Positions 1-64,000 of a stretch of DNA of 64,000 bases are shown piece after piece. The stretch spans positions 620,001-684,000 of the forward strand of contig NZ_JAUSVO010000001.1 of NCBI RefSeq assembly GCF_030814715.1, given 5' to 3'. The translations under genes and the position numbers were made by a program. This stretch comes from Kaistia dalseonensis. Lineage in GTDB: Bacteria; Pseudomonadota; Alphaproteobacteria; Rhizobiales; Kaistiaceae. Below the pieces are notes generated by a model. The model had not been told where the DNA came from. It ran no database searches and saw nothing but the letters and a program-made list of their open reading frames with translations. Positions within the stretch are counted from its first letter, which is position 1. Each line of letters opens with the position of its first letter.

Positions 1-1
1 C

Positions 2-715
2 ACCTTTCCCGCGACGGCCGTGACGGTCCAGCGCAAGCTCGGCATGCTGCACGGCGCCGCTTTCGACCTGCATGCGGTCTGCTCCGGCTTCGTCTTCGCG
101 CTGTCGACGGCCGACGCCTATATCCGCGCGAGCCAGGCCAAGCGCATTCTTATCATCGGCGCCGAGACCTTCTCGCGTATCCTCGACTGGACCGACCGCT
201 CGACCTGCGTGCTGTTCGGCGATGGCGCGGGTGCCGTGATCCTCGGCGCCTCGGTGCAGGACGGCACGCGCGAGGATCGCGGCGTGCTCACGACGCATCT
301 GCGCTCCGACGGCAATCATCGCGAAAAGCTCTATGTCGATGGCGGCCCGTCCTCGACGGGCACGGTCGGCCATCTCCGCATGGAGGGCCGCGAGGTCTTC
401 AAGCATGCCGTCGGCATGATCACCGACGTGATCGAGGACGCCTTCAGCGCCACCGGCTATACCGCCCAGGACGTCGACTGGTTCGTTCCGCACCAGGCGA
501 ATATCCGCATCATCGATGGCAGCGCGCGCAAGCTCGGCATAGCAAGCGAGAAAGTTGTGCGGACCGTCGCGGTCCACGGCAACACTTCGGCGGCGTCGAT
601 TCCGCTCGCCCTTTCGGTCGCGCGCGACGACGGGCGGATCAAGCGGGGCGACCTCGTGCTGCTCGAAGCGATGGGCGGCGGATTTACATGGGGTTCGGCG
701 CTGCTGCGCTGGTAG
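2..715 (+). CDS. fabH: 3-oxoacyl-ACP synthase III (KAS III), 3' part
   Basis: This is the C-terminal 237 residues of FabH, which condenses acetyl-CoA with malonyl-ACP to start type II fatty acid synthesis in the cytoplasm. The reading frame is open from base 2, so the gene begins off the left edge, and about 85-90 N-terminal residues are missing compared with the usual 320-325. All three catalytic residues are visible: Cys in AVCSGF (residue 27 of the fragment), His in VPHQANIRI and Asn in HGNTSA. The sequence ends in the family-typical [13 protein letters not shown]. It is followed on the same strand by ihfA and a MerR gene, an order common in Hyphomicrobiales, so plsX is expected just outside the window. 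Confidence is very high. Confidence 0.97.
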
Positions 716-836
716 GAAACGCCTGAAATTCCCGCGCGTTACGATGAAGGACGTTGACCGCCCCGAGGTCTGGCAATAGGCTTGTGTCAGGGGAGCAACA
801 GGACTTTAGCCTAGCAAAAAGATTGGGAAAAAGACC

Positions 837-1169
837 ATGACAGGCAAGACGGTGACGCGCGCCGATCTGTGCGAGGCGGTCTACCAGAAGGTCGGCTTGT
901 CTCGGACGGAGTCTGCTGAGCTTGTCGAACTCGTCCTGGATGAAATCAGCGCGTGTATCGTCCGCGGCGAGTCCGTGAAGTTGTCTTCGTTCGGCTCGTT
1001 TCTCGTTCGCTCCAAGGGCGAGCGGATCGGCCGCAACCCGAAGACCGGCGAAGAGGTACCGATTTCGCCTCGCCGCGTGATGGTATTCAAGCCCAGCAAT
1101 GTTCTGAAGCAGCGGATCAATGGCTCGCTTGTTCCAAACGGCCATGATTCCGATGAGGAAGATGCGTGA
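837..1169 (+). CDS. ihfA: Integration host factor subunit alpha
   Basis: A 110-residue HU/IHF-fold protein. IHF alpha pairs with IHF beta to bind and sharply bend DNA at promoters, origins and recombination sites. Residues 1-95 show the family layout: an N-terminal helical dimerisation part ([20 protein letters not shown]), then [11 protein letters not shown] and the DNA-binding arm with [17 protein letters not shown]. The NPKTGE motif and an alpha-type start ([11 protein letters not shown]) favour IhfA over HupB or IhfB. It lies 121 bases downstream of fabH and 45 bases upstream of the MerR gene, all on one strand. An acidic tail (DSDEEDA) closes the protein. ATG start with only a weak purine-rich site ahead of it. 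Confidence 0.95.
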
Positions 1170-1214
1170 CCGCGACGCCTGGTGACGGTTTGCCGGGGCC
1201 GTGCGCGGTTCTGA

Positions 1215-2180
1215 GTGACTGAGGGCAAGCCCTTGTCAAAGGGTCCTGACGCGTTCCGGACGATCAGCGAGGTGGCCGAGGAACTCGACCTGCCTCAGCA
1301 TGTCTTGCGCTTCTGGGAAACCCGCTTCACGCAAATCCGTCCGATGAAGCGCGGCGGTGGCCGCCGCTATTACCGCCCCGACGATGTCGAATTGCTGCGC
1401 GGTATCCGCAAGCTGCTCTATGGCGAAGGCTATACGATCAAGGGCGTGCAGCGCATCCTGAAGGAACAGGGGCCGCGCCATGTCGTGGCGGCGGGGCAGG
1501 GCGCGAGCCTCGATCCCGTGCCCGTCGATGGCGACGACGACACCCTCCTTGATGCGGTTCCCGATGGCATCCTCGCCGACGAGGATGGCGATGATTTCGC
1601 GATTGCGCCACGCGCTCCCGAGCCACGCGGCGCGCGGCGCGACCCGCTCTTTGATCCGCCGGGGCGGGGTGATGCGCATCATCGCGAGCCCGAATTTCTC
1701 GACAGGCGCCGCGATGCGGGGCCTGCGCCGGCGGTGCGGGCCGAGCCGCGGCCCGTCGAGCCGGCGACGCGGGGACGACTGGCGCCGGAACCGGCCGTCT
1801 CGCTCGTCTCCCGCCTGCCGGCGGCGCCACCGGACGAACCCGAATCGGCCGACGACTACCTGCCGCCGCTGGTTGCCGAGACGCCGGCCCCGCCCGACAG
1901 GGTGCGCGGCGCGATCCGTGCCGAGGAACCGAGCCGGCATGCAACGTTCGAGGACCGGCGCGAGCCCTCGCTCACGTCCACTCGACCGGTGCCGATCCCG
2001 CGCGAGACCGATCCCCATCCCGTCGTCGAGCGGGCGAATCTCTCCCCATCGCAGCGGCAGCCGGCCCATGTCGCGCCGCAACCAACTGGTCCTGCGCTCT
2101 CGCATGACGATATTCGCACGCTGCGCGCAGCCCTGGCCGACCTTCTCGAATGCAAGCGAATCCTCGATCAGGCGCGATAG
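1215..2180 (+). CDS. MerR-family transcriptional regulator with long disordered tail
   Basis: A 321-residue protein with a GTG start. Residues about 13-85 form a MerR winged helix-turn-helix ([20 protein letters not shown], then [33 protein letters not shown]). The middle 180 residues are rich in Pro, Arg and Asp and look disordered. A conserved C-terminal helix ([22 protein letters not shown]) may serve for dimerisation. MerR proteins of this type sit directly after ihfA in many Hyphomicrobiales, and their target is unknown. No metal-binding cysteine cluster is visible, so a metal-sensing role is not supported. Identity as a MerR protein is secure; function is not. Confidence 0.88.
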
Positions 2181-2269
2181 ACGCGCACATCGGTGGATGA
2201 CACCGAGATTGCCGGTGACAAGCCCGCGGCAACCGTGCTAACAGCGGCGCATTCCTCGACGGTCCTGCC

Positions 2270-2307
2270 GCCGAGGGGCGCGGCCGGGGGCCGCGCGGGG
2301 CCTCGGC
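2270..2307 (+). terminator. Strong GC hairpin after the MerR gene
   Basis: Outer arms GCCGAGG (2270-2276) and CCTCGGC (2301-2307) enclose an inner perfect 8-bp stem, GCGCGGCC/GGCCGCGC with a GGG loop (2278-2296). It lies between the MerR stop and tRNA-Pro. There is no clear T tract, so it may act as a terminator or as an RNA 3'-end stabiliser. Confidence 0.45.
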
Positions 2308-2343
2308 TCCTGGAAGCTATATGAGTGGTCTTCCGTTTTCGGA

Positions 2344-2420
2344 CGGAGCGTGGCGCAGCCTGGTAGCGCACTTGTCTGGGGGACAAGGGGTCGCAGGTTC
2401 AAATCCTGTCGCTCCGACCA
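2344..2420 (+). tRNA. tRNA-Pro (anticodon GGG)
   Basis: 77 nt with encoded CCA. Acceptor arms CGGAGCG (2344-2350) and CGCTCCG (2410-2416) pair fully, and the discriminator is A. The anticodon stem CTTGT/ACAAG carries loop CTGGGGG, which gives anticodon GGG. The D-loop (AGCCTGGTAGCGCA) and T-arm (GCAGGTTCAAATCCTGT) are canonical. Confidence 0.96.
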
Positions 2421-2634
2421 TCTCATCATCTTTACCGGCACATTTCCTGTCGAGTCACTGGCGACATGCAATGCCGGCGAGCCGCGCGAATCGAGCGCAC
2501 CGGCTTTCGGGGCCCGGCGGAATTTCCGTCTTGTCGGGCGCGAGGCACGGTCAACGCGGCGATCAGCGCTATTGCTCCCGCATGTCGACCGACAGGCACT
2601 TGAGCGACACGAACATTGCTGCCGGAATTTCAGA

Positions 2635-3834
2635 ATGCCCAGTGAGGATTTCTCCGCCGATATCGCCGCTGTCGCCAGCATCGCAGTCGTCCCGACGCTT
2701 CTCGACGTGGTCTGCCGGGCGACGGGCATGGGATTCGCCGCGATCACCCGGGTCACCGAGGATCGTTGGATCGCCTGCAGCGTGAAGGACGATATCGCGT
2801 TCGGGCTGGTCCCGGGCGGCGAGCTCGATGTGCGGACGACGCTCTGCCGCGAGGTGCGCGGCACTGGCGAGGCGGTGGTCATCGACCATGTCGCCACCGA
2901 CCCGGTCTATTGCTCCCACCCGACGCCCCGGCTCTACGGCCTGCAGAGCTATGTCTCCATGCCGATCGTCCTGCCGGATGGCCGCTTCTTCGGCACGCTC
3001 TGCGCGATCGATCCCCGTCCGGCCAAGGTGAGCTCGCCCGAGATCGTCGGCATGTTCAAATTGTTCGCCGAATTGATCGCCTACCATCTCGATGCGATCG
3101 AGCGGCTCGCGGCCAGCAATGCGCTGGTCGAGGCGGAGCGGCGCAATGCGGAGCTGCGCGAGCAGTTCATCGCCGTGCTCGGCCATGATCTGCGCAGCCC
3201 GCTCGCCGCGATCGATGCCGGCACGCGCATGCTGATGAAGAACCCGCCGCAGGAGAAGGTCGATACGATCCTCGGCTTGATGAAGGCGACCGTGGGCCGC
3301 ATGTCCGGGCTGATCGACAATGTGCTCGATCTCGCGCGCGGGCGGCTGGCGGGCGGCATCATCGTCCAGCGGACCGTGAACACGGATCTTCCCGCCGTGC
3401 TCGGCCAAGTCGTCGACGAACTGCGCGCCGGACATCCCGATCGTGAGATCCACGCCGAATTCGCGATCGAACGGCCGGTGTCCAACGATCCCGCGCGGCT
3501 CGCCCAGCTCTTCGCCAACCTGCTCGCCAATGCGTTGACGCATGGCGATGCCGGGGCGCCGGTCAGGGTCCGCGCCGCGACGATCGCCGATGATTTCGAG
3601 CTCGCGGTGATCAATGTCGGCGAGCCGATCCCGCCCGCGGCGATGGAGAGGCTGTTCCAGCCCTTCTTCCGCAGCGAGATTCGCCGCAACCTTCAGGGCC
3701 TCGGCCTCGGACTCTATATCGCCTCGGAAATCGCCAAGGCCCATGGTGGCGTGCTGGATGTCGTCTCGGACAGCGAGCGGACGGAGTTCCGCCTTCGCAT
3801 GCCGATCGAGCATCCGCGCCAGCCGGCGCCCTAG
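2635..3834 (+). CDS. Orphan GAF-domain sensor histidine kinase
   Basis: About 399 residues, cytosolic, with no membrane segment. Residues 15-160 are a GAF domain (LLDVVCRATGMGFAAITRV ... SMPIVLPDGRFFGTLCAID). This is followed by a HisKA dimerisation helix with the phospho-acceptor H-box (AVLGHDLRSPLAAI, around residue 183) and a HATPase_c domain with an N-box (LFANLLANALTHG) and a glycine-rich lid (GLGLGLYIASEIAKAHGG). The usual D-x-G-x-G box reads INVGEPIP, so the conserved Asp is replaced by Asn. The open frame extends upstream through tRNA-Pro, so I place the start at the ATG at 2635, ahead of the GAF domain. No response regulator is adjacent. The stop codon lies inside a long hairpin. Confidence 0.82.
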   Translation: MPSEDFSADIAAVASIAVVPTLLDVVCRATGMGFAAITRVTEDRWIACSVKDDIAFGLVPGGELDVRTTLCREVRGTGEAVVIDHVATDPVYCSHPTPRLYGLQSYVSMPIVLPDGRFFGTLCAIDPRPAKVSSPEIVGMFKLFAELIAYHLDAIERLAASNALVEAERRNAELREQFIAVLGHDLRSPLAAIDAGTRMLMKNPPQEKVDTILGLMKATVGRMSGLIDNVLDLARGRLAGGIIVQRTVNTDLPAVLGQVVDELRAGHPDREIHAEFAIERPVSNDPARLAQLFANLLANALTHGDAGAPVRVRAATIADDFELAVINVGEPIPPAAMERLFQPFFRSEIRRNLQGLGLGLYIASEIAKAHGGVLDVVSDSERTEFRLRMPIEHPRQPAP

Positions 3835-3872
3835 ATCATTTCATCGTTTCATGGAAACGACGAAATGATCTA
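3832..3872 (+). terminator. 19-bp-arm hairpin overlapping the kinase stop codon
   Basis: Arms 3832-3850 and 3854-3872 pair over 18 of 19 positions (one A-C mismatch) around a 3-nt ATG loop. The TAG stop of the kinase is the first triplet of the left arm. A T-containing tract (TCTATTTGACTTG) follows. It is likely to act as a terminator for the kinase and to block read-through into the convergent HTH gene. Confidence 0.6.
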
Positions 3873-3935
3873 TCTATTTGACTTGTCGCGCTTCCTTCAC
3901 GCGAACCGGGGCCCGCTTCGTTTGGAAATGCTCTA
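3873..3935. repeat. Copy of a dispersed intergenic element ending in GCTCTAG
   Basis: Read on the minus strand, this stretch starts CTAGAGCATTTCC and continues with GAAGCGG and TTCGCGTGAAGG blocks. A related copy is at 43966-44012 (CTAGAGCAAGTTCGCC ... GAAGCGG ... TTTTCGTG). Short intergenic repeats with a CTAGAGCA end are frequent in Hyphomicrobiales genomes. The copy overlaps the end of the HTH gene stop codon region at 3933. Confidence 0.4.
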
Positions 3936-4217
3936 GCCCCTGTCGATCAGGGCCGGCGGTATGTTGAGCGCCTGCGACAGCTTGCCAATATGTTCGCCGG
4001 GCCGGATCAGGCCCTGTTCGATGGCGAGGATACGACTCGCGGGGATGCCGGATTGCTGCGCCAACCGCGCGATCGACAGGCCGCGATAGGCCCGTGCCGC
4101 CGTCAGCGGCGCGACCCCGCCGGCGACCTTCGCGTCCATCATGTCCTCGAGTTCGTGGTCAAAGAGCGAATTGCCACGACGTTTGGCAAGCGGACGCGTC
4201 ATCAGCATGTGAGTCAT
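3933..4217 (-). CDS. Small XRE-like helix-turn-helix protein (HTH-A)
   Basis: 94 residues from ATG 4217, which has a good site ahead of it (AGAAGAGGACGG). A longer open frame runs to 4361 but its extra codons are the tandem repeat at 4307-4358, so I reject it. The C-terminal half is a single HTH (ARAYRGLSIARLAQQSGIP, then ASRILAIEQGLIRPGEHIGKLSQALNIPPALI), similar in layout to XRE/Cro proteins. The N-terminal 40 residues are basic then acidic (RRGNSLFDHELEDMMDAK). A second gene of the same design lies upstream at 4377-4652, suggesting duplication. It may regulate the adjacent polysaccharide genes, but that is inference from position only. Confidence 0.7.
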   Translation of the reverse strand: MTHMLMTRPLAKRRGNSLFDHELEDMMDAKVAGGVAPLTAARAYRGLSIARLAQQSGIPASRILAIEQGLIRPGEHIGKLSQALNIPPALIDRG

Positions 4218-4306
4218 CGTTCCGTCCTCTTCTCTCCCCCCGTTCATCTCCAACACGGGGCAGGACTCCGCCGTGCGGAACATCAAATCGGCTTGGGTCC
4301 GCACGG

Positions 4307-4358
4307 CCGGGACCGGCCTCTGGGCCGGCTCCCCGGGACCGGCCTCTGGGCCGGCTCC
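4307..4358. repeat. Two tandem 26-bp units, each a self-complementary hairpin
   Basis: Units 4307-4332 and 4333-4358 are identical. Each has arms CCGGCC/GGCCGG around a TCTG loop, with flanking GGGA/TCCC adding further pairing. They lie between the two minus-strand HTH genes, downstream of HTH-B and upstream of HTH-A. Confidence 0.85.
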
Positions 4359-4376
4359 CATGTCCTCAATCGGGTG

Positions 4377-4652
4377 TCAGGCGATGCTGGCGACATCGAC
4401 GCCGAGCGCGTCGGCGATCATCTGCCGCTCGGGCAGTGTCGGCTCCATGCCGAGCTCGATGGCGCGCAGATGGTCGGGCAGCAATCCGGCCCGCCCGGCC
4501 AGCTCGCACTGGCTCCATCCACGCTCGATCCGCAGCGCTTCGACCGTACGGCGCGGTGCCCCGGAGGCGCTGTCGATCTCGTCGATCCAGGGCGCGTCGA
4601 TATCGCGGGGAATGTCGAGGCTGCGGGTCTGCTGCGGCTGTTCCTGTAGCAT
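4377..4652 (-). CDS. Small XRE-like helix-turn-helix protein (HTH-B)
   Basis: 91 residues from ATG 4652, chosen because GAGAGGGAGAAG precedes it; a further in-frame ATG at 4688 has no such site. Residues about 42-90 form an XRE-type HTH (EALRIERGWSQCELAGRAGL, then LPDHLRAIELGMEPTLPERQMIADALGVDVASI). The N-terminal part is polar (Gln/Pro/Asp-rich). It is a probable paralogue of HTH-A and is separated from it by the tandem hairpin repeat. It lies just downstream of the polysaccharide polymerase gene on the same strand, 80 bases away, so it could be co-transcribed with that cluster. The target is unknown. Confidence 0.7.
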   Translation of the reverse strand: MLQEQPQQTRSLDIPRDIDAPWIDEIDSASGAPRRTVEALRIERGWSQCELAGRAGLLPDHLRAIELGMEPTLPERQMIADALGVDVASIA

Positions 4653-4732
4653 TGGTCTTCTCCCTCTCGCTTTTATTGTCTGGATCAATGCGCGAGGCGG
4701 GTTAGGGATGCACGGAAGGCTGGAATAGTTTT

Positions 4733-6037
4733 CTAAGTGCTGGGGCGCGGCGCCAGCGGCGTGCGGGGCAGGGCAACGGGGCCGACGATGAGCGGTGCCG
4801 GAACGGCCGGCCGTGCCGTGGCCTCGCCTCGTGCGCCGGCGCCGATGCGCCGCTCAACGGCATAGGCGCCCCAGAGCACGCCATAGATCAGGAAGAGATG
4901 GCGCCAATGGTCGTTGTCGATCACGTTGTGGATCAGCAGATGGCCGAGATAGACCGCATAGACGCTCTGGAGGAACGGCGTCCAGGGGTGGCGGTGCCAG
5001 ATCAGCGGCGTCGCGATCGCGAGCGTCCAGACGACGAGGCCGATATAGGCGAAGCCGCCGAGCCAGCCATAGACCGTGAAGCCCTTCAGCCACATATTGT
5101 GCTCGTCTTCGCCCATGGCGAGGCCGAACTGGAACGGCCCGATGCCGAGCGGGTGCTCCTGGATCAGGAAGAAGCCGATGATATGGCGCTCGAACCGGCC
5201 GAGCCGCGCGGCGTCGTAATCCTGCACCAGCTTGAAGCGCTGGACGAAGATCTCCTGCACGGCGGGGATCGAGATCGCGATGGCGAGCAGCAGCGCGACG
5301 ACGACGAGCCCGGCCGCCACCACGCCCAGCATGCGCAGCCGCCGGCTCGGGCGGAATTCCGTCACGAAGGCGAGGAGCGCGATGATGACGAGGGCGAGCA
5401 CCGCCATGCCCCAGGCGGCGCGCGAGAACGACAGGAAGATGCCCGCGAGCAGGATCAATATGCCCGGCACGCGCCAGCCCGAGCGGATCAGCGGCGTCGT
5501 CAGCACGGCGCGGGTGAGCACGACCAGCGGCAGCACCAGGAACGGGCCGAACACGTTCGGGTCCTTGAAGGCGCCCTTGGCGCGATCATAGAGCGTGAAC
5601 AGGTCCGAGCGGGGCAGGGCGCCGAAATAGGCCAATATGCCGATTAGCGCGCAGATGATCGCCGAGGCGACATAGCTGCGCTCGATGATCCGCATCCGCC
5701 GCTCGGTGTCGTCCTGCAGGATCGCGGCGTAGAACACTGAGGAAATGACGAGAAAGGCCGTGGTCGCCATATAGGTGACCGGCTTCTGGAAGCCCGAGAG
5801 CTGCGTAAACGAGAGCAGGCCGCCGGCCACATAGAGGCTCATCAGCACGACCATTGGCATGACCGACCGCGTCAGCCTGAGCCCGCAGAACGACCAGATC
5901 AGCACCACCAGGCAGAGCAGCAGGTCCGACGGGGCCGGCTCGAACATGACGAAGGCGGAGAGGAAGACGAGCACGCCGATCACCATGTTGGCGATCGCCC
6001 GCATGGGCAGGCCGGAGACGGGCATGCTCGTTCTCAA
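4733..6037 (-). CDS. O-antigen ligase/polymerase-family membrane protein (Wzy-like)
   Basis: 434 residues with roughly ten to eleven hydrophobic membrane segments. The C-terminal region has the Wzy_C family signature: a periplasmic loop with EHPLGIGPFQFG followed by DEHNMWLKGFTVYGWLGG. Such proteins polymerise polyprenyl-linked repeat units, or ligate glycans, at the periplasmic face of the inner membrane. The gene overlaps the preceding glycosylphosphotransferase by 4 bases. Translation could start at the TTG at 6037 or the ATG at 6025. The position beside a chain-initiating transferase, a Wza-like exporter and a Wzc-like protein argues for polymerisation of an exopolysaccharide or capsule rather than O-antigen ligation, but sequence alone does not separate these. 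Confidence 0.8.
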   Translation of the reverse strand: MRTSMPVSGLPMRAIANMVIGVLVFLSAFVMFEPAPSDLLLCLVVLIWSFCGLRLTRSVMPMVVLMSLYVAGGLLSFTQLSGFQKPVTYMATTAFLVISSVFYAAILQDDTERRMRIIERSYVASAIICALIGILAYFGALPRSDLFTLYDRAKGAFKDPNVFGPFLVLPLVVLTRAVLTTPLIRSGWRVPGILILLAGIFLSFSRAAWGMAVLALVIIALLAFVTEFRPSRRLRMLGVVAAGLVVVALLLAIAISIPAVQEIFVQRFKLVQDYDAARLGRFERHIIGFFLIQEHPLGIGPFQFGLAMGEDEHNMWLKGFTVYGWLGGFAYIGLVVWTLAIATPLIWHRHPWTPFLQSVYAVYLGHLLIHNVIDNDHWRHLFLIYGVLWGAYAVERRIGAGARGEATARPAVPAPLIVGPVALPRTPLAPRPST

Positions 6038-7530
6038 TATGCGTTCTCCGTCCTGACGAGGCGGAGCGGGGTCATGAGCAGGATGTAGAGATCGAACGCG
6101 ATCGACCAGCGATCGATATATTCGAGGTCGTATTCCACGCGCCGGCGGATCTTCTCCGGCACGTCGACCTCGCCGCGCCAGCCATTGATCTGCGCCCAGC
6201 CCGTCATGCCGGGCTTGACCTTGTGGCGGGCGAAATAGCCGTCGACGACATCGTCCCAGGGCGCATCGTCGGTATGCGCGTTGACGGCATGCGGTCGCGG
6301 CCCGACAAGTGACAATTCGCCCCTGAGTACATTGACGAGTTGCGGCAGCTCGTCGATCGAGCTGCGCCGGATGAAGCGGCCGATCCGCGTGACGCGGGGA
6401 TCGCCGCGCGTGACGGCGACCTTCGCGCCGGGGTCGCTCAGATGCTCGTAGATCGACCGAAACTTCAGGACCTCGATCACCTCATTGTTGAAGCCATAGC
6501 GCTTCTGGCGGAAGAGGACGGGGCCGGGACTGTCGATCTTGATGAGGATGGCTGTGAGGAGGAGCAGCGGCGACAGCACCACCAGCCCGATCGTGGCGAA
6601 GACGACATCGAAGATCCGCTTCGCCAGTGCGTTCCAGCCCGTGATCGGCTGGTCGGCGAGATCGAGAAACGGGATCGAGCCGATATAGGAATAGGCGCGC
6701 GGGCGGAAGCGCAGGCGGCTGCCGAGCGCGGAGAGGCGAATATCGGCCGGCAGTACCCAGAGCGCTTTCAGCACTTCGAGCAATCGCGCCTCGGCATTCA
6801 CCGGCAGCGACACGATCAGCAGGTCGATGCCGGCGAGGCGCGCGAAGGCGACGAGATCGGCGACGGTGCCGAGTTTGGGGTAGCCCAGCATCTCGTCGGG
6901 CGAGCGCGCGCCGCCGCGATCATCGAACAGGCCGCAGACGCGGATGCCGCCCTTGGGTTCGGCGGCGATGGCCTGGACCAGCGCTTCCGCCTCGGCACCA
7001 CCGCCAATGATCACGGCGCGCCGTTCCAGCCGCCCCTGGCGGATCAGGGCACGCACGATGGTGGCGATGATGGCGCGCTCGGCGATCAGGAACAGGAATC
7101 CGGCGACCAGGAACAGCCCGAGCGTGCCGCGGAGCGGCGTTTCGGTTGGTGCGAGGAAGAAGCTGGCCGCCGCCACGCCGATCACCACGGCGCCCCAACC
7201 GAACAGCACGCGCGTCAGCGTTGCAACGGGATCGGCCAATGCCGTCACGCGGTAGCCGCCGCGCGCGCGGATCGCGATCACCGCGACGAAGGGCGCGCCG
7301 ATCACGGCCAGAATCTCGCTCCAGCCGAGCGGCGCCGACCGGCTCGCCAAGGCGAGGAGGAACGAGCCGATCAACGCGAGCGCGATGAATTCGGTCGCCT
7401 GCACCGTGCCGGTGACAAAGCCCGGCGCGATCGCGCGCCCCGACAGGCGCGCGGCAATGGCGCGTGCCTCGGCGCTGAGGGCGTCCTCCTTGTCGGAGTC
7501 GCCGAGGGGCGAGGGCGTGCGAGCCGTCAT
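6034..7530 (-). CDS. Polyprenyl glycosylphosphotransferase (exopolysaccharide initiation)
   Basis: 498 residues. Residues about 40-180 hold hydrophobic membrane segments, followed by a nucleotide-sugar-fold region (RRAVIIGGGAEAEALVQAI), then the C-terminal bacterial sugar transferase domain from about residue 300. Family motifs are clear: KRIFDVVFATIGLVVLSPLL (membrane-re-entrant helix), SPGPVLFRQKRYGFN, KFRSIYEH, IRRSSIDELPQLVNVLRGE, LVGPRPH and PGMTGWAQINGWRG. It transfers a hexose-1-phosphate to undecaprenyl phosphate and so starts the repeat unit, like WcaJ, PssA or ExoY. It is the first enzyme of the locus and overlaps the Wzy-like gene. Which sugar is used cannot be read from the sequence. 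Confidence 0.9.
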   Translation of the reverse strand: MTARTPSPLGDSDKEDALSAEARAIAARLSGRAIAPGFVTGTVQATEFIALALIGSFLLALASRSAPLGWSEILAVIGAPFVAVIAIRARGGYRVTALADPVATLTRVLFGWGAVVIGVAAASFFLAPTETPLRGTLGLFLVAGFLFLIAERAIIATIVRALIRQGRLERRAVIIGGGAEAEALVQAIAAEPKGGIRVCGLFDDRGGARSPDEMLGYPKLGTVADLVAFARLAGIDLLIVSLPVNAEARLLEVLKALWVLPADIRLSALGSRLRFRPRAYSYIGSIPFLDLADQPITGWNALAKRIFDVVFATIGLVVLSPLLLLTAILIKIDSPGPVLFRQKRYGFNNEVIEVLKFRSIYEHLSDPGAKVAVTRGDPRVTRIGRFIRRSSIDELPQLVNVLRGELSLVGPRPHAVNAHTDDAPWDDVVDGYFARHKVKPGMTGWAQINGWRGEVDVPEKIRRRVEYDLEYIDRWSIAFDLYILLMTPLRLVRTENAY

Positions 7531-7616
7531 GAACCGCGATTGAGCCGACCAGAGCTGATAAACGCCGGCAGGCTAGCAGCCGACGCCTAACAAAGCTTTG
7601 CAGGCGCAAGGGAATG

Positions 7617-8783
7617 TCAGCGGGCGAGGCTCGCGCTATAAAGCCCGGCGACATTGGCCGCCATGGCCTCGACCGAGAAGCGAGGCTCGATCGATGCACG
7701 TAGCGCCTCGGCCTCCATTTGCGCCCGTTCCGGGTCGTCGAGGAGCGCCGCCATCGCTTCGGCGAGCGCCGGTTCGTCGCCCGGCCGCACCAGCCTGTCC
7801 GCGGCCGCGTCGAAAATCTCGGGAATGCCGCCGACGCGCGTGGCGACGAGCGGGCGGCCGGCCGCGATCGCCTCCAGCACGATATAGGGCATCGATTCCG
7901 CGCGGGACGGCACCACGACGATGCGTGCCGTCGCGAACGCGGCGCGGGCCGGCATCGCATCGTGGAAGCGCGTGGTCGCAGAAAGGCCGAGCCGCTCGGC
8001 CTTCGCGACGTAGCGCGGCTTGTCCGGCCCGTCGCCGACGATCTCGGCCGTTGGCGCGACGCCGCGCTGGTCGCGAAGCCGCGCGAGCGCGTCGATGAAG
8101 AGGTCCGGCCCCTTCAGGTCGCGCATCATGCCGATATAGAGGAAATCAGCCGCGTCGGCGTTTTCCCGCACGGGCACGAATTCCTCGGGCCGGATGCCGT
8201 TCGGCGCGATGCGCCAGGGCTTGGTCGGCCGGCCGACCTTTGCCGCATAGGCATCGGCCTCGTAGCGGCTGACGAAGACGAAGGCGTCGGTGATCCGCTC
8301 CATCAGCCGTTCGAGCGCGAAGAAGACGCGACCCGAATGCGAACGCGGATCGTAGTGCAGGCTGCCGCCATGCGGACAATAGATGCGGGCCACGCGACTA
8401 CCAGAGACCCGCAAGAACGTGCCGATCATTCGTCCATACACGCCGCCCTTGGCGCCATGCGTATGGATGACATCGGGATTGAGAGCCTTGATGCTGCGGA
8501 AGACGCGCATCAGGGCGACGAAATCGGTTGGCGAGATCTGCCGCTTCATCGGCACCCGGTTGAGGCCGAGGGGAAGAAGCGGCGCGATCTCTCGAAACAG
8601 GTCCTCCTCGCGGGCACCGCCCGTCGACGAGTCGCAGACGATGCCGACGCTGTGGCCGTCGGCGATCTGCGCCAGCGCGAGATCGCGCACATGGCGGAAG
8701 ATGCCGCCGACCGGCGAGCGGAAGCAGTGCACGATCCGAAGGCCCCGCTCCGGCACTGCGACGGAAGAAGGGGATGGGGCCAT
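7617..8783 (-). CDS. Glycosyltransferase family 4
   Basis: 388 residues with the GT-B two-domain layout. The N-terminal acceptor domain begins LRIVHCFRSPVGGIFRHVRDL. The C-terminal nucleotide-sugar domain has FLYIGMMRDLKGPDLFIDAL and the GT4 EX7E signature in ESMPYIVLEAIAAGRPLVATRVGGIPEIF. It should add a sugar to the lipid-linked repeat unit in the cytoplasm. It is the only free-standing sugar transferase in this cluster, so either the repeat unit is very short or other transferases lie elsewhere. It starts 4 bases after the Wza-like gene, indicating one transcript. Donor and acceptor are unknown. Confidence 0.9.
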   Translation of the reverse strand: MAPSPSSVAVPERGLRIVHCFRSPVGGIFRHVRDLALAQIADGHSVGIVCDSSTGGAREEDLFREIAPLLPLGLNRVPMKRQISPTDFVALMRVFRSIKALNPDVIHTHGAKGGVYGRMIGTFLRVSGSRVARIYCPHGGSLHYDPRSHSGRVFFALERLMERITDAFVFVSRYEADAYAAKVGRPTKPWRIAPNGIRPEEFVPVRENADAADFLYIGMMRDLKGPDLFIDALARLRDQRGVAPTAEIVGDGPDKPRYVAKAERLGLSATTRFHDAMPARAAFATARIVVVPSRAESMPYIVLEAIAAGRPLVATRVGGIPEIFDAAADRLVRPGDEPALAEAMAALLDDPERAQMEAEALRASIEPRFSVEAMAANVAGLYSASLAR

Positions 8784-8787
8784 AGGA

Positions 8788-9351
8788 TCAGAACAGACGT
8801 TCGCGCACGTTGAGCGTATCGCCGGGATAGACCGGCTGGGTGGGTAGCAGGCGGACGGTCATGACCTTGCCGTTCACCTGGCGCGTCACGTCGACATCGG
8901 ATTTCTGGGCGCGCGGCGTGAAGCCGCCGGCGATCGCGACCGCCGTCTGCACGGTCATGCCGGTGACATAGGGATATTGGCCGGCGCTCGTGACCTCGCC
9001 CATGATGAAGAAGGGGCGGTAGCGATCGACCTCGACCGAGACATCGGGATTGCGCACATAGCCGCCGCGCAACTTGGTCGCGATATCGGCCTCTATCTCC
9101 TGCGTGGTGCGGCCGCGCGCCGCCACCGTGCCGACCAGCGGCATGGAGATCATGCCGGCCTGGTCGATCGTATAGCTGTTGGTCAAGTCCGCCTGGCCGA
9201 AGACGACCACGCGCAGCCGGTCGCCGCTGTCGAGGCGATAGGGCGCGACGAGTGCCTTGTACGTTGCCGGGTCCGGCGGCGGATAGCTGCTCGTGCAGCC
9301 GCCGAGGAGGGCGGTCGCGATCAGCGTCAAAGCGAGGAGGAAGAAACGCAT
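8788..9351 (-). CDS. Polysaccharide export lipoprotein (Wza/ExoF-like)
   Basis: 187 residues. A lipoprotein signal peptide ends at lipobox LLGGC with Cys19. Residues about 38-110 form the polysaccharide export (Poly_export) domain (YRLDSGDRLRVVVFGQADL ... GYVRNPDVSVEV), followed by one SLBB domain (FFIMGEVTSAGQYPYVTGMTVQTAVAIAGGF). It is much shorter than Escherichia coli Wza (379 residues) and lacks the C-terminal outer-membrane helix. It therefore probably forms a periplasmic/outer-membrane collar that needs a partner pore, as in other short alphaproteobacterial exporters. It is first in the minus-strand operon and divergent from the Wzc-like gene, with a 188-base shared upstream region. 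Confidence 0.88.
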   Translation of the reverse strand: MRFFLLALTLIATALLGGCTSSYPPPDPATYKALVAPYRLDSGDRLRVVVFGQADLTNSYTIDQAGMISMPLVGTVAARGRTTQEIEADIATKLRGGYVRNPDVSVEVDRYRPFFIMGEVTSAGQYPYVTGMTVQTAVAIAGGFTPRAQKSDVDVTRQVNGKVMTVRLLPTQPVYPGDTLNVRERLF

Positions 9352-9539
9352 CGGTCAGGCGTTCCCGATCGGGGTGAAGCAGTGAGCGGACTGTCGCCGC
9401 TCATGGTTAATGCCGCGTAAAGCGCGAGCGCTGACCCACTGTTTCGATTCATGAATATGACCGGCCCGGCCCGAAAATTAACGTGCCGGTTACCCTGACT
9501 TTCCATGATGGCGCTGTTGGAAACAGGATTCTCGCCATC

Positions 9540-11678
9540 ATGACGGACGGCCGGCCACGCGAGATCGACGATGTCGAGCTCGACATGCGCGCATTGTTCG
9601 CCGCACTCGGGCGCGCATTGCCGTGGCTCGTCGCCTTCGTGCTGGTCGTCGCCATCGCGCTTTTCTTCGGGCTCAGCCTGGTGACGCCGCGCTATACGGC
9701 CGAGGCCAAGCTGTTGATCGAGCGGGGCGAATCCGCGATCACGCAGAATGCCGGCGACACGGAGGAGGCGCGGGCGCTGCTCGATGCCGAGGGCGTTGCG
9801 AGCCAGGTGCAGCTCATCGGTTCGCGCGATCTGGCCGAGACGGTCGTGAAGCAGCTCGGCCTCGCCGACCTGCCCGAATTCAACCAGCCATCCCTGATCG
9901 GCCGGTTCGACCAGATGCTGGCCGGATTCGGTATCGGCGCGCTGTCGGGTCCCGCGACGACGGATGAGCGCGTCTTCCAGCGCTTCGCCGACCGGCTCTC
10001 CGTCTATTCGGTCGACAAGACCCGCGTCATCACGATCGATTTCTCCTCGTCCGATCCCGCGCTCGCCGCCCGCATCGCCAATGCGGTGGCCGATCAGTAT
10101 CTGGCGCTGGACCGCGACGCCAAGCGAGCCAGCAATGCCGACGCCACGACATGGCTGGAGGCGCAGATCGCCGATCTCCGCGTCAAGGTCACAGATGCCG
10201 AGGCCAAGGTTGAGACGTTCCGCACCGGCAGCGATCTCTTCCTCGGCGGGCAGAACAACAACCAGTCGCTCTCGCAGCAGAAGCTGACCGACCTCAACGC
10301 CGAGCTCGCCCGCGTGCAGGCGGTTCGCGCCGCGGCGGAAGCGAAGGCCGCGACCGTACGCAAGGGCCTCTCCAACGATACGGCCTTCGACATGCCGGAT
10401 GTCCTCAGCTCGCCGCTGATCCAGCGGCTGCTCGAACAGCAGGTCTCGCTGCGCGCCCAGATCGCGCAGCTTTCGGCGACGCTGTTGCCGGCGCATCCGC
10501 GTATTCGCGAGCTGAACGCGCAACTCGCCGATCTCGACGCTCAGGTGAAGCGCGAGACCGGCCGCATTCTGAAGAGCATCGAGGCGGAGGCCGCCACAGC
10601 CCGCGCCAGCGAGGCCGAGATCAATGCCGATCTCGCCCGCGCCAAGACCGTGGCGGGCCAATCGAATGATGCCGAAGTCCAGCTCCGCGCGCTGGAGCGC
10701 GAGGCGACGGCCGAGCGCGACCTGCTTGAAACCTATCTGCGCCGCTATCGCGAGGCGACATCGCGCCAGGCCGGCGACTATCTCCCGGCCGATGCCCGCG
10801 TGATCTCGCGCGCGGCGACGCCGCTGGAACCGTCCTTCCCGCGTCGGATTCCGATCACTGCGGCGGCAACCACGGCGCTCCTGCTGCTCGCCCTCGTCTT
10901 CGTGCTCGTGCGCGAACTGGCGAGCGGCCGTGCGCTGCGCCGCATCGTGTTCGACGGATCGCCCCAGGCGCCGGCCCCGCTTCCATCGGGTGAACGCAGC
11001 GGCCGGAGTGATACGGCGCCGACGCCGCTTCACGCCGTGCCCTCCGATCCGTCGCTGGCGGGGCTGGTGGCGGTGGACGACCGCGATTCGCTGCGCGCCA
11101 TCGTCGATCGCATCACGGCCGCGAAGGCGAAGCGCGTCATTCTCGCGCCGGCGAAGAGCGAGGCCGCAAGCCGGCCGCTCGCAGCCGTAGCACTCGCCCG
11201 CCAGCTTTCGCGGCGCGGCAGCCGCGTGCTCCTCGTCGATCTCCATGCCGATGCCGCCGATGGCAAGGCGATGGCGATGGTGGACGAGATCACACCGGGC
11301 CTGTTCGATCTGTTCGCGGGCGCGGCTTCCTTCACGGAAGTGATCTTCCGCGATCGCCGTTCGCGCGCCCATGTCATCCCGCGCGGCACGGCGACGCTCT
11401 CGAGCGACATGGCGGCGAGCCCGCGCTTCGCCACCATCCTCGACGCACTCGACCATACCTATGATCACATTCTGATCGATGCGGCAGGTGAAATGGCGGG
11501 TGCATTGGCGCCGACCGCCGGCGCCGTGGTGGTGGTGGCGGATGCCGACGAGGCGGAACCGGCGGCGCTGCCCGGCTATGCCGCGATGGCTGCCGTCTCA
11601 CCGGTCGAGATCATGCTGCTCATCGCCGACATGCCGCCGCTCGCCGACGAGCCCGACCCGGAGACGCAGGCGGCCTGA
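9540..11678 (+). CDS. Wzc/ExoP-like polysaccharide co-polymerase, P-loop degenerate
   Basis: 712 residues from ATG 9540, preceded by AACAGGATT; a GTG 19 codons upstream is possible. A Wzz domain opens the protein with a membrane segment near residues 29-50, followed by long coiled coil (about 180-400) with a GNVR-type region, a second membrane segment near 440-460 (ITAAATTALLLLALVFVLV), and a cytosolic C-terminal domain from about 500. That domain has the shape of a BY-kinase: a Walker A' strand (VLLVDLHAD) and a Walker B strand (HILIDAAG). However, the place of the Walker A motif reads APAKSEAASRPLA, with no GK(S/T), and there is no tyrosine cluster at the C-terminus. It probably controls chain length without kinase activity. 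It is divergent from the wza-like operon. Confidence 0.85.
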   Translation: MTDGRPREIDDVELDMRALFAALGRALPWLVAFVLVVAIALFFGLSLVTPRYTAEAKLLIERGESAITQNAGDTEEARALLDAEGVASQVQLIGSRDLAETVVKQLGLADLPEFNQPSLIGRFDQMLAGFGIGALSGPATTDERVFQRFADRLSVYSVDKTRVITIDFSSSDPALAARIANAVADQYLALDRDAKRASNADATTWLEAQIADLRVKVTDAEAKVETFRTGSDLFLGGQNNNQSLSQQKLTDLNAELARVQAVRAAAEAKAATVRKGLSNDTAFDMPDVLSSPLIQRLLEQQVSLRAQIAQLSATLLPAHPRIRELNAQLADLDAQVKRETGRILKSIEAEAATARASEAEINADLARAKTVAGQSNDAEVQLRALEREATAERDLLETYLRRYREATSRQAGDYLPADARVISRAATPLEPSFPRRIPITAAATTALLLLALVFVLVRELASGRALRRIVFDGSPQAPAPLPSGERSGRSDTAPTPLHAVPSDPSLAGLVAVDDRDSLRAIVDRITAAKAKRVILAPAKSEAASRPLAAVALARQLSRRGSRVLLVDLHADAADGKAMAMVDEITPGLFDLFAGAASFTEVIFRDRRSRAHVIPRGTATLSSDMAASPRFATILDALDHTYDHILIDAAGEMAGALAPTAGAVVVVADADEAEPAALPGYAAMAAVSPVEIMLLIADMPPLADEPDPETQAA

Positions 11679-12902
11679 TCAATCGGCGCCGGCCGGCTCG
11701 GTACGCCGGCCGCCCAGGCGTCGGCGGAGCGATTTGGCGAGGCCCCAGAGCCTCGGATTGCCGCGGAGCGCGCGCTCGACCCGTCCGGCCTGCCCGAACA
11801 GCGCCACGGCGAGCCGCCCGCGCCACGTCACCCCGATAAGTACGCGCACATGCGGCTCGCGCTGGTCGAGCCATGACGTCTTGTAGCGCTCGTCGCCGCG
11901 GCCGAGATCGAGGATTGCGAGGCCGCGGGTGCAGCTCGCCGCCACGACGTCATGGATCAGCAATTCTCCGGGGCTGATGCGGCGCCATTCAGTATTGGCG
12001 ACCGAGAGGAAATAGCCGCTCAGGCGGCCATGCTCCGTGCCGCTGCCGAGGATCGCCTGCACGGCGCCGTCGACGATCACCGCGTCGAGTTCGATGATCG
12101 GCGCGCCGGTCCGCCAGCGCCGCGCGACGAGCGCGCGAAAGAATGCAGCCACGCCCGGCTCGGCGAAACTGTCGGCGATGCCCTGTGCGCGGAACCAGGC
12201 GGCCTTCTGCGCGAAATAAGCGTCGAGCAGCGCCAGCGCCTCGTCTGCATCGGCCGCGCGGCGGACCATGTAGCCGCCGACCGGGGCGAGCGCGTTGACC
12301 TGCCAGCGATGCTTCTTGGCCTTCCTGGCGCCGTGATGGGCCGCCAGCACGGCCTTGAAATCCGGGCCGAGCGCCATCGCCCCGACATCGGTCCGCGCCG
12401 GCCGGGCGACGGGATGGGCGGCAAGCGGCACCGGCCTGCCATCCCACATCACCGGCATGGCGTCGAGATCAATGAGGTCGATGCCCTTGATCGCCCGCGC
12501 GATCCGGCCAAGCAGGCGGTCGCTGCCCTCGGCGTCCAGCCGCGCGAACAGGGCGGGGTCGAACAGCGGCATGCGGATATTGGCGTGCTCGCCGCCGAGA
12601 AAGCGCGCGATACGGAGCGGGCCGACACGCTCGATCCCGAGCGGGAGGATCGCGGCGAGCCGCCCCGCGATTCGCAGCGTGACGAGCGCCGGGCGGATCC
12701 GCTGCGGCCCCGTCGCGGTACTCACCCAGCAGTCGACCCAGTCGAAATTCTGGTAGACCGAGATCGGCCAGAGAGTGGCCGCTCTGCGCCACTCCGCCTC
12801 GATCGCGCCCATCCGCTCATGCACGCCGATCTCGATCGCGTCCGTGTCGAGCGCCGTCTGCGGCGGTGCGTGCCGGGCCTCGCTCGCTCCAGACCCGTCC
12901 AT
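11679..12902 (-). CDS. GNAT-fold acetyltransferase-like protein (BcsL/CelD-type)
   Basis: 407 residues matching the two-lobed GNAT/FemAB-like proteins found in alphaproteobacterial polysaccharide loci. Recognisable parts are WPISVYQNFDWVDCWV and LVTLRIAGRLAAILPLGIERVGPLRIARFLGG in the N-terminal lobe. The C-terminal lobe has VIVDGAVQAILGSGTEHGRLSGYFLSV followed by SPGELLIHDVVAASCTRGLAILDLGRGDERYKTSW, a typical ending for the family. It is likely to acylate or otherwise modify the polysaccharide or its lipid-linked precursor; the substrate is unknown. The stop codons of this gene and the convergent Wzc-like gene sit in one palindromic TGATCA. Confidence 0.75.
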   Translation of the reverse strand: MDGSGASEARHAPPQTALDTDAIEIGVHERMGAIEAEWRRAATLWPISVYQNFDWVDCWVSTATGPQRIRPALVTLRIAGRLAAILPLGIERVGPLRIARFLGGEHANIRMPLFDPALFARLDAEGSDRLLGRIARAIKGIDLIDLDAMPVMWDGRPVPLAAHPVARPARTDVGAMALGPDFKAVLAAHHGARKAKKHRWQVNALAPVGGYMVRRAADADEALALLDAYFAQKAAWFRAQGIADSFAEPGVAAFFRALVARRWRTGAPIIELDAVIVDGAVQAILGSGTEHGRLSGYFLSVANTEWRRISPGELLIHDVVAASCTRGLAILDLGRGDERYKTSWLDQREPHVRVLIGVTWRGRLAVALFGQAGRVERALRGNPRLWGLAKSLRRRLGGRRTEPAGAD

Positions 12903-13010
12903 GCCGCGCTGCTCCCCTTCGTCGAATTCTTCGGTGCTATCAACCTAGTGTAAACGTCGGGTTCGTAAGAGCCTGACGATACGGTAGCTTGATGTGGATG
13001 ATGGCGCTCG

Positions 13011-14108
13011 ATGCAGGGTCTGAGAAGTCTGGGCGTCAAGGCGGGGCTGAACGCGCTCTACTGGAGCGGCGCGCATCGGCTGCTCTCCGCGCGGACCGAG
13101 GGCGCCGGCGCGATCCTGATGTTTCATCACGTCCGGCCGGCTCGCGGCGACGGCTTCCGCCCGAACGACCATCTCGAAGTCACGCCGGATTTTCTGCGCA
13201 GTGTCGTCGAGCGGCTCCGCGCGCGCGACATCGACATTGTCGACATGGACGAGGCGCTGCGGCGGCTCGGGGAGGGCAGGCGGGCGCGGCGCTTCGCCGT
13301 GCTCACCTTCGATGACGGCTATCGCAACAATATCGTCGAGGCCTATCCGGTCCTCAAAGCGCTCGAGGCGCCGTTCACCGTCTATGTCGCGACAGGGCTG
13401 GTCGATCGCGAGGCCTCGCCCTGGTGGGACGTCATCGGCGCCGTCATTGCCCAGAACGACCGCATCGATGCGACGATCGAAGGGGCGCGGCTCGCGCTCA
13501 CCGCCCGCACGTCGGCCGAGAAGGCCATCGCCTGCGACCGGCTGATCTGCGCGCTGGTCGCGGCGGACGAAGACGAGCAGCGCCGTGCCGTCAGCACGAT
13601 CGCGATCCGCCACGGCGTCGATATCGCCGCCATGCTCGATCGCGAGATGATGGACTGGGCCGATATCAGCCGGCTCGCCGCCGATCCGCTCGTCACCATT
13701 GGCGCCCATACGGTGGGCCATTATGCGCTGGCTAGGCTCGATGCCGCCCGCGCCCGAGACGAAATGCGCGAGAGCCGCGAGCGCATTGCCGCGATCCTCG
13801 GCGAAAGGCCGCGCCATTTCGCCTATCCCTATGGCTCGGCGCTGACGGCAGGTGAGCGGGAGTTCGCCATGGCGGCCGAGCTCGGCTTCACCAGTGCGGT
13901 CACGACGCGCCGGGGCGTGTTGCGCGCCGGCGGCGGCCAACGCCTGACGGCCTTGCCGCGCATCTCGATCAACGGCCGCTACCAGTCGATCCGCTATCTC
14001 GATCTCTTCCTGTCGGGCCTGCCCTATGTGCTGGAGGCCGGCTTCCACCGGCTCTCGGGCGGTGGCGCTAGGAGCGCGGCGCGGGCGGCTTTTGCATCCA
14101 CGCGATGA
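13011..14108 (+). CDS. Polysaccharide deacetylase (NodB domain)
   Basis: 365 residues. The NodB fold is seen in ILMFHHVRP, AVLTFDDGYRNNIVEAYPVL (catalytic/metal Asp pair), TIGAHTVGHYALARL (the metal-binding H-x3-H pattern) and HFAYPYGS. The C-terminal part is an extension. Such enzymes remove N- or O-acetyl groups from glycans and use a divalent metal. No clear signal peptide is visible (N-terminus MQGLRSLGVKAGLNALYWSG), so the cytosolic face or an N-terminal membrane association is possible. It lies at the end of the exopolysaccharide locus and probably tailors that polymer. Its 3' end overlaps the convergent DUF2842 gene by 41 bases. Confidence 0.86.
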   Translation: MQGLRSLGVKAGLNALYWSGAHRLLSARTEGAGAILMFHHVRPARGDGFRPNDHLEVTPDFLRSVVERLRARDIDIVDMDEALRRLGEGRRARRFAVLTFDDGYRNNIVEAYPVLKALEAPFTVYVATGLVDREASPWWDVIGAVIAQNDRIDATIEGARLALTARTSAEKAIACDRLICALVAADEDEQRRAVSTIAIRHGVDIAAMLDREMMDWADISRLAADPLVTIGAHTVGHYALARLDAARARDEMRESRERIAAILGERPRHFAYPYGSALTAGEREFAMAAELGFTSAVTTRRGVLRAGGGQRLTALPRISINGRYQSIRYLDLFLSGLPYVLEAGFHRLSGGGARSAARAAFASTR

Positions 14109-14283
14109 TCGCGCCGGCGGGCACGATCCAGAGCAGTCCGCCGATCACGTAGAACAGCGCCTGCACATAGCCGGGCGTGCCCGGCAGCTTGGCGGCGGCG
14201 ATCGTCATGGCGACCAGCGCATAGACGACGACCAGAACGACGAGCGCGACCATGCCGATGAATTTGCGGAGGCGTTCGGGCAT
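14068..14283 (-). CDS. DUF2842 small membrane protein
   Basis: 71 residues from ATG 14283. Two membrane segments are evident: FIGMVALVVLVVVYALVAMT and ALFYVIGGLLWIVPAGAIIAW, joined by AAAKLPGTPGYVQ. The length, the two-helix layout and the C-terminal IIAWMQKP match the DUF2842 family, which is restricted to alphaproteobacteria and commonly lies next to heme A synthase (here 174 bases away, divergent). The longer open frame to 14478 covers an intergenic region and is not used. The function is unknown; the conserved position beside ctaA hints at a link to cytochrome oxidase biogenesis. Confidence 0.8.
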   Translation of the reverse strand: MPERLRKFIGMVALVVLVVVYALVAMTIAAAKLPGTPGYVQALFYVIGGLLWIVPAGAIIAWMQKPPAPRS

Positions 14284-14456
14284 GCGAGTTCCATTCCGAA
14301 GCGATGACGCATCCCAAAAAGGGACGATGTGTCGGCATAACCTGTTCGTGCGAAGACGGCAAACGGTCGGGCGCGCCCGCCCCTGCGACGACCTGCCGGT
14401 TGTCGGCGGGCGCGCCAGCCGATAATTCCCGTGCGGCGGGGTGAGATCGAGGTGCG

Positions 14457-15578
14457 ATGATGACGGATGGTGTTTCATTGGCCGGCTCCAGCCCGAAAGC
14501 GCCCGCGAGCCGCGCGCCCGCCTCGAAGGCGCCCGTGCGCGACAGGCGCCGCGATCGCGCGCTGATCCGCGTCTGGCTCGGCGCCGTGATCGTCATGATC
14601 GTCGCGATGATCGTCGTCGGCGGCGCGACGCGCCTCACCAATTCCGGCCTTTCGATTACCGAATGGAAGCCGATCCACGGCGTCATCCCGCCGCTCAACC
14701 TCGCCGAATGGCAGGAGGAGTTCGCGAAATACCAGCAGATCCCGCAATATGAGATGCTGAACAAGGGCATGACGCTCGATGCCTTCAAGAGCATATTCTG
14801 GTGGGAGTGGGGGCATCGCCTGCTCGGCCGGCTGATCGGCGTGGTCTTCTTCGTGCCCTTCGTGCTGCTCTGGCTGACGGGGCGGATCGAGCGCAAGCTC
14901 GTGCCGCCGCTGCTCGGCCTGTTCGTGCTCGGCGGCCTGCAGGGCGCCGTCGGCTGGTGGATGGTGGCGAGCGGCCTCGTCAACCGCGTCGACGTCAGCC
15001 AATACCGGCTGGCGACCCATCTTCTCCTCGCCTGCTTCATTCTCGCGGCGACGGTCTGGATCCGGCGTGGCCTTGCCGCCGACGATGGCGAGGATCGCGT
15101 CGCGAGCCTGCCGCTCAAGGGCATGGCGACCGCGCTCATCGTGATCGTCTTCCTGCAGATCTTCTTAGGCGGGCTCGTCGCCGGGCTCGATGCCGGCTTC
15201 ACCTACAACACCTGGCCGCTGATGGACGGCGCCATCATCCCGGCGCGCGTCTACGATTACGACCCGATCTGGCGCAGCGTGTTCGAGGATGTGATGACCG
15301 TGCAGTTCGACCATCGCATGGTGGCCTATCTGCTGCTGATCGGCTCCTTCGTCCACGCCTATCAGGCCTGGAAACTGGTGCGCCGGTCGCGTGCGGCGCG
15401 GCGCGCGCGCCATCTGGCGGCGCTGGTCCTGGTGCAGGCCGGCATCGGCGTCTCGACCCTGCTCACGGTCGTCCCGATCGACCTGGCGCTCCTGCACCAG
15501 TTCGGCGCGGCCGTAGTGCTGATTGCGGCCGTATCGCACCGCCGGGCGCTCTCGCCGCCTATTCCAATCGAGAGTTGA
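14457..15578 (+). CDS. ctaA: Heme A synthase (COX15 type)
   Basis: 373 residues, eight expected membrane helices. The enzyme oxidises the C8 methyl group of heme O to give heme A for aa3-type cytochrome c oxidase. Signature segments are VGGATRLTNSGLSITEWKPI, FWWEWGHRLLGRLIG, GALQGAVGWWMV-like LGGLQGAVGWWMVASGL, ATHLLLACFI, GGLVAGLDAGFTYNTWPLM, QFDHRMVAYLL and LLHQFGAAVVL; these carry the four conserved heme-ligand histidines. The start could be the ATG at 14457 or 14460. About 40 polar N-terminal residues precede the first helix. The COX15-type layout is standard for alphaproteobacteria. Confidence 0.95.
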   Translation: MMTDGVSLAGSSPKAPASRAPASKAPVRDRRRDRALIRVWLGAVIVMIVAMIVVGGATRLTNSGLSITEWKPIHGVIPPLNLAEWQEEFAKYQQIPQYEMLNKGMTLDAFKSIFWWEWGHRLLGRLIGVVFFVPFVLLWLTGRIERKLVPPLLGLFVLGGLQGAVGWWMVASGLVNRVDVSQYRLATHLLLACFILAATVWIRRGLAADDGEDRVASLPLKGMATALIVIVFLQIFLGGLVAGLDAGFTYNTWPLMDGAIIPARVYDYDPIWRSVFEDVMTVQFDHRMVAYLLLIGSFVHAYQAWKLVRRSRAARRARHLAALVLVQAGIGVSTLLTVVPIDLALLHQFGAAVVLIAAVSHRRALSPPIPIES

Positions 15579-15626
15579 AAGCAACGAGAGCCTACAGCTG
15601 ACGTTGGTTTATTTTGCGCTGCACTC

Positions 15627-15654
15627 TTGACTTGCGGCTGCACAATATTTGAAT
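15627..15654 (+). promoter_or_regulatory. Candidate sigma-70 promoter for the diguanylate cyclase
   Basis: TTGACT (15627-15632), 16-bp spacer, TTGAAT (15649-15654), sited 60 bases ahead of the ATG in an AT-richer patch. The -35 matches 5 of 6 consensus bases and the -10 matches 4 of 6. Confidence 0.35.
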
Positions 15655-15713
15655 TGTCAGCATGCGCTGTAGACCGTAGCCACTGTATTCGGCTCTCGTT
15701 TCGATGAGACTCT

Positions 15714-16646
15714 ATGGACGAAGTCGTCGCGAAACTCTTCCAGATCTACGAAACCACGCCGGTTCTGGTATCGGCCTATGACGGGTTTGACCGTCTTCGC
15801 TATGCGAACCCGGCATTTCGATCGGCCTTCTTCGTCGAGCTCGGCGAGGAGCCGCTCTGGTCGGAGCTGATGCGGCGGAATTTCCTCCTCGGCCGGGGCA
15901 CCGTCATTCGCAATCCCGATTTCGAGGCATGGCTATTCTCGACGCAGGCACGCCGCGGCAAGGCCGGGTTTCGCGCCTTCGAGACCGACGTGGTCGATGG
16001 CCGGTGGTTCTGGATGACGGAGACCGTGCAGGCCGACGGCTGGATGCTCTGCATTGCGAGCGACGTTACCGAGCTCAAGGCGGAAGACCGCGCCGTGCGC
16101 CAGGATCGCGACTTCGCCATCAAGACGGCCCACACGGACGACCTGACCGGCGCCGCCAACCGTCGCTATGTCATGGCGCGGATCGACGACATGCTGGACC
16201 GGCCGGCGGAGCCCCGCACGGTGCTCGGCTGCGTCGCGATCCTCGATCTCGATAATTTCAAGGTGATCAATGATCGATTCGGCCATTTGACCGGCGATCT
16301 GGTGCTGACCGATTTCGCCCGGCGCATCCAGCAGCAGATTCGCCGGACCGATTGTTTCGGCCGTGTCGGCGGCGAAGAGTTCATGCTGGTGCTGCCCAAC
16401 ACGTCGATCGAACAGGCCAACCTGATCGCCGAGCGCATGCTGGCCGTGGTTCGCGCATCCATGCCGTTCCCCGAACGACCGGATTTCAGATACAGCTTCT
16501 CCGCCGGCATCGCGGCGGGGCTTGAATCCGATACGGTCTCCAGCCTTTACGCCCGCGCCGACAGCGCGCTCTACCTCGCCAAGGTCGCCGGCCGCAACCG
16601 CATCCATATCGCCGAGCTGCCGCCGAGCCAGGCCGCCATCGCCTGA
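15714..16646 (+). CDS. PAS-GGDEF diguanylate cyclase
   Basis: 310 residues, no membrane segment. Residues 1-130 resemble a PAS sensor (ETTPVLVSAYDGFDRLRYAN ... GRWFWMTETVQADGWMLCIASDVTELKAE). From about residue 140 there is a GGDEF domain (HTDDLTGAANRRYVMARID, LDLDNFKVINDRFGHLTGD). The active-site loop is GGEEF, which supports catalysis, and an RxxD inhibitory site (RRTD) lies five residues before it. The protein should therefore make cyclic di-GMP and be feedback inhibited. There is no EAL domain. It is divergently or independently transcribed from a probable promoter at 15627. Cyclic di-GMP often controls polysaccharide output, but no direct link to the nearby locus is visible. Confidence 0.9.
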   Translation: MDEVVAKLFQIYETTPVLVSAYDGFDRLRYANPAFRSAFFVELGEEPLWSELMRRNFLLGRGTVIRNPDFEAWLFSTQARRGKAGFRAFETDVVDGRWFWMTETVQADGWMLCIASDVTELKAEDRAVRQDRDFAIKTAHTDDLTGAANRRYVMARIDDMLDRPAEPRTVLGCVAILDLDNFKVINDRFGHLTGDLVLTDFARRIQQQIRRTDCFGRVGGEEFMLVLPNTSIEQANLIAERMLAVVRASMPFPERPDFRYSFSAGIAAGLESDTVSSLYARADSALYLAKVAGRNRIHIAELPPSQAAIA

Positions 16647-16668
16647 CCTCGCCATCGCCTGAACAGGC

Positions 16669-18246
16669 CTATTCCGGCGCCTTGCCCCAGCCGCCGCCCT
16701 GGGCGGTCGTGATGCGGATGATCTCGCCAGGCGCGACGGGGAGGGCGCTCACCACGGCGTAGCGCTCTGTGCTGCCGTCCGTGCGCACCAGCTCGACGCG
16801 GTTGGTGGTGCCGGGTTCCCCGCCATTCAGGCCCCAGACGGGCACCACGCTGCGGCTGAAGCCTGCGCCGAGCTGCGTATCGCGGCCGCGCACGGCATAT
16901 TCCGAGACGATGCCCTTGCCGCCATGATGCAGCCCGGCGCCGCCCGGCTCGTCGTTCAGCGCGAGCGTCTGGTAGTCGAGGCCATAGCGTGCCTCGGCGA
17001 TCTCGATCGGGCAGTTGAACGTATCGCCATGGCCGGCCGAGAATTGCGCATTGAGGCCGTCGCGGGTCGCGCTCGCGCCCCAGCCGCCGACCTGCGGTTC
17101 GACCAGGGTGAAGTTCCGATCGGTGATGGGGTGACGACCGGCGATGACGATCGAGCAGATCGAGGCGAAGTGACCGGCCGGCAATCGCTCCGGCGAAGCC
17201 TCGGCGAGCGCCCGCCAGAGCATGTCGTAGAGCCGCACGCGGGTTTCGAAATAAAAGCCCTGCGGTGCCGGCGGAAGGGGATCGAACACCGAGCCCGGCC
17301 GCGTCAGCACCTCGAGCGGGCGAAATGACCCGGCATTGCAGACCATGTCCGGCGCCGCCACCATCTTGAACACCAGCTGGCAACCGATGACGGCGCCGTC
17401 GCGGCTCAGATTGGTCGGCCGGGCGCGCTGGTCCGGCGCGTCGCGTAGATCGACGATGAAGCGATCGTCGGTGATTTCGATCGCCGCTTTCCAGATGGTG
17501 CCGTCGTCGAGCTGCTCCTCGACCGTCAGCCGCCCCTTGGGCAGCAGGGCGAGACCCTGGCGCGAGCGCGCCTCGGCATAGTCGTAGAGGGCCGAGATCG
17601 CCCGTTCGACCGTTTCGGCGCCATAGGTCGCGACCAGGCGTTCAACCCGCTCGGCGCCCTTGCGGATGCTCGCAATCGATGCCCAGAGATCGCCTTCGAG
17701 AAAATCGGGCAGGCGCGAATTGACCTTGAGGATGGCGAGGACCGGCTTGACCGGCTCGCCGGCATCAAAAAGCTTGATCGCCGGCAGGCGCAGCCCCTCG
17801 GCGAAGATGTCGGAGGCCTCGGTCCACATCGAGCCAGGCACCGCGCCGCCAATATCGCTCCAATGGCCGACATTGGCCGTCCAGGCGATCAGGCGGCCTT
17901 CGGCGAAGACCGGCATGGCGAGGACGACGTCGTTCAGATGGGTGACGCCGCCGAAATAGGGATCGTTGGTGGCGAAGATATCGCCGGGCCGGATCTCGTC
18001 GGCCGGCGTCAGCGCGATGATCGCCTTCACCGCCTTGTCGAGCATGCCGACAAAGGTCGGGATGCCGGCACCGGAACTCACCAGATCGCCATGGGCATCG
18101 GTGATGCCCGTGCCTACATCGAGCACCTCATAGATGATCGGGCTCATCGCCGTCTTGCGCAGCACGGCGAACATCTCATCCGCCGCCGCGGAGAGCGAGG
18201 AGGCGATGATCTCGAGCGTGAAGGGATCATCCACGCCGTCGCCCAT
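16669..18246 (-). CDS. Hydantoinase B/oxoprolinase family protein
   Basis: 525 residues matching the HyuB (hydantoinase B) family over nearly the full length: DPFTLEIIASSLSAAADEMF at the start, SPIIYEVLDVGTGITDAHG, FATNDPYFGGVTHLNDVVLAMPVF, WTANVGHWSDIGGAVPGSM and, near the end, NDEPGGAGLHHGGKGIVSEY and TTAQGGGWGKAPE. HyuB proteins normally work with HyuA in ATP-driven opening of hydantoin or 5-oxoproline rings, or as acetone-carboxylase-like subunits. No hyuA is present here. Instead the gene follows an M24 peptidase gene by 2 bases, so the two probably form a catabolic pair on a cyclic amide or peptide-like substrate. The substrate is not known. Confidence 0.85.
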   Translation of the reverse strand: MGDGVDDPFTLEIIASSLSAAADEMFAVLRKTAMSPIIYEVLDVGTGITDAHGDLVSSGAGIPTFVGMLDKAVKAIIALTPADEIRPGDIFATNDPYFGGVTHLNDVVLAMPVFAEGRLIAWTANVGHWSDIGGAVPGSMWTEASDIFAEGLRLPAIKLFDAGEPVKPVLAILKVNSRLPDFLEGDLWASIASIRKGAERVERLVATYGAETVERAISALYDYAEARSRQGLALLPKGRLTVEEQLDDGTIWKAAIEITDDRFIVDLRDAPDQRARPTNLSRDGAVIGCQLVFKMVAAPDMVCNAGSFRPLEVLTRPGSVFDPLPPAPQGFYFETRVRLYDMLWRALAEASPERLPAGHFASICSIVIAGRHPITDRNFTLVEPQVGGWGASATRDGLNAQFSAGHGDTFNCPIEIAEARYGLDYQTLALNDEPGGAGLHHGGKGIVSEYAVRGRDTQLGAGFSRSVVPVWGLNGGEPGTTNRVELVRTDGSTERYAVVSALPVAPGEIIRITTAQGGGWGKAPE

Positions 18247-18248
18247 CG

Positions 18249-19343
18249 TCAGGCCTCGATGGGCGCGACGAAGACATCGCGCGGCAGGCGGCTGACGATG
18301 CGCGGTCCGTCCGCTTCGAGAATCACGATCTCCTCCAGGCGGATGCCAAACTTGCCCGGCAGGTAGATGCCGGGTTCGATCGAGAACACCATGCCCTCTT
18401 CGAGGATCGTCTCGCTCGTCGCCGTCAGGTAGGGCGGCTCATGGCCTTCGAGTCCGAGGCCGTGGCCGGTACGGTGGGTGAAATAGGGGCCATAGCCGGC
18501 CGCCGTGATCACGCCGCGCGCGGCCGCGTCGACATCCCTGGCCGCCACGCCGGGCTTGGCGGCGGCGCAGGCGGCCTGCACGGCTGCTTCGACGACCGCG
18601 TGCACCTTCAAATAGTCCGCGCTCGGCGTGCCGACATAGGCCATGCGGGTCAGGTCGCTCGAAAAGGCGCCGGAGCGCGCGCCGATATCGATCACGATCG
18701 CATCGCCTTCGGCGACGGCCTGGTCGCCGGTGGCATAATGCGGGAAGGCTCCGTTGCCGCCGGCGCCCACAATGGTGAAGAGCGGCGTCGCGCCGAATTC
18801 CTTGAAGACATTCTTGGCGGCCTCGGCGATCTCGCGCTCGGTCACGCCGGGCTTGATCGTGGCGAAAGCTGCTTCCATCGCGAGATCGTCGATCTCGGCA
18901 TTGCGCAGGATCTCGGCCTTTTCTGCCGCATCCTTGGAGAGGCGCATCCGCCCGACCGTCTCGGCCGCGAATTTCGATTGCGGCCCGCCGAGCATCTCGA
19001 TGAAGAGGAGGGCGAAATCGGCGCGCATCGTCTCGTCGACCTGCACGAGCTTCGCGCCCTGCTTGAGGCCGACCGACTCGACCAGCGCCTTGAGCGCGGC
19101 GTCGGGGCCGTCTTCGTCCGCCCAGGTGAAGAAGGGAAGCTCCGTCTGTCGGCGCATCTCCTCCGCGTTCAGCGCCGGCATCAGGAAGGCAGCTCCGGTC
19201 GGCGTCGCGACCAGCAGGCAGGGGCGCTCATCGGCATGCGGGTGGACGTCGGCGATATAGGCCATATGCGGCCCCGGCCCGAGCGCGACGGCATCGACGC
19301 CGGCCTGGCGCAGCATGGATTGCAGGGTCGCAAGACGCGTCAT
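18249..19343 (-). CDS. M24-family metallopeptidase (Xaa-Pro peptidase/creatinase type)
   Basis: 364 residues. An N-terminal creatinase-like domain (residues 1-130) is followed by the pita-bread catalytic domain. Metal ligands are visible: Asp in AIVIDIGARSGAFSSDLTR (two Asp), His in THRTGHGLGLEGHEPP, and two Glu in GMVFSIEPGIYLPGKFGIRLEEIVIL. The family includes proline aminopeptidases, prolidases and creatinases. It is first in a two-gene transcript with the HyuB-type gene, 2 bases apart, and a good promoter lies upstream at 19370-19399. The pairing suggests a small-molecule amide substrate rather than general peptide turnover, which is inference. Confidence 0.88.
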   Translation of the reverse strand: MTRLATLQSMLRQAGVDAVALGPGPHMAYIADVHPHADERPCLLVATPTGAAFLMPALNAEEMRRQTELPFFTWADEDGPDAALKALVESVGLKQGAKLVQVDETMRADFALLFIEMLGGPQSKFAAETVGRMRLSKDAAEKAEILRNAEIDDLAMEAAFATIKPGVTEREIAEAAKNVFKEFGATPLFTIVGAGGNGAFPHYATGDQAVAEGDAIVIDIGARSGAFSSDLTRMAYVGTPSADYLKVHAVVEAAVQAACAAAKPGVAARDVDAAARGVITAAGYGPYFTHRTGHGLGLEGHEPPYLTATSETILEEGMVFSIEPGIYLPGKFGIRLEEIVILEADGPRIVSRLPRDVFVAPIEA

Positions 19344-19369
19344 CGAACTCTCCCGAAATGAATTTCACT

Positions 19370-19399
19370 ATTAGTAAAAAGTCGCGGTGCGGCGGTCAA
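19370..19399 (-). promoter_or_regulatory. Candidate sigma-70 promoter for the M24 peptidase-hyuB operon
   Basis: On the minus strand TTGACC (19394-19399), 18-bp spacer, ACTAAT (19370-19375), 27 bases ahead of the start codon and inside a distinctly AT-rich patch (TTTTTACTAATAGTGAAATT). Confidence 0.45.
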
Positions 19400-19475
19400 T
19401 CGATCTGTCGGGTTGCGGATGAAGTCGCTTTGCGGCATTCCGATGGTCCGGCCGTTTCGGCCCTCGCGGATCGGC

Positions 19476-20516
19476 ATGCGCGTCCTCCTGGTCAAACTCT
19501 CCTCGCTCGGCGACGTCGTCCACAGCTTTCCGGCGTTGACCGATGTCATGCGCGCCATTCCCGATCTCACCATCGACTGGGTGGTCGACGAAGCCTTCGC
19601 GCCGCTCGCCCGCCTCCACCCCGCCGTCCGCAAGGTCATCGCGCTCCCGATTCGCCGGCTGAAAAAGGCGCCGCGCGCCACCTTCGCCGAGGCGAGGGCT
19701 CGGATCGCCGACCTTCGCTCCGAACATTACGATATCCTGATCGACGCGCAGGGGCTCGTCAAAAGCGCCCTCGTCGATCGCTTGGCCCGCGCCTCCAGCC
19801 GGCATGGCTTCGGCCGCGGTAGTGCCCGCGAAGGGCTGGCGACGCTCGCCTATACGGTCGGTCACGACATCCCCGAGACCGAACACATGGCGACCCGCAT
19901 CCGCCGCCTGTTCGCCGCCGCGCTCGGCTATCCCATGCCGGAGGGCCCGGCGGCACCCGGACTCGATCCAAAGGCAATCATAGGCAATGCAGGGGCAACG
20001 CAAAGGCAACGCGTTGTCCTCATCCACGGCACGAGTTGGAAGACGAAGACCTGGACCGTTGACGGCTGGCGCACGATCGCAACCCGCGCCGGTGAGACCG
20101 GCCGCGACGTCGTCCTCTTCGCCCATGGCAAGGTCGAGACGGGCAGGGCGGAGGCGATCGCCCGCGGGCTGGACCACGTCCATCTGGAGCCGCCGGCCGG
20201 CCTCGACGCGATCATCCCGAGGATTGCCGCGGCCTCGGCCGTGGTGACGGTCGATACCGGCCTCGGCCATCTCGCTGCCGCCTTCGGCATCCCGACCGTC
20301 GGGCTCTATGGCCCGACCAATCCGGGCCTGACTGGGCTCGTCGGGCCGCATGTCGTCGAGTTGGTCGCTGGCCTGCCTTGCGCGCCCTGCGAACAGACGC
20401 AATGCCGGATCAAGCCGGATTTCGGCGAGGGACCGCCCTGCCTCGCCGGGCACGCGGCCGGCAGGGTCTGGAACGAACTTGTCAATCTGATCGAAGAATC
20501 AGGCGGAACGATCTGA
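19476..20516 (+). CDS. waaC: LPS heptosyltransferase I
   Basis: 346 residues from the ATG at 19476, chosen because the family begins directly with MRVLLVKLSSLGDVVHSFPA; an in-frame ATG at 19413 adds 21 atypical residues. GT9 fold: N-terminal acceptor domain, then the ADP-heptose domain with VVLIHGTSWKTKTWTVDGW and TVDTGLGHLAAAFGIPTVGLYGPTNP. The C-terminus has CAPCEQTQCRIKPDF, typical of WaaC. It adds the first L-glycero-D-manno-heptose to Kdo at the cytosolic face of the inner membrane. It converges on the AGE epimerase gene with an 18-base overlap; the other heptose genes are on the opposite strand. Confidence 0.92.
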   Translation: MRVLLVKLSSLGDVVHSFPALTDVMRAIPDLTIDWVVDEAFAPLARLHPAVRKVIALPIRRLKKAPRATFAEARARIADLRSEHYDILIDAQGLVKSALVDRLARASSRHGFGRGSAREGLATLAYTVGHDIPETEHMATRIRRLFAAALGYPMPEGPAAPGLDPKAIIGNAGATQRQRVVLIHGTSWKTKTWTVDGWRTIATRAGETGRDVVLFAHGKVETGRAEAIARGLDHVHLEPPAGLDAIIPRIAAASAVVTVDTGLGHLAAAFGIPTVGLYGPTNPGLTGLVGPHVVELVAGLPCAPCEQTQCRIKPDFGEGPPCLAGHAAGRVWNELVNLIEESGGTI

Positions 20517-21638
20517 TCCGAATAGGGAATCAGCCTCGAGGATCGCGCCTGCAATATGGTAGAGCGTGCTGGCCGGCATATGGTCGACCAGCGGCTCGCC
20601 TGTGACACCGCGCCGATCGATCCAGCCGCCATGCAGTTCATCCGGCGCGAAGCTATCCATCAGCCGGCCGAGCAGATAGTCCGCCATCTCGGCCGCGCCC
20701 GGCTGACCCCGCTTCGCGGCCGCAGCGAACGCCTTGACGCCCTCGGCATGCGGCCAGGACCGCACCGTCCGCGCCGTGCAGGCGCCAGTCTCGTTCACTG
20801 CATCGACGATCAGCCCGGTCTCTCCGTCAAGGCCGTGCCTGAGGCCGAAGGCGAGGAGGCCGTCGACGATGCCGATCGGAACGTCGCCGCCGAGCCGGTT
20901 ATACTCCTCGAAAAGCCAAGCCCACTCAAAGAGATGTCCGGGTTCGACCCGGTTTGAGCCGGCGGGGTTCAGCGGTTGCCAGTCGGGGCCGAAATCCTCG
21001 AGCAGGGCGCCGCTCCTGGGATCGATGAAGCGGCTCCGCGCCAGCCCGACCAGAGCCTGCGCCCGGACGAAATAGCGCTCGGAACCAGTCGCCTCATAGA
21101 GCGCGAGCAGCCCTTCGAGCAGGTGCATATGCGGATTCTGCCGGCGGGTCGGATCGGTGCTCGGCGCGGCGTCGAGAAAGCCGCCGAGCGGTGCCGCAAG
21201 CACCGTGTCGATCGAATCGAGCGTCTTGTCAGCAAGGCGGATCGTGCCGGGATCGCCGGTCTGGCGGAAGCTCCAGGCCAGCGCATAGAGGATAAAGGCA
21301 TGGGCATAGAGGTCGCGCGTGGCATTGGCCGGCCGGCCTGCCGGATCGATCGAGAAGACCCAGCCGTCGCCGCCATCGGCGCGGAAATAGAGCCTTTCGA
21401 CAGAAGCGAGGCAGCCCGCCATGTGCGCGTCGTCGGCTCCGTGCCAGCCGGCGAGGCTCGCGCGCGAAAAGGTCGCGATCTGTCGCGCCTGAACCATCAG
21501 CCGACGTGCCGGCAGTGCCACCGGGCGATGCTCGAAATCGAGGCGTTCATGATAGAGCGCGCCGTCGCGACCATGGGACGACCAGAGCGGCAGCGCCTTC
21601 GCGACGGCCCAGTTCCGCGCCGCGCCGAGAGTCTTCAT
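20499..21638 (-). CDS. AGE-family sugar epimerase/isomerase
   Basis: 379 residues with the (alpha/alpha)6-barrel pattern of the N-acylglucosamine 2-epimerase (AGE)/mannose isomerase family. Visible landmarks are DGGDGWVFSIDPAGRPANATRDLYAHAFILYALAW split by family spacing, NPHMHLLEGLLALYEATG, EPGHLFEWAWLFEEY and SWPHAEGVKAFAAA; the His residues in HAFILYALA, HMHLLE, GHLFEW and WPHAEG are the conserved catalytic set. It overlaps hldE by 4 bases and is last in the heptose operon. That position suggests an aldose-ketose isomerase step for core or precursor sugars. Members of this family are usually assigned as mannose isomerases; the true substrate here is unproven. Confidence 0.83.
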   Translation of the reverse strand: MKTLGAARNWAVAKALPLWSSHGRDGALYHERLDFEHRPVALPARRLMVQARQIATFSRASLAGWHGADDAHMAGCLASVERLYFRADGGDGWVFSIDPAGRPANATRDLYAHAFILYALAWSFRQTGDPGTIRLADKTLDSIDTVLAAPLGGFLDAAPSTDPTRRQNPHMHLLEGLLALYEATGSERYFVRAQALVGLARSRFIDPRSGALLEDFGPDWQPLNPAGSNRVEPGHLFEWAWLFEEYNRLGGDVPIGIVDGLLAFGLRHGLDGETGLIVDAVNETGACTARTVRSWPHAEGVKAFAAAAKRGQPGAAEMADYLLGRLMDSFAPDELHGGWIDRRGVTGEPLVDHMPASTLYHIAGAILEADSLFGSDRSA

Positions 21639-23089
21639 GATTTCGCGAGCTTGACCAGCGCGCTGGTCGATCTGCCGGGAACGATCGGCGCCAGCACAAG
21701 CCGGCCGCCATGCGCCTTGACGAAATCGGCGCCCACCACCTCGTGCTCCTGATAGTCGGCGCCCTTGACCAGCACGTCCGGCTTCAGCGTCTGGATGATT
21801 TCCAGTGGCGTATCCTCCTCGAACAGCACGACGAGGTCGACGGCCCGCAGCGCTCCAATGACGCGTGCGCGCGCGATTTCATCCTGGAGCGGGCGTGAGG
21901 GACCCTTGAGGCGCTTGACGGACGAGTCGGTGTTGAGGCCAACAACCAGCCGGTCGCCTTCATTCGCCGCCAGTTCGATGATCGCGATGTGGCCGGGATG
22001 GACGAGGTCGAAGCAGCCATTGGTGAAGACGACGCGCTCGCCCAGCGCCTGCCAGTTCCGCACGATCTGCGCCGCCCGCTCACGCTCGGCCAGAGCGCCG
22101 GGCTCGAAACCGGCGAGCGGCGTACGGTTCAGGGCCGCGTTCAGTTCGGCGCGCGTCACTACGGCGGTGCCGAGCTTGCCGACGGCGATCGCTGCCGCCG
22201 CATTGGCGACACCCACGGCCGATTCGACCGGCAGCCCCTCGGCGATCGAGACGGCGAGGGCGGCCAGCGCCGTGTCGCCGGCGCCCGAGACGTCGAAAAC
22301 CTCGCGTGCCTCGGCCGGAACATGCGTGACCGCGCCACCCTGGCGCCAGAGCGTCATGCCCTTCTCGGCCCGCGTCACGAGCACGTCGCCACCGAATTGT
22401 CCGGCGGCAGCTGCTGCCGCGATAGCGGCCGTCTCGTCGGTGTCGTCGGGCAGACCGGTCGCCTCGAAGAGTTCCTTGCGATTGGGGGTTACGAGCGTCG
22501 CGCCGCGATAGGCCTCGAAGGTGCGGCGCTTCGGGTCCACGATGATCGGCACGTTGCGCGACCGCGCTTCCGTGATCAGAGCGGTGATCACGCGGTCGGA
22601 CAGCACGCCCTTCGCATAGTCGGAGAGAACGACGACATCGGCATCCGCAATCGCCACCTTGCCGGCCTCGACCAGTTCCGCCTCGATCTCTGTGCCAGGA
22701 AAGCTGGTGTTCTCGGCATCGATGCGCACGATCTGCTGTCGTCCGCTCATGACGCGGGTCTTGGTGACCGTTGGTCTGGCGGGATCCACGACCAGGCCGG
22801 CGAGGTTGGTGACACCGTGCTGACCGAGAACGTCGCGCAGTTCCCGCGCTTCGTTATCGGCACCGACCAGCCCGACAAGATGCACCCGAGCGCCGAGCGC
22901 CGACACATTGGCGGCGACATTGGCGGCGCCGCCGGCGACGACGCGCCCTGCGCTGTGGAGCAGCACCGGCACGGGCGCTTCGGGCGAAATCCGATTGACC
23001 GAGCCGGTGATGTACCGGTCGATCATGACGTCGCCTATGACAGCGACCCGCCCGGTGTGACGTTCATCCAGCATCGTGGTCCCGTGCAT
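21635..23089 (-). CDS. hldE: Bifunctional heptose-7-phosphate kinase / heptose-1-phosphate adenylyltransferase
   Basis: 484 residues with both expected domains. Residues about 10-320 are a PfkB/ribokinase-fold kinase (DVMIDRYITGSVNRISPEAPVPV, AGGAANVAANVSALG, and the catalytic motif FDVSGAGDTALAA). Residues about 345-484 are a nucleotidyltransferase (VVFTNGCFDLVHPGHI, VGLNTDSSVKRLKG). The enzyme phosphorylates D-glycero-beta-D-manno-heptose 7-phosphate and later adenylylates heptose 1-phosphate, making ADP-heptose for LPS core. The start could be the ATG at 23089 or MLDERH five codons on. It lies 5 bases after gmhB and overlaps the AGE epimerase gene, consistent with one operon. Confidence 0.95.
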   Translation of the reverse strand: MHGTTMLDERHTGRVAVIGDVMIDRYITGSVNRISPEAPVPVLLHSAGRVVAGGAANVAANVSALGARVHLVGLVGADNEARELRDVLGQHGVTNLAGLVVDPARPTVTKTRVMSGRQQIVRIDAENTSFPGTEIEAELVEAGKVAIADADVVVLSDYAKGVLSDRVITALITEARSRNVPIIVDPKRRTFEAYRGATLVTPNRKELFEATGLPDDTDETAAIAAAAAAGQFGGDVLVTRAEKGMTLWRQGGAVTHVPAEAREVFDVSGAGDTALAALAVSIAEGLPVESAVGVANAAAAIAVGKLGTAVVTRAELNAALNRTPLAGFEPGALAERERAAQIVRNWQALGERVVFTNGCFDLVHPGHIAIIELAANEGDRLVVGLNTDSSVKRLKGPSRPLQDEIARARVIGALRAVDLVVLFEEDTPLEIIQTLKPDVLVKGADYQEHEVVGADFVKAHGGRLVLAPIVPGRSTSALVKLAKS

Positions 23090-23094
23090 TCCGT

Positions 23095-23610
23095 CTATTC
23101 GTCGGTCGCTAAGAGCACCGATGAGAGGAAATCGTCAAGGTTGCCGCCGGCAAACAGGTGACCCGGAATTCCGGCCGCAATGGCGGCGATCAGATCCGTG
23201 TCCTTGTCGCCGATCAGGAAGGAGCGCCCGCGGTCGATCGGGAAATCGCCGAAGGCGCGCAGGATCATGCCGGGATTGGGTTTCCGATCCGGATGATCCT
23301 GCCGATAGATGGGGATCGTCGCCTCGGGGTGATAGGGGCAGGTATAGATCGCATCGAGGCGGGCGCCATGGCCTGCGAGCTCGGCGCGCAGATGGCCGTG
23401 GAAGGCGTCCATCTCGGCCTCGGTATAGTAGCCGCGCGCAACGCCGGACTGGTTGGTTACGACGATCACGAGATAGCCGGCCTCGTTCAGGCGGCGGATC
23501 GCCGCCGGCGCGCCGTCGATGAAACGGAGCGCTTCCGGCTTGTAGACATAGCCGTCATCGACATTGATGACGCCGTCGCGGTCGAGAAAGGCGGCGGGCT
23601 GCTGGGTCAC
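23095..23610 (-). CDS. gmhB: D-glycero-beta-D-manno-heptose-1,7-bisphosphate 7-phosphatase
   Basis: 171 residues of the HAD superfamily, type GmhB/HisB-N. Motif I is AAFLDRDGVINVDDGYVYKPE, motif II VIVVTNQSGVARG, and motif IV FLIGDKDTDLIAAIAAG. A zinc-binding cluster is partly visible around CPYHPEATIPIYRQDHPDRKPNPGMI. It removes the 7-phosphate between the two HldE reactions. I place the start at the GTG at 23610 because family members begin within a few residues of the FLDRDG motif; an ATG at 23652 would overlap the hldD end by 38 bases. It is 4 bases downstream of the hldD stop and 5 bases upstream of hldE. Confidence 0.88.
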   Translation of the reverse strand: MTQQPAAFLDRDGVINVDDGYVYKPEALRFIDGAPAAIRRLNEAGYLVIVVTNQSGVARGYYTEAEMDAFHGHLRAELAGHGARLDAIYTCPYHPEATIPIYRQDHPDRKPNPGMILRAFGDFPIDRGRSFLIGDKDTDLIAAIAAGIPGHLFAGGNLDDFLSSVLLATDE

Positions 23611-23614
23611 GGCT

Positions 23615-24634
23615 TCAACCGGCGTCGTCAGTCGCGCGCAGGAAATCCACATAGCGGCGGACACCCTCTTCGAGCGACAGAAAATCGGCATTATAGCCGC
23701 GGGCGCGGAGCTTCGACATATCGGCCTCCGTAAAGTACTGATAGCCTTTGCGGATCCGCTCCGGCATGTCGACATAGGCTATCTTCGGCTCCTGGCCGAG
23801 CGCCGCGAACACCGCGCGGGCGAGGTCGGCGAAGCTGCGCGCCTGGCCGGTGCCGACATTGAAAATGCCGCTGATCGAGGGGCTAGCGACCAGCCAGCGC
23901 ATCACGGCGACGCAATCGTCGACATGCACGAAATCGCGCAACTGGCCGCCATCCTCATAGTCGGGATCATGCGAGCGGAAGAGCGATACCGTCTCTCCGG
24001 CCGCGGCGATCGGATAGATCTTGTGGATCACCGATCGCATGTCGTCCTTGTGCGCCTCATGCGGGCCATAGACGTTGAAGAACTTCATCCCCGCCCATTG
24101 CGGCGGCGTCGGCCGGCCCGCGCCGACGTCGGACATGATGCGGCGGTCCGTGGCGAGCTTGCTCCAGCCATAGGCGTTGAGTGGGCGAAGGCGGGCGAGA
24201 TAATCGGCGTGCTGCTCATCGATGAAACCAGCTTCGCCACCGCCATAGGTCGCCGCTGACGACGCATAGATCAGGCGCAGATCGTTTTCGGCCGCGAAGG
24301 CCCAGAGATCGAGCGTCGCGCGGATATTGCGCTCGACGATCAGGTCGACATCCGGCTCGGTCGTCGCCGAGATCGCGCCAAGATGGACGATGACCTCGAC
24401 GCGGCGATGATTGGCCGCGAGCCAGCCGAGCGTGGTTTCGGGGCGTATGATGTCGTCGAGCCCGACATCGACGAGGTTCTTCCACTTGCCGCCCGTGCCG
24501 AACCAGTCCGCGACGACGACCCGCCAGCCATCGGCCGCAAGCGCGCGCGCCATGTTGGAGCCAATGAAACCGGCGCCGCCGGTGACCAGGATCGTATCGC
24601 GGCCGTCTCTCGCAGGAAGCGTCATCAGCATCAC
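23615..24634 (-). CDS. hldD: ADP-L-glycero-D-manno-heptose 6-epimerase
   Basis: 339 residues of the extended SDR family. NADP-binding motif TGGAGFIGSNMARAL near the N-terminus, substrate region YASSAATYGGGEAGFIDE, the catalytic Y-x3-K in YGWSKLATDRRI, and NVYGPHEAHKDDMRSVIHKI, which is characteristic of HldD. It inverts C6 of ADP-D-glycero-manno-heptose to give the donor used by WaaC and WaaF. It is second in the minus-strand heptose operon, 55 bases after waaF. Alternative start MLMTLPARDG is two codons apart from MMLM; the choice does not affect the domain. Confidence 0.94.
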   Translation of the reverse strand: MMLMTLPARDGRDTILVTGGAGFIGSNMARALAADGWRVVVADWFGTGGKWKNLVDVGLDDIIRPETTLGWLAANHRRVEVIVHLGAISATTEPDVDLIVERNIRATLDLWAFAAENDLRLIYASSAATYGGGEAGFIDEQHADYLARLRPLNAYGWSKLATDRRIMSDVGAGRPTPPQWAGMKFFNVYGPHEAHKDDMRSVIHKIYPIAAAGETVSLFRSHDPDYEDGGQLRDFVHVDDCVAVMRWLVASPSISGIFNVGTGQARSFADLARAVFAALGQEPKIAYVDMPERIRKGYQYFTEADMSKLRARGYNADFLSLEEGVRRYVDFLRATDDAG

Positions 24635-24688
24635 TCGTTCCGCCGGCGCATATTCGCCGGTCGGGGGCCGGTTGGATAGCGCAACTCG

Positions 24689-25780
24689 TCAGGCGATGGA
24701 ACTGCCCGCCCGCCGCGCCGTGTCGGCAACACGGTTGACCGCGGCGAAAACCGTCACCGGATCAATACCTTCGAGGCAGGCCAGCGTCCCGAGCGGGCAG
24801 ACGCGCTTGTGACAGGGCCGGCAGGAGAGATCGAGCGAAACGACCTCGGCATTGGGCGCCGTGGGCGGCGTCATTTTTTCCGAGCTCGAGCCATAAAGGA
24901 CGACGAGCGGACGATCGAGCGCGCCAGCGACGTGCATCAGGCCCGAATCGTTGGAGACGACGACGTCACACGCCGAAAGCAGCGTCGCGGCCTCGACGAG
25001 CGAGGTGCGGCCGGCAAGGTCATCGACAGGCACGCCGGCCTTGTCCGCGATCTCGGCCGTGATCGCCCTGTCCTTCGGCCCACCGAAGAGCCGGACGCGA
25101 TAGCCGCGACCATGGGCGAGGCGCGCGAGTCCAGCGAACTTCTCGGCCGGCCAACGCTTGGCCGGGCCATATTCGGCGCCGGGACAGAGGCCCAGCACAG
25201 GGCCCTTGCCGACCAGCCCGAACTTGTCGAGCAGTTCGGCGCTCGGCGCGTCGGGATGGCGCAGCACGGGTCGAGGGGAGGCGGGACTTGAGGAGGCGGG
25301 ACTTGGGGAGGCCGAGCGGGCAACGACTGCCTCCCTCGGATTCGCGAGCGCCACGAAGCGGTCGATGGTGCGCGCCGTCTTCCTCTCGCTGTCGGGCCGG
25401 GCATCGGTGAGCAGGATGGCACGGCCCTCGGCGGAATAGCCGATGCGCTCGGGGATGCCTGCTGCGAAGGTCGGGATGGCTGCCTTGAAGGCGCGCGGAA
25501 GGATGATCGCCGTGCCATAGCCGGCCGAGCGCAGCGACCGGCCGAGCTTCCAGCGCGCGACGAGGCCGAATTCGCCATGGCCGAGCCCAAGGGGGATGGT
25601 GTTGCGCACCCCTTCGATCAGCGTAGCCATGGGCAAAGCTGCCGGAGGCGCGAGCATGTCGATAGGCCTGCCAGGGTAACGGGCACGAAGCGCCGCGACC
25701 AGGCTTGCAGCCATGACCATATCGCCGACCCAGGAGGGGCCGACGATCAGGATGGGTGATGATGGATCTGGCTGAGGCAT
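24689..25780 (-). CDS. waaF: LPS heptosyltransferase II
   Basis: About 363 residues from ATG 25780, followed within ten residues by the family opening ILIVGPSWVGDMVMAASLVA; an in-frame ATG at 25819 is also possible. GT9 fold with VLGLCPGAEYGPAKRWPAEKFAGLA and VSNDSGLMHVAGALDRPLVVLYGSSSEKMTPP, then the WaaF-type CRPCHKRVCPLGTLACLEGIDP. It adds the second heptose to the inner core. The linker between the two domains holds an unusual Ser/Pro-rich insertion (ASPSPASSSPASPRPV) encoded partly by a 15-bp tandem repeat. It is the first gene of the heptose operon. Confidence 0.92.
   Translation of the reverse strand: MPQPDPSSPILIVGPSWVGDMVMAASLVAALRARYPGRPIDMLAPPAALPMATLIEGVRNTIPLGLGHGEFGLVARWKLGRSLRSAGYGTAIILPRAFKAAIPTFAAGIPERIGYSAEGRAILLTDARPDSERKTARTIDRFVALANPREAVVARSASPSPASSSPASPRPVLRHPDAPSAELLDKFGLVGKGPVLGLCPGAEYGPAKRWPAEKFAGLARLAHGRGYRVRLFGGPKDRAITAEIADKAGVPVDDLAGRTSLVEAATLLSACDVVVSNDSGLMHVAGALDRPLVVLYGSSSEKMTPPTAPNAEVVSLDLSCRPCHKRVCPLGTLACLEGIDPVTVFAAVNRVADTARRAGSSIA
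25277..25306 (-). repeat. 15-bp tandem duplication inside waaF
   Basis: Two 15-bp units (25277-25291 and 25292-25306) differ at one base, and a partial third unit GGAGGC follows. They encode the SPASS/SPASP run in the interdomain linker, in frame. Confidence 0.8.
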
Positions 25781-25835
25781 GGTGAGGTTCGACACGTGTT
25801 CATGGCGTCGCCGAGCCATGCCGTCAAGCGCTGCG

Positions 25836-26105
25836 TCACATGACGGGCGGCTCGGGCCGGATCGGCGGGATATAATCCGGTTCCGCGCCCGGCAGGTCGT
25901 CTATTCCGGGATCCTCGACCGGATAGGGATGTCGGCCCTTGGGATTGGTCGCGGGAATTTCCTGCGGATCCTGGTCGGGCAATTCCTGCGGCACGTTCCC
26001 GGGGATGTCGGGAGGTCCCTTCGGCGGCTCCGGCTCGGGCACGGGATCGTGCACCGGCGGCATGTTGTTGGGATTGGGGTCGGGCTGGTTCGGCTGATTG
26101 GGCAT
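25836..26105 (-). CDS. Proline-rich small protein of unknown function
   Basis: 89 residues from ATG 26105, chosen for the strong site GAGAGGAG just upstream. Thirty of the 89 residues are proline, mixed with Asp, Asn and Glu (PNQPNQPDPNPNN, EPEPPKGPPDIPG). It has no cysteine, no signal peptide and no membrane segment, and it is expected to be disordered. The codon use and strong ribosome site support a real gene. It is 57 bases after the DUF2339 gene on the same strand and 55 bases before waaF, so it may share transcripts with either. I do not recognise a family beyond general low-complexity similarity. Confidence 0.65.
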   Translation of the reverse strand: MPNQPNQPDPNPNNMPPVHDPVPEPEPPKGPPDIPGNVPQELPDQDPQEIPATNPKGRHPYPVEDPGIDDLPGAEPDYIPPIRPEPPVM

Positions 26106-26162
26106 ATTGGGTCTCCTCTCAGTGTGGAAACGGCTGTCCCACACACAAGGTTCCCTGTCTGA

Positions 26163-28892
26163 TCAAGGTGTCTGCCCCGTCCCTTCCGACGCGGGTTCCG
26201 CGCGGGAGCCGCCATGGCCGAAGAGCAGGCGCTGGTAGAGCAGGCCGATCCCGATCAGCACGATGCCGAGCCCCATGAACGAGAAAGCCCGCCAGACGCC
26301 CTCCAGGTTGGCCATGTCGACGAGAAAGACCTTGAGCACCGTCAGAAGGATCAGGGCTGCCGAAGCGAGGCGGGCCGCCTTCATGTCGAAGACGAGCCCG
26401 ACCAGCAGCAGTGCGAGGCCGAGGACGAGCCAGGCGGCGGAATAGGTGTACGATTCGGCCGAGCCGATGCTGTCCACCGTCAGGTCGGGAGCCTGCGCGA
26501 ACAGGAAGCGGATCTCGAGCGAGATCGCACTAAAGGCCAAGGCGAATGCCACGAGGCCAGTGGCGCTGCGGAGCCAGCGCTGGACGGGACGTGCGGCGGC
26601 GGGCAGGGGGGACGCCGCGATCAGCGCGGCCAGGATGGCGGGCAGCGCATAGGCGAGCAGGATCTCGTTGAAGATAGCGCCGCCGGCCACGGCGATGCCC
26701 GTCAGGATCGGGTTGACCACGAAGCCGAGTGCCAGCACGGCATTGGTGAGGCCGAGCAGCCGCGCCAGGACCGCGCCGATCCGGAAGACCGGGCTCGGGC
26801 GGCTTTGGGAGAGGCGCGAGAGGCCGAGCGCGAAGGCGAAGGCCGCGACCGTCGTGAGGCCCTGCTCGCTGAGTGCCGTAGAGGGCTTGAGCAGGTCGCC
26901 GCCAAAGGTGAAGGCTCGAATTTCGAAGATGACGAGGAGTGCCGCCATGATCACGGCGAGGGCCTCGGCGGCATGGACGGCGCGATCCTCGCGGACCCGC
27001 CGGAGCAGGGTCGAGGCGCCGGCAAAGGCTGCAGCCGGTATGCCGTAGCCGAACAGGATCGATAGATAGATGCCGCTGCCGGAACGCGTTCCGAAGATAT
27101 AGGGATCCCAGGCGACGCGGGCGAGCGTCAGCAGCGCCAGCACGCCGACCGCGTAGCGCAGCGCCGTTATGGGGCGGCGAAGCTGCACCCAGGCCGCGCC
27201 CAGGCTCGCCAGTGCAAAGGAGGTGGTGAGCACGCCGCCTTCGAGCGCCATCGTCAGCGACAGGGCGACGGCGCCAACTGCGCCGGCGGCAAAGAGGCCG
27301 GTCGGTATCTGATCGGATGGCGCGTCAGCCCGCTCTCGGCGGGCAAAGCGCTCGGTCAAAACCGCATAAAGGAAGCCGAGCGCCAGCGTCAGCGCGGCGA
27401 AGCTGACATTCGAGACGAAGCCGGTGATGCGGAGATAGGCCACGATCGCGATCAGCAGCGGGCCGGCCGTCGCGGCGGCTGCGTGGGCTGAGATCGCGAA
27501 TCGGCCGGGCTCGGGCGTGGTTCTCAGCCGGGCAAGCGCTGTCGCGATCAGCGCCGCGGCGCTCGCCGCCGCGACCGCCGCGAAGGCATTGATCGCGTCG
27601 GGCAGCGGGAGATAAGCGCTGACGGCATCGATGATCTGGGTCGTCGGCTCGGCAGCCGCCTGGCGCGCCGCCGGCCAGAAATAGAGCAGGGCGAGCGCCA
27701 GCCCGGCCGCTCCGGGCGAAGCCAGCGCGACGGCATCGTATCGCCAGGCGATGACGAGAAGGATCGCACCGCCGATAAGGCTCGCAATGATCGATGCTGT
27801 CTCATAGTCGCTCGCCATCGCGCCGGCGACGAGCAGCGCCGCGATCGCCCAGACGACGCCGACGGCCAGCCAATCCGGGCGCCCGGACGGTTCGCTGTCA
27901 CGCTGCACGTCGATGATGAGGAAGAAGGCGGCGAGTACCAGCATGACGACGGCATAGATCCCGCTCTCGATTGGGGCCGCCGGCGAAGTCAGCAGCAGGA
28001 AGCCCCAGCCGACGGCGCCGATTCCGGCCGCGATCGCGAGCCAGCGCCATTGCCGGAGCCGCGCGAGGCCGTAGGCGGCGGCAGTGACGAGAGTCAGATA
28101 GCTCATCAGCATCGCGATATCGGGCGCGTCTGAGCCGACCAGCAGCGGTGCTGCATAGGCGCCGACCAGGCCAAGGCCGGAGAGCCATGGTCCATGCAGG
28201 GCAGCCGCCGCCATTGTGCCGAGGCTGATCAGCGCGAGCAGGACAAACGCCGCCGTCGGCCCGATTAGCCCATAGAGCGCGTAGGCCCCATAGGCGGTGG
28301 CGAAGAGCCCGACGGTGCCAGCAGCGGTCAATATGCCGGGAATATTGGCCGATGGGATCGCGGAGAACGCCGTGACGCGGTCGGAGCGACGCAGCCATTC
28401 GCCGGCCGCGAGCAGGGCGAGCGAGAAGGCGGCGCCAAACGCGATCCGCACACCGGGCCCGAGCAGGCCGGCATCGATCGAATAGCGCACGAGGAAGATC
28501 GCGCCGAGCGCCAGCGCGAGGCCTCCGACCCACACGGCCCAGCGCGTTCCAAGCCTTTGTTCGAGGCTCTCCTTCGGACGAGCGACCGACGGTCCGGCCG
28601 CGGAGGCAGGCTCATCGGGCGGCAGGAGCGATTCGGGTTCGGGGACCGGCTCGCTTGCCGGAACCGTCTCCGCTTCAACCGCAGGCGCAACAATTGCGAC
28701 CGGCGTCTCGGGACTGACGTCCGGACCGACTGGCGGCTGCACGGCGACCAGTGATCTGCCGTCGAGCGCCGCGAGACGGGCTTCGAGCGCGGTGATCCGT
28801 CGATGCGCCTTGATGCCCATCACGAAGGACGCGATCAGCATGACGGGAAGCGCAACGATCAGCAGGAGCCCGAGGGAGATCAGTCCATCCAT
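26163..28892 (-). CDS. DUF2339 polytopic membrane protein
   Basis: 909 residues. One N-terminal helix (residues 5-25) is followed by a short coiled segment with RRITALEARLAAL, a Pro/Glu-rich linker (about 55-110), then RPKESLEQRLGTRWAVWVGGLALALGAIFLVRYSI, which is the DUF2339 hallmark. The remaining 750 residues are nearly all hydrophobic, with more than 20 membrane helices. The family is widespread in Gram-negative bacteria, and its function is not established. It is separated by 333 bases from the divergent lipid A operon and is followed by the proline-rich gene. Nothing suggests truncation. Confidence 0.88.
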   Translation of the reverse strand: MDGLISLGLLLIVALPVMLIASFVMGIKAHRRITALEARLAALDGRSLVAVQPPVGPDVSPETPVAIVAPAVEAETVPASEPVPEPESLLPPDEPASAAGPSVARPKESLEQRLGTRWAVWVGGLALALGAIFLVRYSIDAGLLGPGVRIAFGAAFSLALLAAGEWLRRSDRVTAFSAIPSANIPGILTAAGTVGLFATAYGAYALYGLIGPTAAFVLLALISLGTMAAAALHGPWLSGLGLVGAYAAPLLVGSDAPDIAMLMSYLTLVTAAAYGLARLRQWRWLAIAAGIGAVGWGFLLLTSPAAPIESGIYAVVMLVLAAFFLIIDVQRDSEPSGRPDWLAVGVVWAIAALLVAGAMASDYETASIIASLIGGAILLVIAWRYDAVALASPGAAGLALALLYFWPAARQAAAEPTTQIIDAVSAYLPLPDAINAFAAVAAASAAALIATALARLRTTPEPGRFAISAHAAAATAGPLLIAIVAYLRITGFVSNVSFAALTLALGFLYAVLTERFARRERADAPSDQIPTGLFAAGAVGAVALSLTMALEGGVLTTSFALASLGAAWVQLRRPITALRYAVGVLALLTLARVAWDPYIFGTRSGSGIYLSILFGYGIPAAAFAGASTLLRRVREDRAVHAAEALAVIMAALLVIFEIRAFTFGGDLLKPSTALSEQGLTTVAAFAFALGLSRLSQSRPSPVFRIGAVLARLLGLTNAVLALGFVVNPILTGIAVAGGAIFNEILLAYALPAILAALIAASPLPAAARPVQRWLRSATGLVAFALAFSAISLEIRFLFAQAPDLTVDSIGSAESYTYSAAWLVLGLALLLVGLVFDMKAARLASAALILLTVLKVFLVDMANLEGVWRAFSFMGLGIVLIGIGLLYQRLLFGHGGSRAEPASEGTGQTP

Positions 28893-29225
28893 GAGCCGTT
28901 CCTAACACGCAATCCGGTCGACATGGCGCTGGGCCACGCTCCGCTCTTCAGGCGACAGAAAAGTGCCATCGCCGATCGATCGAGAAGCTGATCCTATCAG
29001 CCATGGCTTCCGAACGGATGAATCGTCGTTCGTCAGCCGATTCAGGTGGTGAACCCAGTCCGGGTCGCCAGAGTGGGCGGGGCTTAGCACGGCCGGAGAC
29101 AGGGTGGATGTGACCATGATCGCAGGACGTCATCCAATCGCCATCTCTGTGCGGTTGCTGGCGTCGCGACTTCGCTGTATCCCGCTCAGTCGGAACAATG
29201 TGAAACAGATCAGACGGTTCGACGC
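28893..29225. other. Divergent intergenic region with one doubtful small ORF
   Basis: 333 bases between the DUF2339 gene and the GT39 gene. A 71-codon minus-strand frame (28902-29117, ATG start) ends with LSPEERSVAQRHVDRIAC and could be a small gene, but it has no convincing ribosome site and I recognise nothing in it. No clear promoter pair or hairpin was found. It should hold the divergent promoters. Confidence 0.3.
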
Positions 29226-30947
29226 GTGAACAAGGCCGAAGCCCCCGAGATGTCCGCCTCGCCGTTTTGGCTGAAGCTGGCTGCGACGATCGAAGGCGGC
29301 CTCGACAGGGTTGCCTGCTCCCGCGCTGCAAGCTTGGCGGCCATAGTGCTCGTCGCCCTGATCTGTGTGTTGCCGGGCTTCTTCACGCTGCCACCCATCG
29401 ATCGCGACGAGCCGCGCTTTGCGCAGGCGACACACCAGATGGTCGAGACCGGCAATTATTTCGACATCCGCTTTCAGGACGAGGCCCGCTACAAGAAGCC
29501 GATCGGGATCTATTGGCTGCAATCGGCCGCGGTATGGCTCACCGGTACAGGTCCCGACGCGCCGATCGCCGTCTATCGGCTTGCCTCGCTCTTCGGAATT
29601 CTGGCGGCTTCCTGCCTGACATGGTGGCTCGCCATGGCCTTTGGCCGGCCACGCCTCGCGCTCCTGGCTGGTCTCCTGCTCGCCTCCACGGTGCTGGTCG
29701 GTGTCGAGGCGCGGCTCGCCAAGACGGATGCCGTTCTGCTTGCGACGATCGTGGCCGCGCATGGCGCGCTGGTGCGGGCCTGGCTCGCCGACACGCGGGA
29801 GCGAAGCTTCAAGCTCGCTGCGATCTTCTGGACGGCGCTCGGCGTCTCGATCCTCATCAAGGGGCCCGTCGGCGTCGGTGCGATCCTCTGCCCCGTTGTC
29901 GTCCTCTCGATCGTGCGGGGCTCGTTTTCGTGGCTGAAGCGGCTTGCGCCGCTGCCGGGCTTCATCTGGATGCTCATCGTCGTCTTGCCCTGGTTCGTCG
30001 CAATCGGGATCGCGAGCAAGGGAGCCTTCTTCCAGGAAGCGCTCGGCCGCGACCTGCTCGGCAAGGTCTCGGACGTGCAGGAATCGCATGGCGCGCCGCC
30101 AGGCGCCTACCTCCTCACGTTCTTTTTCACGTTCTGGCCTGTTGCCGCTTATTTCTCGACCGGTTTCGGCTGGGTACTGGACCAGTTGAAGCGGCCGACC
30201 GTGCTCTATGCCATGGCGTCGGTGGTGCCGTTCTGGCTTGCCGTCGAGGCGATGGCGACCAAGCTGCCGCACTACGTTCTGCCGCTTTATCCGTTGATCG
30301 CACTCGTCACCGCGGATGTGCTCGACAGCGGCGGGATCCGGCGTGGTTTCTCGGGCTGGTTTGCACGCTTCGCGGCATCCGGCGCGGCGCTCTTTCCCCT
30401 CGCTCTGGCGATCGCTGCGATCGTGATCGCCATTCTTCTGCACGAGGCCATGCCTATCTTCGGCATCGCGATCCTGATCGTGGCGATCGCCGTCGGCGTC
30501 GCGTCGGGCCGGCTCTTCCGCATCTCGGCGCTGGCGAGCGCGATGCTGGCAATCGCAACAGCGGCGTTGACCTATGCCGGGACGCTCGGCGTCATCCTGC
30601 CATCCTTTGACATGATCCGGATCAGCGAGAACCTCGTCCGCACCGGGCGCAGCGATCCGGCCTGCCCGGATCCAGACTTCGCCAGTGCAGGTTTCGACGA
30701 GCCCAGCCTCGTGTTCGTCGGCGGCACCAATACGCTTCTGGTCGACGGCGAGCGCGCCGCGAACTTCCTCGGCGGTGGTACGTGCCGCGTCGCATTCATA
30801 GAAAAGCGCCAATTGTCGGGTTTCAGCAGCCGTGCCGACGATCTCGGGCTGACGCTCAAGCCGCTCGGCGTCGTCAAGGGCTACAACATCAACGGCGGTC
30901 GGATGCTGGAACTGAATGTCTTCCTGCGCGGTGGGGCCGCTCCTTGA
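29226..30947 (+). CDS. GT39/ArnT-like lipid-phosphate-dependent glycosyltransferase
   Basis: 573 residues, about 12 membrane helices. After the first helix comes the catalytic loop of the PMT/ArnT superfamily, with FFTLPPIDRDEPRFAQATHQ (adjacent Asp-Glu) and FDIRFQDEARYKKPIGIYWLQ. Such enzymes take a sugar from undecaprenyl (or dodecaprenyl) phosphate and add it to lipid A or core at the periplasmic side. GTG at 29226 is possible; ATG at 29250 (MSASPFWLKL) is an alternative. The next three genes overlap one another, giving a donor synthase (GT2), a LAB_N partner and a PAP2 phosphatase. That set resembles rhizobial galacturonosyl systems (RgtA-F), though the sugar cannot be read here. Confidence 0.86.
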   Translation: MNKAEAPEMSASPFWLKLAATIEGGLDRVACSRAASLAAIVLVALICVLPGFFTLPPIDRDEPRFAQATHQMVETGNYFDIRFQDEARYKKPIGIYWLQSAAVWLTGTGPDAPIAVYRLASLFGILAASCLTWWLAMAFGRPRLALLAGLLLASTVLVGVEARLAKTDAVLLATIVAAHGALVRAWLADTRERSFKLAAIFWTALGVSILIKGPVGVGAILCPVVVLSIVRGSFSWLKRLAPLPGFIWMLIVVLPWFVAIGIASKGAFFQEALGRDLLGKVSDVQESHGAPPGAYLLTFFFTFWPVAAYFSTGFGWVLDQLKRPTVLYAMASVVPFWLAVEAMATKLPHYVLPLYPLIALVTADVLDSGGIRRGFSGWFARFAASGAALFPLALAIAAIVIAILLHEAMPIFGIAILIVAIAVGVASGRLFRISALASAMLAIATAALTYAGTLGVILPSFDMIRISENLVRTGRSDPACPDPDFASAGFDEPSLVFVGGTNTLLVDGERAANFLGGGTCRVAFIEKRQLSGFSSRADDLGLTLKPLGVVKGYNINGGRMLELNVFLRGGAAP

Positions 30948-31900
30948 GGTCGGTCGGCGCACGGCGCTTCGCGGTGATCAACGAGAGGATCGGCGCCAAT
31001 CTCACCGCCATCGGAGCGCGGATCACACGCTATCGCGAGCGGCCGGCCATCAATCCATCGGCACTGCGCCGGTCCGAAATCGCCGTGCTGACGGTGTTCT
31101 CACTTCTGGTCGTGCTCGCCGTCGGCCTCGCCTTCGACCGTCTCTCGGTCGAGCGCGCGCGCGAGGTGCCGGCGATCGGCCGCTGGTTCTTCGGCCTGCT
31201 GACCGAACTGGGCCTCTCTGCCTGGGAACTCTATCCGGCCGGGATTCTCGTGCTGTTGCTGCTTTTCGGCCGCTGGTCGATGGTGCCGCGCCGCGTCGCG
31301 GCGTTCTGGGCGGAGATCGGCGCCTTTGCAGCCTATATTTTCGGCGCAATCGCGGGCTCGGGCATCGCGCTCAACATTGCCAAGCAGTTCATCGGCCGGG
31401 GCCGACCGGGGACCTTCGACGAATATGGCGCGCTGGTCTTGCGACCCTTTCGCTTCAGCTATGAATTCCAGAGCTTTCCATCCGGCCATTCGGCGACGGC
31501 GGGCGCCCTGATCGCAATCGGCTTCCTCGTCGTGCCCAGACTGCGGATCTGGCTGATGGCGCTCGCTCTCGGCATAGCGGCGAGCCGCGTCGTGGTCGGC
31601 GCGCATTATCCGAGCGACATCGTTGGCGGGCTGTTGTTCGGCTATGTGTTCAGCCTCTGGCTCGCGGGACGCTTTGCCGCCGCCGGCTGGGCCTTTGCAC
31701 GCGGACCCGAGGGCCTTATAAGGGCGCGCGCTGCGGCCATTACCTATGTCTTCGACAGTCCGGCGCGCATTATTGTTGTCATAGCTGGGCTGATCGACGC
31801 CCTTATCGGGCGACGGGTCTGGATTCCCGCGCTCTTGTCCATCGGAGATGGTTCTCATGGCGTTCCCCGCATCCAACGAGATCGCGCCGATGACATTTGA
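30944..31900 (+). CDS. PAP2-family lipid phosphatase
   Basis: 318 residues from a TTG at 30944 that overlaps the previous stop (TTGA); other starts lie within the GT39 gene. The three-part PAP2 active site is complete: KQFIGRGRP (KX6RP), PSGH in FQSFPSGHSAT, and SRVVVGAHYPSD (SRX5HX3D). About six membrane helices place the site at the periplasmic face. Candidates for the substrate are lipid A phosphate (LpxE-like) or undecaprenyl pyrophosphate/phosphate released by the neighbouring glycosyltransferase. The fusion-like overlaps on both sides (4 and 11 bases) imply translational coupling. Confidence in the family is high; in the substrate, low. Confidence 0.87.
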   Translation: MRSVGARRFAVINERIGANLTAIGARITRYRERPAINPSALRRSEIAVLTVFSLLVVLAVGLAFDRLSVERAREVPAIGRWFFGLLTELGLSAWELYPAGILVLLLLFGRWSMVPRRVAAFWAEIGAFAAYIFGAIAGSGIALNIAKQFIGRGRPGTFDEYGALVLRPFRFSYEFQSFPSGHSATAGALIAIGFLVVPRLRIWLMALALGIAASRVVVGAHYPSDIVGGLLFGYVFSLWLAGRFAAAGWAFARGPEGLIRARAAAITYVFDSPARIIVVIAGLIDALIGRRVWIPALLSIGDGSHGVPRIQRDRADDI

Positions 31901-32648
31901 TGGTTCGACGATCCGTGCGCGGCCGGCCCTTTCTGTTGTCATCCCGTGCAAGAATGAAGCGGAGAACATCCCCGAGCTGATCGGCGAGATCGCTGCCGCC
32001 CTTTCCGGCCGCTCCTTCGAAGTGATCGTGGTCGATGACGGGTCCGATGATGGCACGGATGCGGTGCTCAAGGGGATGATGCGGGAGCGCGACTGGCTGC
32101 GGGCGGTGCGACATCCGCAATCCTGCGGCCAGAGCGCAGCGGTCCGCACGGGCCTTCTGGCGGCGCGTGGCGACATCGTCATCACGATCGATGGTGACGG
32201 CCAGAACGATCCGGCCTTCATGCCGGCGCTGGTCGATGCGCTCGAGAAGGGCGGTCCGGCGATGGCGATCGTCGCCGGCCAACGGCTGAAGCGTACGGAT
32301 TCGGGTGCGAAGCGGATTGCCTCGCGCCTCGCCAACAAGTTGCGTGGCGCGATATTGCAGGATGGCACGCGCGATTCCGGCTGCGGCCTGAAGGCAATCC
32401 GGCGCCCAGTCTTCCTGCTCTTCCCCTATTTCGATGGTTGGCACCGCTATCTGCCGGCGCTCGCCATTCGCGAGGGCTATACGGTCGGGCACATTGATGT
32501 CGTCGACCGCAGCCGCCGACATGGCGTGTCGAAATATGGAATTCTCGATCGGGCGCTGGTCGGCGCTGCCGATCTCTTTGGCGTCTGGTGGCTCAGGCGG
32601 CGGCGGAAGCGGATTCCGCGCCCCGTGGAGGTTAAGGTCGATGGCTAG
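31890..32648 (+). CDS. GT2 polyprenyl-phosphate sugar synthase (DPM1/ArnC/RgtE-like)
   Basis: 252 residues from ATG 31890 (ATGACATTTG), overlapping the PAP2 gene by 11 bases; an ATG at 31848 is in frame but lies deeper in the upstream gene. GT2 fold with LSVVIPCKNEAENIPELIGE, VDDGSDDGTDAVL, TIDGDGQNDP (metal-binding D-x-D) and RDSGCGLKAIRRPVF, the signature of dolichyl-phosphate-mannose-type synthases. HGVSKYGILDRAL matches the RSRGVSKY motif of ArnC/RgtE relatives. There are no C-terminal membrane helices. It probably loads a sugar onto undecaprenyl phosphate as donor for the GT39 enzyme. Confidence 0.87.
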   Translation: MTFDGSTIRARPALSVVIPCKNEAENIPELIGEIAAALSGRSFEVIVVDDGSDDGTDAVLKGMMRERDWLRAVRHPQSCGQSAAVRTGLLAARGDIVITIDGDGQNDPAFMPALVDALEKGGPAMAIVAGQRLKRTDSGAKRIASRLANKLRGAILQDGTRDSGCGLKAIRRPVFLLFPYFDGWHRYLPALAIREGYTVGHIDVVDRSRRHGVSKYGILDRALVGAADLFGVWWLRRRRKRIPRPVEVKVDG

Positions 32649-32979
32649 TCTGATGAGCCAACTGAGCAACTGGCTGCACTCGGTCTTCGTGCAGCAGTTC
32701 GACGTCTGGATCCTGCTTGGATTTGCGGCGCAGGCGCTCTTCACCATGCGCTTCGTCGTGCAGTGGATTGCCAGCGAGCGCGCGCGGCGCAGCGTGGTTC
32801 CGGCCGCGTTCTGGACGTTTTCGATCGTCGGCGGTGGATTGCTGCTCGTCTATGCGATCTATCGCAAGGATCCGGTCTTCATTGCCGGGCAGGCGGCTGG
32901 CCTCGTGATCTATTTCCGCAATGTCTGGTTCATCCTGCTCGAGCGCAAGCACGCCCGCGCCGGCAATGTGACCACCTGA
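32641..32979 (+). CDS. LAB_N (lipid A biosynthesis N-terminal domain) membrane protein
   Basis: 112 residues from ATG 32641, which has GGAGG upstream and overlaps the GT2 stop by 8 bases. Three to four membrane helices cover FDVWILLGFAAQALFTMRFV, VPAAFWTFSIVGGGLLLVYA and DPVFIAGQAAGLVIYFRNVW. The motif FxxRFxxQWxxSE (here TMRFVVQWIASERARRS) and RNVWFI identify the LAB_N family, found beside polyprenyl-phosphate sugar synthases (rgtF-like in rhizobia). It may flip the lipid-linked sugar across the inner membrane; that role is proposed for the family and not shown here. It ends the four-gene operon, before a bidirectional terminator. Confidence 0.85.
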   Translation: MASLMSQLSNWLHSVFVQQFDVWILLGFAAQALFTMRFVVQWIASERARRSVVPAAFWTFSIVGGGLLLVYAIYRKDPVFIAGQAAGLVIYFRNVWFILLERKHARAGNVTT

Positions 32980-33007
32980 AGCCTGTCTGGATCCGATGAA
33001 CTCCCGT

Positions 33008-33041
33008 GACACCCGCGCAGAAGCGCGGGTGTCTGCATTTT
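33008..33041. terminator. Bidirectional intrinsic terminator
   Basis: Perfect 11-bp stem GACACCCGCGC (33008-33018) and GCGCGGGTGTC (33023-33033) with an AGAA loop, followed by TGCATTTT. It lies between the convergent LAB_N and metC genes. Confidence 0.85.
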
Positions 33042-33051
33042 GGGCCGGTTC

Positions 33052-34230
33052 TCAGGCGAGATTGCCGATCCGGGCGAAGCTCTGTTCGAGATCGGCGATC
33101 AGGTCTGCCGGCTCTTCCAATCCCACGTGCAGGCGGATCGTCGGGCCGCCGGCCTCCCAGCTCGTTGCGGTGCGGTGGATCTTGGCGGGGATGGCGAGGC
33201 TCTCGAACCCGCCCCATGAATAGCCGAGCCCGAACAGGCCGAGCCCGTTCAGGAAGGCTTTGGTCTTGTCCTCGCTCCAGCCGTCCATGACGATCCCGAA
33301 CAGGCCACTCGCGCCCTTCATGTCGCGCTTCCAGATCGCGTGGCCGGGATCGGAGGGCATGGCGGGATGCAGCAGCCGCTTGACCTCGGGGCGCTGCTCC
33401 AGCCAGCGCGCGACCGTCAGCGCGGATTGCATCTGCCGGTCGAGGCGGATTCCCATCGTGCGCAGGCCGCGATTGGCCAGATAGATGTCATCCGGCCCGA
33501 CGCAGAGGCCGAGATTGCCGTGGGTGTTCTTGACGGCCTTCCAGACGGCGTCATTGGCGGCCAGCGTGCCGATCATCACGTCGGAATGACCGGAAAGATA
33601 CTTGGTGCCGGCCTGGATCGAGATGTCGGCGCCATGGTCGAGCGGCTTGAAAAAATAGGGCGTCGCCCAGGTGTTGTCGGTGAGGACATAGGCGCCGCGC
33701 GCATGCGCCGCGGCGGCGATCGCAGGGATATCGGTCATCTCGAAGGTCAGAGAGCCCGGGCTCTCGACATAGACGGCCTTGGTCTCCGGCTCCATCAGGC
33801 TGGCGATCTCGGAGCCGAGCGTGGGGTCGAAGAAGGTGGTGCGGATGCCGAGGCGGGCGAGCGTCGTCACTGCTATGTGGCGCGCCGGCTCGTAGACATT
33901 GTCGGCCATGAGCAGGTGGTCGCCGGCGCTCAGGATCGCGAGCAGCGCGGTCGAGACGGCTGAAAGCCCCGATGGGCACAGGACCGTGCCTTCGGCGTTC
34001 TCGAGCTCGGAAATCGCTGTCTCAAGTCCGTCCGATGTCGGCGTACCGCGTCGGCCATAGGCATATTTCTGCGCGCCGGGCGCCATCATGTCGACGTTGG
34101 GGAACAGGACCGTCGAAGCGTGGACTACCGGTGGGTTGACAAAGGGACCGGTCAGGGCCGGATCGCGGCCGGTGCGTACGAGCCGGGTCGCAGGCCCCTG
34201 CTTGGAGCCGTCTTCATCATGCGATGACAT
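33052..34230 (-). CDS. metC: Cystathionine beta-lyase
   Basis: 392 residues of the Cys/Met-metabolism PLP family. The PLP lysine lies in SIQAGTKYLSGHSDVMIG; other landmarks are YGRRGTPTSDGLETAISELE, CPSGLSAVSTALLAILSAGD and AYVLTDNTWATPYFFKPLDHGADI. The active-site pattern (TPTSDGLE, TSWEAGGPTIRLHVGLEEPADL at the end) is that of MetC rather than MetB or MetZ, though this distinction carries some risk. It cleaves cystathionine to homocysteine, pyruvate and ammonia. The upstream region is shared with aapJ, transcribed divergently, and I saw no SAM riboswitch in it. It is followed by a bidirectional terminator. Confidence 0.85.
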   Translation of the reverse strand: MSSHDEDGSKQGPATRLVRTGRDPALTGPFVNPPVVHASTVLFPNVDMMAPGAQKYAYGRRGTPTSDGLETAISELENAEGTVLCPSGLSAVSTALLAILSAGDHLLMADNVYEPARHIAVTTLARLGIRTTFFDPTLGSEIASLMEPETKAVYVESPGSLTFEMTDIPAIAAAAHARGAYVLTDNTWATPYFFKPLDHGADISIQAGTKYLSGHSDVMIGTLAANDAVWKAVKNTHGNLGLCVGPDDIYLANRGLRTMGIRLDRQMQSALTVARWLEQRPEVKRLLHPAMPSDPGHAIWKRDMKGASGLFGIVMDGWSEDKTKAFLNGLGLFGLGYSWGGFESLAIPAKIHRTATSWEAGGPTIRLHVGLEEPADLIADLEQSFARIGNLA

Positions 34231-34548
34231 TTCGGGGCAGAACTCCGCAAATTGGTATGGCGCAACACACCATCCCTAGCGCGATCCATGTGGAGCAAGC
34301 GCATCTGCGGTAGCTGTCGCCTCTTGACCCGCCTGCCATAATGCCCTGTGATGCAACGGTCAAATCAAGTTCCACGGGGGCGGCTTGTTTTGTGGCGGTG
34401 CCCGACGAGAGTTCGGCATGTTCAATTGAATTGATCCTGGCCGCGCCGTGATAGAGGTCGGGCACGACGACAGATTTCGTCAAATAATAAGCGCGCCTCT
34501 TCGTCTTGTAGTGACTACCTTTCTCAGGGCAACAAAAAAGGCTGTAGG
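34231..34548. other. Divergent control region of metC and aapJ
   Basis: 318 bases without a gene. It holds a candidate plus-strand promoter (34324-34352) and a perfect palindrome TTCAATTGAA (34421-34430), and is AT-richer than its surroundings close to aapJ (CAAATAATAAG, ACAAAAAAGG). A likely ribosome site (AAAAAAGGCTGTAGG) precedes aapJ. The palindrome is a possible operator for an amino-acid or nitrogen regulator, but the match to any known site was not tested. Confidence 0.4.
34324..34352 (+). promoter_or_regulatory. Candidate promoter of the aapJQMP operon
   Basis: TTGACC (34324-34329), exact 17-bp spacer, TGTGAT (34347-34352). The -35 matches 5 of 6 bases and the -10 matches 4 of 6. It would leave a leader of about 190 nt before aapJ. 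Confidence 0.35.
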
Positions 34549-35568
34549 ATGAACAAGCATATTACTTCTCTTATTTTTGGCGCGTCACTTGCGCTTGCAG
34601 GAATATCGGCCGCTTCGGCTGGCACGCTTGAAGATGTCAAAGCCAAGGGATTTGTGCAGTGCGGTGTCAATCCGAGCCTGATTGGATTTGGTATTGCCGA
34701 CGAGAAGGGTGAGTGGAGCGGTATCGACGTCGATTTCTGCCGCGCGGTCGCCTCTGCCATCTTCAACGATCCGACCAAGGTCAAGTTCAGCCCGCTGAAC
34801 GCCAAGGAACGCTTTACGGCACTGCAGTCCGGCGAAGTCGACCTGCTCTCGCGCAATACGACCTGGACCATGTCGCGCGATTCTTCGCTCGGTCTGATGT
34901 TTGTCGGCGTGACCTATTATGACGGCCAGGGCTTCATGGTTCGCAAGTCGCTCGGCGTCTCGTCGGCGCTGGAGCTTTCGGGCGCCAAGGTCTGCACGCA
35001 GACCGGCACGACGACGGAACTGAACCTCGCCGACTATTTCCGCTCGCACAACATGCCCTACGAGGTCGTTGCTTTCGAGAAGAACGAGGAAGTGCTGCAG
35101 GCCTATGAGGCCGGCCGCTGCGATGCCTACACGACCGACGCCTCGGGCCTCTATGCCGAGCGCCTGAAGCTGACGAACCCCGACGACCATATGATCCTGC
35201 CCGAGATCATCTCCAAGGAGCCGCTTGGCCCGGCCGTCCGCCAGGGCGACGACAAGTGGTTCACGCTCGTGAAGTGGACCTATTTTGCGCTGATCAACGC
35301 CGAGGAACTCGGCCTGACCAAGGCGAACATCGACGAGAAGAAGTCCTCCGATAATCCCGAGATCAAGCGCTTCGTCGGCGCGGAAGGCGACTTCGGCACC
35401 CCGATCGGCCTCACGAGCGACTGGGCCTACCGGATCGTCAAGAATGTCGGCAATTACGGCGAGATCTTCGACGCGAATGTCGGCCCGTCGACCAAGCTGG
35501 GCATTGCCCGTGGCCTGAACAATCTCTGGTCGAAGGGCGGAATCCAGTACGCGCCGCCGATTCGCTAG
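34549..35568 (+). CDS. aapJ: General L-amino acid ABC transporter, periplasmic binding protein
   Basis: 339 residues. A Sec signal peptide is clear (MNKHITSLIFGASLALAGIS, cleavage after SAASA). The mature part is a class-III solute-binding fold: GTLEDVKAKGFVQCGVNPSL, GIDVDFCRAVASAIF, FSPLNAKERFTALQSGEVDL and the AapJ-typical LLSRNTTWTMSRDSSLGL, then GAKVCTQTGTTTELNLADYF. It delivers a broad range of L-amino acids to the AapQM permease. The strong ribosome site and an attenuating hairpin after the gene fit the usual excess of binding protein over membrane subunits. Confidence 0.94.
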   Translation: MNKHITSLIFGASLALAGISAASAGTLEDVKAKGFVQCGVNPSLIGFGIADEKGEWSGIDVDFCRAVASAIFNDPTKVKFSPLNAKERFTALQSGEVDLLSRNTTWTMSRDSSLGLMFVGVTYYDGQGFMVRKSLGVSSALELSGAKVCTQTGTTTELNLADYFRSHNMPYEVVAFEKNEEVLQAYEAGRCDAYTTDASGLYAERLKLTNPDDHMILPEIISKEPLGPAVRQGDDKWFTLVKWTYFALINAEELGLTKANIDEKKSSDNPEIKRFVGAEGDFGTPIGLTSDWAYRIVKNVGNYGEIFDANVGPSTKLGIARGLNNLWSKGGIQYAPPIR

Positions 35569-35580
35569 GATCTTTCGAAA

Positions 35581-35609
35581 TCCGCGGGCGGTTCGTCGCC
35601 GCCCGCGGA
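35581..35609 (+). terminator. Intra-operon hairpin between aapJ and aapQ
   Basis: Perfect 11-bp arms TCCGCGGGCGG (35581-35591) and CCGCCCGCGGA (35599-35609) with a TTCGTCG loop, 12 bases after the aapJ stop and with no T tract. It probably protects the aapJ mRNA 3' end or causes partial termination. Confidence 0.7.
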
Positions 35610-35705
35610 CGCCCTGTCTCGGTAGACGGATCCATAGAAATCCGCGCCGGCTGCAAGAGCGCGTTCGACCAGGGGACCGGCGCTTTCGCCGGGCGATGAG
35701 GGGAT

Positions 35706-36923
35706 ATGGCATCCAGCGAACTCGGCGCGGCGTCGCCGGGGCGGCGCATAGCCGCCATCTTGAACAATCCCGCCGTGCGTGGTGCGGTCTTCCAAGTCGC
35801 ATTCGTGGCCGTGCTCGGCTGGCTGATCTGGGACATCATCCAGAACACGGCGCACAACCTCCAAAAGGCCAATATCGCCGCCGGCTATGGCTTTCTGGGG
35901 CGCACGGCCGGCTTCGGCATTATCCAGAAATTCGTCGATTACACCGAGGCGAGCTCCTATGGCCGCGCGGTCTATGTCGGCCTGCTCAACACGCTTGCGG
36001 TGGCTGGACTCGGCGTCGTGCTGGCAACCATCATCGGCTTCGTCGTGGGCGTGGCGCGCCTCTCGTCCAATTGGCTGATTGCCCAACTCGCGGCCATCTA
36101 TGTCGAGGTAATCCGCAATATCCCGCTGCTGCTGCAGCTCTTCTTCTGGTATTTCGCCGTCCTGCGCTCCGTCCCCGGCATGCGGGAAAAATGGAGCCTG
36201 TTCGGCCTTTTCCATATCAATATCGGCGGCTTGCACGTTCCCCGCCCCGTCGTCGAGGACGGCTTCGGATGGGTTGTGGGAGCCGTCCCGGTGGCGATCG
36301 CCATTGCCATCTTCGTGGCGCGCTGGGGCAAGGAGCGCCAGGAGGCGACCGGCGGTCGGCCGCCGATCGGCGCGATCAATACGGCGGTCATCATCGGCTT
36401 GCCGATTCTGGTCTTCTTCCTGGTCGGCCGTCCGCTGGTCTTCGATATTCCGCTCTTCAACGAAACGGGCCCGCTGCTGCGCCGCGGATTCCAGGCCGGC
36501 TCGGGCCTCACTGTCATCCCGGAATTCGTCGGCCTGCTCCTCGCGCTCTCGCTCTATACGGCCGCCTATATCGCGGAAATCGTGCGCGCCGGTATCCTCG
36601 CGGTCAGCCACGGCCAGACGGAGGCGGCGCATTCACTCGGGCTGCGATCCGGCCAGACGCTGCGCCTCGTCGTGATCCCGCAGGCGATGCGCGTCATCAT
36701 CCCGCCGCTCACCAACCAATACCTGAACCTCACCAAGAACTCCTCGCTCGCCGTCGCGGTCGCCTATCCCGATCTCGTCTCGGTCGGCGGCACTGTGCTG
36801 AACCAGACCGGCCAGGCGATCGAGATGGTGAGCATCTGGATGCTGTTCTATCTCGGCCTGAGCCTCATCACCTCCTTCGTGATGAACCAGTGGAACAAGC
36901 GCGTCGCGCTGATCGAGCGGTGA
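35706..36923 (+). CDS. aapQ: General L-amino acid ABC transporter permease
   Basis: 405 residues, about eight membrane helices. Permease core with the EAA loop [41 protein letters not shown]. The N-terminal region [28 protein letters not shown] and the long central insertion between [22 protein letters not shown] and [21 protein letters not shown] are characteristic of AapQ, which is larger than ordinary HisQ/GlnP permeases. It forms a heterodimer with AapM in the inner membrane. It starts 138 bases after aapJ and is followed by aapM after 10 bases. Confidence 0.94.
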
Positions 36924-36933
36924 GGGGGATATC

Positions 36934-38265
36934 ATGACTGCATTCGTATCCGCCTTCGTTCGAGACGAGTTCGTCGCGCCGAAGCCGCCGCCCCCCAGCA
37001 CTGTGGGTGTCGTCGGCTGGATGCGGCAGAACCTCTTTTCGAGCGTTCTCAACAGCATCCTGACGATCGCCGCCGGCGCGCTGATTGTGTGGCTGCTGAT
37101 CCCGCTGGTGCGCTTCACTCTCATCGACGCCGTCTGGTCCGGCGAGGATCGATCGGCCTGCGCGCAGGCGACCGGCGCATGCTGGGCCTATGTGAAGGCC
37201 TATCTGCCGCAATTCGTCTATGGCCGTTATCCGATCGGCGAGCGTTGGCGCGTCGACATCGTGTTCTGGATGCTGGTGATCGGCCTTGTGCCGCTGCTCA
37301 TTCCGCGCGTCCCGCTGAAGCGGCTGAATGCGATCTTCCTCCTGACCTTCTATCCGCTCATCGCCTATGTGCTGCTGACTGGCGGGCATCACGTGTTCAC
37401 CGGCAGTTTCCTGCCTGAGGGCCTGGTTCCGCCCTCTGTGCGCTTTGCGGCCGAATACGCCCTTGTTTCGGCGCTGATCATTCTGGCGGTCGGGCTGCTG
37501 TCGGTCCTGCTGGGCAAGCCGGTGGCGGGCTCGGGTGCGCTCGCCGGCATGATTCTCGGCGGTCTCGGACTGGTGCTGGCCGTCGTCAGCATCGATTTCG
37601 GTCTCGAGCCGGTCGAGACGGCAAACTGGGGCGGCTTGCTGGTCACGCTGGTCGTGGCGGTCACAGGCATGGTGGCGTCGCTGCCGCTCGGCGTCTTGCT
37701 GGCGCTCGGGCGCCGCTCGGCCATGCCGGTCGTGCGGCTCGCCTCGGTCACGTTCATCGAAGTCTGCCGCGGCGTTCCGCTCATCACCGTGCTGTTCATG
37801 GCCTCGGTGATGCTGCCGCTTTTCCTGCCGGAGGGCGTGACCTTCGACAAGCTGCTCCGTGCGCTGATCGGCGTCGCCCTGTTCTCGTCGGCCTATATGG
37901 CGGAGACCATCCGCGGCGGCCTGCAGGCCATGCCGCGCGGGCAGTATGAGGGCGCGATGGCGCTCGGCCTCAGCTATTGGCAGATGATGCGCATGATCAT
38001 CCTGCCGCAGGCCCTGCGCCTCGTCATCCCCGGCATCGTCGGATCGTTTATTGCGCTGTTCAAGGATACGACTCTGGTCGCGATCATCGGCCTGTTCGAT
38101 TTCCTGGGCCAGATCCAGGCATCGGCCAATGATTCCAAATGGGCGTCGCCCGTCACCGGCATCACCGGCTATGTGTTCGCGGCAATGGTTTTCTGGGCTT
38201 TCTGCTTCTCGATGTCGCGCTATGCTGGGTTCATGGAAAAACGGCTCGATAGAAGCCGCCGCTAG
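36934..38265 (+). CDS. aapM: General L-amino acid ABC transporter permease
   Basis: 443 residues. Two halves are visible: an N-terminal membrane region with a periplasmic segment rich in polar residues ([20 protein letters not shown]), typical of AapM, and a C-terminal permease domain with [20 protein letters not shown] and the EAA loop [44 protein letters not shown]. It pairs with AapQ. It lies 10 bases after aapQ and 18 bases before aapP. The ribosome site GAGGGGG precedes the ATG. Confidence 0.94.
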
Positions 38266-38283
38266 ACAATAAGGGGATTTCCA

Positions 38284-39081
38284 ATGTCCGAAATGATCGC
38301 CGTCGGCGAGACGATCGTTCCGCCGCCCGCGCTTAAGGTGTCGAGCACCGAAGTCGCGGTCGAGATGATCGACGTCAACAAGTGGTATGGCGAATTCCAC
38401 GTGCTGCGCGACATCAATCTCAAGGTCATGCGTGGCGAGCGCATCGTCGTGGCGGGCCCGTCAGGGTCCGGCAAATCGACCATGATCCGCTGCATCAACC
38501 GGCTGGAAGAGCACCAGAAGGGCAAGATCATCGTCGACGGCAAGGAACTCACCAACGATCTCCGGAAGATCGACGAGGTCCGGCGCGAGGTCGGCATGGT
38601 GTTCCAGCACTTCAACCTCTTTCCCCATCTCACCATCCTGGAAAACTGCACGCTGGCGCCGATCAATGTGCGCAAGATGCCGAAGCGGGAGGCGGAGGAG
38701 GTGGCGATGCATTATCTCCGTCGCGTCAAGATCCCCGAGCAGGCCAACAAATACCCTGGCCAGCTCTCGGGTGGCCAGCAGCAGCGCGTGGCGATCGCTC
38801 GTTCGCTCTGCATGAACCCGCGCGTCATGCTGTTCGACGAGCCCACCTCGGCGCTTGATCCGGAGATGATCAAGGAAGTGCTCGACGTGATGGTCGGTCT
38901 CGCGATGGAAGGCATGACGATGATCTGCGTCACCCATGAGATGGGCTTTGCGCGTCAGGTCGCGAACCGCGTGATCTTCATGGATGGCGGACAGATTATC
39001 GAGCAGAACGAGCCGGAGGCGTTCTTCACCAATCCGCAGCACGAGCGCACCAAGCTGTTCCTGAGCCAGATCCTGCACTGA
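38284..39081 (+). CDS. aapP: General L-amino acid ABC transporter ATPase
   Basis: 265 residues. Complete ABC ATPase motifs: Walker [11 protein letters not shown]-loop [14 protein letters not shown], signature [15 protein letters not shown], Walker [14 protein letters not shown], and switch His in [21 protein letters not shown]. The polar amino-acid subfamily is shown by [19 protein letters not shown] and [27 protein letters not shown]. It drives import of L-amino acids through AapQM from the cytosolic side. It closes the operon, with a hairpin at 39117-39140 before the convergent OmpA gene. Confidence 0.96.
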
Positions 39082-39116
39082 GCAGCACAGGGCTCCGGCG
39101 GAGCGACACGAGGCCG

Positions 39117-39140
39117 GGGCGCCCCGTCAACAGGGCGCCC
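39117..39140. terminator. Hairpin between convergent aapP and the OmpA gene
   Basis: GGGCGCCC (39117-39124) pairs with GGGCGCCC (39133-39140) across an 8-nt loop CGTCAACA. There is no T run on either side. The position between convergent genes supports a termination or insulation role. Confidence 0.55.
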
Positions 39141-39155
39141 AATCCGCGACAGTCA

Positions 39156-40511
39156 TCAATACCCGTTGAGGAGCGGCGTGATCCGGCGCACCGTGACGCG
39201 GCGGTTCTGGCGCTCCGGGCCATCGGTCGGGATCTTCAGATATTGCTCGCCATAGCCCTGGGTCACCAGATTGCGCGGCGGAATATCGAAATAGCGGGAC
39301 AGGATGCCGGCAACCGACGCGGCGCGGCGGTCCGACAGATCCAGATTGGCGGCGTCCGAGCCGACCGCGTCGGTATGGCCCTCGATCAGGAAGACCTCGT
39401 TCGGGCTGCGGTCGAGGATGCGGCCGAGCGCGCGCCCCATGGAGCGGAGCTTGTTCACCTGGTCATCCGGAACCCGCGCCGAGCCGGTCTCGAAGGTGAT
39501 CGTATCGAGGTCGACACGGCCGACCATGTCGCGGATGCGGGCATCGCGGCGGATCTCGTTCAGGCTGTAGCCGCGCCCGAACCGCCGGACCGGCGCGGCG
39601 CGCAGGGTGTTCTCGATCTCGGCCTCGCCAGCCTGGTCGCCGTTCAGGACATAGCCACGACCGGGGCCGGGTGGCGGGACATAGCCGGGCGGGGGCGGAA
39701 CCTGGAACGGATCGACATAGCGCGGATCGGGCCGAACCGGGCGCTCCGTATCGATCAGCACGGTTTCGTTGCCCATCGGGTCGATCTCGATGCGGCGGAT
39801 CAGCTGTCCGTCCGGGCTGGTCCATTCGACGATCCGGTAGCCGTTCGGGCGCGGGTAGGTGTTCATGATCTCGCCGCCCGGGCGTGCGGCCCGTGGCGGT
39901 GCCGACGGCGCCTTGGGCTTCGCAGGCTGCTCCCGGGGCGCTGCCGATTTCTCGACCGGCGGTGCAACTGGCTTGGCCGGTGCTGGCTTGGGCGCTGATG
40001 CGCCGGCAGCCGGCTTCTCGGGCGTCGGGCTGGCGGATGGCGATTTCGCGGGAGCAGGCTTGGCGGCGTCTGGCTTCGCTGGCGCCGTCTGCTTGACCGC
40101 CGGCGGCTGATAGGGTTTCGGCGAGGCCGGTGCGGCCGGCGGCGGAGATGCGGGCGCCTCCGCGCTCGGCGCCGGCTGGGCGCTGGCCGGCGCGGTTGGC
40201 TTGGGTTGCTCCGCGGGCGGTGTCGGGGCCGCGGCGCCGGGCGGGACGCCGGCCGCCGCCTCTGCGGCACGCAGCGACTTCATCGCATTGGCGAGCGCCT
40301 TACGGGCAGCACGAATGTCCCCGCCGGTATCCTCCGCATCCTGCAGCGACTTTTCGGCCGCTTCGAGCGAACGCTGTGCCGAGGCGACATTGTTTTCGGC
40401 CTGCGCGACCACGATCGTGCCAGCCGCGTTCTCGGCAGCGTTGGCTGTGGACATGGTGGCGAGGATGATCTGGAGCGCTGCGGTCGAAAGAAGAAGATGC
40501 GGAAGTCTCAT
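39156..40511 (-). CDS. OmpA-family outer-membrane/peptidoglycan-binding protein
   Basis: 451 residues from ATG 40511 (CAAGGACGC upstream). Signal peptide MRLPHLLLSTAALQIILATM with cleavage near TANAAEN. Residues 30-75 form a helical segment with VASAQRSLEAAEKSLQDAED and KALANAMKSLRAAEA. About 75-230 is a long Pro/Ala/Lys-rich tether. The C-terminal 110 residues are the OmpA domain (TFETGSARVPDDQVNKL, FLIEGHTDAVGSDAANLDLS, DRRAASVAGILSRYFDIPP), whose NLDLSDRRA motif binds peptidoglycan. It has no beta-barrel, so it probably links another envelope component to the cell wall. It converges with aapP. Confidence 0.87.
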   Translation of the reverse strand: MRLPHLLLSTAALQIILATMSTANAAENAAGTIVVAQAENNVASAQRSLEAAEKSLQDAEDTGGDIRAARKALANAMKSLRAAEAAAGVPPGAAAPTPPAEQPKPTAPASAQPAPSAEAPASPPPAAPASPKPYQPPAVKQTAPAKPDAAKPAPAKSPSASPTPEKPAAGASAPKPAPAKPVAPPVEKSAAPREQPAKPKAPSAPPRAARPGGEIMNTYPRPNGYRIVEWTSPDGQLIRRIEIDPMGNETVLIDTERPVRPDPRYVDPFQVPPPPGYVPPPGPGRGYVLNGDQAGEAEIENTLRAAPVRRFGRGYSLNEIRRDARIRDMVGRVDLDTITFETGSARVPDDQVNKLRSMGRALGRILDRSPNEVFLIEGHTDAVGSDAANLDLSDRRAASVAGILSRYFDIPPRNLVTQGYGEQYLKIPTDGPERQNRRVTVRRITPLLNGY

Positions 40512-40658
40512 GAAGCGTCCTTGGGACCGGCTGGTTCCGGGAACCGTCAAATGAACAGCGTTTCTGGCGCGCCTGATCCTGCCAATGCCCGGAAAATGAG
40601 GCGGCCTTATGAGGCGCAGGATGGAGCGGACCGGCTGAATAGCATCTGAACGGCGCGT

Positions 40659-41201
40659 TCAGACGCGCTCGAGCTTCTGGTACGGCTCGGGCGGCAGCTC
40701 GATGCCGATGTCGTCGCCGGGGCGGACCTCTCCGCCCTCCAGCACGATCGCCATCACGCCGGCCTTGCGGACGAGTTCGCCGTTCTCGTCGCGGCCGAGC
40801 ACGGCGCGGGTCAGGCCAGCCTGGAAATTATCGAGCTGGATACAGGGATTGCGCAGTCCCGTGACCTCGATCACCGCATCGGGGCCGAGATGCAGGCGCG
40901 TTCCGCGCGGCAATCCCAGCAGGTCAATGCCAATGGTCGTGACGTTCTCGCCGATCGTGCCTTCGGCCACGTCGAAGCCGGCAGCGCGCAGTTCCTGCAG
41001 GATCTCCGCATGCACGAGATGAACCTGCCGGAGATTGGGCTGTGTCGGGTCGACGGCGACGCGCGAGCGGTGCTTGACCGTCTCGCCCATATGGGCGTCG
41101 CCCTCGACGCCGAGCCCCTTCAGCAGGCGGATGAACGGCCGCGCCGGCTTGGAAAAGCTGTGTGTGTCGCTCGAACTGACCGAGATCACACGCGCGCTCA
41201 T
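40659..41201 (-). CDS. MOSC domain-containing protein
   Basis: 180 residues. MOSC fold with GLGVEGDAHMGETVKHRSRV, RQVHLVHAEILQELRAAGFDVAEGTIGENVTTIGIDLLGLPRGTRL split across the family core, and the conserved Cys in VTGLRNPCIQLDNF. MOSC domains handle molybdenum cofactor sulfur or reductive detoxification of N-hydroxylated bases. No ferredoxin or other domain is fused. It is 15 bases after sseA on the same strand, so the two probably share a transcript; a sulfurtransferase beside a MOSC protein is a sensible sulfur-delivery pair. Confidence 0.86.
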   Translation of the reverse strand: MSARVISVSSSDTHSFSKPARPFIRLLKGLGVEGDAHMGETVKHRSRVAVDPTQPNLRQVHLVHAEILQELRAAGFDVAEGTIGENVTTIGIDLLGLPRGTRLHLGPDAVIEVTGLRNPCIQLDNFQAGLTRAVLGRDENGELVRKAGVMAIVLEGGEVRPGDDIGIELPPEPYQKLERV

Positions 41202-41216
41202 TTCGTGCTGTCTCCG

Positions 41217-42068
41217 TCAGGCCGGGCCGGTCTCGACCGGCGTATCCGCCTTGCTGCCCCATTCGGCCCAGGAGCCGTCATAGAGGCTGACCTTGTCCGC
41301 GCCGATCGTCGTCAGGGCCAGCGACAGGATCGCCGCCGAAACGCCCGATCCGCAGCTCGTAACAATCGGCTGTGACGGATCGATGTCGGCCGCGGCGAAG
41401 ACGGACTTGATGTCGTCCGCACTTTTCAGGCGGCCATTGGCGACGACCTCGCCGAACGGCACGCTGTGGCTACCCGGCATGTGGCCGGCGCGGAGGCCTG
41501 GGCGCGGCTCGGGCGCCTCGCCGCGGAAGCGGTCGGCGGGACGGGCGTCGACGATCTGGGCCGAATGGTCGGCAATGACAGACTTGACGTCGTCGATGGT
41601 GCGGACGGCATCGCTGTCGAGCGTGGCGTGGAACGTCTTCGCGGTCGCCGAGGGCAGGCCGGATTCGAGCGGACGTCCCTCCGTTTTCCAAAGCGGGAAG
41701 CCGCCGTCGAGAATGCGAACATCCTTCGCGCCGAACACGCGGAACGTCCACCAGACGCGCGCGGCGGAGAACAGGCCCGCACCGTCATAGACCACGATGG
41801 TCTGCTTGTCCGAAATCCCCGCCGCGCCAACTGTCGCGGCGAACAATTCGGCCGAGGGCAGCATGTGCGGCAGGCCGGATGTCGTGTCGGCGACCTTGTC
41901 GATATCGAAGAAGACCGCGCCCGGAATATGCGCGGCGGCATATTCGGTTGCGGCGTTTCGCCCCGCGGTCGGCAGGTACCAGGAGCCATCGACGATTGCG
42001 ATACTGGGGTCTCCCAAATGGGCGGCGAGCCATTCGGTCGAGACGAAGATATCGGCGCGTTCGGTCAT
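41217..42068 (-). CDS. sseA: 3-mercaptopyruvate sulfurtransferase
   Basis: 283 residues made of two rhodanese domains. The N-terminal domain (about 5-145) has VSTEWLAAHLGDPSIAIVDGSWYLP and VFFDIDKVADTTSGLPHMLP. The C-terminal domain (about 160-280) carries the catalytic Cys in TSCGSGVSAAILSLAL; the CGSG loop, rather than a CRxGx[RT] loop, is typical of mercaptopyruvate sulfurtransferases. It transfers sulfur to thiol acceptors or cyanide in the cytosol. It lies upstream of the MOSC gene (15 bases) and downstream of the alanyl-tRNA editing and cysteine synthase genes, all on one strand. Confidence 0.93.
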   Translation of the reverse strand: MTERADIFVSTEWLAAHLGDPSIAIVDGSWYLPTAGRNAATEYAAAHIPGAVFFDIDKVADTTSGLPHMLPSAELFAATVGAAGISDKQTIVVYDGAGLFSAARVWWTFRVFGAKDVRILDGGFPLWKTEGRPLESGLPSATAKTFHATLDSDAVRTIDDVKSVIADHSAQIVDARPADRFRGEAPEPRPGLRAGHMPGSHSVPFGEVVANGRLKSADDIKSVFAAADIDPSQPIVTSCGSGVSAAILSLALTTIGADKVSLYDGSWAEWGSKADTPVETGPA

Positions 42069-42181
42069 GATTGATTCCTTGAACGGGACCTACGGTCGGG
42101 GCGTCGGTCAGACGATTGGGGGAGGTCCTTGATCCGCAAGCCTCATTTCGGCGCGGGCGATGAGGGGAGGGTCGCAGCGGG

Positions 42182-42898
42182 CTAGACGAAGCGCACCCTG
42201 ATGCGGCGGTTCTGCTTGCCCTTGTTCTCGATCTTCGACACGGCGAGCCCGCCAATCTCCGCCGTCGATTGCACATGGGTGCCACCGCAGGGTTGCAGGT
42301 CGATATCGCCGATCCGGACCAGCCGGACGCGGCCCGAGCCCATGGGCGGCTTGACGCTCATCGTCTTGATCAGGCCGGGATTGGCGAGAAGCTCGTCATC
42401 CGTGATCCACTCGGTCGAGACCGCGTGGTCGGCAGCGATCAGTTCCGCGAGGCGGGCATCGATCTCTTCCTTCTGCGGCACTGTGCCGTCAATGTCGAAA
42501 TCGAGATGGCCTTCCTCTGTGCCGATGCGTCCGCCCGAGACCGGGAAGGGTACGGCCACGGTGAGAAGATGCAGGCCCGTATGGATCCGCATGTGGCGAT
42601 GGCGGGTCGCCCAGTCGAGATGAGCGACGAGCGTTTCGCCGATCTCCGGCAGCGGCGAACCCTCAGCCGGCACATGCACGATCTCCGTCTTCGTGTCGCC
42701 GTAAACGGTCGTCGCGATCGAAATCATCGTGCCGTCGGCGCGCTCGAGCGCGCCGGCATCACCGGGTTGTCCGCCACCCGTCGCATAGAAGATCGTACGG
42801 TCGAGGATGATGCCGCCGCGCTCATTGACGCCGACCACCTTCGCCTCCGCCGTGGAGAGATAGGGGTCTTCGCGGAAGAGCAGGGCGGTCTCGGTCAT
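42182..42898 (-). CDS. Alanyl-tRNA editing protein (AlaX-type)
   Basis: 238 residues from ATG 42898, which overlaps the cysteine synthase stop by 4 bases; the longer frame to 43027 runs inside that gene. N-terminal beta-barrel (FYATGGGQPGDAGALERADG) and editing core with zinc ligands HMRIHTGLHLL (HxxxH) and QPCGGTHVQSTAEIG (CxxxH). These free-standing proteins hydrolyse mischarged Ser- or Gly-tRNA(Ala). The length fits AlaX type II. Coupling to cysteine synthase may reflect serine-pool imbalance, which raises mischarging risk; that is inference. Confidence 0.9.
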   Translation of the reverse strand: MTETALLFREDPYLSTAEAKVVGVNERGGIILDRTIFYATGGGQPGDAGALERADGTMISIATTVYGDTKTEIVHVPAEGSPLPEIGETLVAHLDWATRHRHMRIHTGLHLLTVAVPFPVSGGRIGTEEGHLDFDIDGTVPQKEEIDARLAELIAADHAVSTEWITDDELLANPGLIKTMSVKPPMGSGRVRLVRIGDIDLQPCGGTHVQSTAEIGGLAVSKIENKGKQNRRIRVRFV

Positions 42899-43938
42899 GG
42901 TCGGCTTGCCTCGAAGGGGATGGTCAGATTGCGGGTGCGCTCGAGCCAGCTTGGGACTGGCAACCCTTTTTCGCGCAGGAAGGCCGGGTTGAACAGCTTG
43001 GATTGGTAACGCGTGCCATAGTCGCACAGAATGGTCACGATCGTATGCCCCGGCCCGAGCGTCTTGGCGAGCCGGATCGCCCCGGCGATGTTGACGCCGG
43101 ACGAGCCGCCGAGCACCAAGCCCTCATGCTCCGCCAGATCGAAGACGATATCGAGCGCTTCGCTGTCGGTGATCTGATAGGCGGCATCGACGGGCGCGCC
43201 TTCGAGATTGGCCGTGATGCGGCCCTGTCCGATGCCCTCGGTGATCGAAGAGCCTTCGGCCTTCAGGACGCCGGTGGTGTAGTAGCTGTAGAGCGATGCG
43301 CCGAGCGGATCGGCGAGCGCGATGACGACGTTCGGGTTGCGCTTCTTCAGCGCGATGCCGACGCCGGCGAGCGTCCCGCCCGAGCCGACGGCTGAGACGA
43401 AGCCATCGACCTTGCCGTCCGTCTGCTCCCAGATCTCGGGACCGGTCGTGTCGATATGGGCCTGCCTGTTCGCGACATTGTCGAACTGGTTGGCCCAGAT
43501 TGCGCCGTTCGGCTCGGTCTTGGCGAGTTCGAGCGCGAGCCGGCCCGAAAGGCGGACGTAATTGTTCGGGTCCTTGTAGGGGACAGCGGGAACCTCGACC
43601 AGCGTGGCGCCGGCGAGACGGAGCGCATCCTTCTTCTCCTGCGACTGCGTTTCCGGAATAACGATCACAGTCTTGAAGCCGAGCGCGCTGGCGACGAGCG
43701 CCAGTCCGATGCCGGTGTTCCCCGCCGTGCCTTCGACGATCGTTCCGCCCGGCCGCAACTGGCCCTTGGCGATCGCGTCCTGCACGATGAAGAGCGCGGC
43801 ACGGTCCTTGACCGACTGGCCGGGATTCAGGAACTCCGCCTTGCCCAGGATATTGCAGCCGGTCTCCTTCGAGGCCCGGCGCAGCCGGATCAGCGGCGTG
43901 TTTCCGATCGCTTCGATGACGGTGGGCAATACGGCCAT
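42895..43938 (-). CDS. cysK: Cysteine synthase A
   Basis: 347 residues, fold-type II PLP enzyme. It opens with AIGNTPLIRLRRASKETGCNILGKAE. The PLP lysine lies in EFLNPGQSVKDRAALFIVQDA, and the phosphate-binding loop is GTAGNTGIGLALVA; SAVGSGGTLAGVGIALK and LGGSSGVNIAGAIRLA follow. It makes L-cysteine from O-acetylserine and sulfide in the cytosol. It is about 25-35 residues longer than CysK of Escherichia coli, with a C-terminal tail (FLREKGLPVPSWLERTRNL) seen in other alphaproteobacterial members. It heads a minus-strand group with the AlaX-like, sseA and MOSC genes. Confidence 0.91.
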   Translation of the reverse strand: MAVLPTVIEAIGNTPLIRLRRASKETGCNILGKAEFLNPGQSVKDRAALFIVQDAIAKGQLRPGGTIVEGTAGNTGIGLALVASALGFKTVIVIPETQSQEKKDALRLAGATLVEVPAVPYKDPNNYVRLSGRLALELAKTEPNGAIWANQFDNVANRQAHIDTTGPEIWEQTDGKVDGFVSAVGSGGTLAGVGIALKKRNPNVVIALADPLGASLYSYYTTGVLKAEGSSITEGIGQGRITANLEGAPVDAAYQITDSEALDIVFDLAEHEGLVLGGSSGVNIAGAIRLAKTLGPGHTIVTILCDYGTRYQSKLFNPAFLREKGLPVPSWLERTRNLTIPFEASRP

Positions 43939-43965
43939 GATGTCTTTCGCGCTTGTCTTGAGAGG

Positions 43966-44012
43966 CTAGAGCAAGTTCGCCTCACATTGAAGCGGACAGG
44001 CTTTTCGTGTCG
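43966..44012. repeat. Second copy of the CTAGAGCA intergenic element
   Basis: Begins CTAGAGCAAGTTCGCC and contains TTGAAGCGGACAGG and TTTTCGTG, matching in order the CTAGAGCA, GAAGCGG and TTCGCGTG blocks of the copy at 3873-3935 (reverse orientation). It lies upstream of cysK in a 247-base gap. Confidence 0.4.
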
Positions 44013-44185
44013 ATTGCCGGCAGCCGCGTTTCCCCGCAAACCGTTCCTCGTTCTGCGGGAAGAGCAGGAGCCGACCGCCACCAGACTTGCTGCAATGCGC
44101 GCGGAACCGCAAAGCACCATTCCGCGCGTCGGTGTCGGCTCAGGGAAAAATATTCCGGAAATCAGGGTGTCGGCGCAACGGTTGA

Positions 44186-45607
44186 TCAGCCGGCGTCCTG
44201 CGTCGAGGCGAACGCGCGCAGCGCGCGCTCTCGGCTCGCCGAGAGGTCGACCAAGGGCGGCGGGTAGTCGAGCCGTTTTGCGCTCGTCCAGGGCTTGTGA
44301 ATCTGCTTCGCCGGCAGACCCGCGAGCTCGGGCACGAAGCGGCGGATGTAGGCGCCCTCCGGATCGAATTTCTCACCCTGCAGCACGGGATTGAAGATGC
44401 GGAAATAGGGCGCGGCATCGGCGCCGGAGCCCGCCACCCATTGCCAGCCGGCCGGGTTGTTGGCGGCATCCGCGTCGACCAGCGTATCCCAGAACCACGC
44501 CTCGCCGAGGCGCCAGTCCGCGAGCAGGTTCTTGATCAGGAATGAGGCCGTGATCATGCGGACGCGATTATGCATCCAGCCGGTCTGCCAGAGCTGGCGC
44601 ATGCCGGCATCGACGATCGGGTAGCCGGTCCGGCCGCGCTGCCAGGCCGCAAGCAGGGCGGGCTCGGGCTGTGACCATGGAAAGCTGTCGAAGCGCGGCT
44701 GGAAATTCGCGCTGGCGAGATCGGGCCGATGATAGAGCAGGTGCCAGGAGAATTCCCGCCACCCGAGTTCCGACAGGAATTTCGTCCGGTCCGGCCCACC
44801 TCGGTCCCTTTCATCGCCGCCGTTCAGCGCATGCCAGATCTGGAACGGACTGATCTCGCCGAAGCGCAGATGCGGCGAAAGGCGCGACGTCGCCTCGATT
44901 GCCGGTTCATCGCGATGCCCGGCATAGAGGGCAAGCCTTTGCTTGAGAAAGGCGTCGAGACGCGAAGCGGCGCCCGCCTCGCCCGGTGTCCATTCCGCAC
45001 GCAGGCCTTCGGACCAGTCGGGATGGCTGGGCAACAGGCGCCAATCGACGAGCATTTCGCTGGAAATCACGGTGGCCGAGCCGGGCCAGCGCTTTGGTGC
45101 GGGGAGGGGTAGGCGCGGCTCCATCCGACCAAGGCAGGAGCGCCAGAACGGCGTGAAGACGCGAAACGGCTGGTCGCTGCCCGAACGGATCGTCCACGGC
45201 TCGAACAGCAGGTTGGCGTGGAAGCTCTCCGCCGCTACGCCCCTCGCACGGAGGTCGGTCTTGATATCGGCGTCGATATCGCGCTCGGGCTGGCTGTAGC
45301 GGCGGTTCCAGACCACGGCGCCGGCGCCGAGTTCATCGGCCAGATCCAGCACGACGTCGCGCGCGCGGCCACGGCGGAGGATCAGCCTCTGGCCCGAACG
45401 CTTCAGCGCGGCGCCGAGCGCTACCAGCGAATGATGCAGCCACCAGCGGCTGGCGGCGCCGAGCGGGCGAAGACCCGTGCTCGTCTCGTCGAGAACATAG
45501 AGCAGGGCGATGGGCGCCCCACGTTCGATGGCATCGGTGAGCGCCGGGTTGTCGGCCAGGCGAAGATCATCGCGAAACCAGACAATGGTCGGTTGCGGGT
45601 TCGCCAT
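44186..45607 (-). CDS. phrB: Deoxyribodipyrimidine photolyase
   Basis: 473 residues from ATG 45607 (MANPQPTIVWFRDDLRLADNP); the open frame continues far upstream in phase but there it only shadows the acyltransferase gene. The N-terminal Rossmann-like domain (residues 1-130) would bind the antenna cofactor. The C-terminal FAD domain has SRLSPHLRFGEISPFQIWHAL, LGWREFSWHLLYHRP, WQRGRTGYPIVDAGMRQLWQTGWMHNRVRM and NPAGWQWVAGSGADAAPYFRIFNP, the class I CPD photolyase signature with electron-transfer tryptophans. It repairs cyclobutane pyrimidine dimers using blue light. It starts 8 bases after the acyltransferase gene. Confidence 0.93.
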   Translation of the reverse strand: MANPQPTIVWFRDDLRLADNPALTDAIERGAPIALLYVLDETSTGLRPLGAASRWWLHHSLVALGAALKRSGQRLILRRGRARDVVLDLADELGAGAVVWNRRYSQPERDIDADIKTDLRARGVAAESFHANLLFEPWTIRSGSDQPFRVFTPFWRSCLGRMEPRLPLPAPKRWPGSATVISSEMLVDWRLLPSHPDWSEGLRAEWTPGEAGAASRLDAFLKQRLALYAGHRDEPAIEATSRLSPHLRFGEISPFQIWHALNGGDERDRGGPDRTKFLSELGWREFSWHLLYHRPDLASANFQPRFDSFPWSQPEPALLAAWQRGRTGYPIVDAGMRQLWQTGWMHNRVRMITASFLIKNLLADWRLGEAWFWDTLVDADAANNPAGWQWVAGSGADAAPYFRIFNPVLQGEKFDPEGAYIRRFVPELAGLPAKQIHKPWTSAKRLDYPPPLVDLSASRERALRAFASTQDAG

Positions 45608-45615
45608 GGATTGGC

Positions 45616-46647
45616 TCACTCCGCCGGGGCCAGCGTGGCGCGTGACGGCGCAAGCCGCGCCCAGGCCGGCCGTTCGAACAGGAAGCGCAGTCTCGTGCCA
45701 CGGACCAGCCAGAAGAACAGGATCGGCGTGGTGGCTGCGACAGCGGTCACGATCAGCGAGACCCAGCCGAGATCCGCGATGATGCCGGTCCTGAGCAAGA
45801 TCGTGCGCGTCACCGCCATGGGCAGAAAGAAGGCGAGATAGATGACGATCGAGTTCTGCCCGCAATAGCGCAAGGCGCGCATCGCATGGGCCTTGGAGAG
45901 CAGCGCGGAGAACGAGACGACGGCGCCCGCACCGGCGAGCCCGAGCGCAAGGCTCGCAAAGGGCAGCTCGGAATAGCCGCCGAAGACGGCCAGATATTCG
46001 ACGATCGCCCAGAGGACCAGACCGGCGGCGGCAACCCACGGCCGCGCGATCACCGACGCTGCCAGGCGGAAGATATGCGGCGCGAAGACGTAGCCGGAGT
46101 AGAAATAGACGAAGCGGGACGCGAACTCGTCGGGAACGACCCATCCGGTCTCGATCGGCGCGATCTCGAGAGCCGCGGCGGCGAGCCACACGATCCACCA
46201 TGGCACGCGGCGCAAGAGCTTGGTCACCGCGAAAAAGATCGGCAGCAGATAGATGAACCAGAGTGTCCCGAAGGGATCGACAAAGGCGAGGGCGAACTGA
46301 CGAAACGCCTCGATTGCGCCATCCTCGGCGATCATGCCCGGCGCCTTGAAGGCGAACTGGATGATCAGCCACAGAATGTAGAAATAGGCGAAATGAACGA
46401 TCTTGCGATCGGCATAGCTGCGCCAGTCGCGATCGATCACCTGAGCCAGGAAGAGGCCCGATATCATGAAGAAGTCGGGCATCCGGAAGGGCTTGGCGAA
46501 GGCGACGACATAGGTCATCCAGCCTTCCGCGCCTGCGGCCTTTTCCACGCCCAGCGTCGAGTGCATCATCACCACCATGATGATGCAGAAGCCCTTCGCG
46601 TAATCGACCCAATCGATGCGCGGACGTTCAGCCGAAATCGACGCCAA
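45616..46647 (-). CDS. Acyltransferase family 3 membrane protein
   Basis: 343 residues with about ten membrane helices. The opening RIDWVDYAKGFCIIMVVMMH and the following FRMPDFFMISGLFLAQVIDRDW are the family 3 (fucose 4-O-acetylase-like) signature, with the conserved His in MMHST and Arg in FRMPDFF. Such proteins O-acetylate surface polysaccharides or membrane glycans using acyl-CoA. It lies 8 bases upstream of the photolyase gene, so the two may be co-transcribed. The exopolysaccharide locus 35 kb away is one possible target, but nothing in the sequence ties them together. Confidence 0.86.
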   Translation of the reverse strand: MASISAERPRIDWVDYAKGFCIIMVVMMHSTLGVEKAAGAEGWMTYVVAFAKPFRMPDFFMISGLFLAQVIDRDWRSYADRKIVHFAYFYILWLIIQFAFKAPGMIAEDGAIEAFRQFALAFVDPFGTLWFIYLLPIFFAVTKLLRRVPWWIVWLAAAALEIAPIETGWVVPDEFASRFVYFYSGYVFAPHIFRLAASVIARPWVAAAGLVLWAIVEYLAVFGGYSELPFASLALGLAGAGAVVSFSALLSKAHAMRALRYCGQNSIVIYLAFFLPMAVTRTILLRTGIIADLGWVSLIVTAVAATTPILFFWLVRGTRLRFLFERPAWARLAPSRATLAPAE

Positions 46648-46807
46648 CCGGGAATGCTCCGACCTGAGAGAACGCCATTCTAGCCGCCGGCCGTCGCGGC
46701 CAGGTTAATGCGCGCGCATCGTGGCCCGGATCCGCCTGTCCCATGTCACGCCTTGCCCGCGGTACCGACAGGGCAGGGCGCGCCCTCGCCGAACACCAGC
46801 CTTGCGG

Positions 46808-47143
46808 CTAGTGGACGAGCCGCTTGGCCGCGCAACGCTTGTCGACGGCGAGCTTGATCAGCGCCTGGCGTTCGCCGCGCGCATGGGCCAGCATCTGGTC
46901 ATATTCGGGATTGGGCGTCGGGATCGCGAACAGCACGAACCAGATGGTCGGGCTGCGCTTGAAATTGTCCCAGCTGTTGTTGGCGCTGCCGATCTTGACG
47001 TTCAACGCCTGGATACGCGCAGCGATCTGGTCGCAATTGAGCTTGCGATAGGGAGCCGGATTGACGGGCGTCACGTCAGGCTGGGCAATCGCGCCTGTCG
47101 TCAACCCTGCCAGCACGAACAAAGCGGCGATGGCTCGTCTCAT
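46808..47143 (-). CDS. Small exported protein of unknown function
   Basis: 111 residues from ATG 47143; the open frame to 47257 lacks a better site. A Sec signal peptide MRRAIAALFVLAGLTTGAIA ends before QPDVTP. The mature part has YRKLNCDQIAARIQALNVKI and a central hydrophobic stretch SPTIWFVLFAIPTPNPEYD, then a helical end with HARGERQALIKLAVDKRCAAK. Two cysteines (in LNCDQ and KRCAAK) could form a disulfide. Similar small periplasmic proteins are common in Hyphomicrobiales and have no assigned role. The next gene upstream is the small lipoprotein at 47306-47470, on the same strand. Confidence 0.68.
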   Translation of the reverse strand: MRRAIAALFVLAGLTTGAIAQPDVTPVNPAPYRKLNCDQIAARIQALNVKIGSANNSWDNFKRSPTIWFVLFAIPTPNPEYDQMLAHARGERQALIKLAVDKRCAAKRLVH

Positions 47144-47305
47144 CGGTCTTCTCCTGCAACAAATCTCGACCTGCCGCAGCTTTCGAGCGGCCCCGGTCTC
47201 TGGTCTCCCCGGCGTCCGGCCGGATGGAGGCCCGTGCGTGCCATCGCGCGGCGACAAGCAGGCCGGACGTGCGCCGGCCTGCTGTGCCTCGTGCTTCGCG
47301 CGCGA

Positions 47306-47470
47306 TCAGCGGCGGCCCGAGCAATCCTCGATATTCGCCGAGCCGCCGGCGCCGCAGGCATTCGGGGGATTGTCCATTGCCTGGATGGCGGCGGAATTCG
47401 GGTTGCTCGTGCAGCCGGCAAAACCAGCGCAGCCCGCCAACAGAGCGATCGACATCATTAACACACGCAT
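47306..47470 (-). CDS. Very small lipoprotein (54 residues)
   Basis: A complete frame from ATG 47470 to TGA 47306, preceded by GGGGAGCTAAG. The sequence begins MRVLMMSIALLAGCAGFAGC, which offers two overlapping lipoboxes (LAGC with Cys14, FAGC with Cys20); the second is followed by TSNPNSAA. The mature peptide is short (about 34-40 residues) and contains NPPNACGAGGSANIEDCSG, with two cysteines. It is too short for common gene-length cut-offs and may be missed in annotation. It could be a small envelope lipoprotein of the entericidin-like kind, but I see no firm family match. Confidence 0.6.
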   Translation of the reverse strand: MRVLMMSIALLAGCAGFAGCTSNPNSAAIQAMDNPPNACGAGGSANIEDCSGRR

Positions 47471-48247
47471 TCTTAGCTCCCCATGGTCCCCTAGACCTAC
47501 CGATCGGGATCGACCGGCTTCAGCTCAGCCGTCATTCCCGGCATTGAGTTTCTCAGTCCGCTTTCCCTCGTCGATCGGCAGGGTCTGCAGATATCCACAT
47601 TCGGTCGCCTATGCCCTGGAGGCGAGGCATAGTGCCTCCGGGCACGAGCCACCGCGCAACTTGTCGTCGATGGGCCGGTCGAGCGCGCGCATCAGGTCCG
47701 GCGGCATGCAGACGCCGGCAAGCGTCGCATCGATCCTCGGGCGCCCGCGCGATATCCGGTCAAAGGTCGGCATCTCGATCATCAATAAACGATAGCGGAA
47801 AAGGCTGTTGGCGACAATGAGCGCCGCAAAGGCGGACGCCGCCAGCTTGAGGGCCGGATGCTCCTGAGCCTCCGGGTTTCGGCGCCTCTGACCACCCAGC
47901 CGTCGCGCCCAAGCCAAGCCTTGGAGCGTTGAGCCTCCGAGCAGCCGTTTCCCCCGGCCTTTGCTGTGCCGTTCGAAAGCTCCCTCAAGACACAGGCGCG
48001 GCAGACTGAGGCTCCTCGAAGATCAATCCAATGGCCGCCCGCCGCCCGTCGGACAACTGCCATCGGCTGTTCGGCCACCATTGGCGACGGGGCGCCTGTC
48101 CGAGGCCCTGGGGCATGGTTGGTCCTGTCCCGGCGCGCACAGCCAAATGGCGTGGCGTCACGCGTGACCGCGCAATTCCACTTGCATTCCGCCCGCGGCT
48201 TTCGCATTGATCCGCGGCCGGCATGCAGCTGTGTTCACACGCGGTCC
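47471..48247. other. 777-base region ahead of tRNA-Ser with no secure gene
   Basis: One minus-strand frame (47609-47917, TTG start, 102 codons) contains a hydrophobic stretch ALKLAASAFAALIVANSLFR followed by MIEMPTFDRISRGRPRIDAT. It may be a real small membrane protein starting at an internal ATG near 47780, but it has no clear ribosome site and no family match. The rest carries no hairpin, repeat or promoter that I can support. Confidence 0.3.
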
Positions 48248-48337
48248 GGATGGGTGGCCGAGTGGTTTAAGGCAGCGGTCTTGAAAACCGCCGAGGGTGC
48301 AAGCCCTCCGTGGGTTCGAATCCCACCCCATCCGCCA
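48248..48337 (+). tRNA. tRNA-Ser (anticodon TGA)
   Basis: 90 nt with encoded CCA. Acceptor arms GGATGGG (48248-48254) and CCCATCC (48327-48333), discriminator G. Anticodon stem GCGGT/ACCGC with loop CTTGAAA gives TGA. A long variable arm (GAGGGTGCAAGCCCTC) is typical of tRNA-Ser, and the T-arm is GTGGGTTCGAATCCCAC. Confidence 0.97.
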
Positions 48338-48425
48338 TTTCTGATGCCTCGATGACCGCTCAAAACGGCTGAATGCCGCCAGAACAGCCGATATCAGCCA
48401 TTGACGCGGAGCGCTAGATGGGGAC

Positions 48426-48450
48426 TTCTGTACCAACTATTGTACCAGAA
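48426..48450. repeat. Paired TGTACCA motifs downstream of tRNA-Ser
   Basis: TGTACCA occurs at 48429-48435 and 48441-48447, 12 bases apart, within TTCTGTACCAACTATTGTAC. Closely spaced TGTACCA repeats a short distance from a tRNA 3' end resemble the arm-type or remnant sites left by tyrosine-recombinase islands. No integrase gene and no repeat of the tRNA 3' end were found. Confidence 0.35.
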
Positions 48451-48509
48451 GATGGTCTCGGCGGGGTTCGGATGCCCACCACGCCAACGGGCGGGCATGA
48501 CAAGCGTTG

Positions 48510-49259
48510 TCACACTGCCACGAAGCCGCCGTCGACGAAGAGTTCCTCGCCGCCCACGAAGCTGCTTTCGTCCGATGCCAGAAACAGCACGGCTTTGGCG
48601 ATCTCTTCGGTCTGAGCCAGCCTGCCGAATGGAATGGTCTGCTTCATCCAGTCCTCGGAACCAGCATTGCTTTGCAGATAGCTGTGCATCGCCGGGGTCA
48701 GGACCATGCCGGGTGAAACGACGTTCACACGAATGCCCCGGCTCTTCAGATCCGTTGTCCAAGTGCGCGCGAAAGAGCGGATCGCCGCCTTTGTGGCGCT
48801 GTAGATGGACAAGTTCGGAAACCCCTTGCTCCCCGCGCCTGATCCAGCCAACACGATGGCACCCCCGGCGGACATTAGTGGCAGTGCTTTTTGCACGGTG
48901 AAGACCGTGCCCTTCACGTTGATGCCAAATACGCGGTCAAGATGGTCTTCCTCAATACCACCGATAGGGGCGGATTCGGACACTCCAGCATTGGCGAATA
49001 CAACGTCCACCCGCCCGTGATCGCGCTTTATCTGAGCGTAGAGCCTGTCGAGGTGGTCGAGATCGCTGACATCGCCCTGGACACCGATGGCACCATCGCC
49101 GATTTCGTCGAGTGCCTCGTCCAGGCGCTCTTGCCGACGGCCCGTAATGTAGACCTTGGCGCCTTCCGCGGCGAAGGACTTGGCCGTGGTCAAGCCGATG
49201 CCGTCTGTACCGCCCGTGATCGCCACGACTTTGTCATCGAATCGCTTGGTCATTCTCAT
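48510..49259 (-). CDS. Short-chain dehydrogenase/reductase
   Basis: 249 residues, classical SDR. Cofactor motif VVAITGGTDGIGLTTAKSFA, NAGVS motif in VFANAGVSESAPIG, catalytic Ser in VLAGSGAGSKG region, and Y-x3-K in IYSATKAAIRSFAR. The residue pattern after the second strand (YITGRRQERLDEA) suggests NADP(H). It is divergent from a TetR gene, with inverted repeats between them, a layout usual for an SDR induced by its own substrate or a related toxic compound. The C-terminus is VGGEELFVDGGFVAV. The substrate is unknown. Confidence 0.9.
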   Translation of the reverse strand: MRMTKRFDDKVVAITGGTDGIGLTTAKSFAAEGAKVYITGRRQERLDEALDEIGDGAIGVQGDVSDLDHLDRLYAQIKRDHGRVDVVFANAGVSESAPIGGIEEDHLDRVFGINVKGTVFTVQKALPLMSAGGAIVLAGSGAGSKGFPNLSIYSATKAAIRSFARTWTTDLKSRGIRVNVVSPGMVLTPAMHSYLQSNAGSEDWMKQTIPFGRLAQTEEIAKAVLFLASDESSFVGGEELFVDGGFVAV

Positions 49260-49278
49260 TGCCCGCTATCTCATTAAC

Positions 49279-49316
49279 TGGAGGGTTGCTCCACTTACGA
49301 TATGGAGGCATCCTCC
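49279..49316. promoter_or_regulatory. Operator-like inverted repeats between the SDR and TetR genes
   Basis: Overlapping dyads: TGGAG-N5-CTCCA (49279-49293), CTCCA-N9-TGGAG (49289-49307) and GGAGG-CAT-CCTCC (49304-49316). They cover the region between the two start codons and are the expected binding site of the TetR protein. Confidence 0.6.
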
Positions 49317-49333
49317 GTTTGGCAAGAGCGGTG

Positions 49334-49900
49334 ATGAGGCCTTTTTTGACGGATGAGACTTCTTTGCGAGCCGATGCCCAGCGCAACAGGGAGCGGATCC
49401 TTGCTGCGGCCGAAGAGGTCTTTCTCGAGCGAGGTGCCGGCGCCTCGCTGGAAGACGTCGCGAAGCGCGCTGGCGTGGGAATCGGGACGCTCTACCGTCG
49501 TTTTGCGACACGAGAGGAATTGCTGGCGGCGACCTACAGCGCCCGCTTCTTGGCGCTGGCCGAGAGCAGTCGTGCCAGGGACGCCGATATTGGCCCGCTA
49601 GACGGGCTGCGCGCCTATCTTGAAGAGCTCGTCCGACACACGAGCGTATACCGGGGCCTTGCAGCAACGCTCGGGACAGTCATGCAGGTCGGAACGCCCG
49701 GTTGCGTGGCAACAAGCGAGGAGGGGGCTCGGCTTTTGCGTCGCGCGCAAGAGGCTGGGGTCATTCGGCCTGATATCAGCTTCAATGATCTGATCTGCGT
49801 GGCGGTCGCAATCTCGCTCGCTATCGAGCAAGACAGTTCACCGCAAACGCGCATAGCTCATCTGGTCGGCGTGTTCATCGATGGAATGGCAGTGCACTGA
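49334..49900 (+). CDS. TetR-family regulator of the divergent SDR gene
   Basis: 188 residues from ATG 49334, the first start after the operator; the longer frame from 49259 would run through the operator. The N-terminal HTH is clear (RADAQRNRERILAAAEEVFL, EDVAKRAGVGIGTLYRRFATREELLAA). The C-terminal ligand domain (about 75-188) is helical, with VRHTSVYRGLAATLGTVMQV. Such regulators repress themselves and the divergent enzyme until a small ligand binds. The inverted repeats at 49279-49316 are the likely target. Ligand unknown. Confidence 0.88.
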   Translation: MRPFLTDETSLRADAQRNRERILAAAEEVFLERGAGASLEDVAKRAGVGIGTLYRRFATREELLAATYSARFLALAESSRARDADIGPLDGLRAYLEELVRHTSVYRGLAATLGTVMQVGTPGCVATSEEGARLLRRAQEAGVIRPDISFNDLICVAVAISLAIEQDSSPQTRIAHLVGVFIDGMAVH

Positions 49901-50234
49901 GGCGCCGGGTCTCCGGGCCTCAGATGGGTTCATTTGGCTGCTGCGATCGGGAAGAGGCTGCTCGAGCCGCGTCGAGGTCACGAGCCCTACCAACTCGGCC
50001 CCCTCCACTGGACACGGTCGCAATGTGCTCGGCGCCCTTCGGACGCTTGATCTCTTTTTAGCCGATCCCGGGATGGGTTGAGCCGACGGCCTCGGCGGCG
50101 CGGCGGCGTGATCGATCGCGTTCGGATAGGGCCGGTGCGAAGGTGCCCCACTGAGCGCGGCGGCGCTCGCCCATGTTCCATGTGGCTTGCCGAATGTCTC
50201 AGATCGCTATCGATGGTCGGCTCCCGGGCGCCAG
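49901..50234. other. Gene-free region between TetR and XRE genes
   Basis: 334 bases. One minus-strand frame reads through most of it (49838-50023) but overlaps the TetR gene and looks non-coding. A stretch near 49985-50010 resembles part of a tRNA D-arm on the minus strand (CCGAGTTGGTAGGGCTC), but no acceptor or anticodon stem can be formed. I see no hairpin or promoter worth listing. Confidence 0.3.
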
Positions 50235-50468
50235 CTACAGCTTCGGCGCCGCGGTCGTTTCGCCGTCGGGTTCATATTGGAGAATGTCCCCCGGCTGGCA
50301 GTCAAGGTAGCGGCAGATGGCTTCCAATGTGTCGAATCGCATGCCTTTGACCTTGCCCTGCCTGAGCAAGCTGAGATTCGCTTCGGTTATCCCGATATAT
50401 TCGGCAAGTTCCTTGGACTTTACATTGCGCAGCGCCAGCATCGCCGCAAGGTTCACTTTGATTGGCAT
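50235..50468 (-). CDS. XRE-family small regulator (YozG-type)
   Basis: 77 residues. Nearly the whole protein is one HTH: MPIKVNLAAMLALRNVKSKE, LAEYIGITEANLSLLRQGKVKGMRF, DTLEAICRYLDCQPGDILQY. It is the YozG/HTH_26 subfamily (Cro/CI type), whose members are found next to DUF2975 membrane proteins in many bacteria. It follows the DUF2975 gene by 5 bases, so both come from one promoter. The pair probably autoregulates through the twin 17-bp dyads at 51059-51117. Function beyond this is unknown. Confidence 0.9.
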   Translation of the reverse strand: MPIKVNLAAMLALRNVKSKELAEYIGITEANLSLLRQGKVKGMRFDTLEAICRYLDCQPGDILQYEPDGETTAAPKL

Positions 50469-50473
50469 GGCGA

Positions 50474-51016
50474 TCAGACGAACTGGCTGTTTTCTTCGGC
50501 GAGCACGGCGGCCTTTTCCATGGCCCAGGCCAAGGACGCGACCACGCCTGCAAACAGAGCGAGGATCATCACGTCAGAGCTGATGTCGATGGCGATCTGC
50601 TTCGGGCCCCCATTCCAGCTCAGCGCCAGCGTGAAGAGCATGCCTGCCAACGGCTTGGCCAAAGCGCTCAGCGCGGTACCCAGAGCAAAATCACGCAGCC
50701 CGGCTATGCCCTTGGCAGTGAACGGTCGCCCTGCCGCGAACTGAGTGAGACAGACGCGCAGCCGCAATAAGCCCCAGCTCATGGGCAGGAGATGCAGCAG
50801 CGCCGTGGCGATCGCGACAATCTGCATGCCGGCGCCGTGAACCAAGAGCTGGGAGCCGACCAGCCAATAGCCGATCGCCAGTGCCGGCAACAGCGCCGCC
50901 AGCCCCAACGCCACCACGCTCAACGCGCTGAACGCGATACGTGCCCGCGGCGACAGCCCCAAGGCCGCCTCCGACCCCACGGCACCAGAGAAGACGAGGC
51001 TGCTTTGGTTCTTCAT
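50474..51016 (-). CDS. DUF2975 membrane protein
   Basis: 180 residues with four membrane helices: IAFSALSVVALGLAALLPAL, GMQIVAIATALLHLLPMSWG, ALSALAKPLAGMLFTLALSW and DVMILALFAGVVASLAWAME. Between helices 2 and 3 lies LLRLRVCLTQFAAGRPFTAK, a segment typical of the family, and the C-terminus is KAAVLAEENSQFV. DUF2975 proteins occur as partners of YozG-type regulators; the pair has been proposed to respond to membrane or environmental state, with no proven mechanism. It is the first gene of a minus-strand pair, divergent from the small exported protein at 51130. Confidence 0.88.
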   Translation of the reverse strand: MKNQSSLVFSGAVGSEAALGLSPRARIAFSALSVVALGLAALLPALAIGYWLVGSQLLVHGAGMQIVAIATALLHLLPMSWGLLRLRVCLTQFAAGRPFTAKGIAGLRDFALGTALSALAKPLAGMLFTLALSWNGGPKQIAIDISSDVMILALFAGVVASLAWAMEKAAVLAEENSQFV

Positions 51017-51058
51017 GTTTCTCCCCCCTGCGAGCCGGCTCGAACTATGCGCCTGAAA

Positions 51059-51075
51059 TTATCGTTTGACAATAA
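51059..51075. promoter_or_regulatory. 17-bp dyad, site 1 (DUF2975 side)
   Basis: TTATCG-TTTGA-CAATAA. Six-base half-sites related by two-fold symmetry (one mismatch) with a 5-bp centre, 43 bases ahead of the DUF2975 start. The same design recurs at 51101-51117. Confidence 0.6.
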
Positions 51076-51100
51076 TTTCTAGCTGCCGGATAAGCAATAA

Positions 51101-51117
51101 TTGTTGTTTTACGATAA
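51101..51117. promoter_or_regulatory. 17-bp dyad, site 2 (exported-protein side)
   Basis: TTGTTG-TTTTA-CGATAA. Same half-site pattern and 5-bp centre as site 1. The centres of the two sites are 42 bp apart, four helical turns, so both would face the same side of the DNA. It ends 12 bases before the ATG at 51130. Confidence 0.6.
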
Positions 51118-51129
51118 CGGAGTTTGCAA

Positions 51130-51501
51130 ATGAACGCTATACGCACCGTGCTGCTCACGCTCTCGCTTGGCCTCGCCTTGCCGGCGCAGGCGACCCCGTC
51201 GACGCCCACCGGAGCGATCTCCGTGGCCCAGGTCGTCGACCTGATCCGGCGCTCGCCAACGGACAATGCCGCCCGAAACGCAGCGATGGCCTATCTCGCG
51301 GGCGTCGGGGAAGCCACCGGCCTGCTGGTTGCCGAGGCCGGGCGGCGTTCCTCAGTCACCATCACCTGTGCCAGACCACTTGGCATTTCGAGCACGACAG
51401 CGCTCGCCGCGCTTTCTCGCACGGACAAGGGGACGTGGGACAGAACCGCTGCTACCCCCATCGTCGTCGACGACATGCTGAGCCGCGCGGGTTGCCGCTA
51501 G
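51130..51501 (+). CDS. Small exported protein, possibly Rap1a/Tai-like
   Basis: 123 residues from ATG 51130; GGAG lies 8 bases upstream. Signal peptide MNAIRTVLLTLSLGLALPAQ, cleavage after AQA. The mature part has VDLIRRSPTDNAARNAAMAY, LAGVGEATGLLVAEAGRRSS, VTITCARPLGISSTTALAAL and a C-terminal Cys in MLSRAGCR. The Y-L-x-G-V motif followed by a central C and a terminal C resembles the Rap1a/Tai fold used by type VI secretion immunity proteins and by other periplasmic proteins of unknown role. No effector or secretion gene is near, so an immunity role is not supported by context. It faces the DUF2975/YozG pair across two operator-like dyads and is probably co-regulated with it. Confidence 0.6.
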   Translation: MNAIRTVLLTLSLGLALPAQATPSTPTGAISVAQVVDLIRRSPTDNAARNAAMAYLAGVGEATGLLVAEAGRRSSVTITCARPLGISSTTALAALSRTDKGTWDRTAATPIVVDDMLSRAGCR

Positions 51502-51815
51502 TTGATCAAGGTTGGGGGCGGTCGCCATGCTGCGGCCGCCCCCCTTATCGAGCTCTCGCAGAGTTGCGGGCTCGACGATCCCGTATCCTCCGCTGGGTCA
51601 ACCGGCGGCCGACCGCCAAGCCCGCCCGTGGAGCCTATTGCACACGCCGATTGGCCGAGGGCGGTCGGAACGACAGTCAGTACCATTTGGCACCTGTCCC
51701 GTAGTCGCCGGAGTACGTCGATACAATTTCGTACTACCGATATTCGAACATAAACAATTTTGCATGCTCTCCAAGTCGGACATCTTGCCGTTGTCACGAA
51801 CTCATGGAGAACACG
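51502..51815. other. Intergenic region with a hairpin and a dyad
   Basis: 314 bases. Just after the small exported protein, GGGGGCGG (51514-51521) pairs with CCGCCCCC (51536-51543), a terminator-like hairpin with a 14-nt loop and CTTA after it. Further on, AGTACG (51712-51717) and CGTACT (51730-51735) form a 6-bp-arm dyad in an AT-rich stretch that probably holds the SRPBCC promoter. No coding frame is credible. Confidence 0.45.
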
Positions 51816-52412
51816 ATGTCTGAACACGAAGCGTCGATAGCGAACGGATTGAAGTCCCCTGGCAGGGTGGCGAAGCGGGCAGGTCTGTGGTCAACCATCA
51901 TGGCGTCTTGCGCCGCGCTGCTGATACTGAACGGCGGCACCGGGCCGTCTTACGCGATGGATATCGACCGCGCGGCTCCGGTCATCAGCAGCGACGAAAT
52001 CCTGATCAACGCGCCGATCGACATCATCTGGAGCGTTCAGACCAACATCTCGAACTGGCCGCAGTGGCGGCCGACGGTGCCTGCGGCGCATTGGGAGGGC
52101 GAGTTGAAGGTCGGCTCGGCTTTCCGCTGGGAGGAGGGCGGGCTCAAGATCGTTTCAACCGTGCGCGAGATCGTGCCCGAGCGACGGATCGTCTGGACCG
52201 GCCCCGCCCAGGGCATTGATGCGGTTCATGCCTGGACGTTCACGCCCACCGAGCATGGCGTGCTCGTCCGGACCGAAGAGTCCTGGAACGGCGAGGCCGT
52301 TCGCGGCATGGAACCGACGCTGCAACCGATCCTGGACGGCGCCTTGAAGGATTGGCTGATGCGGCTCAAGGCGAAAAGCGAAAGTGTCGGCGGATCGCAC
52401 GTCGCCGGGTGA
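51816..52412 (+). CDS. Membrane-anchored or exported SRPBCC-family protein
   Basis: 198 residues from ATG 51816 (GGAGAACACG upstream); an in-frame ATG at 51804 has no site. After a basic 20-residue start there is a hydrophobic segment (WSTIMASCAALLILNGGTGP) that may be a signal peptide or anchor. Residues about 50-190 form a START/SRPBCC fold: ILINAPIDIIWSVQTNISNW, PQWRPTVPAAHWEGELKVGS, FRWEEGGLKIVSTVREIVPE, RRIVWTGPAQGIDAVHAWTF. The family binds hydrophobic ligands. An exported SRPBCC is unusual. It stands alone between two regulator modules; its ligand is unknown. Confidence 0.78.
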   Translation: MSEHEASIANGLKSPGRVAKRAGLWSTIMASCAALLILNGGTGPSYAMDIDRAAPVISSDEILINAPIDIIWSVQTNISNWPQWRPTVPAAHWEGELKVGSAFRWEEGGLKIVSTVREIVPERRIVWTGPAQGIDAVHAWTFTPTEHGVLVRTEESWNGEAVRGMEPTLQPILDGALKDWLMRLKAKSESVGGSHVAG

Positions 52413-52555
52413 TGCAGCGGGCGGTCACCCTTTCGCTGCAGCCCGATCGGTGTCATCCGGCTCACGAAACGGACCATTGCGACGAGGCCGCCACTCGGCC
52501 CCGCCGCGATCCTCGGCGATACGGCCGTCCTCGGAAAGCTGAGCGGGGTTGCCGC

Positions 52556-53173
52556 TCAACCAGGAGGGGCCTTGGCGAGGGCGCTTGCCTGGAAGCGCAG
52601 GCCGTCGATGAGGAGGGCCACCATCCGGCGCGCCTCGTCGACGTCGCCATCGCTCGCTGGCGCGGCGAGCCTCATGGCCGCCAGCAGCAATGCACGCGCA
52701 TCCACGTCGGCACGGATCTCCCCCACGGCGGCGGCGGCATCGAGCAAGCCGCGCAATGCGGGCGTGAGTTGGCCCAGGACGTAGTTCGGCAGCGCCTGGT
52801 AGGCCGGATCGCCGGAGTGAAGTGCGGGTCCCAGGCCACGCTTGGTGCTGGCGAGATCCACCAGACGCTGGACCCATTCGGCAAGCGCCGCGCCTGGTGG
52901 TTCGCTTCCGCCCAATGTCGCGGCCGCCACGACGCAATTGTCGACTTCGCGCTGCATGATCGCTTTGACGAGGTCCGAGCGTTGCGGAAAGTGCCGATAG
53001 AGGGTGCCGACGCCGACGCCGGCCTCGGCGGCAATCGTCCGCATCGGCGCCTCGACGCCCAGCCTGTCGAACACGGTTGCGGCCGCCCGGAGGAGGGCAT
53101 CGACATTGCGGCGCGCATCGGCCCGCATCGGTGAGCTTTGCTTGTCCTGCGTGTCCGGTCGATCGACGTCCAT
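52556..53173 (-). CDS. TetR-family regulator of the divergent aldo-keto reductase gene
   Basis: 205 residues from ATG 53173 (MDVDRPDTQD); MRADAR at 53128 is an alternative. The frame to 53209 begins at a TTG inside the operator and is rejected. HTH: RRNVDALLRAAATVFDRLGV, MRTIAAEAGVGVGTLYRHFPQRSDLVKAIM. The C-terminal part (EWVQRLVDLASTKRGLGPAL, YVLGQLTPALRGLLDAAAAV, DARALLLAAMRLAAPASDGD) fits the SACE_7040-type ligand domain common in regulators of oxidoreductases. It should bind the perfect dyad at 53201-53217 and repress the reductase gene. Confidence 0.88.
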   Translation of the reverse strand: MDVDRPDTQDKQSSPMRADARRNVDALLRAAATVFDRLGVEAPMRTIAAEAGVGVGTLYRHFPQRSDLVKAIMQREVDNCVVAAATLGGSEPPGAALAEWVQRLVDLASTKRGLGPALHSGDPAYQALPNYVLGQLTPALRGLLDAAAAVGEIRADVDARALLLAAMRLAAPASDGDVDEARRMVALLIDGLRFQASALAKAPPG

Positions 53174-53200
53174 CTTCTGAAACCCATGGCTACTTGATAA

Positions 53201-53217
53201 ACGGAACAACGTTCCGT
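53201..53217. promoter_or_regulatory. Perfect operator dyad between TetR and AKR genes
   Basis: ACGGAAC-AAC-GTTCCGT, a 7-3-7 perfect inverted repeat. A second, weaker site ACGG-TGG-TTCCGT follows at 53226-53238. Both lie between the divergent start codons. Confidence 0.7.
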
Positions 53218-53292
53218 ATAAATGGACGGTGGTTCCGTTTCATATCTATATCGCTGGCGGCAGATCCGCCAGACCCCATCAAGGAGACGAAG

Positions 53293-54327
53293 ATGCATTA
53301 CCGCCCTCTCGGCCGGACCGGCATTCAGGTGAGCCGCTATTGTCTCGGCACGATGATGTTCGGCAAGCTGGCCAATGCGGATCATGATGCGTGTATCGGC
53401 ATGGTCCACAAGGCGCTCGACTTCGGCATCAACTTCGTCGACACGGCCGATGCCTACAGCCAGGGCGATTCCGAGATCATTGTCGGCAAGGCGTTGAAGG
53501 GCCGTAGAGATGCGGTCGTGCTCGCCACCAAAGCCGCCCTTCCAATGGGCGATGGTCCGAACCAGCGCGGAATGTCGCGTCGCTGGATCACGCAAGCGGT
53601 CGAGGGCTCGTTGCAGCGCCTGCAGACCGACTATATCGACCTCTACCAGATCCATCGCATGTCGCCGGATACGGATGTGGAGGAGACGCTTTCGGTGCTC
53701 ACCGATCTGATGCGCGCCGGCAAGATCCGCGCTTTCGGCGCATCGACCGTTCCCGCGTCCGACATTGTGGAGGCCCAATGGACGGCCGAGCGTCGTGGCC
53801 TGGCGCGTTTCCGCACCGAGCAGCCGCCCTACTCGATCCTCAACCGTTCGATCGAGCGCGAGGTGTTGCCGACCTGCCAGCGCTATGGCATGGGCGTGAT
53901 GGCCTGGAGCCCATTGGCGAAAGGCATGCTGACCGGCAAGTATCGAAAGGGCGAGCCGCAGCCGGATTCGCTGCGCGCGAAGTTCTTCCCGCAGGCGATG
54001 TCGGACGAAGCGAGTCTCAGCGCGGTCGAGCAACTCGTTCCCGTGGCTGAAGGCGCTGGCATCTCGCTGATGCACATGGCGCTTGCTTTCGTCCTGTCCC
54101 ACCCCGCGCTCACCGCAGCGATCATCGGCCCCCGCACCATGGAGCAGCTCGATGGCCTGCTCGCGGGCGCGGACGTCGTGTTGAGCGATGACATCCTCGA
54201 CCGGATCGACGAGATCGTGCCTCCCGGCGTCGACGTCGCCCCTCTCGAGAGAGCGGCATACGTGCCGCCATCGCTGGCGCAGCGCTCGCTGCGCCGCCTC
54301 GCGATCGTGGAGCGGTCAGCCGCCTGA
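53293..54327 (+). CDS. Aldo-keto reductase
   Basis: 344 residues from ATG 53293, with AAGGAGACGAAG just ahead. AKR barrel with the catalytic set: Asp and Tyr in NFVDTADAYSQGDSE, Lys in VVLATKAALPMGDG, His in YIDLYQIHRMSPDT. The C-terminal NADPH-binding region is FVLSHPALTAAIIGPRTMEQLDG. It belongs to the potassium-channel-beta/YajO-like group of AKRs that reduce aldehydes and quinones. Regulation by a divergent TetR protein suggests induction by an electrophile or xenobiotic. No partner gene is downstream; a GC hairpin at 54383 separates it from the next, convergent locus. Confidence 0.92.
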   Translation: MHYRPLGRTGIQVSRYCLGTMMFGKLANADHDACIGMVHKALDFGINFVDTADAYSQGDSEIIVGKALKGRRDAVVLATKAALPMGDGPNQRGMSRRWITQAVEGSLQRLQTDYIDLYQIHRMSPDTDVEETLSVLTDLMRAGKIRAFGASTVPASDIVEAQWTAERRGLARFRTEQPPYSILNRSIEREVLPTCQRYGMGVMAWSPLAKGMLTGKYRKGEPQPDSLRAKFFPQAMSDEASLSAVEQLVPVAEGAGISLMHMALAFVLSHPALTAAIIGPRTMEQLDGLLAGADVVLSDDILDRIDEIVPPGVDVAPLERAAYVPPSLAQRSLRRLAIVERSAA

Positions 54328-54382
54328 CGGGAGCGCGCCGCCGGCAAGGGGCAGCACGGCTCGCGAAAGAGCAGTGATCATA

Positions 54383-54407
54383 GCCGGCGCGCGAACGGCG
54401 CGCCGGC
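54383..54407. terminator. Terminator-like hairpin between convergent genes
   Basis: Perfect 10-bp arms GCCGGCGCGC (54383-54392) and GCGCGCCGGC (54398-54407) with a GAACG loop. No T tract. It separates the accessory block from the organosulfur locus. Confidence 0.55.
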
Positions 54408-54518
54408 AGGAACCTCGTCATATCGATGAACGAGGACGGGGGCCCTGAATTTCGGCCACCCCGCGCATCCCCCGCACGGCGATCGCTATCATCGCGGCAC
54501 GGAATTCGCGCTGGATGT

Positions 54519-55469
54519 TCAGCCTGGCGTCCGCAGGGCGAGGAGGCGCCGCGCATTGGCGCCCGCGATGAGCGCCTGCGCCTCGGCGTCGAGGCTGGCT
54601 TCCGTGAGGCTCGCGGTCAGGGTCGGCCGCGAAAGCGCCGGGAGGATCGGCCAGTCCGTTCCCGCCAGCACGCGCTCGGCGCCGAAGAAGCCGGTGAGCG
54701 TGCGGATGATCGCCGGATCGTGCCCCATCGTGTCGAAATAGATGTTCGGGCGGAGGCCGGCGGCGCGGGCCTCGCGGCCATATTTGCCGCCGCGCGAGGC
54801 TTGCACGATCGCGCCGAGGCCGAGGGTGGCGAAGACCAGGTGCAGGTCCGGCAGTTCGTCGAGCAGGCCCGACTGCAGCAGCGAGAGAAAGGCGACGCCG
54901 TTCATCAGCCCGCGTCCCAGCGAATTGCCGAGCGCGCCGGCGCCGGCGATGAGGCTTTCCCGCCCCGGCGTGTTGTTGGGATGAACGAAGACCGGCACCT
55001 TGAGGCGCGCGGCGACTTCCAGCGTCGGGCGCGCGCTCGCATCGCCCGGAAAGACGCCATGCCGGCTCGAATCGATCACGATGCCGGAAAGCCCGAGCTC
55101 GCCGACCGCCCGCTCGGCCTCGCGCGCCCCGGCCTCGCCCGAGAACACGTCGACCACGGCGAGCGCGGCGAGGTGATCGGGATGGGCCTGCACGAGGCCA
55201 GCCAGATAGTCGTTCGTCCGCGACACCTCCGCGGCGTCGACCGGCGCTTCCGTGCCGAACCGGCTCTCGATCGTCGCGCTGATCACGCTGAGCGAGACGC
55301 CGCCGGCGAGCGCCTCATCGATCAAGGCCGAGGGGCTGGTGATGCGGCGGCGGATATCGTCCGAAAAACCGAAGCCGGGCTGGTGGCCGCTCCCGTCGGC
55401 GGCGGCCCAGTGGGCGGGCCATAGATGGGTGTGAAAATCGACGATGTCGAGCCAATCGGTGGAGGTCAT
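54519..55469 (-). CDS. Amidohydrolase-2 family metal-dependent hydrolase
   Basis: 316 residues of the amidohydrolase superfamily TIM barrel. Metal-site landmarks: IVDFHTHLWPAHW (HxH), PVFVHPNNTPGRESLI (His), IYFDTMGHDPAII (His) and VLAGTDWPILPAL (Asp). This group covers decarboxylases and hydrolases of small carboxylates (the ACMSD/TIM-barrel 'Amidohydro_2' family). It is last in the minus-strand locus and overlaps the upstream flavoprotein gene by 4 bases, so the two enzymes probably act on one substrate, with the hydrolase finishing what the monooxygenase begins. The substrate is unknown. Confidence 0.84.
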   Translation of the reverse strand: MTSTDWLDIVDFHTHLWPAHWAAADGSGHQPGFGFSDDIRRRITSPSALIDEALAGGVSLSVISATIESRFGTEAPVDAAEVSRTNDYLAGLVQAHPDHLAALAVVDVFSGEAGAREAERAVGELGLSGIVIDSSRHGVFPGDASARPTLEVAARLKVPVFVHPNNTPGRESLIAGAGALGNSLGRGLMNGVAFLSLLQSGLLDELPDLHLVFATLGLGAIVQASRGGKYGREARAAGLRPNIYFDTMGHDPAIIRTLTGFFGAERVLAGTDWPILPALSRPTLTASLTEASLDAEAQALIAGANARRLLALRTPG

Positions 55470-56716
55470 GCGGGCACCTTCTCGGCAGTCGTCTCGCTCG
55501 TACCGATGCGATATTGGGCGGGTGGCGGGGTTCCGTTGACGGCGAAATCGCCCACGACGCGGTCGCGATAGATGCGCGGATTGTGCGAGGAGATCGTGCG
55601 CGCGTTGCGCCAGTAGCGGTCGAGGCCGAGGCCGCGCTTGGCAGCCGATGCGCCGAGCGCGTCGAAGAGCAGCGTCGTCGCGTCGAGGATCAGATTGGTC
55701 ACGACATTGACCGACTGGTTGATCTCGAGTTCCGCAATCGCATTGGCGGCCGCGAGCCTCTCGGGATTGCTGTCGAGGCGTGCCTCATAGGCGCGCTGGG
55801 TCGCCTCCGCCGCCCTGAGGACGATCGACCCCGATGAATAGGCGGCGCCGCGCACGCGACCCACGACCTGCAGGATCTGCGGGTCTTCGCTGACGCGGGG
55901 CGCATTGCCATGGCTATAGATGCGGGTGCGCTCGCGCACGAGCCGCGCGACGTCATTGGCGGCGGCGCGGCCGATGCCGGCGAGCGTCGCCAGATGGACG
56001 AGCTGGAAGAAGGCCGACGAATAAGCGAACCGTCCGCCGGGCGGATTGACGAGTTCCGGGTCGATCACGACGTCGGAGAAGCGCACCGTGCCGCTCGCCG
56101 TCAGCGCCTGGCCGAAGCCGTCCCAATCATCGATGACGTCGACGCCGGGTGCCTGTCGCGGTACGAGCGCGCCGACGGGCTGGCCGTTCTCGTCGGTTCC
56201 GCCGAGATTGATCCAGTCGGCGAAGAGCGAGCCGGTCGTGTAATATTTCGAGCCGTTGAGCAGCCAGTGATCGCCATGGCGCGTCAGCCGGGTCGAGAAC
56301 GCGCCGATGCGGGCCTCGCCCACCTCGGAGAAGCCGCTTCCGATCGTCTCGCGATTGGCGATGCGCCCGAGCCAGACGGCGCGCCATTCGAGCGCGCTCG
56401 AATTCAGCACATCCTCGGTGAAGCCGAAATGCGAGCGCAGCGCATTGGTGACGTTGGAATCGGCCTCCGATAATTCGATCAGCAGGTTGAAGAGTTCCGG
56501 CAGGCTGGCGCCGAAGCCGCCTTGCTCCGGCGCGAGGCGCAAGGTGGTGAAGCCGGCATCCCGTAGCCAGCCGATCTCCTCATGGGGCAGGCCGCGCGCA
56601 AGGTCGCGCTCGACCGCTGTGGCGCGGATGCGGGCGAAGACGGGGCGGAATTCCTGCGCGAGCGCTTCATAGCGCTCCGATGGTCCCGCGCCCCATGCCA
56701 AATCGATCTGGGTCAT
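55466..56716 (-). CDS. Acyl-CoA-dehydrogenase-fold flavoprotein, DszC/SfnB-like (paralogue 1)
   Basis: 416 residues. The fold is that of acyl-CoA dehydrogenase, but the motifs point to the flavin-dependent monooxygenase branch: an N-terminal helical domain with LRDAGFTTLRLAPEQGGFGA, SLPELFNLLIELSEADSNVT, NALRSHFGFTEDVLNS, WLLNGSKYYTTGSLFADWIN, IDDWDGFGQALTASGTVRFS and a C-terminus with RYWRNARTISSHNPRIYRDR, VVGDFAVNGT. The RNARTxxxHxP motif is shared with DszC. Members use reduced FMN and oxygen, or act in sulfur acquisition (SfnB). A paralogue of 415 residues lies 4 kb upstream in the same locus. No flavin reductase gene is visible in the window. Confidence 0.85.
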   Translation of the reverse strand: MTQIDLAWGAGPSERYEALAQEFRPVFARIRATAVERDLARGLPHEEIGWLRDAGFTTLRLAPEQGGFGASLPELFNLLIELSEADSNVTNALRSHFGFTEDVLNSSALEWRAVWLGRIANRETIGSGFSEVGEARIGAFSTRLTRHGDHWLLNGSKYYTTGSLFADWINLGGTDENGQPVGALVPRQAPGVDVIDDWDGFGQALTASGTVRFSDVVIDPELVNPPGGRFAYSSAFFQLVHLATLAGIGRAAANDVARLVRERTRIYSHGNAPRVSEDPQILQVVGRVRGAAYSSGSIVLRAAEATQRAYEARLDSNPERLAAANAIAELEINQSVNVVTNLILDATTLLFDALGASAAKRGLGLDRYWRNARTISSHNPRIYRDRVVGDFAVNGTPPPAQYRIGTSETTAEKVPA

Positions 56717-56792
56717 CCTTGTCCGTTCGGGATGTTGGAGATTGATATCGCCCGCGCGGCGTGGCGTTCGCCGCGCAGGCCTCTGTCCGGCT

Positions 56793-58667
56793 CTACGCGA
56801 CCGCGGCCAGCTTGCTGCCGGCGAAGTCGTGCTTGAGGATTGCGATCTCGAAGCCGCGCCGCTTCAGCCAATGGGCCGTCGTGGCGGCCCGCGTTCCCGT
56901 CGGCTCGTCGATGAGCACGACGCGCGCGCCGCGCACCGCGATGGTCCGATAGGAAACGCCGAGCAATTGCCCACCCTCCGACGAGATCGAACCGGGCAGA
57001 TGGCTGGCCTCGAATTCCTCGGGCGTGCGCACGTCGAGCCAATAGGTCGTCCGGCCCTCATCATTCCGCCAGGCGCGCGCCGTCGCCTCGTCGATCTCGG
57101 GGATCGCATCCTCAGCCGCGATGCGGGCAGTGAAGCTCTCGGCTGCGCGGCGCGCCGCCTCCGATACCGGCCCGTAGAGGCGGGTTGCGCCCGTCTCGAG
57201 CGCGAGGCCGGCCTTGCGCCAGCCAGCGGTGCCGTCGTCGAGATAGGCGACCTTGTTCGGAACGCCGCCATCGATCAGCGTCTGCGCGCCGATGATCGCG
57301 CGCGGCAGTCCGGCGCAGGAAACGAGCACCTGCGTCTCCGGCGAGGGCACGAGGTCGGTGAAGCGCAGCAGCAGCTCGGCGCCGGGCACGCTGATCGCGC
57401 CGGGCACATGGTCGCGCGTGAACTCCTCGACCGTGCGCGTATCGAGCACGACCACATCCTTGCCGGCATCGCGCCACTGCTTCAGCTCCGCCGCGCTTAC
57501 GACCGGCGTGCCGCGCTCGTCGCGGATCGCGAGCGAGAAGACGACGCCGGGCGTATCGAAGGTCGGCAGGCCCTCGCCAAGCGCCAGCCAGGCCGGAACG
57601 CCGCCAGCAAGCGCCACGACATGGCTGCGACCGGCGCGTGCGAGCTTTTCCGCGATTTCGACGGCGATGCCGCTGCGATCGTCCACCAAAACGGTCCGAA
57701 CCGCATGGCGCGGAATATGTCGCCCGATCTCGGCCTCGACACGGTCCGCCGGCAGGTTGGTCGCATAAAGCGGCTCGCCCTTGCCGAAGGCGGCAGCATC
57801 GCGCAGGTCGAGCACGGCGAGTTCCTCGCCATCCTCGATCCAGGACCGGAAAGTCTGTGCGTCAATGGTCGGAGCACTCATGGGAGACCTATCCTTGTTG
57901 CGGGTCGGCGCATCGGCCGAGGGGGAGGGCGGAGCGGAAACGGCGGGCACGTCGACGCCGAGCCAGCTGAGCAATTGCCGTCGCAGGCGGTCGAGCGCCG
58001 GATCGCCGAGCGCGCGTGGGCGCGGCCAGTCGAGGATCGCCTCATGGGCGATCGACCCGTCGCGCATGACGAGGATGCGGTCGGCGAGAAGCAGCGCTTC
58101 TTCCACGTCATGGGTCACCAGCAGCACCGCCTGGCGGTGGCGCTGCCAGAGATCGGCCACCAGCGCCTGAGCCTTCAATCGCGTCAGTGCGTCGAGCGAG
58201 CCGAAGGGCTCGTCGAGCAGCAGCAGGTCGGGATTGCGGACCAGCGCCCGGGCGAGCGAAGCGCGCTGCGCCTCGCCGCCGGAAAGGTCCTTCGGCCATG
58301 CGTCACCGCGCGCGCCAAGGCCGACCTCGGCCAGCGCCGCATCGGCGCGTGCGCGGTCGCGCCTGCCGGGGAGGCCGACCACGACGTTGGCCCAGACGCG
58401 TTTCCACGGGAAAAGCCTCGGCGCCTGGAACGCGACGCCGCGCCGTGGCGAGACGAAGACATCGCCTTTAATGTCATGATCGAGATCGGCGAGGATGCGC
58501 AGCAGCGTGCTCTTGCCGCAGCCGCTGGCGCCGAGCAGGGCCACGAACTCGCCGCGGCGAATGTCGAGGTCGAGCCCCTTGATGACGGTGCGCTCGTCGA
58601 AGCGGCGGACCAGTCCACGGACGCGGATGGCGAGATCGTGCGGTGCAGCGGGCTGGCTCATGGTCAC
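56793..58667 (-). CDS. ABC transporter ATPase fused to three rhodanese domains
   Basis: 624 residues. Residues 1-262 are an SsuB/TauB-type ABC ATPase: Walker A GASGCGKST (46-54), Q-loop VAFQAPRLFPW, signature LSGGEAQR (128-135), Walker B LLLLDEP (148-154), switch His186. Residues 263-624 are three rhodanese domains, about 263-375, 388-492 and 522-613. Only the middle one has a catalytic cysteine (Cys451 in VSCAGLPRA); the equivalent loops of the others read DDRSG and DEPTG. The junction encodes PSADAPTRNKDRSPMSAPTI; the ATG of MSAP (57881) has AAGGATAGG just upstream, so a separate 362-residue rhodanese protein could also be made. The gene overlaps the permease gene by 4 bases. It suggests coupling of sulfur-compound import with sulfane transfer. 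Confidence 0.88.
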   Translation of the reverse strand: MTMSQPAAPHDLAIRVRGLVRRFDERTVIKGLDLDIRRGEFVALLGASGCGKSTLLRILADLDHDIKGDVFVSPRRGVAFQAPRLFPWKRVWANVVVGLPGRRDRARADAALAEVGLGARGDAWPKDLSGGEAQRASLARALVRNPDLLLLDEPFGSLDALTRLKAQALVADLWQRHRQAVLLVTHDVEEALLLADRILVMRDGSIAHEAILDWPRPRALGDPALDRLRRQLLSWLGVDVPAVSAPPSPSADAPTRNKDRSPMSAPTIDAQTFRSWIEDGEELAVLDLRDAAAFGKGEPLYATNLPADRVEAEIGRHIPRHAVRTVLVDDRSGIAVEIAEKLARAGRSHVVALAGGVPAWLALGEGLPTFDTPGVVFSLAIRDERGTPVVSAAELKQWRDAGKDVVVLDTRTVEEFTRDHVPGAISVPGAELLLRFTDLVPSPETQVLVSCAGLPRAIIGAQTLIDGGVPNKVAYLDDGTAGWRKAGLALETGATRLYGPVSEAARRAAESFTARIAAEDAIPEIDEATARAWRNDEGRTTYWLDVRTPEEFEASHLPGSISSEGGQLLGVSYRTIAVRGARVVLIDEPTGTRAATTAHWLKRRGFEIAILKHDFAGSKLAAVA

Positions 58668-59554
58668 GCTCCAGCGAAGTTCTGCCGCCAGCGCAGCAAT
58701 CCGCGCTCGAGTCCGCGCACGATCAGATCGGCGCTGAGCCCGAGGATCGCGTAGATCACAAGGCAGACGAGGATGATGTCGACGCGGTAGACTTCACGGG
58801 CATGGGTGATCAGATAGCCGAGCCCGCCTTGCGCGTTCACAGTCTCGGCGAAGACCAGCGCGAGCCATGCCGAGCCGAGCGAATAGCGCAGACCGACCAG
58901 GAGATTGGGGAGGGCGCCCGGCAGGATCACCTGGAACACCAGCGCGGCGCGCCCCAGTCCCAGCGTATGGGCCGCTTCCACCAGCGTCCGATCGACATTG
59001 CGGATGCCGGCGAAGGTGTTGACGTAAAGCGGGAAGGTCACGGCAAAGGCGACGAGCGTCACCTTCGGCGCCTCGTCAATGCCGAGCCAGATGATCAGGA
59101 GCGGGATCAGGCCGGCCCAGGGCAGGGTGCGCGCCATCTGCATCGGCGCGTCGACGAGATCCTCGCCGAGGCGGAAAAGGCCCGAGAGGACCGCAAGGCC
59201 GATGCCGGTGAAAGCGCCGATGGCGAACCCGGACAAGACCCGCTGCAGCGACAGCGTCATCGCCTCGGAAAGCTCGCCGCTGTCGAACAGTTCGAGCAGC
59301 GTCTGACCCATGGTGCGGGGCGAGGGAAACAGATCCTCCGAAATCCAGCCGAGGCTCGTGGCGAACCACCAGAGCGCAAGCAGCGCGACCGCGCCGGTCA
59401 TCCGGCTCACGAACCGTGGCACGAGCGGCCGCCGGGCCTGATGCGCCGGTGCAATGCGCACCAGCCCAGCCGGCGCGGCCTCGTCCCGTCGGGCTTTCGT
59501 ATCCAGCGCCGTCCTGGGGAAGGACGGCGCGCCGGTTGCGGTCGTGTCGGCCAT
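58664..59554 (-). CDS. ABC transporter permease, sulfonate/nitrate/taurine type (SsuC-like)
   Basis: 296 residues, six membrane helices after a polar N-terminus of about 45 residues. The EAA loop is EAAHTLGLGRAALVFQVILP, then GALPNLLVGLRYSLGSAWLA and LVFAETVNAQGGLGYLI, diagnostic of the SsuC/TauC family. It forms the membrane channel for the neighbouring binding protein and the ATPase-rhodanese fusion. Start and stop overlap both neighbours (1 base with the binding-protein stop at 59554, 4 bases with the ATPase start), showing tight translational coupling. Confidence 0.92.
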   Translation of the reverse strand: MADTTATGAPSFPRTALDTKARRDEAAPAGLVRIAPAHQARRPLVPRFVSRMTGAVALLALWWFATSLGWISEDLFPSPRTMGQTLLELFDSGELSEAMTLSLQRVLSGFAIGAFTGIGLAVLSGLFRLGEDLVDAPMQMARTLPWAGLIPLLIIWLGIDEAPKVTLVAFAVTFPLYVNTFAGIRNVDRTLVEAAHTLGLGRAALVFQVILPGALPNLLVGLRYSLGSAWLALVFAETVNAQGGLGYLITHAREVYRVDIILVCLVIYAILGLSADLIVRGLERGLLRWRQNFAGA

Positions 59555-60573
59555 TACTGCGAGGCCGCCAGCTTCTTGTTTTCATCGGTGATCACATCGC
59601 CGAAATCCTTGGCGACGTAATCCTTGACGTCATAGGCGGTCTTGAACGACCCGGTCTTGTGGAAGTAGTCGACTTCCTGCTGCCAGCCGGCGATCACGTC
59701 GGCATCGGTCGCGGGGACATATTCGACCCGCGAGCGGCTCGTCTGCAGCGCGGCTGCATCGGGCGAGATCTGCGAAAGCTTGGCGACCTGCGCCGACCAT
59801 TCGTCGGGATGGGCATTGACCCAGGCCTGGGCGCGGATGATGCGCCGGGTCAGGTCCTGCAGCGCGGCCTTGCGCGCCGGGTCGTCGAGATCGGCCGTCG
59901 GCGTATAGAGCACACCCGCCGTGTCTATGACCTTGCTCAGCGATTTCAGGATGCGGGCGCCATGCTGCTGCTGGGCGATCGCCGTGTTCGGATCCCAGAC
60001 CACGAAGGCATCGACCTGGCCGTTGACCAGCGCCGAGAGGCCATCGGTGGTGTTCAGACGCAGGATCAGCTTCTCGTCGAAGGGGACGTTCGCCTGTTCG
60101 AGCGCCTTGGCAAACTGGTAGTGCTGCTTGGTGAAATAGGGCAGGGCAACCTTGTGGCCCTTCAATTCCTCGACCGTCTGGAGCGGGGAATCGCCGCGCA
60201 CCAGGATCGCGCTGCCGCTCTCCTTGCGTTCCCAGGTTCCGGCGAGGATGGTGATCTTCAATCCATTGGCGATGCCGAACAGCACGCCCGTATCGCCGCC
60301 GGCGGCGATGTCGACATGGCCGGCCCGGAGCGCCTCGACCAAAGGTGGCGTCGAGTCGAAGTCCGCCCACTTGATCGTGTAGGGGACGTTGTCGGCTTCG
60401 CCCGATGCGATCAATTGGCGATGCAGGCCGGTCTTGTTCGGGGTCCCGACCGTGATGGTCAGTTTCGAGAGGTCCGGCGCGTCATCGGCGAGCGCCGCCG
60501 TGGCGAGCATCGCGGTCGCCGCCAGCCCGAGGCCGAGGCGCTTCGCAATCTGTCCAAATCGTCCGTGTGTCAT
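59554..60573 (-). CDS. ABC transporter substrate-binding protein, sulfonate type (SsuA-like)
   Basis: 339 residues from ATG 60573 (MTHGRFGQIAKRLGLGLAAT); the frame stays open further upstream but this only shadows the next gene. Signal peptide with cleavage after ALA in TAALADDAPD. The mature part has the NMT1/SsuA fold: TITVGTPNKTGLHRQLIASG, YTIKWADFDSTPPLVEALRA, GHVDIAAGGDTGVLFGIANG, and FVVWDPNTAIAQQQHGARIL. It collects an organic sulfonate or related sulfur compound in the periplasm; the ligand is uncertain. It overlaps the permease gene by one base. Confidence 0.91.
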   Translation of the reverse strand: MTHGRFGQIAKRLGLGLAATAMLATAALADDAPDLSKLTITVGTPNKTGLHRQLIASGEADNVPYTIKWADFDSTPPLVEALRAGHVDIAAGGDTGVLFGIANGLKITILAGTWERKESGSAILVRGDSPLQTVEELKGHKVALPYFTKQHYQFAKALEQANVPFDEKLILRLNTTDGLSALVNGQVDAFVVWDPNTAIAQQQHGARILKSLSKVIDTAGVLYTPTADLDDPARKAALQDLTRRIIRAQAWVNAHPDEWSAQVAKLSQISPDAAALQTSRSRVEYVPATDADVIAGWQQEVDYFHKTGSFKTAYDVKDYVAKDFGDVITDENKKLAASQ

Positions 60574-60641
60574 GACGTAGCCTTTTGGTTGGGTGTCGGC
60601 AGGGCGGAACGCGGTCCGCGCCCGAGCGGGGCGGGCGCGCC

Positions 60642-61889
60642 TCAGAAGACGCGGCCTTCCTTCAGATGATCGGTGGTGCCGTTCAGGGTGAAATCGCCGA
60701 CCACGCGCGCCTTGTGCAGCAGCGGGTTGTGGTTGAGCAGCGTGCGGACATTGCGCCAGTGGCGATCGAAATTGAGCTTGCGCGAGGTCGCCGATCCGCC
60801 GCCGACATCGAACATCGTCTCGGCCGTCCTGAGCGCGAGCTTGGCGATCACGATCTGGGTCTTCGCGGTGGCGAGCGCGCCCTGCAGGATGTTCGCATCG
60901 GCATCGGCTTCGGACGCGTCGGCAAGAAGCGCCGAGGCCGAGCGATCGAGCGCTGCGGCATTGGCGGCGATCAGGCCGTCGATCGCGAAGGAATTGGCCG
61001 AAAGCTCGCCGATGATCTGCTGCACGAACGGATCGTCGATCGCCCGCTGGACATGGCTGTGCAGGGCGGCGCGTGCCTGCTTCTGCACATAGGCCGTCGC
61101 ATCGGAGACGACATTGCGGATGATGCCGCCGGCGCAGGCGACGAGGTGCAGCTGGCGCAGCGCCGATGTGTGGCGGCCGACCAGATTGACCAGCTCGCGC
61201 GGCGCGATCTCGTGGGCGAACACCTCGACGTCGATCAGGTCGACGCCGCCGCTCGCGGTCAGCCGCTGGCCCATGCCGTCCCAATCGTCGAGGATATGGA
61301 TGCCGGGCCGGTCGAGCGGCAGCAGCGCGGTCACGAAGACGCCGTCCTCGTCCAGCGCGCCGAAGCTCGCATAGTCGGAGAAGGCGGTGCCGGTCGCGTA
61401 ATATTTCTTGCCGTTCAGGCGATAGCTGTCGCCCTGCCGTTTCAGCGTGGTGGTCACCTGTCCGGGCTGCGCCGTGCCGAGTTCGGTGAAGGCGCCGCCG
61501 AAGATCGCGCCATCGAGGACGCGGGAAAGCTGGAGATCATTGCCGGGCGAGCGCGCCGAGAGGATCAGTGCCTCGGTGAAGTTGAAATGCGAGCGCAGCG
61601 CATGGGCGACGTTGGAATCCGCCGCCGCCAGCGTCGCGATGATCTCGATCAGGTCGCTGATCGAGCCGCCCGGTCCGCCGCGCTCGACGGGAACGCGGAT
61701 GGCGCCGAGGCCGGACTTGCGGAACAGCGCGAAGGCCTCGAACGGGAGCGCGCGATCGATGTCGCGCTCCGAAGCGCCCTTGGCGATCTCAGCCGCAAGC
61801 GCGGGGAGCCGCGCCAGCAGCGTCGCGCGGTCCGGACGTGCGGTGGCGGATGGCCCGTCGGGGCGCAAGGCGGCGGTCTGGATATTCAT
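60642..61889 (-). CDS. Acyl-CoA-dehydrogenase-fold flavoprotein, DszC/SfnB-like (paralogue 2)
   Basis: 415 residues from ATG 61889 (MNIQTAALRPDG). Same architecture as the protein at 55466-56716: FALFRKSGLGAIRVPVERGG, PGGSISDLIEIIATLAAADS, NVAHALRSHFNFTEALILSA, YRLNGKKYYATGTAFSDYAS, ILDDWDGMGQRLTASGGVDL and a C-terminus with RHWRNVRTLLNHNPLLHKAR, VVGDFTLNGT. The motifs fit flavin monooxygenases of sulfur acquisition rather than true acyl-CoA dehydrogenases; no catalytic base Glu in the usual place is obvious. It lies between the two binding-protein genes of the locus. Two diverged copies in one operon suggest two substrates or two sequential steps. Confidence 0.85.
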   Translation of the reverse strand: MNIQTAALRPDGPSATARPDRATLLARLPALAAEIAKGASERDIDRALPFEAFALFRKSGLGAIRVPVERGGPGGSISDLIEIIATLAAADSNVAHALRSHFNFTEALILSARSPGNDLQLSRVLDGAIFGGAFTELGTAQPGQVTTTLKRQGDSYRLNGKKYYATGTAFSDYASFGALDEDGVFVTALLPLDRPGIHILDDWDGMGQRLTASGGVDLIDVEVFAHEIAPRELVNLVGRHTSALRQLHLVACAGGIIRNVVSDATAYVQKQARAALHSHVQRAIDDPFVQQIIGELSANSFAIDGLIAANAAALDRSASALLADASEADADANILQGALATAKTQIVIAKLALRTAETMFDVGGGSATSRKLNFDRHWRNVRTLLNHNPLLHKARVVGDFTLNGTTDHLKEGRVF

Positions 61890-61966
61890 GATCGAACCTC
61901 TGCCGCCCGAACGATCGCCGGCGGCCCTGTGCGTCTGGATAGGAGGAGGGAGGGGCGGACCCGCGA

Positions 61967-63592
61967 CTAGGCGCCGGCGTCGATATAGGTCGCGGCAAAG
62001 CTTCCCGACGGGCCATCGGCCACGGTGATGAAATCCTTGACGCGCTTGTTGTAGATGGTGAGCTGGCGGAAGCCGATCAGCGTGATGTCGGGCACGTCGT
62101 GCGCGATGATCACCTGCAACTGGTTGAAGAGCTCGACGCGCTTGGCCGGATCGTTCTCGATCGCCGCCTGCTCGAGGATCTTGTCGACTTCCGGGTTTGA
62201 ATAGCCCGAGCCGTTCGAGAACGGCACGCCCTTCTTGAAGTTCTTCGACCAATAGAGGCGCTGCACGCCGATCGTCGGATCGAATGTGTTGCCCATGCCG
62301 TTGGTGACAAAGTCGAAATCGCGATCCGTATAGACGCGCTTCAGCCAGCTGGGCACGTCCTGCCCGCGCAGCACGACCTTGATGCCGACCTTGCCGAGGC
62401 TGTCGCGGACATATTCGCCGATGCGCGTATAGGTGTCGCCATAGGGCATGACGTCATGCTCGACGGTGAAGCGGACGCCATCGGCGCCGCGCGGATAGCC
62501 GGCCTCGTCGAGCAGCCGCTCCGCTTCCTTCAGGTCGTAGCCATAGACGGGCGTGGCGGGATTGTAGAATTTCTTGAGCAGCGGGCTGATGGGCCCGGTC
62601 GCCGGGATGCCGTAGCCATAGAAGGCGATGTCGATGACCTTCTGCCGGTCGATCGCATGGGCGACTGCCTGGCGAACCTTCAGATCCTTGAAATATCTGC
62701 TGTCGAGGTTGAACTCGATCCGGTAGACCGTTGGCGAATAGTCCGCGCCGCGATCGTCGACGCCGATATTCGGCAGTTCCTTGATGCGCTCGATTTCCGA
62801 GAGCGAGACGGGCGTATCCGGCGCGAGATCGACCTCGCCGGCCTCGATCGCCGCAAGGCGGGCGCTCGCATCGGGAATGAACTTCACGACGATGCGGTCT
62901 AGATAGGGCCTCGGCGCGTCCCAATAGTCCGGATTGCGCTCGAGGATGATGTGGCTGCCGACCACCCATTCCTTGAACTTGAACGGGCCGGTGCCGATCG
63001 GCGCGCGGCCGTTCGGGTTGCCGGGAAAATCGGTGGTGCCCTCATAGACATGCTTTGGCACGATCGGAGATTCACTCGCCTGCAGCGCGCCGAGAAGATA
63101 GGGCGCGGGATGGGAGAGCTTGATCACCGCCGTATGGTCGTCCGGCGTCAGCACTTCGGTCACGCTGGAGAAAGTGGCGCGGCCGCGCGGATGCACCTGC
63201 CTCGGCGTCAGGATCGAGAAGGCGACGTCGGCCGAGGTGAAGGGCTGGTCGTCATGCCATTTCACGCCCTCGCGGAGCGTGAAGGTATATTCGAGCCCGT
63301 CCGGCGAGACCGACCAGGCGGTCGCGAGCTGCGGGATCGGCGCGAAGGTATCGAGATCATAGGCGAGCAGGCCTTCGGTGATCTTCGGGCTGACCCGCGT
63401 GGTCGGTCCGGCCGTATGCGCCAGCGTCAGCAGGGTCGGCGGCTCGGGCTGGACCAGGAAGTTCAGCGTGCCGCCGCTCACCGGCGCACTCTCCGCGCCA
63501 TAGGCCGGTGCGATCCGCGCGGCCGGGAGCGCGATCGTCGCCACGCCGAGCATCAGGGCCTTTGCGAAGTCGCGCCGGGACAGTGAGGACAT
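61967..63592 (-). CDS. Extracellular solute-binding protein family 5 (dipeptide/oligopeptide type), Tat-exported
   Basis: 541 residues from ATG 63592 (CGGAGAGATCG upstream); the frame to 63694 is an upstream extension. The N-terminus MSSLSRRDFAKALMLGVATI is a twin-arginine signal, with cleavage near AYGAES. Family-5 landmarks follow: DGLEYTFTLREGVKWHDDQP, FKFKEWVVGSHIILERNPDY, WDAPRPYLDRIVVKFIPD and VRQAVAHAIDRQKVI. No family-5 permease or ATPase lies on this side, so its membrane partners are probably encoded by the plus-strand gene that begins at 63959 and beyond. It heads the minus-strand locus. A peptide or sulfur-containing conjugate such as a glutathione-like compound is a plausible ligand, by context only. 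Confidence 0.9.
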   Translation of the reverse strand: MSSLSRRDFAKALMLGVATIALPAARIAPAYGAESAPVSGGTLNFLVQPEPPTLLTLAHTAGPTTRVSPKITEGLLAYDLDTFAPIPQLATAWSVSPDGLEYTFTLREGVKWHDDQPFTSADVAFSILTPRQVHPRGRATFSSVTEVLTPDDHTAVIKLSHPAPYLLGALQASESPIVPKHVYEGTTDFPGNPNGRAPIGTGPFKFKEWVVGSHIILERNPDYWDAPRPYLDRIVVKFIPDASARLAAIEAGEVDLAPDTPVSLSEIERIKELPNIGVDDRGADYSPTVYRIEFNLDSRYFKDLKVRQAVAHAIDRQKVIDIAFYGYGIPATGPISPLLKKFYNPATPVYGYDLKEAERLLDEAGYPRGADGVRFTVEHDVMPYGDTYTRIGEYVRDSLGKVGIKVVLRGQDVPSWLKRVYTDRDFDFVTNGMGNTFDPTIGVQRLYWSKNFKKGVPFSNGSGYSNPEVDKILEQAAIENDPAKRVELFNQLQVIIAHDVPDITLIGFRQLTIYNKRVKDFITVADGPSGSFAATYIDAGA

Positions 63593-63958
63593 CGATCTCT
63601 CCGAAACAGGTGAGGCCGCCGAGCGCAGCCGATATGCTTCGTTTTCGAGCCGAGGGCAGGGTAAGTCGACTGAAAAAATATTGTCGTTGGCCATGCGAAT
63701 GCTTGCTGGCCGAGGTCATCCATTCTCCATTTCATTCTCCCGTGAGTATCGTTGACCCGAGATCGGCCTGGGCGGGCAAGAGTTGCGCGCGGCGGCCGCG
63801 ATCGGCGCCGCAAACGTCTTCGGCGACCGCTCCGGTGGCGTTCAACAGCGCCGTTTCTTCTGCCTATAAATCACCGGAAACCGCCCGTGACTGGCGCGAA
63901 GACCTCGCAGCCGGCATTGTCGCAACGGGCGGGCCGCACATGAATTCCGGAGAGCCGC
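63593..63958. other. Divergent control region of the organosulfur locus
   Basis: 366 bases between the family-5 binding-protein gene and the plus-strand gene that starts at 63959. A plausible plus-strand promoter is listed separately. An AT-rich patch (GAAAAAATATTGTCG, about 63671-63685) is the best candidate for the minus-strand promoter region. No hairpin, riboswitch or coding frame could be supported. Confidence 0.35.
63841..63870 (+). promoter_or_regulatory. Candidate promoter for the gene at 63959
   Basis: TTCAAC (63841-63846), 18-bp spacer, TATAAA (63865-63870), 88 bases ahead of the ATG. The -10 matches 5 of 6 consensus bases; the -35 is weak (3 of 6). Confidence 0.3.
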
Positions 63959-64000
63959 ATGTCCGTCATCGCCGAAGCCGCCGCGCCGCGTTTCCCGAGC
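63959..64000 (+). CDS. 5' end of an unidentified gene
   Basis: ATG at 63959 preceded by CCGGAGAGCCGC; the frame MSVIAEAAAPRFPS is open to the window edge. Fourteen residues are too few to name a family. The divergent position beside a family-5 binding protein makes a transporter component or another enzyme of the sulfur locus likely. Confidence 0.5.
   Translation, partial: MSVIAEAAAPRFPS

Follow-up and report, generated by a model that had tools for sequence, protein, structure and literature searches.

Does a gene of Kaistia dalseonensis in which an ABC transporter ATPase runs on into three rhodanese domains represent a conserved two-part protein, or the joining of two genes that stand apart in its relatives? 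The gene was noticed in a 64,000-nucleotide stretch of DNA (the window, to which all positions refer) during a reading made from the sequence alone, which described one uninterrupted gene of 624 codons at 56793-58667. Coordinates and length were right, and the strand, which had been left unstated, is minus: ORF reading gives a single open frame whose product begins with an SsuB-like ABC ATPase and continues with three rhodanese domains.

The fusion gene and its cluster

The genes of the cluster read on the same strand from the dipeptide-type binding protein through SfnB-like, ssuA, ssuC, the fusion gene and a second SfnB-like gene to the amidohydrolase. They are listed in this order, with the parts of the fusion gene below it.

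61967 to 63694, minus strand: SBP_bac_5 (dipeptide-type) substrate-binding protein (Pfam)
60642 to 61889, minus strand: SfnB-like oxidoreductase, upstream copy (family matches)
59554 to 60573, minus strand: SsuA-family substrate-binding protein; TAATG overlap with ssuC
58664 to 59554, minus strand: SsuC-like permease, with a stop (TGA) that overlaps the fusion-gene GTG
56793 to 58667, minus strand: fusion gene, SsuB-like ABC ATPase and three rhodanese domains; 624 codons from the GTG, 622 with the ATG at 58661 as start
57948 to 58631, minus strand: ABC ATPase module, about residues 13-240, containing Walker A (GASGCGKST), signature (LSGGE) and Walker B (LLLLDEP) motifs
57882 to 57938, minus strand: linker, residues 244-262, pLDDT below 50
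57879 to 57896, minus strand: putative internal ribosome-binding site AAGGATAGG with the junction ATG, aligning with the start of the stand-alone rhodanese gene in relatives
57582 to 57860, minus strand: rhodanese domain 1, active loop without Cys (Pfam and alignment)
57213 to 57497, minus strand: rhodanese domain 2, loop CAGLPR with Cys (Pfam and alignment)
57315 to 57317, minus strand: codon of Cys451, a residue retained in all 98 distinct relatives
56823 to 57059, minus strand: rhodanese domain 3, active loop without Cys (Pfam and alignment)
55466 to 56716, minus strand: second SfnB-like oxidoreductase, 76 bases downstream of the fusion gene
54519 to 55469, minus strand: amidohydrolase (Amidohydro_2); 4-base overlap with the downstream SfnB-like gene

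The order of domains proposed in the sequence-only reading was borne out by Pfam: ABC_tran scores 99.5 bits at residues 30-155, against a cut-off of 25, and the C-terminal half holds three Rhodanese stretches, each of which exceeded the cut-off of 22.2 bits singly in a search of the own genome (27.5, 51.6 and 32 bits for domains 1, 2 and 3). If the GTG is the start of the fusion gene, it overlaps the TGA of the ssuC-like gene (GTGA). SD energy is -8.8 kcal/mol for the ATG at codon 3 (58661) versus -2.8 for the GTG; the annotated start of SsuB of Sinorhizobium sp. B11 lies two codons upstream of this ATG, at the position of our GTG. The protein would have 624 or 622 residues, the SD energy favouring the ATG and the Sinorhizobium annotation the GTG.

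The genes are closely packed (TAATG between ssuA and ssuC, GTGA between ssuC and the fusion gene, 4 bases of overlap between the SfnB-like and amidohydrolase genes). The importer and fusion genes are flanked by two different SfnB-like genes (55466-56716 and 60642-61889, both minus), and an SfnB-like gene adjoins ssuB or the rhodanese gene in several relatives. The ATPase scored 226.5 bits against the SsuB family NF008420 of NCBIfam, below the curated cut-off of 395 although this was the best of 195 families matched; the permease was closest to SsuC (236.3, cut-off 347) and the binding protein to SsuA (149.9, cut-off 163.5). As all three fall under their cut-offs, the assignment of the ATPase stops at "SsuB-like", and sulfonate import is a putative function.

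The SsuA of the cluster was not found in the 13 congeners (14 genomes of the genus including our own; E 1e-40 or better). A rhodanese match was present in three of 28 genomes of the family, our own included (E 1e-30), the other two being only 42% and 33% identical. With this distribution in genus and family, the cluster looks accessory. The window holds a second rhodanese gene at 41253-42041 (minus), whose open frame of 290 residues encodes two such domains (56.2 and 53.2 bits).

In close relatives, the neighbours of the rhodanese gene are flavin-dependent and SfnB-like oxidoreductases, binding proteins and importers, and in L054 an MFS protein. Because of the oxidoreductase, binding-protein and importer neighbours, the rhodanese probably belongs to organosulfur use. 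In a more distant locus of Pseudomonas (L067), a cysteine-dioxygenase-type gene precedes the rhodanese gene, an order shared by the 3mdo-tst unit of P. protegens (PMC12947264). In R. capsulatus, a rhodanese-domain gene, not necessarily of the present family, was strongly induced on isethionate together with sulfonate and taurine importer genes, yet growth of its mutant was scored '+' in a table (PMC11423573).

Separate genes in the relatives

The rhodanese gene has a start codon of its own, ATG or GTG, exactly at our junction Met in 15 of the 16 close loci (58-70% identity). In the remaining one (L049) the match starts at residue 6, so that the junction start is not readable. The relatives of ssuB terminate after the ATPase in all seven cases. 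Matches in plasmid records start at residues 259-263 of our protein, which is the junction (best 20 of 67), and none of the 67 records covers 80% of the fusion protein in one place. Stand-alone genes were found in annotated regions of Mesorhizobium, Rhizobium, Sinorhizobium and Agrobacterium. Among loci L041-L126, no ATPase match continued into the rhodanese, the nearest same-strand upstream ATPase match lying 726 bases off (L073). The flanks fetched with the 31 loci L010-L040, at most 1.5 kb long, contained no ATPase match. An alignment-based contig scan gave at least 204 relatives, of which the best 80 were kept; an earlier contig scan with the single protein as query found no relative. Two further sets of records were covered for 60 of 102 and for 60 of 107, and 30 loci were fetched for 53 matches.

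Full-length searches were made in genome sets that are overlapping samples, with three candidates scored per genome. Among 396 genomes of the order, no second match extended across both halves, and the one genome that matched did so from residue 247 (E 1e-85). The 385 genomes of the class gave six matches (E 1e-80), our own and five starting at residues 241-267, and the 398 genomes of the phylum gave three (E 1e-80), our own and two starting at 268 and 274; in neither set did any other match span both halves. The 365 genomes of one related family, that of G094, gave seven matches (E 1e-80), of which three were rhodanese-only (from residues 250, 258 and 261), four ATPase-only and none spanning. 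A TAG interrupts the match from residue 250, which is preceded by sbp5 and not by ssuB.

A conserved fusion was therefore rejected, no second one having been found in the sampled order, class, phylum and family of G094. Whether the fusion is conserved had been left as a question by the sequence-only reading; among the genomes sampled it occurs in this genome only, and homologues in two genes, which that reading had named as evidence against its proposal, were found in every relative with a readable junction. Such homologues refute a conserved fusion, not the fusion in this genome. As the fusion is confined to one genome, conservation offers no argument for a joint function of the halves. The nearest rhodanese relative among the matches listed is only 70% identical, and the fusion is therefore undatable. 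Among the papers found by literature searches on rhodanese, ABC transporters, SsuB, gene fusion and sulfonate, no title or abstract opening named such a fusion.

Two loci with irregular matches were also seen. In Rhizobium lemnae (L106:5460-7103), a close rhodanese match stops near residue 166 and an SfnB match from residue 99 follows soon after, a possible deletion joining the rhodanese and SfnB genes and perhaps another fusion in this kind of cluster. On a plasmid of Rhizobium sp. RCAM05350 (L045:2230-9087), sbp5, sfnB, ssuA and the rhodanese gene were each matched in two pieces, which suggests decay of the cluster or indel errors in the record.

The junction and the origin of the fusion

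An ATG at 57881 with a ribosome-binding site had been noted at the junction, and both are present, AAGGATAGG lying at 57896-57888. At -7.0 kcal/mol, this ATG surpasses in SD energy each of 15 further in-frame internal ATGs of the cluster. The starts of the stand-alone relatives range from -6.6 to -10.5 (n = 15). As 14 of these 15 are stronger than the junction ATG, and 7.7% of the window's 943 minus-strand ATG triplets equal or exceed it, internal initiation is not certain. Of the two products that had been envisaged for this gene, the free one of 362 residues is thus plausible, in that a usable start seems to be present, but its synthesis cannot be taken as given. Homology of the junction leader to the leaders of the relatives was considered and dropped: that of L048 is striking by eye, and its likeness, the best found, was reached by 0.65% of 918 control leaders, which is not significant after 15 comparisons.

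An error of sequencing or assembly that masks a true stop close to the ssuB end, the two genes being separate and translationally coupled, is unlikely, although several observations would suit it. The relatives carry two genes, the fusion is known from one assembly, the linker contains a run of five C, the junction ATG shares bases with a TGA in frame +1 (ATGA, as is common for coupled genes) and a TAG in frame +2 lies inside the ribosome-binding site. The codon scores, trained on the eight genes of the cluster minus the linker and then compared with those same genes, point both ways. Over the 22 linker codons, frame 0 (-7.8) was the best of the three (-26.5 and -13.6 in the others), which speaks against an error, but it falls under the 5th percentile (2.1) of the known coding stretches of the cluster. 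When the linker was divided, with sums made by hand and a split chosen after the scores had been seen, the first nine codons favoured frame +2 (about +0.8) over frame 0 (about -7.8), which would suit an error. For the next ten, SADAPTRNKD, just behind the C run, frame 0 stood at about +7.8 and the other two frames at about -15 each. The final three codons, around the ribosome-binding site, came to -7.8. The genome, moreover, is rated 100% complete in 11 contigs. A frame change at the C run, whether as origin of the fusion or as artefact, is disfavoured on these mixed scores, which fit a tail of SsuB followed by a former leader that would now be translated. The fusion is probably real, lineage-specific and made of known parts.

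The gene orders in the relatives suggest how the two parts may have met. In one order (L043, L045 and L052), ssuA-ssuC-ssuB-sfnB is accompanied by a divergent rhodanese gene; in another (L084, L135, L136 and L137), sbp5-rhodanese-sfnB run in one direction, with rhodanese-sbp5-sfnB as a variant (L048 and L050). The order in the window, ssuA-ssuC-ssuB-rhodanese-sfnB, looks as if the two had been joined at sfnB.

The best reading of the locus, in which we have good though not high confidence, is that the rhodanese gene was brought immediately behind ssuB in an organosulfur-uptake operon of SsuA/SsuC/SsuB-like and SfnB-like genes and that, at a time that cannot be dated, the ssuB stop was lost as the last step, so that both genes would be read as one chain. 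Stop loss between adjacent genes had been proposed from the sequence, and the start at the junction Met in the 15 close loci fits it. The ATPase half would still pair with SsuC and power import, and the rhodanese half would still move sulfane sulfur via Cys451, the disordered linker merely tethering it to the cytoplasmic face of the transporter. The internal ATG would be used by part of the ribosomes, giving the free 362-residue sulfurtransferase that the relatives make. The joining would then be roughly neutral or mildly useful (fixed stoichiometry, co-location) and not a new mechanism.

The two halves and the closest known systems

In a structure model based on 26 sequences (mean pLDDT 88.1, pTM 0.59), the protein forms two folded modules, and linker residues 244-262 (pLDDT below 50) are predicted to be disordered. 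Of 124 alignment columns without variation among 15 close relatives, the rhodanese half retains 120. With three relatives for each half, NG86 dN/dS was about 0.22-0.28 for the rhodanese half and 0.12-0.15 for the ATPase half; these values are rough, as NG86 dS was 0.9-1.4, near saturation, and YN00 was usable for one of six pairs (dS 3.2). The conserved-column and dN/dS results exceed what chance would give for the halves of this gene, and from sequence and model both halves are probably still active. That the C-terminal half is a passenger without a role, merely carried along, would agree with the solitary occurrence of the fusion among the sampled genomes; the retained catalytic loop, conserved columns and low dN/dS make it very unlikely, with the reservation that column and dN/dS averages may reflect mostly the time before the fusion.

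Cys451 sits in the loop of the middle domain, VSCAGLPRA. Among 98 distinct relatives, the Cys of domain 2 was retained in all, and at the aligned place, which we chose to treat as the catalytic one, a Cys was found in none for domain 1 and in one (L040) for domain 3. Cys residues elsewhere in or beside the loop occurred in 17 rows for domain 1 and seven for domain 3. The alignment has 99 rows, one gene being present twice (L012 and L046), and leaves out matches spanning 300 residues or fewer (L045, L106, L108 and weaker ones), our own loci L001 and L009, and loci L127-L141. The earlier observation that only the middle domain keeps a Cys therefore holds, but the Cys-less outer loops are a pattern of the whole family and not a peculiarity of this gene; decay of domains 1 and 3 in the fusion gene is rejected on this ground. 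As a rule in this multi-rhodanese family, Cys-less outer domains raise the question of what the outer domains do.

Residue 192 of the rhodanese part (loop residues 189-195, window 57297-57317) is L in all 15 close relatives (CAGLPR) and R in the other 84 rows of the alignment, mostly as CAGRTRS. The L tracks the close subfamily and may alter the substrate. In distant loci, including L066:6001-7530, the matches are about 1400-1500 bases long, which suggests four rhodanese domains; four Pfam rhodanese stretches were confirmed in L066 only.

The structural matches of the ATPase half, headed by NrtBCD and CmpBCD chains, bear on a role of the rhodanese half as a sensor or regulatory module of the importer. 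Two of these chains, 9u9z_C (660 residues) and 8wm7_C (658 residues), resemble the fusion protein in length, but as wholes they superpose badly (rmsd 23.1 and 25.8). Moreover, no fused relative was found, and hence no sign of long selection for a sensor; the linker is predicted to be disordered, and how the modules are placed is uncertain (pTM 0.59). Such a role is improbable, although by analogy it would have a precedent in NrtC, whose C-terminal module is described as regulatory (PMC6603209). A more specific form, which has still less in its favour, is an importer gated by sulfane sulfur: a dimer of the fusion protein would hold six rhodanese domains under the ATPases, the persulfide on Cys451 would report sulfur supply, plenty would brake import, and the free 362-residue sulfurtransferase would compete for persulfide and so tune the brake.

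The sequence-only reading proposed uptake and sulfane-sulfur handling on one polypeptide; in a channelling version of this, sulfane sulfur from the imported compound would be handed on at the exit of the transporter. The cluster does combine a sulfonate-type importer with flavin-dependent or SfnB-like oxidoreductases. Ssu-type importers, however, deliver sulfonates, and their oxidised sulfur is not a substrate for rhodanese before cleavage of the C-S bond. Such channelling has, in our judgement, very little probability.

Two metabolically linked genes appear joined here; a start site persists at the seam, and relatives in which the genes are unfused allow comparison. Provided that the fused chain is produced and functional, it would show that a large enzymatic C-terminal module is tolerated by an importer ATPase related to SsuB and NrtD, and a possible link between sulfur transfer and uptake could readily be tested on it. 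A neutral fusion would be an ordinary event.

The best structural match of the model is PDB 1YT8, which we take to be PA2603, a thiosulfate sulfurtransferase of Pseudomonas aeruginosa. The three tandem rhodanese domains align with it (residues 15-350, E 8.4e-85), and among its domains 1-3 only domain 2 has the Cys. 1YT8, in contrast, is a stand-alone protein of 539 residues with a further rhodanese stretch at 383-495, a fourth domain that the fusion protein lacks, and its active loop is CAGRTRS versus CAGLPRA. A putative activity of the rhodanese half is that of a thiosulfate sulfurtransferase of the 1YT8 type. The neighbours differ as well: PA2603-type genes adjoin a thiol dioxygenase gene (PMC12947264), whereas the fusion gene lies among genes for a sulfonate-type importer and SfnB-like proteins.

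WP_199202309.1, from a plasmid of Mesorhizobium sp. 113-3-3, is 69.7% identical to the rhodanese half over all 362 residues and has the same start Met; unlike the fusion, it is encoded by a separate gene without ATPase that overlaps a gene for an LLM-class flavin-dependent oxidoreductase by 4 bases. The SsuB-like ATPase XAZ20069.1 of Sinorhizobium sp. B11 p1 (79% identity) lies beside ssuC, ssuA and an SfnB-like gene, as in our cluster, but it stops after the ATPase, and the rhodanese gene of its cluster is divergent. As in ATPases of the NrtC/CmpC type, a related ATPase carries an additional C-terminal module. In NrtC and CmpC this domain is a relative of a substrate-binding protein, whereas in the fusion, found in one genome, it is a rhodanese.
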